Below are positions 1 through 32,469 of a stretch of DNA of 32,469 bases, in pieces. Location: positions 1-32,469 of the forward strand of contig JAAFIB010000029.1 of the NCBI GenBank assembly GCA_013297725.1, given 5' to 3'. Made by a program: the position numbers and the translations under genes. Numbering within the stretch: position 1 is the stretch's first letter; each line of letters starts with the position of its first letter. Source of the stretch: Sphingomonadales bacterium. Its GTDB lineage: Bacteria > Pseudomonadota > Alphaproteobacteria > Sphingomonadales > Sphingomonadaceae. The notes under the pieces are model-generated. The model searched no databases. It was not told where the DNA came from and was given only the letters and a program-made list of their open reading frames with translations.

Positions 1-155
1 TTGCAGATACGCCGATGAAGCGGTTCGGCAGCGTTGAGGAAGTGGCCGCGCTCGCGTTGCTTTTGGCGTCGGACGATGCGGCCTATATGACGGGCAGCGA
101 ACTGCATCTGGACGGCGGATTGCTTGCCGGATCAGCTGCATCGCCGGGAGACTAA
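1..155 (+). CDS. SDR-family oxidoreductase, C-terminal end only
   Basis: This is the last 50 codons of a gene that begins outside the window. The reading frame starts at base 3 and ends with TAA at 153-155. The peptide carries the usual C-terminal pattern of classical short-chain dehydrogenases/reductases: a P-M-K-R-F-G segment, then E-E-V-A, a helix ending in ASDDA, the Y-M-T-G-S-E loop and the terminal L-D-G-G. The substrate cannot be told from this piece because the Rossmann glycine motif and the Tyr-x3-Lys site lie upstream. It converges on def, with 8 bp between the two stop codons. Confidence 0.8.
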   Translation, partial: ADTPMKRFGSVEEVAALALLLASDDAAYMTGSELHLDGGLLAGSAASPGD

Positions 156-163
156 AATGGCGA

Positions 164-721
164 TTAAGCCGCCAGCTTGCGCTGTTTTTCAAGCTTCTTC
201 AACACCATCTGTCGTTTCAACCGCGATAGATGGTCGATGAACAATATGCCCTCCAGATGGTCCATTTCATGCTGAAGGCAGGTAGCCATCAGGCCGTCCA
301 TCTCTTCCTCATGCAGCTTTCCGTCCAAATCATGCCAGCGGGCACGGATCGTCGCGGGGCGTTCAACATCGGCATATTGATCGGGAACCGACAAACATCC
401 TTCGCTATACACAGCCCATTCGTCCGACGGATCAAGGATTTCGGGGTTGATGAATACGCGGGGATTGCGGACGACTTCATGGTCGTGGTTGCAATGTTCG
501 CCGTGTTCATGGTCAGCTTCGACCGGCTCTTGCAGGTCAATCACCAGCACACGCTTCGGCACACCAACCTGTATCGCGGCAAGGCCAATACCCGGCGCAT
601 CGTACATGGTTTCAAACATATCGGCGACCAGCTGTTTCAGCCCGTCATCAAACAAGGTGACAGGTGTCGAGACGACTTTCAGCCGGGCATCCGGCACTTC
701 TAGGATTGGTAGTATAGCCAT
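164..721 (-). CDS. def: peptide deformylase
   Basis: Removes the N-terminal formyl group from nascent proteins in the cytosol; a metal-dependent hydrolase. At 185 residues it has all three family motifs: GIGLAA at 44-49, EGCLSV at 107-112 (Cys109 is a metal ligand) and HEMDH at 151-155 (two metal-binding His and the catalytic Glu152). One feature is unusual: between the second core strand and the NPRVFINP segment lies a histidine-rich loop (residues about 69-81) with five His and one Cys. That loop is normally short and acidic in relatives. The gene lies 61 bp downstream of recR on the same strand and is probably co-transcribed with it. fmt, its partner enzyme in the formylation cycle, is just beyond recR on the opposite strand. 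The start is ATG. Confidence 0.96.
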   Translation of the reverse strand: MAILPILEVPDARLKVVSTPVTLFDDGLKQLVADMFETMYDAPGIGLAAIQVGVPKRVLVIDLQEPVEADHEHGEHCNHDHEVVRNPRVFINPEILDPSDEWAVYSEGCLSVPDQYADVERPATIRARWHDLDGKLHEEEMDGLMATCLQHEMDHLEGILFIDHLSRLKRQMVLKKLEKQRKLAA

Positions 722-782
722 AAGGGTGAAATAGGGATTGAGGTGGCCGCCGTCAACTCAATGGCCGTCAACTAAATACACA

Positions 783-1379
783 TCAACCAACCGGCCGCCG
801 CGCCCGCAAAGCCTGCGCCAGCGTGCCTTCGTCCAGATAATCCAGTTCGCCACCCACAGGAACGCCATGCGCCAATTGGGTCAGGCGGATCGGGAAGTTT
901 TCCAGCCGTTCGGCAAGGTAATGCGCGGTTGTTTGCCCCTCTAAAGTCGCATTCATCGCCAGCACAACTTCGTCAATGCCGCCTTGCGCAACACGCGCGA
1001 TCAGCCTGTCGATGTTGAGATCCTCTGGCCTAACACCATCAAGCGCTGATAATTTTCCGCCCAGCACGTGGTATTTGCCGGGGAACAACCGCGACCGATC
1101 AAGCGCCCACAAATCCGACACATCCTCGACAACACACAAAGCGCGGGTGTCACGGCGCGGATCGGCGCAGACACCGCAGGGGTTAGTGGTATCGATATTG
1201 CCGCATGTGTCACAATTTTTCAGCCGATCCTCAACCATTTCAAGCGCGCGGAGCAAAGGCTGCAGCACTGTCTCGCGCTTTTTCATCAGGTGCAGAACCA
1301 CGCGCCGCGCCGAACGTGGTCCCAATCCCGGAAGCCGCGATAATGCCTGTGCCAGAGCGTCTATTTCTTGCGATGCCAT
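783..1379 (-). CDS. recR: recombination mediator protein RecR
   Basis: RecR helps load RecA onto SSB-coated DNA in the RecFOR gap-repair pathway. The chosen ATG gives 198 residues, the usual family length, and a start of MASQEIDAL. The open frame runs 20 codons further upstream, but that would give a non-family N-terminus and overlap the fmt leader. Visible features are the helix-hairpin-helix segment [12 protein letters not shown] (residues 15-26), a four-cysteine zinc site (Cys56, Cys59, Cys68, Cys71) and the Toprim region beginning CVVEDVSD. It is divergent from fmt, with 43 bp between the two start codons. def follows 61 bp downstream. That gap contains a 10-bp direct repeat (GCCGTCAACT twice) of no clear meaning. 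Confidence 0.96.
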
Positions 1380-1422
1380 GACAGCGTAGCTAGTGCGCAT
1401 TTGGAACAAAGGAAAGACTTGG

Positions 1423-2403
1423 ATGCGGTTGATATTCATGGGAACCCCGGATTTTGCGGTGCCGACGCTGAACGCGCTGGTGGCGGCGGGGCATGATGTG
1501 ATCGCGGTCTACACGCAACCGCCGCGTCCGGCCAATCGGGGCAAGAAACTGTCACCCTCTGCAGTGCAGATGCGCGCGGAGGAATTGGGGCTTCCAGTGC
1601 GAACACCGCTGTCGCTGAAAAATGCGGAGGCGCAAGCTGAATTTGCAGCGTTGAATGCGGATGTTGCAGTGGTCGCGGCTTATGGCCTGATCCTGCCGCA
1701 AGTGATTTTGGATGCGCCGATGCATGGCTGTCTGAACGTCCACGGCTCGCTGCTGCCCAGATGGCGCGGGGCGGCCCCTGTGCAGCGGGCGATATTGGCG
1801 GGGGATGAAGAGACCGGCGTGTGCATCATGCAGATGGAGGCTGGGCTGGACACTGGGCCGGTGCGGCTAGTGGGACGGACTCAGATTGGCGCTAAGACTG
1901 CAGGGCAGCTGACCGCTGAACTCGCCGAACTGGGCGCGGAACTGATGGTGAAAGTGCTGGGCGATCTGTCGGCCTATCCGACTGTCACACAGCCGGAAGA
2001 AGGCGTTACTTACGCAGCCAAGATCGACAAAGCCGAAACGCGGCTGGATTTTTCCGCAAGCGCAGAAGTGGTTGAGCGGCAAGTCCTTGCGTTCAATCCG
2101 ATGCCGGGGGCTTGGTTTGAATATGAGGGGGAGCGGTTCAAAGTCCTCGAAGCAAAGATAGTTCGTCACCTCCGCGAAGGCGGGGGTCCAACTCCCACCC
2201 TGTCGAAACTTCACGATCAGGAGTTGGATTCCCGCCTTCGCGGGAATGACGAAGTGGGGTTTGTAGTGGATGACCAACTCACCATCGCCTGCTCCTCCGG
2301 GTCCATTCGCCCCACCGTCATCCAACGCGCAGGTAAGCCCGCCATGCCGCTTGCCGACTTCCTTCGCGGCAAAGTTATTCCCATCGGCACCATCCTCAAA
2401 TGA
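1423..2403 (+). CDS. fmt: methionyl-tRNA formyltransferase (with in-frame repeat insertion)
   Basis: Transfers a formyl group from 10-formyl-tetrahydrofolate to initiator Met-tRNA. The start at [14 protein letters not shown] fits the family and has a good ribosome site (AAAGGAAAG); an ATG 10 codons upstream is less likely. The N-terminal domain holds the folate and catalytic motifs, including [15 protein letters not shown] and a following TGV. The C-terminal tRNA-binding domain ends in [16 protein letters not shown] and FLRGKVIP. The protein is 326 residues, longer than is usual for Fmt. The excess is a block at residues about 248-276 that is encoded entirely by a REP-like palindrome (see the repeat entry). 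The frame is intact on both sides, so the enzyme is probably functional with an enlarged surface loop. The stop overlaps the truA start as ATGA. Confidence 0.95.
2165..2250 (+). repeat. REP-like palindromic element inside fmt
   Basis: Two 31-bp arms, 2165-2195 and 2220-2250, are inverted copies with five mismatches, separated by a 24-bp loop. The core of each arm is CCGCGAAGGCGGG. Read on the minus strand, the element gives the phrases VIPAKAGIQ and WTPAFAEVT. From memory, these phrases recur in spurious ORFs of many proteobacterial genomes, because this is a dispersed intergenic palindrome. Here it lies within the fmt coding sequence and is translated in frame on the plus strand as residues about 248-276. 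Confidence 0.88.
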
Positions 2404-3143
2404 CCCGGTTCACACTCACCATCGAATATGACGGCACGCCATTTATGGGCTGGCAGCGCCAGACGCATGGACCGTCGGTGCAGCAAGCTATCGAGGAAGC
2501 CATCACTAAGACAGGCAGCGGTGAAACTCAGGTCCACGCAGCTGGCCGCACCGATGCGGGAGTGCATGCGCTTGCGATGCGCGCGCATTTTGACCTTGAT
2601 ACCGCACTGACACCGTTTCGGCTGATGGGCGCGATCAACGCACATTTGCGGCCCGCGCCGATTGCGATCATCGATTGCCAGATCATGCCCGACGATTGGC
2701 ATGCCCGTTTTTCCTGCATCGGTCGGGCCTATGAATATCGCATCGTCAACCGCCGCGCGCCATTAACGGTCGAGCGCGATCGCGCTTGGCAGGTTATTCA
2801 GGAACTGGATGTGGAGGCAATGCATAACGCCGCGCAATTGCTGGTTGGCCTGCATGATTTCACGACTTTCCGCTCAGCGCACTGCCAGTCAGATAGTCCG
2901 GTCAAGACACTCGACCGGCTGGATGTGCGGCGCGAGGGCGAGCATGTGATCGTCGAGGCGGCGGCACGATCATTCTTGCATCACCAAGTGCGGTCGATGG
3001 TGGGGAGCTTAGCTGCTGTAGGGACCGGGCGTTGGAGCGCGAATGATTTGAAAGCTGCTTTAGAAGCCAAAGACCGCACCGAATTGGCACACAACGCTCC
3101 GCCCGAAGGGCTTTATTTTGTTCGAGCCAAATATGAGGATTGA
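2400..3143 (+). CDS. truA: tRNA pseudouridine(38-40) synthase TruA
   Basis: Converts uridines 38-40 in the anticodon stem-loop of tRNAs to pseudouridine. The 247-residue protein starts in family style ([19 protein letters not shown]) and carries the catalytic motif [11 protein letters not shown] with the nucleophilic Asp52. Later conserved blocks are visible, such as [12 protein letters not shown] and [11 protein letters not shown]. Its ATG overlaps the fmt TGA by the ATGA arrangement, so the two are translationally coupled. Together with def and recR this is a standard housekeeping neighbourhood in alphaproteobacteria. A long inverted repeat follows the stop codon. Confidence 0.97.
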
Positions 3144-3144
3144 T

Positions 3145-3224
3145 GTAAAAACGGATGGACGGAAAGACGGGGTTGTATAGGATTTCTCCGTCGTCTTTCC
3201 GTTTATTCGTCCCGTCGTTTTTAC
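3145..3224. terminator. long hairpin between convergent truA and the exosortase operon
   Basis: Outer arms GTAAAAACG (3145-3153) and CGTTTTTAC (3216-3224) are perfect complements. Inner arms ACGGAAAGAC (3159-3168) and GTCTTTCCGT (3193-3202) are also perfect. The T-run lies within the distal arm on either strand. Placement between two convergent stop codons suggests a bidirectional terminator. Alternatively it may be a small dispersed palindrome that happens to sit here; I cannot decide without a genome search. Confidence 0.55.
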
Positions 3225-3253
3225 CAATTACATTGCTGCTGGCGCAGCCGAAC

Positions 3254-5146
3254 CTAAGAGAATATCCGGCTGACTGATTTATCCAGCATCAGCAACTGCC
3301 ATAGCAAGCGGCTGTTATCTGATCGCCCCGATATGTGATCCTCGGCCACCTTCAACATCACCGCCGGATCGAACCAGCCGGTCTTTGCCAAAGTCGCACT
3401 GGTCGAAATCCCGCGCGCTGCCTCTGCCAAAGGCCCGCGGAACCATTGCGCGATCGGCGTTACAAAACCCATTTTTGGGCGATAGAGGATGTCTTCGGGT
3501 AGATAGCGTTCCATCGTCCGCTTCATCAGCCATTTGCCCTGCCCTTTACGCACCCGCATATTTTCAGGTAGCGACGCAGCAAACTCCATCAGCCGGTGGT
3601 CAAGCAACGGCTCGCGCGCCTCAAGCCCCACAGCCATGCTGGTGCGATCCAGCTTAGTCAAAATGTCGCCCGGCAACCATTGTTTCATATCGGCATATTG
3701 CGCGCGGTCCAGACCGCTGCGTGCTGGCGCATTGTCCATCAGCGTGTGCATAGCCGCCTCGGCGCGATAGTCGCCCAACGTGCTCCGCATTTTGCGCGAA
3801 TACAGCGCCTGCCGCATCCCGGGCGGGGTAACACCCACCGCCTCGGCATAGCCCTCTGCCCCGCTGCGTGCCAAAGACAACAACGTCGTTTTGGCCCGCA
3901 ACGGTTGCGGTGCCCAATCGGCCTTGGGATAGATCGCGCCCAAAGCACCAAATAACGGTCCGCGGATGGATTGCGGCATTAAGCTGCGCGCGCATTCTTC
4001 ATTGTGGTGAAAGACATGGCGGCGATATCCGGCCAGCGCCTCATCCGCACCATCGCCCGATAACGCCACTGTTACATGCTCGCGCGCCATTTCGCACACA
4101 CGGTATGTCGGCAGAGCCGATGCATCGGCAAAGGGCTCGTCAAAATGATGCGCGAGCATATCGGCCAGCCCGAAATCATCCGCTGCAACTGTCCGGCTGC
4201 GATGTTCGGTCAGAAAGCGTTTGGCAATCGTTTCGGCATATTCGGTTTCATCCAGCGCACCGACATCAAAACCGATGGAGCAGGTTTTCACCGGCTGGCG
4301 CGAAGCCTCTGCCATCAACGCAACCACGCTGCTGCTGTCGACCCCGCCCGACAAGAACGCGCCCAAAGGCACATCGGCAATCATGCGGCTCAGCACCGCT
4401 TGCCGCATCAGGCGCAGCAGTTCTTCCTGTAGTTCAGCCTCGCTGCCTTTGACCCGCTGCGAGAAATCAATATCCCAATATTGTGTCGGCGGTGGCGGCG
4501 TTTTGCCTTGGGTTAGCACCCAATAATGCCCAGCTGGCAGCTTATTAACGCCTGATACAATGCAGCCGTGATCGGGCACATAGCCAAAGGCCAAATAGTC
4601 ATCGACCGCCTGCATATCAGGGTCGCGGCGCAGTGCAGGATGCGCCAATAACGCCTTTAGTTCTGACCCGAAAATGATGCTGCCATCGGCAAGTGCGGCA
4701 TGGAACAAAGGCTTTACGCCAAGCCGGTCTCGCGCCAGCAACAGCTGCCGTTTGGCAACATCATAGAGCGCAAAGGCGAACATGCCGTGCAGCCTGCTGA
4801 CACATTCTGGTCCCCAGCGGCGATATGCCTCTAGGATGACTTCGCTGTCGCTATTGGTACGAAAGCCGTGGCCAAGCACTTCCAATTCGCGGCGCAGTTC
4901 AAGGAAATTGTAGATCTCTCCATTGAACACCAAAGCCAAACTCTCGTCACTGGTCAGCATGGGTTGCGCGCCGCCGCCAAGGTCAATGATCGACAAGCGG
5001 CGATGGCCAAGACCAATCCCCGGCGCCGTCCACACCCCCGCGCCGTCCGGCCCGCGGTGCGCGATGGCGTCGTTCATCCGCTCGACCCTCGCGGGATCGA
5101 CGGGCTTTGAACTTTCAACGTGGAAGATACCCGATATACCGCACAT
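3254..5146 (-). CDS. XrtA-associated amidotransferase 1 (asparagine-synthase-like)
   Basis: A glutamine-dependent amidotransferase of the asparagine synthase (AsnB) type, and the last gene of the exosortase operon. Class II amidotransferases need Cys as residue 2, which fixes the start at MCGISGIFHVES; this gives 630 residues. The N-terminal glutaminase domain shows HRGPDGAG, GHRRLSI and FNGEIYN. The C-terminal synthetase domain has the ATP-pyrophosphatase loop SGGVDSSS, followed by ALSGDGADE and a KLDRTSMA segment. Known exosortase A clusters carry such a protein, presumed to amidate a sugar or other part of the polysaccharide; its true substrate is not established. It begins 10 bp after the xrtA stop, with an AAGG ribosome site, and ends next to the shared hairpin. 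Confidence 0.9.
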   Translation of the reverse strand: MCGISGIFHVESSKPVDPARVERMNDAIAHRGPDGAGVWTAPGIGLGHRRLSIIDLGGGAQPMLTSDESLALVFNGEIYNFLELRRELEVLGHGFRTNSDSEVILEAYRRWGPECVSRLHGMFAFALYDVAKRQLLLARDRLGVKPLFHAALADGSIIFGSELKALLAHPALRRDPDMQAVDDYLAFGYVPDHGCIVSGVNKLPAGHYWVLTQGKTPPPPTQYWDIDFSQRVKGSEAELQEELLRLMRQAVLSRMIADVPLGAFLSGGVDSSSVVALMAEASRQPVKTCSIGFDVGALDETEYAETIAKRFLTEHRSRTVAADDFGLADMLAHHFDEPFADASALPTYRVCEMAREHVTVALSGDGADEALAGYRRHVFHHNEECARSLMPQSIRGPLFGALGAIYPKADWAPQPLRAKTTLLSLARSGAEGYAEAVGVTPPGMRQALYSRKMRSTLGDYRAEAAMHTLMDNAPARSGLDRAQYADMKQWLPGDILTKLDRTSMAVGLEAREPLLDHRLMEFAASLPENMRVRKGQGKWLMKRTMERYLPEDILYRPKMGFVTPIAQWFRGPLAEAARGISTSATLAKTGWFDPAVMLKVAEDHISGRSDNSRLLWQLLMLDKSVSRIFS

Positions 5147-5156
5147 GGACTGCGCC

Positions 5157-6758
5157 TTAGTCCAATCCGACCATGCGGTCAGCCATTTTGTCGATACTGC
5201 CCAAAGATTTGACAAAGGAATCTATGGCGGCGCGGGGCGGTATCTTGCCAATGCGCTCTGCGGAAACCAAAATCGCGACTGCTTGCTGGTTGCCGCCGAG
5301 TAGTCGCGCTTTCAGTGTGGCAAGTTTGATGGTTGAGCCGGATCCGCTCGTCACGCCGCCTGTGCGGTAGAAACTGACGACTTCGCGGTGCGTTTTGTTG
5401 TCGGCGCTGATGCGTTCGCAGCGGCCTTGTGATGGGTTCGGGCAATCTGCGATCCATGACCATTTGCTGTCGGGACCAACGGCACCCTGTCCATAGCCGA
5501 CAAGCTCGCGGCCTTCGGATTGGCGATCATACACAGCGACATACAGATCTGCCTCTTGCCCGTCTGCGTCGCGATATCGGCCAAGCAGCTCGTGGTTGGC
5601 TTTGGCGAAATGGGGTTTCCACGCCAATTGCGGCGCGTAATCCACGCGCTGCCATCCAGCGATTTCTGGCAATGCGATTTGTTTTGGGACTGGCGATGCA
5701 GTCGACGAGACAAAGGCGGACCATGCAAAGGGAAGCGCCGCAATCGCAAGAAGTGCAGGCACCGCTGCGTTAGCTTTTAGAGGCAACCAAACCGGTGCTT
5801 GCAACTGTTGCGCATCAATCGCGACTTCATCGGCGGCCTTATCAAAAAACGGCCAACCTGCCGCCAACACCAATGCGATCACTACACCAAAGAAAATCCA
5901 GCCATAGAAAACATGATCAAAACTTGCGGCGAAATCGACATTGCCGTGATGCGCAATATAGATCGTGCCAAAGGCACGCAGGCCGTTAGCGAGCACCGGG
6001 ATCGCAACGCATGCCGCCATAAACGCGGATCGCCTGCTCCAGCTTTTGAAACATAAATTCGCAACCAGCGCGCCCAACGCCACCATAGCGACAAGGAATT
6101 TTACGCCTGAACACGCCTCTGCCACGCGAAATAACGCTGTGGGAGTTGAGATATAAATACCCTCAATATGCGCAGGGATACCGGATAGGCCCAACAACCA
6201 CATGCACATTTTGGCCGTGATCGTCTGCAAAGCGGGGACGAATTCTTCGCCGAAAGGGATTAAGAAAAAACTGTAGAACAGCGGGAACATAAGCCCGCGT
6301 AACACGTTGGGGCCAAGCAATGTGCCGACCACCCCTTGCAACATCATCACCAGCCCAGCGTGCCGCGCGAGCGCAACACCCGCCGCATCGCCCAGCAGCC
6401 AGCCCAGCGCCCCCGCACCGACCCATACCAGCGCAGGCGTCCAAGCTTGCGGGGTAATCTTTGCCAATTCAGACTTACGCTGATCCGCCAGCCACCAGAT
6501 AATCGGCAGGATCAGCAGACAATGGTTAAAGGTCGAGCTGTTCCACCAGATCGTGGCGATGTCCGCCGTATCGCGCCAGAACAGCGCGAGGATAACGACG
6601 CTAGCAATACCCAACCGGGTCAGCGCCGATTTCCAACTAAGCCCCTCCCCTTTAGGGGAGAGGTTGGGGTGGGGCTGCCCGGATAGTGCGGAACTTACAG
6701 CAGCCCCACCCCCGTCCCCTCCCCTAAAGGGGAGAGGTGAAGAAGCACCGCCACTCAC
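5157..6758 (-). CDS. xrtA: exosortase A fused to an EpsI domain
   Basis: An inner-membrane cysteine transpeptidase that cleaves PEP-CTERM sorting signals. The multi-pass N-terminal half (residues about 44-300) contains the exosortase triad: Cys216 in EACSGVKF, Arg261 in NGLRAFGT and His282 in DHVFYGW. Residues about 360-533 form the EpsI domain (IALPEIAGWQRV onward), which is often fused to exosortase A. The 533-residue frame starts at a GTG that overlaps the upstream glycosyltransferase stop as GTGA, which supports this start. The consequence is odd: residues 7-40 are encoded by a palindromic repeat and read PLPFRGG...PHPNLSPKGEG, unlike a normal exosortase N-terminus. No other convincing start lies before the first membrane helix. 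No PEP-CTERM substrate gene is visible in the window. Confidence 0.93.
   Translation of the reverse strand: MSGGASSPLPFRGGDGGGAAVSSALSGQPHPNLSPKGEGLSWKSALTRLGIASVVILALFWRDTADIATIWWNSSTFNHCLLILPIIWWLADQRKSELAKITPQAWTPALVWVGAGALGWLLGDAAGVALARHAGLVMMLQGVVGTLLGPNVLRGLMFPLFYSFFLIPFGEEFVPALQTITAKMCMWLLGLSGIPAHIEGIYISTPTALFRVAEACSGVKFLVAMVALGALVANLCFKSWSRRSAFMAACVAIPVLANGLRAFGTIYIAHHGNVDFAASFDHVFYGWIFFGVVIALVLAAGWPFFDKAADEVAIDAQQLQAPVWLPLKANAAVPALLAIAALPFAWSAFVSSTASPVPKQIALPEIAGWQRVDYAPQLAWKPHFAKANHELLGRYRDADGQEADLYVAVYDRQSEGRELVGYGQGAVGPDSKWSWIADCPNPSQGRCERISADNKTHREVVSFYRTGGVTSGSGSTIKLATLKARLLGGNQQAVAILVSAERIGKIPPRAAIDSFVKSLGSIDKMADRMVGLD
6642..6739. repeat. palindromic repeat in the 5' end of xrtA
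   Basis: Imperfect inverted arms at 6642-6677 and about 6701-6739 flank a short spacer. Each arm contains the self-complementary CCCCTTTAGGGG or CCCCTAAAGGGG next to a GGGGTGGGGCTG block or its complement. From memory, the minus-strand translation (LPFRGG, PHPNLSPKGEG) is a phrase seen in ORFs made by a common dispersed repeat of alphaproteobacteria. It is a different family from the element in fmt. It is translated in frame as residues 7-40 if xrtA starts at the coupled GTG. Confidence 0.82.
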
Positions 6759-7954
6759 AATAGAGCATCCAGCGCCGCCAGCTGCCCAGCCCAGCCATAA
6801 TGGGCCGTCACATGCGCACGCGCCGCAGCACCGAGCTGCAAACGCGCATCAACATCGGACAACAGTTCAATGACAATCTTGGCTTCATCGGCCACAGATT
6901 TTGCAACGCGGAAGTGCTTTTTGTTTTTGGCATCAATGCCCTCTGCTGCGGCTTTAGACGCAACGACAGGCTTAGCCATCGCCATCGCCTCTAGCACTTT
7001 GTTCTGGATGCCACGCGCGATCCGCAACGGCGCTACCACGACATCTGCCCCCGCCAACCATGTACGCACATCATCTACTGCGCCGGTCACTTGCACACCG
7101 GGCAACGCCGATAGCGCCGATACCGCTTCTGTCGGATTGCGCCCGACGATGGCAAAAGTAGTGTCGGGATGCGCGGCGCGAATAATAGGCAGGGCATTTT
7201 GCGCAAAGTCGGACACAGCCTCGATATTGGGGCGATAATCCATCTGTCCGGTGAATACGATCAACGGATCGGGAAAAACCGGATGCAGCTTTTTATAGGA
7301 CGCAGCTGGATCGTAAAACACACTGTCGATGCCGTTGCTTACACCCGATACGTTTTTGGCGCCGCTGCGGTCGCGGAACAGAGCTGCTTCGGCGTCGCTG
7401 ACAAACAGGTTTGCATCGGCACGGGCTGCAATTTCCGCCTCAAACACCGCCAGCTTTTTGCCCTCGCGCGCGTTAATCCAGCGCATGAAGCCGCCGCCAA
7501 CGTTTCTCGGCCCCTCATCAGCATAGCTTTCAAACTTTGCGCTATCGACATCGACGAAATCCATGATTAGCCGGCCGTCAAAGTCGGCAGGCACATACTG
7601 CGCCATTTGCCCCGAAAAAACGAAGATGTGGCTTATACTGCCGCTGGCGATCCGTTCATCCACCCAATCCTGCATCGTCCGCGAACCAAAGCTGGTGAGT
7701 GAAACTGGCTTGTCCTTTGCAAGCGCCTCAATCCCCGCCAGCCATTGCGGCTTATCGCGCAACTCGACATGCAGCGACGCAAGGCCAGCGCGTTCGGCTT
7801 CCGCAAATCCCACATCACGCGCATCATCGGCAAAGGCCGCTACATGCACCGGCGCCAGCGTTTTCAGCTTGTTGAGAATATGAAAAGACCGGATTTTATC
7901 TCCGCGATCCGCAGGCCAAGGAACGCGGTGTGCAAGGAATAATATCTCGCGCAT
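6755..7954 (-). CDS. XrtA-system glycosyltransferase, GT4-like
   Basis: A 399-residue cytosolic or membrane-bound glycosyltransferase of the PEP-CTERM/XrtA-associated GT family. The start MREILFLAHRVPWPADRGDK is typical, and its ATG shares one base with the FemAB-like stop (TGATG). An open frame of 22 more codons upstream lies inside that gene and is unlikely to be used. The N-terminal half has the acceptor-domain R-x-P-x-P-x-D-x-G-D-K-I-R motif. The C-terminal Rossmann half shows FTGQMDYRPNIEAV, FAIVGRNP, VTGAVDDVR and the donor-binding APLRIARGIQNKVLEAMAM. It probably adds a sugar during assembly of the exopolysaccharide repeat unit; donor and acceptor cannot be read from sequence. The stop overlaps the xrtA GTG. 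Confidence 0.88.
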   Translation of the reverse strand: MREILFLAHRVPWPADRGDKIRSFHILNKLKTLAPVHVAAFADDARDVGFAEAERAGLASLHVELRDKPQWLAGIEALAKDKPVSLTSFGSRTMQDWVDERIASGSISHIFVFSGQMAQYVPADFDGRLIMDFVDVDSAKFESYADEGPRNVGGGFMRWINAREGKKLAVFEAEIAARADANLFVSDAEAALFRDRSGAKNVSGVSNGIDSVFYDPAASYKKLHPVFPDPLIVFTGQMDYRPNIEAVSDFAQNALPIIRAAHPDTTFAIVGRNPTEAVSALSALPGVQVTGAVDDVRTWLAGADVVVAPLRIARGIQNKVLEAMAMAKPVVASKAAAEGIDAKNKKHFRVAKSVADEAKIVIELLSDVDARLQLGAAARAHVTAHYGWAGQLAALDALL

Positions 7955-9027
7955 CAGCCCAGCCCTTTGGCGATCCAAGGGCCGATCAGGTTTGCAACCG
8001 GTAGCGGCAGTTTCTGCCATATTGCGATTTGCGCTTTATATTTCGGGCTGTTGGGGTTGATGTCACGCGGCTCTGCGCCATCGGCTGTGCGCATGGCATA
8101 GGACAAAGGCTGTGGTTCAAAACCCCAGTTTTTCTTGAAACTAAACGCGCCCGATCCAACTTTTGACCGGCCAAAATCGAATGCTGCGCAGCCCCGTGTC
8201 CGAGCGTGATTCATCAGTGCATAATACATCACGTCATTGGCCCGCAGCGCGCGAGCCTCATGCAAGCCGCCGCCCCAATAGGGCATCACTGCACCCTTGT
8301 GATAGAGACTCAGCACGCTAGCGACAGGCTTACCATCGGCCAGCACAGTCAGGATATCGGCATCATCGCCAAAGGCTGTCAGCACCTCTGCCATCAACGC
8401 CTTTGGAAACACCGGCGTGCCCAAATTGCGCACGCTTTCCGAATAGACACGGTAATGCCAATCAAGATCGCGCTGGTTGTTGCCGGTTTCAATCACCAGC
8501 CCCTTGTCCAGCCCTTTGCGCACCTCGGCGCGCTGTTTGCGCGGGATGGCTAGCAGCTCCGCCTCATCATCCGCTGTTAGAAGGCGAGCGAAATTGGCGT
8601 GTGCATCGCTTTTGATAATCCACGAATTTTGCGGCAAAGCTCCGCCTCGCAGTTCGACCGTCGGACAGTTGTTGGCCTGTGCCAATTCCCAAAGTGCGTC
8701 TGCAAGCCGTTCGGCAACGCCGTGACTATTCGCCAAAATTCCGCCGCCAACAGCAAAACCTGACGACACCAAAGCGCGGCCAAACAGCGGCGAACCAACC
8801 GCATGGGCAGGCACTAACCCCTCGATCTGTCCCGTTGGCGTTTCTGCAACCAGACAAAAAGCCTTTTGCCCTGTGCCCGCCGCCACGCCCTTTAGCCAAG
8901 CGGTGCAGTGAAACGGCGTTGATTCGGGATGCTGCGCAACAAACGTATCAACACGCGCGCAATCATCGGGGTCAAAGAGATTCGCGTGTCGCACCTTCAC
9001 CCGCTCATGGACCAATGGCGCATTCAC
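7954..9027 (-). CDS. XrtA-associated FemAB-like N-acyltransferase
   Basis: The 357-residue product belongs to the GNAT-fold FemAB-like proteins found in exosortase A clusters. FemAB relatives move amino acids from aminoacyl-tRNA, but in this context the natural substrate is unknown, and acylation of a sugar or protein part of the exopolysaccharide is possible. Visible segments are a first acyltransferase half (HPESTPFHCTAWLKGV, then GLVPAHAVGSPLFGR) and a second half with RKGLDKGLVIETG, ADGKPVASVLSLYH, MPYWGGG and the CAAFDFGRSKVGSG signature. The start is GTG, in a GTGA overlap with the deacetylase stop; no in-frame ATG is nearby. Confidence 0.88.
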   Translation of the reverse strand: MNAPLVHERVKVRHANLFDPDDCARVDTFVAQHPESTPFHCTAWLKGVAAGTGQKAFCLVAETPTGQIEGLVPAHAVGSPLFGRALVSSGFAVGGGILANSHGVAERLADALWELAQANNCPTVELRGGALPQNSWIIKSDAHANFARLLTADDEAELLAIPRKQRAEVRKGLDKGLVIETGNNQRDLDWHYRVYSESVRNLGTPVFPKALMAEVLTAFGDDADILTVLADGKPVASVLSLYHKGAVMPYWGGGLHEARALRANDVMYYALMNHARTRGCAAFDFGRSKVGSGAFSFKKNWGFEPQPLSYAMRTADGAEPRDINPNSPKYKAQIAIWQKLPLPVANLIGPWIAKGLG

Positions 9028-9872
9028 GCCATCCTCTCCCGCTCGGCTTCGACAATCACATCCAGCCGGTCCCAGCGGAAATCGGACATCAACCGCTCCA
9101 GCTTTGGCGCCATCGCTTTCAGCTTTGTGTAATGCCGCAGTTTGGATTTTATCGGTGCATTGGCAACGCGGGGCTGGCCCGGATCAATTTCCCACGGATG
9201 GAAATAGATGATCGCTGGCCGTTCTGCCTCGTCATTAACCTGCCGGATTGCCCAGCGCGAGAAAGCATAAGGCAACAGCCGGAAAAATCCGCCGCCACCC
9301 GCAGCCAAGCGCCGTCCGGCAAATTCTGCTGTGGTCACAGGTATCTCGATCAGATCCGATCCTGCAACCGGCTTAAAGGCAAAACGCGGTGCCTCTGCCC
9401 AGCCATAATGGTCGTGCTTCACGGGCGCGACGCTGGATGAATAGGCATAGCCCTGTTCCGCCAGCACTTCATGCGCCCATGGTGTGCGCTGATCGATGGA
9501 AAAGCTTGGCGCGCGATAGCCGGTGACTTTTGCGCCGCTGGCGTCCTCGATAATCTTGCGTGCACGATCAATGTCGGCGGCAAATTTGTCGCGGCCGAGC
9601 GTAAATACGCGGTCATGTTCCGACCCGTGATTGGCCAGTTCATGCCCGGCATCGGCGACGCGCCGCATCAAATGCGGGTAACGCTGCGCAACCCAGCCCA
9701 GCGTGAAAAACGTTGCTTTGATCCCGGCGCTATCAAACATCTGCAACAAAGCATCTGTGTTGCGTTCCACCCGGCATTCAAGCGCAGCCCAGTTGTCCCG
9801 AGAAATCACATTCTCGAAAGCACCGACATGAAACCAGTCTTCGACATCAACTGAAAGCGCATTAAGCACCAC
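9024..9872 (-). CDS. XrtA-associated polysaccharide deacetylase (NodB fold)
   Basis: A carbohydrate esterase of the NodB/CE4 family, probably removing acetyl groups from the exopolysaccharide. The 282-residue protein starts with the family signature LSVDVEDWFHV, which contains the catalytic and metal-binding Asp pair (Asp9 or Asp12), and has the metal-binding H-x3-H at His82 and His86 (NHGSEHDRV). The later GYRAPSFSID and FHPWEIDPGQPR match known exosortase-cluster deacetylases. There is no signal peptide, so it may act on the cytosolic face, although members of this subfamily generally lack one. The start is the first of two adjacent GTG codons, with AGGGG upstream and 23 bp after the ATPase stop. 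An ATG two bases upstream is out of frame. Confidence 0.9.
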   Translation of the reverse strand: MVLNALSVDVEDWFHVGAFENVISRDNWAALECRVERNTDALLQMFDSAGIKATFFTLGWVAQRYPHLMRRVADAGHELANHGSEHDRVFTLGRDKFAADIDRARKIIEDASGAKVTGYRAPSFSIDQRTPWAHEVLAEQGYAYSSSVAPVKHDHYGWAEAPRFAFKPVAGSDLIEIPVTTAEFAGRRLAAGGGGFFRLLPYAFSRWAIRQVNDEAERPAIIYFHPWEIDPGQPRVANAPIKSKLRHYTKLKAMAPKLERLMSDFRWDRLDVIVEAERERMA

Positions 9873-9895
9873 ATAATCCCCTAGTTCGGGTGCTA

Positions 9896-11083
9896 TCAGG
9901 CGGCGCGGATATTCCGGATTTCACCTGCTAGCGACTGATTGTCCTTTTCGACCCAATCGATCACCAAAGCAAGCACGCGGCGCAGATCGGCATCTTGTTG
10001 CGACACCCGCGCCTCTAACCGTTCGACCCGTGCGTGCAACGCATTCATGGTTTCAGCATCGGCAGCGGTGCTGACAACTGGCTCTGCACTTGCTGGCACA
10101 GACAGTGTAATTACGGAAGCTGATGGCAGTTCAAGCACATCGTCTTCAGCAACAACGTCTTCGGCAGCGGCTGCGATTTCAGGCTCGGCAGCTTCCACAA
10201 CGGCTTCTTCAACAACCGGCAAAGCAACCGACACTTCGCCATGTGCAGACAGTGGTGCTTCATATTCAAACGGCTTGCCCGCCATGTCGGCGATCACCGC
10301 AGTGACCAGTCCGCCATCTAGCGTCACCAGTTGCTCAACAGCGCCCATCAACAAAACGCGGTTCATCAAAGCGTTGATTTTACGGGGAACACCGCCTGTT
10401 TCTTCAAAGATCGCTTCATAGGCATCTTCGGTCAGCTGCGGGCGACCAGACCAGCCGGCACGCTGCATCCGGTGCATGATATAGGGCTCAACCTCGTCAT
10501 CATCCATCGCATCCAGATGATGCGTTGCAATGATCCGCTGGCGCAATTGCTCCAGCGATGGCGAAGATTGCACCAGATCACGGAACTCTGGTTGTCCCAG
10601 CAAGAATATCTGCAACAGCGCCGATGATCCGAGCTGGAAATTCGACAACATGCGCAGTTCTTCCAGCGCATCGACCGCCAAATTTTGCGCTTCATCGACG
10701 ACCAGCAAACAGCGGCGACCCGCACGTGCCTCGGCATGTAAAAAGTTCTCAATGGCTTTCAACGTGGAGGCTTTATCCAGCCCGCGAGTATCAATGCCGT
10801 AACTTTCGGCGGTCATCTGCACCATATCATTGCCGTCAAGCTGGCTGGTGACGATGGTCGCCGCAGTCAGCCGGGCCTTGTCGATGGTCTGCATCAAATG
10901 CGTAACCAAAGTCGATTTACCCGCACCCACTTCGCCGGTGATGACGATAAAGCCTTCACCCTGGGCAAGGCCATAGCCAAGATAGGACAGCGCCTTACGA
11001 TGCGTCAGGCTTTCGAAATAATAATGCGGGTCAGGCGTCAGCTGAAAAGGGCGGCCCGAAAATCCGTAAAATTGATCGTACAT
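9896..11083 (-). CDS. XrtA-associated ATPase (ExeA/GspA-like AAA)
   Basis: A 395-residue AAA ATPase of the ExeA-like family that accompanies exosortase A loci. The start MYDQFYGFSGRPFQLTPDP is characteristic. Walker A is GEVGAGKST (residues 50-58) and Walker B is CLLVVDEAQ (Asp130, Glu131). An arginine region with RQRIIATHHL and a winged-helix-like GGVPRKINALMNRVL follow. The C-terminal third is an Ala/Glu/Val-rich linker followed by a predicted short coiled coil (NALHARVERLEARVSQQDAD) and no membrane helix. It probably energises or organises assembly of the export machinery; the precise role is not established. A good AGGAA site precedes the ATG, 31 bp after the barrel gene. Confidence 0.9.
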   Translation of the reverse strand: MYDQFYGFSGRPFQLTPDPHYYFESLTHRKALSYLGYGLAQGEGFIVITGEVGAGKSTLVTHLMQTIDKARLTAATIVTSQLDGNDMVQMTAESYGIDTRGLDKASTLKAIENFLHAEARAGRRCLLVVDEAQNLAVDALEELRMLSNFQLGSSALLQIFLLGQPEFRDLVQSSPSLEQLRQRIIATHHLDAMDDDEVEPYIMHRMQRAGWSGRPQLTEDAYEAIFEETGGVPRKINALMNRVLLMGAVEQLVTLDGGLVTAVIADMAGKPFEYEAPLSAHGEVSVALPVVEEAVVEAAEPEIAAAAEDVVAEDDVLELPSASVITLSVPASAEPVVSTAADAETMNALHARVERLEARVSQQDADLRRVLALVIDWVEKDNQSLAGEIRNIRAA

Positions 11084-11114
11084 TTTATATTCCTAATCTT
11101 GTCCGTTCGCCGGA

Positions 11115-12833
11115 TCAGAAGCTGTAACGCAGGCCGAGCAGTGCAGAGGCGGAGACATCCTGTTCGAAATCTTCAACCTCGTACGTGTCGATCCCGACCG
11201 CAGCCGTTGCCTGCAATCCGCGCCAGATGTTGCGATTATACGACGCATTGGCACCAAAACCATAGCTATCTGGTGCACCGGCCTGACCTGGATCGTTCAG
11301 GTTAGCATAGACGTTAGTGCCAAAGCTGGATTGCCGATCAAGCTGGCGACCCAAAAAGCCCGAGAGATAGTAATTCTCGTCGATCAAGCCCGCAATCTGT
11401 CCCTGACCACCCAATGCAGAGGCGAGGAATTTGCGGCGGTCATAGCCGATGGCAATACCGCTGCTCCATGGGCCATTGGTTTCAGACAGCGAAGCTTGCA
11501 CGCCGCGCGAACGGAATGTTGCCGATCGTGCTGTGCGCAGTGCGTTGTTCAAACACGAACCACCAGCGGCAGAGAACACACAAGAGTTCAGATCGCCCGT
11601 GATCGCATTGCGATTGGTGTTAAACGCTGTTGGCAAATCGGACAGCGCATTGTTGATCGAACCACCAAAGCCCTGAATAGTGTCATAGACAGAGACATTG
11701 ATCCCGGTTCGCTCATTCGGCGTATAGCTAAAGCTGCCGGTATAGCTGTCGCTGCCGTAACGATGGCCATAGCGCAGTTCCAAAGCGGTGCGGCGGCTTG
11801 GGCGCCACAATACACCTGCATCCCAGATCAAGCCGTCAGATTCATATGCAACCAGTCGCGGTGAATTGGGGTCAGTAACCAAACGTCCGCCGGGGCCAAC
11901 AATCGGGTTGCCGCCAACATCGCGCAATGCGTTGCGCTCGCTGACTTTGACTTTCTCGTAACCAACGCCGCCGACGACGGCCAGTGTTTGCGTTACAGGA
12001 ACGATCACATCGGCGCGGCCATAAAGATCCTCGAACCTTGAATCGAGCTGGCTTGCATCTTCGCGGTTATATCCAACCGTCGCTGTCCAACCAAAGGGCA
12101 GAGTGCCCGGCTGCATCCCAACCGAAGCGCTTGCAGCATGGCTGACGCTGTCGTCAAATAGATCAACCGGTTGCTGGCCCGGAGGCAAAGCACCACGGTC
12201 TTCTTCGCTGATTTTGGTATAGCCAACGCGATAGGCAGCATTGACGGCCAACTCACCTGCCTGCGCCGTAAAGGTTGGCCCGGCATAGACCGAATAAACC
12301 TGTGTCACGTTATCAGAAAACGGTTGAAAGCTGCCGCGATTAGGACCGCGTCCGTCAAGGCTAGACCGCGTCGCTAAGGCACCTGCCTCGACACTAAGGT
12401 TGCGGGTTATCGCAACCGAACCACGGGCAAGGCCGCTGACGGAATCTTGGCTATCAACTTGGCTGTCATAGCCGATAACGCGTTCATAACGCAGGCTGAC
12501 CTGTCCCTCGGCACGGCGTGTCGAGATGGCGGCATCAATACCCGCAGCAACAGTTGTATAGGTCAAAATATCGCGACCACCATCCAGATCGGCAAAGGCA
12601 ACTTGCTGCACCTCGATATACGGCGTGACGTCAAGACGCGGCTTTTCGCGGGCGATACCGCGCTGCTGCGACTCTTCTTCAACCGCGACAGGGGCGGATG
12701 CCTCGGTGTCTTCCATCGGTGCCCAGTCAGACGCAATCTGCTGTGCAAATGCGCTGGATGGCGATGCCACAAGGGCGATGCCAAAAAGCAATGTGGTTTT
12801 CAGGGGGAGGTATTTCCGGTTGTGCATGATCAT
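11115..12833 (-). CDS. XrtA-system outer-membrane beta-barrel protein
   Basis: A 572-residue exported protein. The N-terminus is a Sec signal peptide (hydrophobic LLFGIALVAS, cleavage after AFA before QQ). The rest alternates in the manner of an outer-membrane beta-barrel: repeated strands such as GQVSLRYERVIGYDS, AYRVGYTKIS, ATVGYNRED and LELRYGHRYGS, and a C-terminal strand ending in aromatic Phe (ALLGLRYSF), the usual barrel-assembly signal. It fits the PEP-CTERM-associated barrel family whose members replace or accompany a polysaccharide pore. A loop carries two Cys (CVFSAAGGSC) that could form a disulfide. The start ATG overlaps the kinase stop as ATGA; a second ATG two codons later is possible. 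Confidence 0.88.
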   Translation of the reverse strand: MIMHNRKYLPLKTTLLFGIALVASPSSAFAQQIASDWAPMEDTEASAPVAVEEESQQRGIAREKPRLDVTPYIEVQQVAFADLDGGRDILTYTTVAAGIDAAISTRRAEGQVSLRYERVIGYDSQVDSQDSVSGLARGSVAITRNLSVEAGALATRSSLDGRGPNRGSFQPFSDNVTQVYSVYAGPTFTAQAGELAVNAAYRVGYTKISEEDRGALPPGQQPVDLFDDSVSHAASASVGMQPGTLPFGWTATVGYNREDASQLDSRFEDLYGRADVIVPVTQTLAVVGGVGYEKVKVSERNALRDVGGNPIVGPGGRLVTDPNSPRLVAYESDGLIWDAGVLWRPSRRTALELRYGHRYGSDSYTGSFSYTPNERTGINVSVYDTIQGFGGSINNALSDLPTAFNTNRNAITGDLNSCVFSAAGGSCLNNALRTARSATFRSRGVQASLSETNGPWSSGIAIGYDRRKFLASALGGQGQIAGLIDENYYLSGFLGRQLDRQSSFGTNVYANLNDPGQAGAPDSYGFGANASYNRNIWRGLQATAAVGIDTYEVEDFEQDVSASALLGLRYSF

Positions 12834-13840
12834 GCTCCATATCCGTAGTAGCTGCCGAATTTGCGGCCGGTGGGGGAAAATTTGGTTTTGTTGAGCATCA
12901 ACTGGATATGCTCACAGCCGCTCAACAGGCTGAGTGCATCGCGTAAAGCGCTGTCGGTGGTGACGTCCGCATGGACGACAACGACGGTCTGCCCGACTTG
13001 CAATGCCAACACCGAAGCGGGTGAAGCAGCAAGCGCAGGAGGCGAGTCAAAGATGATAATCCGCGCCGGATCATGCGCGGTCAGCTGATCAAGCACAGCT
13101 GCGGCCCGCGATGCCGCCAGATATTCGGTATCCTGATTGGTCTGCGCACCTGCTGGCAGGATCGACAGGTTCGGAATATCGGTCGCGATGACATAATCCT
13201 CGACATCCACCGACGGATTGGCGAGCGCATCCATCAGCCCGGGGCTGCTAGGAATGCCAAGGCGCGCAAGGACGCTTGGTTTAGCGAAATCGGCATCGAC
13301 CAAAAGGACGCGGTTGTCCTTTTCCGACGCCATCGACAGCGCCAGATTGATCGCGCAAAATGTCTTGCCTTCGTTGGGATGCGCCGAACAGATCAGGATG
13401 CGTTCACCGCGATCAATGGGATCCAGCCCCTTGCCTCCGCGTGCCGCGAGCAACAGCTGACGCTTCACAATGCGGAATTCTTCGGACAAGCCTGTGACCG
13501 GTCCATCAGGATCGATCATGTTTGCAGCGGTTAGCCGCTGACGGTCGATATGCGCAAAACGCTCGCTCTGCGGGGCTGGGGCCGGGGGAGCAGCGGCTGT
13601 GCGAAAGCTTACAGATGCGGCTGGCGCAGCGGCAACCGGTGCTGGTGCTGGTGCTGCTAAAGGCGCAGGTGCAGGCTGGGCAACAGCTGGCGGTGTTGGA
13701 GCCGGATCAGCGACAGGTGCCGGCATTCCTGCTCCGACGCGTAACGCTGCACCGAAATCATATTTTTCGGACGCGCGTTCCAACAGCGATGCAGGAAGCT
13801 TTATTGGGGTGTGCTTATTCATTTTCTTTTTCCCCGTCAT
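12830..13840 (-). CDS. XrtA-associated tyrosine autokinase (CpsD/CapB-type BY-kinase)
   Basis: The cytoplasmic kinase partner of the chain-length determinant encoded just upstream. The 336-residue protein has Walker A SAHPNEGKT (Lys159), Walker A' LLVDADFAKPS (about 179-189) and Walker B IIIFDSPP (Asp265). It ends in a short tail with three tyrosines (Tyr331, Tyr332, Tyr334), the likely autophosphorylation cluster, much smaller than the tails of Wzc-type kinases. Residues about 38-90 form a Pro/Ala-rich linker between a short N-terminal peptide and the kinase domain. The start taken here overlaps the upstream stop as ATGA; a second Met at codon 7 is a reasonable alternative. Kinase and membrane activator are separate genes, as in Gram-positive systems and other exosortase loci. 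Confidence 0.9.
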   Translation of the reverse strand: MTGKKKMNKHTPIKLPASLLERASEKYDFGAALRVGAGMPAPVADPAPTPPAVAQPAPAPLAAPAPAPVAAAPAASVSFRTAAAPPAPAPQSERFAHIDRQRLTAANMIDPDGPVTGLSEEFRIVKRQLLLAARGGKGLDPIDRGERILICSAHPNEGKTFCAINLALSMASEKDNRVLLVDADFAKPSVLARLGIPSSPGLMDALANPSVDVEDYVIATDIPNLSILPAGAQTNQDTEYLAASRAAAVLDQLTAHDPARIIIFDSPPALAASPASVLALQVGQTVVVVHADVTTDSALRDALSLLSGCEHIQLMLNKTKFSPTGRKFGSYYGYGA

Positions 13841-15360
13841 GCCAAACCACGCTGGATAAATTCGATGACTACCAACAACACGCAGACACCGATCAAAGCG
13901 GCTGTTCCGCCAAAGAACAGTCCCAATTTACGTTTCCGTTCAATGCGCTGTTCGCTGGTCAACATTTGCGAGATCGATCCAATCACAGGCAGACCGCTGG
14001 CGCGTTCAAGCTTTGACGCGGTGGGATAGCTGGTTTGCAAATGGCCCAGAGCAAATGCTGTTGCCGCCCCTGCACCAAGCCCTGCAAACAGCACCATAGT
14101 AAGAAACAATGGCCGGTTTGGAGAGACTGGCGCTTTCGACACCATAGGCGGTTCGTTGACCACGAACTGTACCGCATCGGTTTGCGCACCGACCTGACCG
14201 CGCAGGCGAATTTCTTCGCGATCGGTCAGCATCTTGTCATATTGCACTTTCAACACTTCATAGTCGCGATTGATCCGGCCATATTCTGCCGACACGCCGG
14301 GCTCTGCCGATTGCTTGGCCGCAAACCCGGCCATGTCGGATTGCAAAGCCGCTTTGCGCGCGCTGAGTGCAGAAACCGAAGCTTCGCGTTCCGCTCGCAT
14401 CATCTGCAACGATGCATAGGCAGGGTTTGGCGTTTTAAAACTGCCACCGCCGCTGGGGGCGCTGCTGCCGCCACCCTGTGTTTTCAAGATCGCAATCTGG
14501 TTGCGCGTTGAGATCACGTCAGGATGATTGTCGGTTAAGCCTTTGGCACGCATCGCCGCCAGCTCGCCCTGTGCCTGTGCCAGTGCGGGATTACCGCCGC
14601 CACCACCGCCGCCCGCACCGGGGGTCGTCATCGACTGCGGTGTTCCGGCAAGCTGGCTGTTCAATGCGGCAAGCGCGCTGCGGGCTTGGATCAATTGCGA
14701 ATCAATCTGACCCAATTCAGCCCGTGCTGCTTCCATCCGCGTTGATGCAGAACCGACGCCGGGCAACATGCCCAGGTTGTTCGTTTCAAATGCAACCCGC
14801 TTTGCCTCGGCATCCGCCAGTTTTTTCTGCAGGTCTTCGAGCTGTTTATCCAGAAAGCGGATCGAGGTGCTGGTTTCCTTACGGTCGCCCGAAATGCTAT
14901 CTTCCTCGGCTACGTCAATCAGTTTTTGCACAACATCGCGGGCATTTTTGGGGGATGGCTGCAGAGCCGTAATCGTAAAGATATTGTCGTTGTTGATATC
15001 GGATTTGACTTCGATACTCTTTCGCAACCCTGAAACCTTGCCCGCCAGCTCTTGGTCAGACACAACATTACGCCCAAGGTCAGTGCCGCGGATTACCTTG
15101 GCCAGATTGTCCGACGAACTCAGCGTCTGTTTCAACCGTTCGATAACTTTGCGCTGTTCGCCCGCAGTGATGCCGACTTTTTCGTTCAGCAAACCTGCCA
15201 TGCGAATTTCAACGCGGGCCTTTGATTCGTAACTATTGGGGATCAACGCCACCACTAGCCAGCCCAGCAGACAGATAGCCCAGGCAATGCCAAGCGCCAG
15301 CCAGCGCCGGTTCCACACGCTGTGGATCGCTAATCGCAGTTCGTCGTAAAGGCCGTTCAT
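13837..15360 (-). CDS. XrtA-system chain-length determinant (Wzz/Wzc-like)
   Basis: An inner-membrane co-polymerase that controls polysaccharide length and activates the tyrosine kinase. The 507-residue protein has a first membrane helix near residues 20-38 (WLALGIAWAICLLGWLVVAL) and another near residue 400 (FLTMVLFAGLGAGAATAFAL) preceded by the proline-rich VSKAPVSPNRP. A last helix is close to the C-terminus (GTAALIGVCVLLVVIEF). The periplasmic part is largely coiled coil (FLDKQLEDLQKKLADAEAKR and others), interrupted by two glycine tracts (a GAGGGGGGG run and GGGSSAPSGGG). Their repeated GGC/GGT codons could change length in frame. It follows the export lipoprotein by 51 bp and overlaps the kinase. 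Confidence 0.9.
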   Translation of the reverse strand: MNGLYDELRLAIHSVWNRRWLALGIAWAICLLGWLVVALIPNSYESKARVEIRMAGLLNEKVGITAGEQRKVIERLKQTLSSSDNLAKVIRGTDLGRNVVSDQELAGKVSGLRKSIEVKSDINNDNIFTITALQPSPKNARDVVQKLIDVAEEDSISGDRKETSTSIRFLDKQLEDLQKKLADAEAKRVAFETNNLGMLPGVGSASTRMEAARAELGQIDSQLIQARSALAALNSQLAGTPQSMTTPGAGGGGGGGNPALAQAQGELAAMRAKGLTDNHPDVISTRNQIAILKTQGGGSSAPSGGGSFKTPNPAYASLQMMRAEREASVSALSARKAALQSDMAGFAAKQSAEPGVSAEYGRINRDYEVLKVQYDKMLTDREEIRLRGQVGAQTDAVQFVVNEPPMVSKAPVSPNRPLFLTMVLFAGLGAGAATAFALGHLQTSYPTASKLERASGLPVIGSISQMLTSEQRIERKRKLGLFFGGTAALIGVCVLLVVIEFIQRGLA

Positions 15361-15411
15361 ATCGTTTTCGTTCTCTATCCGTCAGGGTCGCACCGGTTTG
15401 GCCGCAGCCAA

Positions 15412-16056
15412 TCAGAACATACTTTCGGGGATGATGATGACGTCGCCAGGTTGCAGCATGATGTTTGCTTTGGTGTCACCGCGACGCAGCAGGTCATTGA
15501 TCCGCAACGAATATTCCTGCATCCGGCCGGTTTCACGGTCGACACGTTGCAGCCTTGCTTTATTACCCGCTGCATATTCCGAAATTCCGCCGACAGCAGT
15601 GATTGCATCCAACAAAGTCATGTTTGCGCGGTAAGGGACCGATGCAGGCTTACCCACACCAGCACCCGCAATACGGATTTGCTGATTGTTCGTTGCGGCA
15701 AATTCCATAACGATCACCGATACAATCGGGTCATTGATATATTGCGATAACTGCAGCTTGATATCCTGCGCCAGCATCGTTGCGGTCTTGCCAGCAGCGG
15801 GCATGTCAGTGATCAGCGGCGTGGTAACACGGCCATCGGGGCGCACCTGCACAGTTCCGCCAAGCTCTTCATTACGCCACACAAAAATGCGAATCTTGTC
15901 CAGTGGGCCGATAATATATTCTTCGCTTGCCTGTTGCTGATAGGGAATTGAGGGTGCGTTAGGCAGGCTTGATCCGCCCATGGACGAGCATCCGGTAATC
16001 GCCATGCTGCTTACGCCCAAGGCCAAAAATGCCTTGTTTTTCAACGATGCTTTCAT
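15412..16056 (-). CDS. XrtA-system polysaccharide export lipoprotein (Wza-like)
   Basis: The first gene of the operon. The 214-residue protein is a probable outer-membrane lipoprotein: a lipobox ITGC places the lipidated cysteine at residue 23. The mature part has the poly-export domain (YIIGPLDKIRIFVWRNEELGG, then VRPDGRVTTPLI) and a SLBB-like repeat (VGKPASVPYRANMTLLDAI), ending in LQPGDVIIIPE. It should form the periplasmic or outer-membrane channel together with the beta-barrel. Two ATGs lie two codons apart. The downstream one is chosen because AAAGGG is only 1-3 bases from the first but about 8 bases from the second. Confidence 0.9.
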   Translation of the reverse strand: MKASLKNKAFLALGVSSMAITGCSSMGGSSLPNAPSIPYQQQASEEYIIGPLDKIRIFVWRNEELGGTVQVRPDGRVTTPLITDMPAAGKTATMLAQDIKLQLSQYINDPIVSVIVMEFAATNNQQIRIAGAGVGKPASVPYRANMTLLDAITAVGGISEYAAGNKARLQRVDRETGRMQEYSLRINDLLRRGDTKANIMLQPGDVIIIPESMF

Positions 16057-16276
16057 CTTCATACCCTTTCAGCCAGCAACGAATAAACGCCGCCACACAG
16101 ATGTTTGCCGCGACAATCCTCGCAGCTTCCCATCTTGTATGCCGAAAAAGGGTGAACAGACCGTTAGTATTGAACCGTCAGACTTGTAAAACAATGCGAT
16201 GCGCCGTTTTGGCACGATGAATTGTGCGAAATTAACGCCGCATGGGTTGCTCTATAGATACCTACTGACGGAGTAT
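16057..16276 (-). promoter_or_regulatory. upstream region of the exosortase operon
   Basis: This 220-bp non-coding stretch must hold the main promoter of the ten-gene operon, because the next gene upstream (the PEP mutase-like enzyme) also reads leftward. It is more AT-rich than its surroundings. A weak -35-like TTTACA followed after 15 bases by TACTAA is visible on the minus strand near 16165-16190, but the match is poor. I found no sigma-54 site in the right orientation and no strong terminator hairpin for the upstream gene, so read-through from it cannot be excluded. Confidence 0.35.
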
Positions 16277-17017
16277 TCAGGAAGTATATATCTTTGCCGC
16301 CTCGGATGCGAGCCAGTCCATCGCCGCTGCCCAGGGGCCATGCCCATGGCTGATTCGCGCGACACCAAGCTCGGCCAATCGGCGGTGTGCAGGCACGCCC
16401 TCGCCAATCAAGATGTTGACCGGCAATGGCGATTTTTCGCACAAACGCGCGATCAATGCTTCATCCCGCAAGAAGGGTGCAAACAGCCCGCGCGCGCCCG
16501 CATCGGCATAGACTTTGCCGCGTTCGATAGCATGATCGACTAAAGCTTCGTCATGATCCGCCGCTGGCGTCAGGATGAAAACATCCGTCCGCGCATTGAC
16601 GAATATGCCAGTGCTCGCCGCCGCTGCGATACGCGCTGCTGCCTTTTCAACCGAGAACAGCTTGCGCGTTGCCGGGTCTTTATCTTCCAGATTTATGCCA
16701 GCCGCCCCTGCCGTCGCAGCACGCGCCACCGATTGCGCAACCTGTGCTTCGGTTTCGCCATAGCCTGCCTCCATATCCAAAGTAACGGGTAGATCCGTCA
16801 CCAGCTGAATCCGCGTCAGATTGTCTATCGCAAAATCGAGCGGCAACAGCTCGCCATCGGCATAGCCCGCAGCACAGGCAACGCCCCAGCTGCCGGTCGC
16901 AATCGCTTTGGCGCCTGCACCAGCAACCGCCTTTGCACTGCCGGGATCCCAGATGTTATAAAGGATCAGCGGGTTGCCTGCGACATGCAGTGCGGCAAAT
17001 TGATCAACCTTGTTCAT
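16277..17017 (-). CDS. isocitrate lyase/PEP mutase family protein
   Basis: A 246-residue TIM-barrel enzyme of the PEP mutase/isocitrate lyase superfamily, which cleaves or forms C-C or P-C bonds next to a carboxylate with Mg2+. Visible family features are YNIWDPGSAKAVAGAGAKAIATGS, the metal-site segment LDMEAGYG (Asp81, Glu83), GINLEDK (Glu111) and NARTDVF. The isocitrate lyase KKCGH motif is missing, so it is not a glyoxylate-cycle enzyme. A 2-methylisocitrate-lyase-like or oxaloacetate-decarboxylase-like activity is possible but cannot be assigned. The ATG overlaps the ada stop as ATGA, so it is translated together with the DNA-repair gene. Confidence 0.85.
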   Translation of the reverse strand: MNKVDQFAALHVAGNPLILYNIWDPGSAKAVAGAGAKAIATGSWGVACAAGYADGELLPLDFAIDNLTRIQLVTDLPVTLDMEAGYGETEAQVAQSVARAATAGAAGINLEDKDPATRKLFSVEKAAARIAAAASTGIFVNARTDVFILTPAADHDEALVDHAIERGKVYADAGARGLFAPFLRDEALIARLCEKSPLPVNILIGEGVPAHRRLAELGVARISHGHGPWAAAMDWLASEAAKIYTS

Positions 17018-18036
17018 CCTTCTACTCCTTCACGTTCCAATAATTTGGCTTTGCGTTCCAAGCCGTAAGCATATCCGCCGAGTGTGCCATCGGTGCGGAC
17101 AACGCGGTGACACGGGATCAGCACCGCGACATTATTTGCGCCATTGGCCGAGCCCGCCGCGCGCACCGCCTTTGGCTTACCAACGGCCGCTGCGATATCG
17201 GCATAGCTGCGAGTTTCCCCTGCGGGAATACGGCGCAGCTCTTGCCATACAGCCTCTTGAAATGCTGTGCCTGCAACATCCAGCGGCAGATCGGGCATAC
17301 GATCGGGATATTCAACTGCGGCGACTGCGCCCTTTGCCAAAGCTTCCATAGCGGCATCGGCGGGCAGTATTTCTGCCTTTGGGAAACGGTCGGCAAGTGC
17401 GGATGAATCTTCATCAAACGACAACCGGCAAATACCCTTCTCGGTAGCAGCAACCAGCATCTCGCCCAACGACGTTGGAACCAAAGCCCAGCGGATCACA
17501 GCACCAGCGCCACCATTTTTCCACGCACTTGGTGTCATCCCCAATCGTCCTTTCGTCTCGGCATAAAACCGGCTCGGTCCCGAATAGCCCGCATCATAAA
17601 TCGCATCCGTCACCCGATCATTTTCGTCAAGTGCAACCTCCGCCCGCTTTGTTCTTTGCGCCCGTGCATAGGCCGCGGGTGTAACACCCGTTGCCCGTTT
17701 GAACAGCCGGTGAAAGTGGTGCGGGGCATAGCCGACTGCGCCGGCCAATTGTTCAAGCGACAGCGGTTCTTCATTACCCAATAATTCCAGCGCCTTGGTC
17801 ACAGCAACCTGATCGCGCGCAACATCGTCAGGAAGACAGCGTTTGCAAGCGCGTAGACCCGTTGCAGCAGCCGCTGGTCCGCCCGCAAAAAATCGCACAT
17901 TCGCCCGAGACGGATGGCGCGCAGCACAACTGGGCCTGCAATAAATACCCGTCGTCAGCACACCCGTCACAAAGCGACCGTCAAAACTGCGGTCGCGGCG
18001 CAATACGGCTGCCCAAGCTGTTTCAGGGTCAATCAT
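17014..18036 (-). CDS. ada: Ada: bifunctional DNA-methylation repair protein and regulator
   Basis: Takes methyl groups from DNA phosphotriesters and from O6-methylguanine, and when methylated acts as an activator of the adaptive response. With the start MIDPETAWAAVLRRD the 340-residue protein has all three parts. The N-terminal zinc domain has Cys33, Cys37, Cys64 and Cys67, with exactly the spacing of E. coli Ada Cys38/42/69/72. An AraC-type helix-turn-helix follows (about 85-170, including YAPHHFHRLFKRATGVTP). The C-terminal methyltransferase domain has the acceptor Cys309 in LIPCHRVV. A much longer open frame upstream runs through the neighbouring gene and is not coding. The start is one base after the DUF1203 stop, and the stop overlaps the next start. 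Confidence 0.95.
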   Translation of the reverse strand: MIDPETAWAAVLRRDRSFDGRFVTGVLTTGIYCRPSCAARHPSRANVRFFAGGPAAAATGLRACKRCLPDDVARDQVAVTKALELLGNEEPLSLEQLAGAVGYAPHHFHRLFKRATGVTPAAYARAQRTKRAEVALDENDRVTDAIYDAGYSGPSRFYAETKGRLGMTPSAWKNGGAGAVIRWALVPTSLGEMLVAATEKGICRLSFDEDSSALADRFPKAEILPADAAMEALAKGAVAAVEYPDRMPDLPLDVAGTAFQEAVWQELRRIPAGETRSYADIAAAVGKPKAVRAAGSANGANNVAVLIPCHRVVRTDGTLGGYAYGLERKAKLLEREGVEG

Positions 18037-18037
18037 T

Positions 18038-18505
18038 TCAATTCCTGTCGATCCGCGCCGAAAAACATCCATGTGCGGCATTATGGGCATGGATATAGGC
18101 GATCTCGTCCGCCCCGAACAGCGCCCGAATTTTCGCATCCGCCTCTCCGGGCAGCGCGAGTGCCGCATCACGCAACATGCCTCCTGCATCAAAGCCGCGC
18201 AAAGCAATCGGGCGACCTTCGAACACCGGAGGAATCTGATCGACATAAGCGGCAGGCTCGCCGGCCCCTTCGCGCACATAAATCGCATAAGCCGAGCGAT
18301 AGGGCGTCGCGACATCATGGCTGACATAATTGAGGAGGATCAGGCTTTCACCTGCCGGTGCATCTTCCAGACTGATCCGGCAAGGCCAGCCTTTGTCAGC
18401 CCCTGCAGTAACGCGGATCGCGCCTGTGGACGCCAGCGTCTCATCATCTGCACCGATCAGATGTGTAAAAGGCAGCGGGGAGAGGCCCGTAATGCGGTAG
18501 GTCAT
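18038..18505 (-). CDS. DUF1203 family protein
   Basis: A 155-residue protein of unknown function that I recognise as DUF1203. The conserved pattern includes MTYRITGLSPLPF, the segment PCRISLEDAPAGE, LLNY followed by TPYRSAYAIYVREG, and a His-containing C-terminal stretch YIHAHNAAHGCFSARID. There is no signal peptide or membrane helix, so it is probably cytosolic. The start has a clear AAAGGAA ribosome site; an 18-codon upstream extension of the frame is not needed. It is the first gene of a tightly packed trio with ada, which makes a stress-related role possible, but nothing in the sequence proves it. Confidence 0.85.
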   Translation of the reverse strand: MTYRITGLSPLPFTHLIGADDETLASTGAIRVTAGADKGWPCRISLEDAPAGESLILLNYVSHDVATPYRSAYAIYVREGAGEPAAYVDQIPPVFEGRPIALRGFDAGGMLRDAALALPGEADAKIRALFGADEIAYIHAHNAAHGCFSARIDRN

Positions 18506-18566
18506 GTGTCGTTCCTTTAGTCTATTACCCGACCGCGATAATCCCGCCCACGAAATCATACGTCCC

Positions 18567-18587
18567 GAAACTTGCTTTCAAAGTTTC
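18567..18587. promoter_or_regulatory. small inverted repeat in a divergent promoter region
   Basis: GAAACTT and AAGTTTC are perfect 7-bp inverted arms with a 7-bp spacer, in the 120-bp gap between the divergent DUF1203-ada operon and the ABC-type membrane protein. The position and size suit a dimeric repressor or activator operator. It does not resemble the E. coli Ada box. Palindromes of this size also occur by chance. Confidence 0.35.
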
Positions 18588-18625
18588 TGTTGGCCGAAAA
18601 TTCACTGCAAGGATAAGGCAGCACC

Positions 18626-19498
18626 ATGTCGCAGCCTGCAACACCCGCCGAATATCTCTCTGCATTGGCGCGGCGGCACCGATTTCGCCTAACCCTTACC
18701 TATGCATTGACGCTGACAGAATATGCCTGCCGGATTCTGTATCCTGCCCTGATCGGCTATGCGATTGACCAGCTGTTAAAGGGGAATATGTGGGGGCTCG
18801 CGCCCTTACTTGGCACATGGCTGTTTCACGCCACCGTCGGGCTGGGGCGGCAGGTCTATGACACTTACGCCTTTACCCATATTTATAACGAGATGGTCAT
18901 CGAAACGGTTGAGCGACAGCGGAACCGAGGCGTTGAAAGTGAAAAGATCGCCGCGCGGGTCAGCCTTTCCCGCGAACTAGTCGATTTCTTTCAATATGAA
19001 ATTCCCGCGTTAACCGCATCGATCATACTGTTCCTCGGCTCCATCATCATGCTATTTGCCTATGATGTAGTCATCGGCATCTATGCTGCCATCGCCCTGT
19101 TCCCGATCGGCCTTGCCTATGCCTGGTTCGGCAATAGATCATACCGGCTTAACCGCGGCCTGAATAACCGGCTGGAACGCGAAGTTGAAATTGTGCAGTC
19201 GAGGCCATTGGCCCAAGTAGCGCGCCACTTGCTGCGTGCCCGCAAATGGCGGATTTCGATTTCTAATGCTCAGGCCGGAACATGGAGCGTGATAGAGTTG
19301 GTAATGCTGGTTCTGACAGCAGCAACTTTGACGCGTCTTGCCGGAATTGATGGGATAACCCCCGGCATCATATACGCAGTCATCGCGTATATATTCGACT
19401 ATTATGAAAGCGTGAACGACCTACCGATCTTTATCCAAAACACATCGCGCGCATGGGATATCGGGGAACGCATTGTTAGTGATGAGCGAAAAGAATAA
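18626..19498 (+). CDS. ABC-type six-helix membrane domain protein without ATPase domain
   Basis: A 290-residue membrane protein that aligns in layout with the transmembrane domain of type I ABC exporters. It has an N-terminal elbow and first helix (LTLTYALTLTEYACRILYPALIGYAIDQLL), a second helix, the long cytoplasmic loops with HIYNEMVIETVERQ and RLEREVEIVQ, a central hairpin (IPALTASIILFLGSIIMLFAY, then GIYAAIALFPIGLAYAWF) and a last pair ending AYIFDYYESVNDLPIFIQ. It stops where an exporter would continue into the nucleotide-binding domain. No Walker or LSGGQ motif follows, and the next gene is a patatin, so this is a stand-alone membrane domain. A separate ATPase elsewhere, or a non-transport role, are both possible. 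The ribosome site is AAGGATAAGG. Confidence 0.8.
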   Translation: MSQPATPAEYLSALARRHRFRLTLTYALTLTEYACRILYPALIGYAIDQLLKGNMWGLAPLLGTWLFHATVGLGRQVYDTYAFTHIYNEMVIETVERQRNRGVESEKIAARVSLSRELVDFFQYEIPALTASIILFLGSIIMLFAYDVVIGIYAAIALFPIGLAYAWFGNRSYRLNRGLNNRLEREVEIVQSRPLAQVARHLLRARKWRISISNAQAGTWSVIELVMLVLTAATLTRLAGIDGITPGIIYAVIAYIFDYYESVNDLPIFIQNTSRAWDIGERIVSDERKE

Positions 19499-19582
19499 CC
19501 ACAGCGTAATTTAGGGCAGTAATGTCCAAAACGCTTTGTTCTGCCCCTTGCCTCGGCTTGCCGCCCCTGCCACATCGGCTGC

Positions 19583-21919
19583 ATGCGCGAAAAGGAACTT
19601 AGGCTTGCTCTGATCTGTTACGGCGGCGTCAGCCTGGCCATATACATGCACGGCATCACGCGCGAGATTTGGCATCTGATCCGCGCCAGTAAAGCGCATC
19701 TCGAAAACGGCCCTGCTGGAAATGGCAGCGAGATTGCCTATCGCGAATTGCTTGAGCTGATCCAAAACAAATCGGGTACGCGCATGCGCGTTTTGACCGA
19801 TATTATTTCAGGTGCCAGTGCCGGCGGTATCAATGGTGTGTTCTTGTCACAGGCCATTGTCACTGGCCAGTCGCTTGAACCCTTAACCGATATGTGGCTG
19901 AAAAATGCGGATGTAGAGGTGCTGCTTGATCCCGATGCGCGGCCGTTATCGCGCTTTTCCAAATTCTGGGCAGCGCCGATAGCATGGGCGATTTTGCGCA
20001 GGCGTGGTGGCCCGGTGCAGCGCACAGTTGCCAAAGAGGCGCAGGATGAAGTCGCAACAAAGCTATCGCGCTTTGTTCGTGCACGTTGGTTTCAACCGCC
20101 CTTTGGTGGACGCGTTTTTTCAAATTTGCTGTTTAACGCACTCGCGGCGATGGAGCAGCGCGGGGCTGAAAGCCCGCTGTTACCCGCAGGACAACCGCTC
20201 GACCTGTTTGTTACCGTTACCGATTTTCATGGCCATAAAGAACGGCTGACGCTGAATAGTCCATCGGATATCAGCGAGACAGAACACCGGCTGACCATCG
20301 GGTTTTCAACGCGCGGGCAAGACAATTCACACTTCGCCCATGCGGCGGAACTTGTCTTTGCGGCGCGCTCCACCGCCAGCTTCCCCGGTGCATTTCCGCC
20401 CTTTAACGTGCGCGAGCTTGATGCGCTGCTGCAAACCCGCACGGTCCAATGGAGCGGCCGCGGTGCATTTCTGAAACGGATATTGCCGCAACAGTTTGAG
20501 GCAGGAACTGCCGATGACACATTCCTGATTGATGGCTCCGTGCTGGCCAATGCCCCCTTTGCCCAAGCGATTGATGCGCTGCGCAACCGCCCTGCCCGCC
20601 GCGAAGTCGACCGGCGGTTTGTCTACATCGATCCTAAACCGGGCCTGCCCAGCTTTCGCGTGCGCGGCGGCAAACCCGGCGAAGGGCCACAAAAGCCGCC
20701 GGGTTTCTTTGCCACGATTTTCGGCGCAACATCCGATATCCCGCGGGAACAGCCCATCCGCGATAGTCTGAACACAATCGAGGGCCGGTCGCAACGCATC
20801 GCCCGGATGCGCGAAATCACCGATCATCTGGAAGTCGAGGTCGAACAGATGATCGAGACAATGCTGGGTAAAACCTGGTTTCTGTCTAAGCCTACGTCCG
20901 AACGGCTGCGCAAATGGCGGATGACGATGCTGGAAAAATCTGCGGTAGCCACAGGTTACAGCTATCCGGCCTATGCCCATTTGCGGTTGATGGGTGTCCT
21001 TGATGAACTGGTTGCAACGGCGCGCCGGGTGTGGCCAGACGGCGGGCAGGATCATTTTCGCCAGCTGCGCGACGCATTGTGGCGCGAGATTTGCGCTCGC
21101 GGTATAGACCGGATGACTGGCCCGAAAGGCAAAGTGGCCGCCGCTGCTTCATTAGAATTCTTCCGCGACCATGACGTTCGTTTCCGCATCCGCCGCCTGC
21201 GTTTTCTAACACGTAGACTGACCGAAGATGTTGAGGTCGCAGCGAACATGCCCGATGCGATCGCGGATCGGCTGCGGAAATCGATCTATGCCTCGCTAGC
21301 GCATTTCTTGCAGGTGGAGACTGCCGAGTATTTGGGGCCAGAGGTTACAGAGGCTGTGCGCCGCGGTATCGAAAATCCAGCGGCGTTATTGGATCTGTTG
21401 GCCGGTCGCCGCAATCTGGAGGCAGGGGACGCAGCGACCGATACAGCGATTAACGCTGCCCTTGCCGACGTCCCCAAAGACGCAACGCGCGCCATCCTGC
21501 TCGGCTATCTGGGTTATATCCTTTACGATATCGCCACCTTACCTTTGTTGCAGGGAGAGGGGCTGGACGAATTTGATCCGATAAAGGTTGATCGCATTGC
21601 GCCGGATGATGCCAACACCATTCGTAAAGGCGGCGCGGCAGAAACCCTAAAGGGCATCGAGTTCAACAATTTCGGCGCTTTTTTCAGCCGTGCTTACCGC
21701 GAGAATGATTATCTATGGGGACGGCTGCACGGGATCGACCGGCTGGTCGATATTGTCTTGTCGTCCATGCCCGGCACCGTTTCCGCTGAACAATCAGAAG
21801 TATTGGCGATCAAGAAAAAGGCGTTCATCGCTGTCCTCGACGCCGAGGCGCCGAGGTTAAAACGAGTTGCGCCGCTGATCGCAGAGTTGCGAACTGAAAT
21901 CGCAGCGATCAACCCTTAA
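19583..21919 (+). CDS. patatin-like phospholipase, large patatin-related family
   Basis: A 778-residue predicted lipid acyl hydrolase. The patatin domain occupies roughly the first 350 residues. It has an oxyanion-type CYGGVSLAIYMHG near the N-terminus, the nucleophile elbow SGASAGG with Ser79 and the catalytic-dyad Asp317 in LIDGSVLANAPF (DGS instead of the more frequent DGG). The long C-terminal region, also alpha-helical, is typical of the patatin-related family of about 740 residues and has no assigned function. There is no signal peptide, so it should be cytosolic or peripherally bound. It starts 84 bp after the membrane-domain gene. The last 11 bp overlap the 3' end of the convergent hydrolase gene, so there is no room for a separate terminator. 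Confidence 0.9.
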   Translation: MREKELRLALICYGGVSLAIYMHGITREIWHLIRASKAHLENGPAGNGSEIAYRELLELIQNKSGTRMRVLTDIISGASAGGINGVFLSQAIVTGQSLEPLTDMWLKNADVEVLLDPDARPLSRFSKFWAAPIAWAILRRRGGPVQRTVAKEAQDEVATKLSRFVRARWFQPPFGGRVFSNLLFNALAAMEQRGAESPLLPAGQPLDLFVTVTDFHGHKERLTLNSPSDISETEHRLTIGFSTRGQDNSHFAHAAELVFAARSTASFPGAFPPFNVRELDALLQTRTVQWSGRGAFLKRILPQQFEAGTADDTFLIDGSVLANAPFAQAIDALRNRPARREVDRRFVYIDPKPGLPSFRVRGGKPGEGPQKPPGFFATIFGATSDIPREQPIRDSLNTIEGRSQRIARMREITDHLEVEVEQMIETMLGKTWFLSKPTSERLRKWRMTMLEKSAVATGYSYPAYAHLRLMGVLDELVATARRVWPDGGQDHFRQLRDALWREICARGIDRMTGPKGKVAAAASLEFFRDHDVRFRIRRLRFLTRRLTEDVEVAANMPDAIADRLRKSIYASLAHFLQVETAEYLGPEVTEAVRRGIENPAALLDLLAGRRNLEAGDAATDTAINAALADVPKDATRAILLGYLGYILYDIATLPLLQGEGLDEFDPIKVDRIAPDDANTIRKGGAAETLKGIEFNNFGAFFSRAYRENDYLWGRLHGIDRLVDIVLSSMPGTVSAEQSEVLAIKKKAFIAVLDAEAPRLKRVAPLIAELRTEIAAINP

Positions 21920-22799
21920 GGTTGTTATACACCGTCTCGACAAAGCGGTCTGCGCTGATGAAGCCTTTCGGGTTCACACCAAAGCCCTCTGTCGGGTTAG
22001 TCGCCTTGATCTGTTCAACCGTTAGGCCCGCCTTGATGCCTGCCTCTACCTTAGCGATGACCGTCGCGATCATGTTGCGGTGGTTTTGCAGATCAGCTTT
22101 GGTCGCGATCACGCCATGGCCGGGGATGATTTTGGTTTTGTCATCAGCGATAGCCAGCACCTTGTCCGCTGCCGCAACAAAGCCGCGCACATCGCCGCCG
22201 CTATCGCGATCCACAAACGGAAAACTGACCTTTAGCATGAACAAATCACCCATATGGATGACATTGGATTTGGTCCAATGGATGAAGGAATCACCGTCTG
22301 TATGTGCTGGAGCAACGCTGATCACACGCACTTCCTCGCCATTAAGGTGCAGCTTTAGCCCTTCGGCATAAGTGATAACGGGCAACGCTGCCTTTGCAGC
22401 TGGCGGCACCGCATTGCCCGCAATCGTTCCGCCTGCTGCCAAGCGCACACGCACATTGTCATGCGCCATAATGATCGCGCCTGCCTTGCCCAGATTTTCG
22501 TTCCCGCCGCTATGGTCGCCATGCCAATGGGTGTTGACCAAGAATTTAACCGGCGTTGCGCCAAGAGCGGCCACCGCTGCCTGAATTTTCGCAGTCATCG
22601 GGGCGTATTGATCATCGATCAGCGTCGTACCGTCCTCGCCATATGAAACACCGATGTTGCCGCCTGCACCAAACAACACCGCAACGCCGGGGGCAAGCTG
22701 CTCCGTCTTCACCTCGACCTTGGAAAAATCCTGCTGCGCCACAGCAACAGCAGAGGCAGTCAGCGCAAATAGCGCCAAAATTACGGGCCGCATTTTCAT
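21909..22799 (-). CDS. exported metallo-beta-lactamase-fold hydrolase
   Basis: A 296-residue MBL-fold protein with a Sec signal peptide (LALFALTASAVAVAQ, cleavage after AVA or AQ), so periplasmic. The zinc signature HWHGDH lies at residues 91-96 and further metal-ligand segments are visible: a later His in APAHTDGDS, the Asp in HMGDLFMLK and His in IIPGHG. The substrate is unknown; similar exported MBL proteins act on small esters or lactones, but true beta-lactamase activity should not be assumed. The ATG is chosen because AAAGGA stands at the right distance; a frame extension 13 codons upstream overlaps the neighbour. It lies 13 bp after the lysozyme-like gene, probably in the same transcript. 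Confidence 0.87.
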   Translation of the reverse strand: MKMRPVILALFALTASAVAVAQQDFSKVEVKTEQLAPGVAVLFGAGGNIGVSYGEDGTTLIDDQYAPMTAKIQAAVAALGATPVKFLVNTHWHGDHSGGNENLGKAGAIIMAHDNVRVRLAAGGTIAGNAVPPAAKAALPVITYAEGLKLHLNGEEVRVISVAPAHTDGDSFIHWTKSNVIHMGDLFMLKVSFPFVDRDSGGDVRGFVAAADKVLAIADDKTKIIPGHGVIATKADLQNHRNMIATVIAKVEAGIKAGLTVEQIKATNPTEGFGVNPKGFISADRFVETVYNNLKG

Positions 22800-22812
22800 C
22801 TCAATCGTCCTT

Positions 22813-24042
22813 TCAAACTGGCGCAGAGGGCCACACAATATCGCCAGCCTCTGCGAGCATTTTCAATAGCACCGCAGACCCGCATTGCTGCGAGCGCGCG
22901 GTGTAACTAAACTTTCCGTCCGCCACATATTTGCCGCGATCATAATGGTTGGAAAAACTCCATAGATAGGGCGTTGGCACACCATATCCGCGATAGCCAA
23001 AGCCGTTATACGCCTCCAGCCGGTACAATGTGCGCTCAAGGCTCCAGTCCTTTTGACCGGTAAAGCCCAGCAAGCGCAACGCGTCCTTGGCACTTGATTC
23101 CCAGTCCGACGGCGGCAGCCATTTTGTCGGTCGTCCAGCGGGCACTTGCCGCGTCCGCGCCGATAATGGAAAATCACCATTATGAAGATGCGCGCGAAAA
23201 TTAAAGCTCGCCTCAAGCCCGTGCGTGACGGCGATGAAATACCACGGAACGCCGGTTTGTTCGCCGACGCTTTCGTAACGCTCCTTTGATTTCCGGATCA
23301 TCGCCAGATGCCAGTCGACGGATTCAGACCGTTCACTACGAACCGACATTTTCCGGTAAAGTCGGCCATATTCATCACGCAGCGTCGCATAGTCCTTTGC
23401 TTTGCTCATCGGCTTATCAGGCTCTGGTTCGGGCGGCGTTACCTCGGGTTCTTGCGCCTTGACCGGTATGTCGACTGGCGCATCCATCGCTGGTTCTGGC
23501 AAAGTCGCTGGCACATCGGGAACAGGGGTAGCATCCTCTGGCGGCAATCCGATTGCTGGTTGAGGCGGCACAATGAATGCAGGCTCTGAACCTGCAAACG
23601 ACAGCTGCTCAAAATCTGTTGGAGCCAAACGCAGCGCCTCTGGCAATTCATGTTGCGTCTGGTGAATATCTGCAAGCAACGCGCCCGCTTTATCCGCCAA
23701 TCCGATATCCACGGTTTCTGCGCGGTCAATCAAGGCAACAAGCCGGGGCAGGACAAGCTGATACAAAGCATCGTCAACGCTGGTGATCCGCTGTCCTTTG
23801 TTGCGCGACAGGATCGAATCGGGGATTTTCTTGGTGTCTGCCTCGCGTTCCAAACGCAGCACGCCATCGGCCAAGCGGAGGTAATTCATCGGCTTGCGCG
23901 GGATGATATCCAGGATTTCTTTTGGGACGGGTAGGCCGAGAAAACTGCCATCCTGAGCAAAGGCTTTTGCGCCGAGACCTGCGAAAGGCAAAGCAACCGC
24001 GCCGCGTAACAATTGCCGCTTGTTAAAGACGAATCGACCCAT
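22813..24042 (-). CDS. exported lysozyme-like protein with proline-rich linker
   Basis: A 409-residue exported protein. The N-terminus looks like a twin-arginine signal with KR in place of RR (FNKRQLLRGAVALPFAGLGA, cleavage after AFA); it may use Tat or Sec. Residues about 160-215 are a Pro/Glu/Ala-rich linker. The C-terminal 180 residues contain a transglycosylase/lysozyme-like segment (EQTGVPWYFIAVTHGLEASF with a likely catalytic Glu), then HLHNGDFPLSARTRQVPAGRP and LYRLEAYNGFGYRGYGVPTP. The HLHNGDPL-ARTxQVPAGRP pattern is familiar from peptidoglycan hydrolase-like proteins of bacteria and cyanobacteria, so cutting peptidoglycan is the likely role. The first 150 residues match nothing I know. 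A strong AGGAGG ribosome site precedes the ATG. Confidence 0.75.
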   Translation of the reverse strand: MGRFVFNKRQLLRGAVALPFAGLGAKAFAQDGSFLGLPVPKEILDIIPRKPMNYLRLADGVLRLEREADTKKIPDSILSRNKGQRITSVDDALYQLVLPRLVALIDRAETVDIGLADKAGALLADIHQTQHELPEALRLAPTDFEQLSFAGSEPAFIVPPQPAIGLPPEDATPVPDVPATLPEPAMDAPVDIPVKAQEPEVTPPEPEPDKPMSKAKDYATLRDEYGRLYRKMSVRSERSESVDWHLAMIRKSKERYESVGEQTGVPWYFIAVTHGLEASFNFRAHLHNGDFPLSARTRQVPAGRPTKWLPPSDWESSAKDALRLLGFTGQKDWSLERTLYRLEAYNGFGYRGYGVPTPYLWSFSNHYDRGKYVADGKFSYTARSQQCGSAVLLKMLAEAGDIVWPSAPV

Positions 24043-24095
24043 AATTCCCTCCTGTTTCCAAGGCTATCATTGGACGAAGTAAGAGTCTCGCAGGA

Positions 24096-25229
24096 TCAAT
24101 CGGTAAGGTCGTCCCAGATATTTTTGATCCGGTCAAAAAAGCCGCGCGATTGTGGGCATTCTTCACCGGTTTCAGTTTCGCGGAATTCGCACAATATCTC
24201 TTTTTGCCTTGCGGTCAGTCGGCTTGGCGTTTCGACATCAATCTGGATCACAAGATCGCCATGCCCCCGCCCCTGCAATACCGGCATGCCAGCACCGCGC
24301 TGACGCAGTTGCTTGCCTGACTGGATGCCTTCGGGGATGTTAATCACATGCCGCTTGCCGTCCATGCCGGGGATGACGATTTCGCCGCCCAAAGCCGCGG
24401 TCGTAAAGCTGATCGGTGCTTGGCAGAATAACGTCGTTCCTTCGCGCTGGAACACACTGTGCCGCGCGACATGGATAAAGATATACAGATCGCCTGCGGA
24501 TGCGCCATTTGGTCCAGCCTCGCCTTTGCCAGCAACGCGAATGCGCGTGCCTTCATCGACACCCGGCGGGATATCGATGCTGATTGATTTACGCGCCTCC
24601 ACCCGGCCGTCACCGCCGCATTTACGGCATGGGCTTTCGATCACTTCGCCGCGACCATGGCAGGTCGGGCAGGTGCGTTCGACCACGAAAAAGCCCTGCT
24701 GCGCGCGCACTTTACCGTGGCCTGCGCACAAATTGCATTGGCGTTTACCTGTGCCGGGCTGCGCGCCGGAACCAGCACAATCATCGCATTGGTCAGCAAC
24801 ATCGATTTTGATCTCGGTCGTTTTGCCGTGGAACGCCTCATCCAAAGTGATTTCCAGATCATAGCGCAGATCTGCACCGCGCGCTGGCCCGCGCTGACGA
24901 CCGCCGCCAAAGGCATCGCCGAAAAAGCTTTCAAAAATATCGCTGAAATCACCAAAGCCTTGCGACTGGCCTCCGCCGCCGCCGCCGCCCATGCCGCCAT
25001 TTTCAAACGCAGCTTTACCAAAACGGTCATAGGCGGCACGCTTTTGCGGATCTTTCAGGCAGTCATACGCAGCCGAAATCGCCTTAAACTTGGCCTCGGA
25101 CTTGTCACAGCCGGGGTTGCGGTCGGGATGGCATTCCATCGCGATCCGGCGATAGGCGGACTTCAGCGTCTTTTCATCCGCTGTCCGCTCAACTTCTAAC
25201 AGTTCGTAATAGTCGATATCGAGACTCAT
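24096..25229 (-). CDS. dnaJ: molecular chaperone DnaJ
   Basis: The co-chaperone that delivers unfolded proteins to DnaK and stimulates its ATPase. The 377-residue protein has a J domain (DYYELLEVERTADEKTLK with the HPD motif in MECHPDRNPG), a Gly/Phe-rich region with a run of seven glycines, and the four zinc repeats CDDCAGSG, CNLCAGHG, CPTCHGRG and CRKCGGDG. The C-terminal substrate-binding domains complete a full-length class A DnaJ. A GAGGG site precedes the ATG. It lies 67 bp downstream of dnaK, and a stem-loop sits in the gap. Confidence 0.98.
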   Translation of the reverse strand: MSLDIDYYELLEVERTADEKTLKSAYRRIAMECHPDRNPGCDKSEAKFKAISAAYDCLKDPQKRAAYDRFGKAAFENGGMGGGGGGGQSQGFGDFSDIFESFFGDAFGGGRQRGPARGADLRYDLEITLDEAFHGKTTEIKIDVADQCDDCAGSGAQPGTGKRQCNLCAGHGKVRAQQGFFVVERTCPTCHGRGEVIESPCRKCGGDGRVEARKSISIDIPPGVDEGTRIRVAGKGEAGPNGASAGDLYIFIHVARHSVFQREGTTLFCQAPISFTTAALGGEIVIPGMDGKRHVINIPEGIQSGKQLRQRGAGMPVLQGRGHGDLVIQIDVETPSRLTARQKEILCEFRETETGEECPQSRGFFDRIKNIWDDLTD

Positions 25230-25251
25230 GACCGACGCCCTCTAAAGCTGA

Positions 25252-25285
25252 GGCCGCCACCCTGCGGTAAGCAGGGGTGACGGCC
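25252..25285 (-). promoter_or_regulatory. stem-loop between dnaK and dnaJ
   Basis: On the transcribed strand the arms GGCCGTCACCCCTGC and GCAGGGTGGCGGCC pair with one bulge and one wobble-type mismatch around a 5-base loop. There is no U-run, so it is not a classical terminator. Its position suggests a partial attenuator or an RNA-stabilising element that sets the dnaK:dnaJ ratio; that role is inference. Confidence 0.65.
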
Positions 25286-25296
25286 ACGCGCAATCA

Positions 25297-27204
<1,908 letters not shown>

Positions 27205-27291
27205 TCTTTATTACCCCGAAATACTAATTGCCCAGTGTTTAACGCTTTTCCGGCCCCTTCAGGCACCGTAAAAATCGTATGTGCGAGGGCG

Positions 27292-27319
27292 ATATAGGTG
27301 GCAATTCGCTTGGCACAAG
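27292..27319 (-). promoter_or_regulatory. RpoH (sigma-32) type heat-shock promoter of dnaK
   Basis: On the minus strand CTTG (27316-27319) is followed by 17 bases and CCTATAT (27292-27298), then CG. This fits the alphaproteobacterial heat-shock promoter pattern CTTG-N17/18-CYTATNT closely. Transcription would start near 27285, giving an untranslated leader of about 80 bases before dnaK. I recalled the consensus and compared it by eye, without scoring it. Confidence 0.75.
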
Positions 27320-27397
27320 GCTTGGCGCATCCTAAATGTCATCTGGACAAGCTTTTGCCCCATTTTCAAACAGGGGCGTTATGGATCGGAATTTGCT

Positions 27398-27859
27398 GTG
27401 AATCGTCTTTGGCTGTTGATCATACCTGCACTCGCTATGCTGATTGCAAGCTGTGGTCGTCCTGCAGAATTGAAAGTAAACGACGCCGTTTTGAAACTTT
27501 CGCCGGTCGATAACAATCCATCGGCTCTGTATTTTACCGTCCATGGCGGCATGCAGGATGTGACGCTGCTGCGCGTTTCATCGCCGTCGATATTGCGCGC
27601 CGAAATGCACGATACCGTTAGTGATCCGAAAACCGGTATGCTGACGATGACAAAGATCGACCGCATCAAAATTCCTGCCAAGGGCAAAGTTGAATTCAAA
27701 CGTGGCGGCAAACACGCGATGCTGTGGGGGGTAAACCTGATCGCGCGGCGGCTGGAAAAAATCGAGGTTGAGTTTGTGTTTTCCAATGGTGATCGCATCC
27801 GTGTGACCGCGCCGGTTGAAAAGATTGCGGCTGGCCAGGATGAACATGCAGGGCACTGA
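27398..27859 (+). CDS. PCu(A)C-type copper chaperone lipoprotein
   Basis: A 153-residue periplasmic copper-binding protein, probably delivering Cu(I) to cytochrome oxidase. The mature domain carries the family motif His71-x12-Met84-x21-His106-x-Met108, with an extra Met70 and Met81, and an unusual His-containing end (DEHAGH). The start used is GTG, preceded by GGA eight bases away. It gives a clear lipoprotein signal (LWLLIIPALAMLIASC, lipid on Cys19). The open frame extends about 39 codons further upstream, but that part overlaps the dnaK promoter and reads as non-signal sequence. The gene is divergent from dnaK. Confidence 0.85.
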   Translation: MNRLWLLIIPALAMLIASCGRPAELKVNDAVLKLSPVDNNPSALYFTVHGGMQDVTLLRVSSPSILRAEMHDTVSDPKTGMLTMTKIDRIKIPAKGKVEFKRGGKHAMLWGVNLIARRLEKIEVEFVFSNGDRIRVTAPVEKIAAGQDEHAGH

Positions 27860-27891
27860 TAACGTGGTCGTAGCGGTAACTAACTAGACAT

Positions 27892-28356
27892 ATGTTCGGA
27901 CCGCATCCCTCTGGCCGGGCAATGACGAGCCGCGAAATTGCGTTGGCACGTTCTGTCTTTGGCGATGCGCTGGATTATGCCAAAATCCGCATACACAAAC
28001 GCAAATGGTGGTGGTTCCAGCCCCGCAAGATCACGATGGCACCCGATGGGCATTTATGGTTTCATCCTGACAGCCAATTGTTCTGCGACGATTTCTGCGA
28101 CCGTGATTTAAGCCTGCAAGGGCTGTTCATCCACGAGCTTGTCCATGTGTGGCAGCATCAGCAGGGCATTTTCCTGCCGCTGAAACGCCATCCGTTTTGC
28201 CGTTATGATTACAGCCTGAAACCCGGCTGGAAGCTGCAGCAATATGGCATCGAGCAACAGGCCGAAATCGTCCGCCATGTATTTTTGTTAAAGAACGGGG
28301 CGAAGGTTGCGGGTGCGCCGCCGCTGAACCAATATGACGGCGTGCTGCCGTTTTAA
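27892..28356 (+). CDS. small HExxH protein (vgr-related family)
   Basis: A 154-residue protein with a zinc-metallopeptidase-like HELVH motif (His81, Glu82, His85) followed by WQHQQG, and a later Glu in GIEQQAEIVRH that could be the third ligand. Similar small proteins in sphingomonads are labelled vgr-related, but there is no type VI secretion gene here and the name carries no functional weight. No signal peptide is present. A Met at codon 11 (MTSREIALARSVFG) is an alternative start, since family members tend to begin near that point. It follows the copper chaperone by 32 bp. Its stop overlaps that of the convergent MATE gene by 4 bp. Confidence 0.75.
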   Translation: MFGPHPSGRAMTSREIALARSVFGDALDYAKIRIHKRKWWWFQPRKITMAPDGHLWFHPDSQLFCDDFCDRDLSLQGLFIHELVHVWQHQQGIFLPLKRHPFCRYDYSLKPGWKLQQYGIEQQAEIVRHVFLLKNGAKVAGAPPLNQYDGVLPF

Positions 28357-29753
28357 TGGGCGTTTGTATCTGGCAACAAACTCAATCGGTCGCGCCACAT
28401 CCAGCGGACCAGCACTAGCCCGGCCACTATTCCCAACCCCAATGCTAGCCCAAGCCAAATGCCTACTCCGGCAAAGCCGCCGTAAAAGGCCAGCCAACAA
28501 CCCACGCCAATGCCGATCACCCAATAGCCAAACGCCGCAAACAGCATCGGCCAAGTCGTATCCTGCAACCCGCGCAACATGCCGGTGCCGACAACTTGCG
28601 CGCCATCGACAATCTGGAACACCGCCGCAACCAGCAGGAACGAAACGGCGAGTTTTATCACCTCGGCATTGCCCTTGTTTTCAGGTTCCAGAAATATCTC
28701 GGCCAGCGGCCCCGGGATCAACCACATGACCACCGCCATTGCCGTCATAAAACCAACGCCCAGCGCATAGGCCGTCCACCCTGCCCGCCGGATCGCCTCT
28801 GCATCGCGCCGTCCATAGCCCAAACCAACACGCACCGTTGCCGCCTGTCCGATGCCCATCGGCACCATAAACGTCATCGATGCAATCTGGATCGCAATGG
28901 CGTGCGCCGCAACCGAGGCGGTATTGATATAACCCATCAAGAATGCTGCAGCGGCAAAGACCATCGCCTCAAAACCCATGTGCAAACCAATGGGCAGGCC
29001 TAGCCTCCACAATGTTGCAAAGCGCGGCCAATCGGACCGCCACCAACGGCCAAACAGCCGATAACGGCGAAAGCGGGGATGATAGGAAAGGATCAACGCC
29101 AGAAAGACAAATTGGAACAGCGCAGTCAGTGAACTGCCCACACCTGCACCAAATAGCCCCCATGCGGGCAGCCCGAAATTGCCAAAAATCAGCCCGTAGT
29201 TGATGACTGCATTGACGACCACTGCGGCAAATCCGGCAATCATCGTCCAGCGCGGCATTTCCAGTGCAGCCATAAAGCCGCGGATCGCGACTACGCCAAG
29301 CGCAGGCCAGATCTGCCACATCAGCGCGCGGATAAAAAGGCCCGCATCGGCGGCCAGCTGCTTAGGCTGCCCCGCCCATTCCAGCAACGCACCCATCTGC
29401 CAAAGGATTGCCCAGATCGGAATGCAGATTGCCGTTGCCGCCCATAATGTCTGCCGAAATGTGCGCCGCACATCACGCACCGAATGTGCCTTACGGCCAA
29501 GCTCCGCCGCCATCAAAGGCGACCCTGCAACCACAATGCCGATACCGATCAATAGCATCGCGATAACAATGCCAGACCCAAGCGCCGACGCCGCCAGCGC
29601 ATCTGGCCCCAGCCGCGCGAGCAGGAACACATCAGTCGCGTTGATCAGCACCATTGTGATGTTGGTCAGGATCAACGGCCAAGCCAGCGCCAAAGTGGCA
29701 CGAAACTCGTCGCGCCACGGGGATGTTACAGGAGAAGTTACAACAGAGTTCAT
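28353..29753 (-). CDS. MATE-family multidrug/toxin efflux transporter
   Basis: A 466-residue inner-membrane antiporter of the MATE family, expelling cationic compounds with Na+ or H+ exchange. About twelve hydrophobic helices can be counted. The first helix region (LALAWPLILTNITMVLINATDVFLLARLG) and the pseudo-symmetric second half (TLWRLGLPIGLHMGFEAMVFAAAAFLMG) match the NorM layout. The start at MNSVVTSPVTSPWRDEF is preferred to an open frame 43 codons longer, which would run into the divergent gene. The substrate cannot be predicted. The 46 bp to the divergent phosphatidyltransferase must hold both promoters, unless they overlap the genes. Confidence 0.92.
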   Translation of the reverse strand: MNSVVTSPVTSPWRDEFRATLALAWPLILTNITMVLINATDVFLLARLGPDALAASALGSGIVIAMLLIGIGIVVAGSPLMAAELGRKAHSVRDVRRTFRQTLWAATAICIPIWAILWQMGALLEWAGQPKQLAADAGLFIRALMWQIWPALGVVAIRGFMAALEMPRWTMIAGFAAVVVNAVINYGLIFGNFGLPAWGLFGAGVGSSLTALFQFVFLALILSYHPRFRRYRLFGRWWRSDWPRFATLWRLGLPIGLHMGFEAMVFAAAAFLMGYINTASVAAHAIAIQIASMTFMVPMGIGQAATVRVGLGYGRRDAEAIRRAGWTAYALGVGFMTAMAVVMWLIPGPLAEIFLEPENKGNAEVIKLAVSFLLVAAVFQIVDGAQVVGTGMLRGLQDTTWPMLFAAFGYWVIGIGVGCWLAFYGGFAGVGIWLGLALGLGIVAGLVLVRWMWRDRLSLLPDTNAH

Positions 29754-29799
29754 TGGAAATCGGCTTGCGTTATTGGCGGCATAAGAGCAACTGCATCTT

Positions 29800-30495
29800 T
29801 TGAATTTTGTATCAGGTCGCAAGCCATTGAATTCGCCGAAACGCATACAGGAAAATCTGACCGCCGCAGTTGAACGGCGCATCCTTAACTGGATTTGTGA
29901 ACGTCTGCCTTTGTGGTGGACGCCCGACCGGCTGACAGCGGTTGGTTTTTCCGGCGCAGTGCTGGTCGCGATCGGCTATGTGCTCAGCATTTGGAGCCCC
30001 GCTTGGCTTTGGCTTTCGGTCGCAGGATATTGTTTTAACTGGTTCGGCGATTCATTGGATGGCAGCGTTGCCCGTTACCGAAAAATCGAGCGGCCCAACT
30101 TTGGCTATTTCATCGATCACAGCCTTGATTCTTTTTCCAACGGACTGTTGATCATCGGCATGGGGCTTAGCCCCTATGCACGGATGGACACAGCGTTGTT
30201 CGGGCTTAGTGGCTATCTATTGCTGTCGATCCACACCTTTATTTCGGCCAAAGTAGTCGGCGTCATGAACCTGACCTATCTGGGCGGCGGGCCAACCGAG
30301 GTGCGGATCATGCTGATCATCCTGACGATCTGCATGTATGTATTCGGGCCAGAGGCATGGATACACTGGCCCTTTGCCCAGCAGTTATTTTCGCCTTTTG
30401 ACATCTTCGCTGTGGTGATGGGCTTTATCCTGACCGGCATTTTCGTGTTCCACACAATGCGCACCGGCTTGGACTTATTTCGCAAGGGTGGGTGA
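29800..30495 (+). CDS. CDP-alcohol phosphatidyltransferase
   Basis: A 231-residue integral membrane enzyme that joins a CDP-activated lipid or alcohol to a second alcohol. The full catalytic motif D-x2-D-G-x2-A-R-x8-G-x3-D-x3-D is present (GDSLDGSVARYRK...FGYFIDHSLD). About six membrane helices follow the usual pattern. The product is not clear: it resembles unassigned members more than PgsA or PssA. The start is uncertain. No ATG is in a suitable place; TTG at the given position or TTG nine codons later are the candidates, and the protein from residue 14 on is conserved-looking. It is divergent from the MATE gene and may end at a weak hairpin. Confidence 0.83.
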   Translation: MNFVSGRKPLNSPKRIQENLTAAVERRILNWICERLPLWWTPDRLTAVGFSGAVLVAIGYVLSIWSPAWLWLSVAGYCFNWFGDSLDGSVARYRKIERPNFGYFIDHSLDSFSNGLLIIGMGLSPYARMDTALFGLSGYLLLSIHTFISAKVVGVMNLTYLGGGPTEVRIMLIILTICMYVFGPEAWIHWPFAQQLFSPFDIFAVVMGFILTGIFVFHTMRTGLDLFRKGG

Positions 30496-30502
30496 GTTTT
30501 TT

Positions 30503-30531
30503 GGTTGCGCAGCGATCAACCTTAGGTTTTT
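30503..30531 (+). terminator. possible weak terminator after the CDP-alcohol transferase
   Basis: GGTTG and CAACC form a 5-bp stem with a 9-base loop, followed at once by TTAGGTTTTT. The stem is short and the T-run is seven bases away from it, so this is a weak candidate only. Confidence 0.3.
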
Positions 30532-30542
30532 GCAATCATAGT

Positions 30543-30674
30543 CCAATCGTTTCACGCAAAGGACGCAAAGATTTTTGAAGAGTGACGATTGCGCGGCGAG
30601 TGCAGGTTCAGAAAATTCCCAATTGCAAATCCAGCTTCTTTGAAATCTTAGCGCTCTTTGCGTGAAACGACTGG
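30543..30674. repeat. palindromic repeat of the TTTCACGCAAAG type
   Basis: Arms at 30543-30580 and 30635-30674 are imperfect inverted copies: CGTTTCACGCAAAGGACGC on the left, and CGTTTCACGCAAAGAGCGC as the reverse complement on the right, each continuing to AAGATTT. The spacer is about 54 bases. From memory, sequences of the form TTTCACGCAAAGxxxGCAAAG recur as dispersed elements in many bacterial genomes. Here it fills most of the gap between the phosphatidyltransferase and the HEPN-like gene; the rest of that 243-bp gap shows nothing else. Confidence 0.75.
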
Positions 30675-30738
30675 AGGAGTTGCACTTACATGGCTGCAGA
30701 TTCACCAAAGATTTAATGATCCATGTTATTGCAGGTGA

Positions 30739-31239
30739 ATGAACGATAAAAATGGCCACGAAAATTTCGGACATGCTTTTGTTGGTAACTACCTATGTCT
30801 GTGCGCGAGAGTAGAAGACTGGACAATTTCGATCATTGCAAAGGCGCAGGACACCGGAGCCACAGCCAAAAAGACAAAAATGCCGCACCTTTTTGGCCTG
30901 AAACTTCGCGCTGTCCGCGAGCTAGCAACTGCTTCACCAACCTTGTTCAACAAGCCATCGCGTATCGTTGATCTCATGGAGCGGTTCGCGGAACCGGCAA
31001 AAATGCGTTCGAACCTCGCTCACTCCGTAGTTCGCACAGCTACTGATAAGGAAGCAACATATTGGCTATTTCACAATGTTGGAACTGATGAACGGTTTTG
31101 GCTTTTAGATGAACAAATGAAAGCTGAACTGACCGACCTCAAAAAGCTGGTGAAAGAAATCACAGATCAGAAGTTGAAAGCTGTCACTAACTCGCCTTCG
31201 CAACCCCAACCATCGCCGAGCGCAAAAGCCGGTCCTTAA
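30739..31239 (+). CDS. small alpha-helical protein with HEPN-like R-x4-H motif
   Basis: No family I can name. The 166-residue product looks all-helical and cytosolic. The core (residues about 24-145) has a VEDW helix start, a GLKLRAVREL helix, a DLMERFAEP helix running into MRSNLAHSVV, and a last helix near LTDLKKLVKEITDQ. Arg90-x4-His95 in the form R-S-N-L-A-H matches the R-N-x-L-A-H pattern of HEPN ribonucleases found in toxin and defence systems; this is motif reading only. Base composition is AT-richer than its neighbours, which suggests transfer. The last 15 residues (152-166, rich in Ser and Pro) are read from the antisense strand of a grpE remnant, so the C-terminus is newly made. The start has AGG four bases upstream. 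Confidence 0.6.
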   Translation: MNDKNGHENFGHAFVGNYLCLCARVEDWTISIIAKAQDTGATAKKTKMPHLFGLKLRAVRELATASPTLFNKPSRIVDLMERFAEPAKMRSNLAHSVVRTATDKEATYWLFHNVGTDERFWLLDEQMKAELTDLKKLVKEITDQKLKAVTNSPSQPQPSPSAKAGP

Positions 31240-31267
31240 TTATATACCCCACCTGCATTTCGGCACC
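31187..31267 (-). pseudogene. remnant of a second grpE 3' end
   Basis: Read on the minus strand this gives AEMQVGYIIKDRLL then RSAMVGVAKAS and a TAG stop. The real grpE ends AEMQAGYMIKDRLL then RPAMVGVAKAAD. Over 73 ungapped bases (31193-31265 against 32080-32152) I count 58 identities; at the protein level 21 of 24 residues match. Most differences are silent, so the two copies diverged while both were under selection as grpE. That points to a copy acquired from a related strain rather than to decay of a recent local duplication. Homology ends abruptly next to the stop of the neighbouring gene. Confidence 0.85.
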
Positions 31268-31269
31268 AT

Positions 31270-32055
31270 TCAATGCCCACACCAGCTAGGTGCCGCTTCA
31301 TAATCTTCGCAGGCTATCCGATCCATCGCATCCAGATAAAATGGGCCACGGTTTACGCGGGTCCATTTGGTGACGGGCTTAGGCAATTCTTCGTTTTCGC
31401 CGACTTCGGTTTGCGGGCCGATATCGGACACCTTGTCGATATGTTGCTTTCGCCCGGTTAGAAAATTTATGCTCGTCCGCTCGGCCATTCCGCCAGCGCG
31501 GTGAAAGCTCCAGCTTTCCATCCCGATCAGGCGCATGCGGCCTTTCTCGGCACGAAATTTATGAGTGTTTTGATTAACGTACCACGTGCCACAGCTATAC
31601 CAGTAGTTCAGGCTGATCGAGATCACGCGGTTTTTGATTTCGATACCCGGCCCCTCCATCAACGGGTCGGCAAGACACGCGCTGTCTGGATCACCTTCGC
31701 TGGGTAGGAAATCATCATCGCGGCTTGCCACATCGTAACCATTTCCGTTTCCTGTCAGGAACAACATCGCGCGCGGGTTGGTGTTGAGTTCGCTAGCACC
31801 CATTCTATCATTGCTGACGATTTTTGCAGGATCGGTTTCCTCGATCACCAGCACAGCATCCTTGGTTTTAGGACCAAAGATGCTGCCCTCTGCAGCCAGC
31901 AAAACGCGCCAGCCCGCGGGCGCAAAGCTTCCCCATTTTTGCTGAAGCGCCAGTGCATCTGCATCAGCCTGTTCAACTTCGCTCGGCTCTTGTGCCGCAG
32001 CAACAGAGATCGAACAAAAAGCAAGAGCCGCTAGGACCAAAAATTTGCGCAACAT
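31270..32055 (-). CDS. exported protein of unknown function
   Basis: A 261-residue protein with a Sec signal peptide (LRKFLVLAALAFCSISVAAA, cleavage before QEP), so periplasmic or secreted. I do not recognise the family. The mature part has a tryptophan-rich first block (QQKWGSFAPAGWRVLLAAEG), a KTKDAVLVIEETDP strand, a middle stretch SISLNYWYSCGTWYVNQNTHKFR and several Cys (two near the C-terminus). This resembles a small beta-rich periplasmic domain. The ATG is preferred to a TTG two codons upstream; neither has a clear ribosome site. The gene lies exactly between the grpE remnant and the real grpE (its stop is 3-5 bases from the remnant, its start 16 bases from the grpE stop), which suggests it arrived with the remnant. 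Confidence 0.75.
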   Translation of the reverse strand: MLRKFLVLAALAFCSISVAAAQEPSEVEQADADALALQQKWGSFAPAGWRVLLAAEGSIFGPKTKDAVLVIEETDPAKIVSNDRMGASELNTNPRAMLFLTGNGNGYDVASRDDDFLPSEGDPDSACLADPLMEGPGIEIKNRVISISLNYWYSCGTWYVNQNTHKFRAEKGRMRLIGMESWSFHRAGGMAERTSINFLTGRKQHIDKVSDIGPQTEVGENEELPKPVTKWTRVNRGPFYLDAMDRIACEDYEAAPSWCGH

Positions 32056-32070
32056 GCGCAATCTATGCGG

Positions 32071-32469
32071 TCAATCGGCCGCCTTCGCAACCCCAACCAT
32101 TGCAGGACGCAGCAAGCGGTCTTTGATCATATAGCCAGCTTGCATTTCGGCAACGATGGTGCCCGGCGCAGCATCTGCACTGGGGATTTCAACCATCGCC
32201 TGATGCTGGTTTGGATCAAGCGGCAGGCCCATGGCGGCAATGCGGGTGATGCCGTGTTTTGAAAACACGCTGTCCAGCTCGCGGCCGGTTGCCTCCAGCC
32301 CAACGACCAGCCCTTTGAACTTCTCATCCTCTCGCAGTTCAGCAGAAATAGCATCCAGCGCGCGGGACAAATTGTCTGATACCGAAAGGATATCGCGGGC
32401 GAAGTTAGTCGCTGCGTAAGCACGCGCATCAACCGCTTCTTTTTCCATCCGGCGGCGCACATTCTGCAC
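32071..32469 (-). CDS. grpE: nucleotide exchange factor GrpE, C-terminal part
   Basis: The exchange factor that releases ADP from DnaK. The gene is cut by the window end: about 132 codons of the 3' part are present and the N-terminal coil is missing. The visible part begins in the long helix (QNVRRRMEKEAVDARAYA), continues with NFARDILSVSDNLSRAL and ends in the beta-wing domain (LPLDPNQHQAMVEIP, TIVAEMQAGYMIKDRLLRPA, VGVAKAAD). The Met at the right edge is internal, not the start. In many alphaproteobacteria hrcA precedes grpE; here that would lie outside the window. Confidence 0.95.
   Translation of the reverse strand: MQNVRRRMEKEAVDARAYAATNFARDILSVSDNLSRALDAISAELREDEKFKGLVVGLEATGRELDSVFSKHGITRIAAMGLPLDPNQHQAMVEIPSADAAPGTIVAEMQAGYMIKDRLLRPAMVGVAKAAD

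Follow-up and report, generated by a model that had tools for sequence, protein, structure and literature searches.

A displaced grpE 3' end that serves as the coding end of an accessory gene and probably moved with it among Sphingomonadaceae

A diverged second copy of the grpE 3' end, standing in the neighborhood of grpE itself, raises the question of how a fragment of a core gene came to lie apart from the gene. The window, by which we mean the whole stretch of DNA analyzed (32,469 bp), turned out to be the whole of contig C71 of a genome assembled in 148 contigs. Leftward from grpE (32071–32469, minus strand) it contains geneX (P0002; 31270–32061, minus strand), which has a signal-peptide-like start (by eye) and no assigned function, the second grpE end (31187–31267, minus strand), the P0001 gene (30739–31239, plus strand; 166 aa), a CDP-alcohol phosphatidyltransferase gene ("pgsA"; 29800–30495, plus strand) and a MATE transporter gene (28353–29882, minus strand), with dnaK and dnaJ farther left. 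The latter two occupy 24096–27204 on the same strand as grpE and about 5 kb from it, and the site described here lies in between. The grpE gene of the window, taken as intact in the first-pass annotation, is truncated by the end of contig C71 and represented by its 3' part; the full gene sits on contig C18 (L005 5166–5729), which also bears an hrcA-like ORF beside it.

The second grpE end proposed in that annotation is real. It corresponds to approximately the last 25 GrpE codons; 58 of 73 bases coincide with the intact gene at the best register, and the same orientation and the distance of about 890 bp had been given correctly. In the Pfam search of the genome, the GrpE profile matched positions 31196–31261 of the minus strand (E = 1.0e-4) with 23.1 bits, just missing the curated cut-off of 25.8, while the full-length GrpE protein of C18 matched 31190–31264 (E = 1.1e-5; residues 162–186, 84% identity over 25 residues). 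When the 73-base slice was shifted slightly, 57 bases matched, and the best among 500 simple shuffles reached 36.

The remnant differs at 14 positions from the genus consensus of 44 grpE ends. Nine of these are third codon positions of grpE, so that the earlier description of the differences as mainly silent holds. Three of its states are absent from all 44 ends; since the grpE ends of two of the 44 (G005 and G018) have as many private states or more, such states alone are no proof of decay. Judged by its sequence, the remnant spent most of its history as grpE. Some drift since its displacement is likely, the few bases concerned falling short of proof.

The suggestion that each copy evolved separately as a functional grpE gene before recombination brought them together is supported by the predominance of third-position differences and by the finding that the remnant is nearer to the grpE of some other genomes than to its own, the placement by 73 bases being weak. 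The closest ends were those of G022 (62/73) and of G011 and G032 (60/73 each), compared with 58/73 for the own gene. With its 73 bases the remnant is too short to name a donor lineage; G022 leads with a bootstrap share of 0.45, and the own two copies obtained 0.017 each. An old tandem duplication of grpE within this strain, after which only the 3' end of one copy survived, would agree with the shared orientation, the short distance and a 21-base run identical to the own copy, the longest exact run that the two have in common. Against it, the grpE genes of nine other genomes are closer over the 73 bases (by a margin of 1–4 bases), the differences are mostly in third positions, and the in-frame join to P0001 described below matches overlaps with living grpE elsewhere. 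We therefore disfavor such a duplication and regard it as very improbable.

The layout is not universal in the genus, a point on which its interpretation had been made to depend. Downstream of grpE in 42 genus genomes and at 17 loci from other genera, matches to a second grpE end remained at chance level (E of at least 0.029). The genus set comprised 42 of the 44 other genomes (all except G020 and G021, the latter having no grpE 3' end), with reduced downstream sequence in G018 (150 bp) and in G032 and G025 (about 1.5 kb each).

The nature of the remnant becomes clear from the opposite strand, which the first-pass annotation had left aside. The plus-strand ORF 30739–31239 ends within it: the last approximately 15 codons of P0001 and its stop codon lie antisense within 31187–31267. 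Thus, the remnant is the 3' end of P0001 and no free scar, and only the part past the P0001 stop codon (31240–31267, minus strand) is non-coding for P0001; it runs to a novel junction 2 bp short of the geneX stop codon. The same overlap can be seen directly with living grpE. The P0001 homologue of G011 (46–47% identity of the proteins) ends 56 bp inside the grpE gene of that genome, and genes of the same family ending 53–56 bp within living grpE were found in the genus mates G011 and G027 and in the genomes G382 and G113 of other genera. An in-frame antisense stop was detected in 42 of 44 grpE ends, including the own two; it is formed by the codons of a conserved GrpE segment, which reads IKD in most.

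The DNA of the window aligns with that of G011 through the gene body and on into the grpE end, with no shift of frame and with the stop at the same place. Identity is 226/427 in the body and 63/81 in the remnant, as expected if selection on grpE held the tail while the body changed. Because the alignment is continuous into the grpE tail, the overlap should be older than the displacement. The same continuity speaks against an independent event in which P0001, having lost its stop codon, was captured by an already displaced fragment. Mutation of the stop codon is a known route to overlaps, as described in PMC2174442, and yet we give such an independent capture very little credence.

To describe the distribution of the family, which comprises fast-changing proteins of about 165 aa with an invariant E...R-x4-H pattern, a 21-member profile (A6) was used. 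Members were present in 87 of 397 genomes sampled from Sphingomonadaceae. In the genus, 45 genomes were searched with grpE, geneX, the phosphatidyltransferase gene and P0001, and the downstream side of grpE was read in 42 of them and in the own genome. The profile matched in 12 of 45 genomes. In 10 the cargo gene is located at grpE (own, G001, G003, G011, G019, G022, G027, G037, G042 and G043), and in G026 and G039 (partial match) it is located elsewhere. A ten-member HMM recovered the P0001-type cargo among 1290 ORFs, the weakest at E = 2.4e-4 (G022). GeneX was found at grpE in the own genome, G007 and G034. The usual downstream neighbor of grpE in the genus is the MATE gene, which lies within 160 bp of it in 24 of the 42 genomes. 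It should be added that at two loci, L065 (G004) and L084 (G033), the cargo site holds ORFs resembling HNH endonucleases (by eye) instead of a P0001-type gene.

Outside the genus, 17 of 85 family matches in 80 genomes lie within 5 kb of grpE, and all 17 are downstream of it and convergent with it. We estimate that chance alone would place considerably fewer than one match near grpE in genomes of 2–7 Mb. This count took in 80 of 84 genomes, G109, G208, G268 and G311, among the weakest-scoring, having been left out. The other 68 matches are not near grpE, 52 of them lying on a different contig or in a genome where grpE was not found. The end of the cargo relative to the grpE stop codon is at -4 in five of the 17 loci, at -53/-56 in two and at +9 to +2520 in ten. 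Both the address and the orientation are observed directly. Together with the remnant, which looks like the end of a gene that took along part of another bacterium's grpE, they suggest that exchanged genes of these bacteria share a docking site. In a class-wide sample the A6 profile matched in 3 of 385 genomes, one of them the own genome; grpE was absent from the approximately 1.5 kb flanks of the three A6 loci in the two others.

Comparison of the cargo and grpE trees revealed that the two disagree. In a tree of 44 chosen family members (not all matches), the own P0001 is sister to that of G011 (support 100/96), followed by G037 (95/87) and by two genomes of another genus (95/85). In the grpE tree, made by a quick method, the own gene groups with those of G001, G007, G008, G009, G022 and G034 (SH-aLRT 94), and G011 is placed elsewhere. 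A single clade of the own, G001 and G022 cargo was rejected by the AU test (p = 1.5e-4), as was one uniting the 10 grpE-site cargoes of the genus (p = 3.1e-4); the groups were chosen after the low identities had been seen. Since G001, G022 and other cargoes are on long branches, the conflict should be read with caution; it nevertheless indicates that the gene has been swapped between genomes at the grpE address. The grpE-site label changes 4 times on the cargo tree, as compared with 13.7 times in shuffles, and one lineage appears to be resident at grpE and to pass from host to host. A single clade of all 27 grpE-site cargoes was not rejected (AU p = 0.195). Therefore, old residence at grpE together with loss and very fast change may account for part of the pattern, and a single grpE-resident lineage for all 27 cargoes is possible. 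As for the flanking genes, the MATE protein of the window (28353–29882) is 81.3% identical to that of G024, which lies outside the grpE clade of the window, 80.8% to that of the clade member G022 and 71% to that of G001; the MATE gene may also have been exchanged.

The sister genomes of the grpE clade contain the two halves of the window layout separately. The cargo without geneX was found in G001 and G022, which are organized as phosphatidyltransferase > cargo > < grpE, and geneX without the cargo in G007 and G034, organized as phosphatidyltransferase > < geneX < grpE; G008 and G009 have neither. The relatives of geneX in G007 and G034 occupy the same position and are 41–46% identical to it, and the phosphatidyltransferase gene, which forms the left flank of the cargo, is convergent with grpE in the sister clade. 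The composite can be read directly from the window: its layout is the sum of both sister layouts, joined 2 bp from the geneX stop codon. Because both are stacked in it, the cargo together with the overlapped donor grpE end was probably joined beyond geneX.

We propose the following route. The downstream side of grpE is a fixed address, where small cargo of a single gene would be exchanged among Sphingomonadaceae genomes. Genes of the P0001 family stand there convergent with grpE, some of them reaching approximately 55 bp antisense into it; these overlapping members stop at a codon supplied by conserved grpE codons, probably after their own stop codon was lost. A whole copy of an overlapping cargo would then necessarily include the donor grpE end. 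In the ancestry of the window, the layout phosphatidyltransferase > P0001 > < grpE would have recombined with phosphatidyltransferase > < geneX < grpE. One crossover would have been ordinary homologous recombination within the conserved flank, and at the other the grpE 3' end would have been joined illegitimately to the end of geneX. The tail taken from grpE would have gone on serving P0001 as coding sequence and stop codon, and it now lies 890 bp away from the living grpE. That P0001 moved with a donor grpE end into a composite locus is the account that we hold with fair confidence, and the two crossovers are what we infer as its route. Against this route, inspection of the geneX/remnant junction by eye revealed no notable sequence in common.

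Could the composite be a product of assembly? The contig might fuse two haplotypes, one with P0001 beside grpE and the other with geneX beside grpE, no single cell having both. The junction evidence comes from one assembly with mixed variants and consists of contig sequence. The versions of grpE on C18 and C71 are overlapping variants, identical at 447 of 483 aligned positions, and the assembly therefore holds two variants of the locus; C71 moreover ends inside grpE, and the two layouts occur apart in sister genomes. All this would suit a fusion. The remnant/geneX junction, on the other hand, is interior to the contig, and the 21-base shared run ends about 55 bp away from it, so that another product would be expected if the assembly graph had simply crossed at shared words. 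We consider an artefact unlikely, and movement of P0001 with the grpE end remains the preferred reading. The two versions themselves (C18, L005 5330–5814, and window 31987–32469, covering grpE and the start of geneX) differ unevenly: the 5' part of grpE is diverged, its 3' end is almost identical, and geneX is again strongly different. This pattern is a sign of mixed strains or local recombination.

Classically, accessory DNA bordered by a direct repeat of a core gene 3' end is read as an integrative element, and the att cores of such elements are near-identical. The first-pass annotation had offered two origins for the duplicated end, recombination with DNA from a relative or insertion of an element that targets or carries the grpE 3' end; the first is backed by our results, and the second is not. 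For an element using the grpE 3' end as attachment site, with the remnant as the displaced original end, the repeat around accessory DNA would fit, but geneX is the only gene between the repeats, and these are only about 80% identical (58/73). No integrase was recognized by Pfam among the 14 ORFs from 16277 to the contig end, P0001 and geneX matching no family. Furthermore, geneX stands at grpE without a repeat in G007 and G034, and no second grpE end was found at the other loci examined. Such a site-specific element was thus rejected as hardly credible at all. The notion of an element carrying the grpE 3' end proved true in another sense, the carrier being a single gene that uses this end as its own coding end.

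Exchange of cargo by homologous recombination in flanking core genes, at hotspots lacking mobile elements, is described by Oliveira et al. (2017, PMC5635113). The grpE site resembles those hotspots: variable cargo occupies a fixed place between conserved genes (MATE or phosphatidyltransferase and grpE), no integrase was seen, recombination in the flanks is the best explanation, and the history of the cargo is unlike that of grpE, with the caution due to long branches. It differs from those hotspots in that the content is often a single gene from one family, convergent with grpE at every locus examined, and in that the cargo can include part of a core gene, able to travel along. Convergent overlaps arising through stop-codon loss are likewise known (PMC2174442), and as there we find read-through to the next stop in the neighboring gene and 4-bp overlaps; unlike in those cases, the grpE overlap was apparently transferred along and outlasts the parting of both genes. 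With integrative elements in gene 3' ends the locus shares the duplicated core gene 3' end, whereas no integrase was recognized, the repeat is not near-identical and the carrier is one gene. A literature search that only partly named grpE yielded no grpE-linked cargo genes among the matches listed. The P0001 family, its grpE address and the travelling core-gene tail look new.

On the account given here, a gene fragment becomes a record of the movement of a single accessory gene, its tail telling which core gene adjoined. In one bacterial family, a recurrent exchange site thereby comes to light next to a chaperone gene that is universal, along with a probably RNase-like protein family kept at this site. 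The case also calls for caution, since a duplicate core-gene 3' end may be the end of a moved overlapping neighbor and not an integrated element.

What P0001 encodes was approached through its conserved residues. R90 and H95, which form an R-x4-H motif, are invariant in all 21 aligned members and agree with the R-x4-6-H motif of HEPN proteins. E26, upstream of the motif, is also invariant (21/21), the usual Ex3[KR] form not being evident. In 15 of 21 members R is followed by S, G or A; according to Anantharaman et al. (2013, PMC3710099), HEPN proteins typically have N, D or H at this position. The same paper places the HEPN motif at the end of helix 3 and mentions an acidic residue that is conserved; for Csx1 it describes a beta-hairpin that directly follows the motif. 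The best AlphaFold2 model of P0001 (from a 7-row alignment; pLDDT 82, others 80.3, 60.8, 58.0 and 55.7) consists of helices at residues 4–38, 52–65 and 73–94 followed by strands and a last helix, with R90-x4-H95 at the end of the third helix. P0001 is like the HEPN RNases of that paper in the invariant upstream Glu and the fast evolution; if the model is right, the position of the motif would also agree with them, and the beta-hairpin that follows with Csx1. Unlike HEPN RNases, it has no significant profile or solved-fold match, and a four-helix HEPN core is putative. A Foldseek search with the model gave no match at E ≤ 1e-3 in PDB or BFVD; no HEPN profile from Pfam, PADLOC, NCBIfam or PHROGs matched the family, and PDB sequences gave nothing usable either. 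A weak PADLOC Csx1 match (E = 0.0029), which agrees with a HEPN assignment, concerned the G003 cargo only, and the best library matches among the members of A4 concerned one member each (DUF6003, E = 9.4e-4; DUF4164, E = 0.0044; phrog_34949, E = 0.0048). On balance we lean towards predicting that this family, which has no name, is a HEPN-like RNase; this function is inferred, and a role in defence or conflict is graded lower.

Relatives of P0001 were also noted beside other genes. At L100, L102 and L104 they are convergent with the 3' end of a MATE gene, with groEL/groES-like frames opposite (by eye), and those of L102 and L104 extend with their 3' ends 44 and 47 bp into that of the MATE gene, which is the same overlap habit at another gene. 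Phage-like DNA carries further relatives (L096, L097, L119–L122). Those of L096 and L119 sit in antisense orientation between genes resembling the terminase small and large subunits, and that of L097 is beside the large-subunit-like one. Neither P0001 nor the phage-type relative from L096 had a match in the phage and plasmid record collections searched. The L096 relative is carried by four IMG/VR contigs, and the close group of P0001 (profile A2) was not found in IMG/VR; among genome contigs, A2 matched only the G011 and G037 records. It may tentatively be imagined, though we find it doubtful, that the family is a mobile single-gene lineage that carries its own homology arm in the form of the grpE overlap, allowing the gene to find the grpE 3' end again without an integrase, and that the same occurs at other conserved gene ends, such as the MATE 3' end beside groEL-like genes and the phage terminase small subunit.

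Finally, the leader between the phosphatidyltransferase gene and P0001 (30496–30738) has no homology to the leader of the G011 gene (70/175 identical positions). It contains an imperfect inverted repeat with arms at 30542–30574 and 30643–30675 (88% identity), which is possibly a small hairpin element. Similar paired arms recur in the same genome at C73:9421–9537, near an ORF that by eye resembles a valyl-tRNA synthetase gene.
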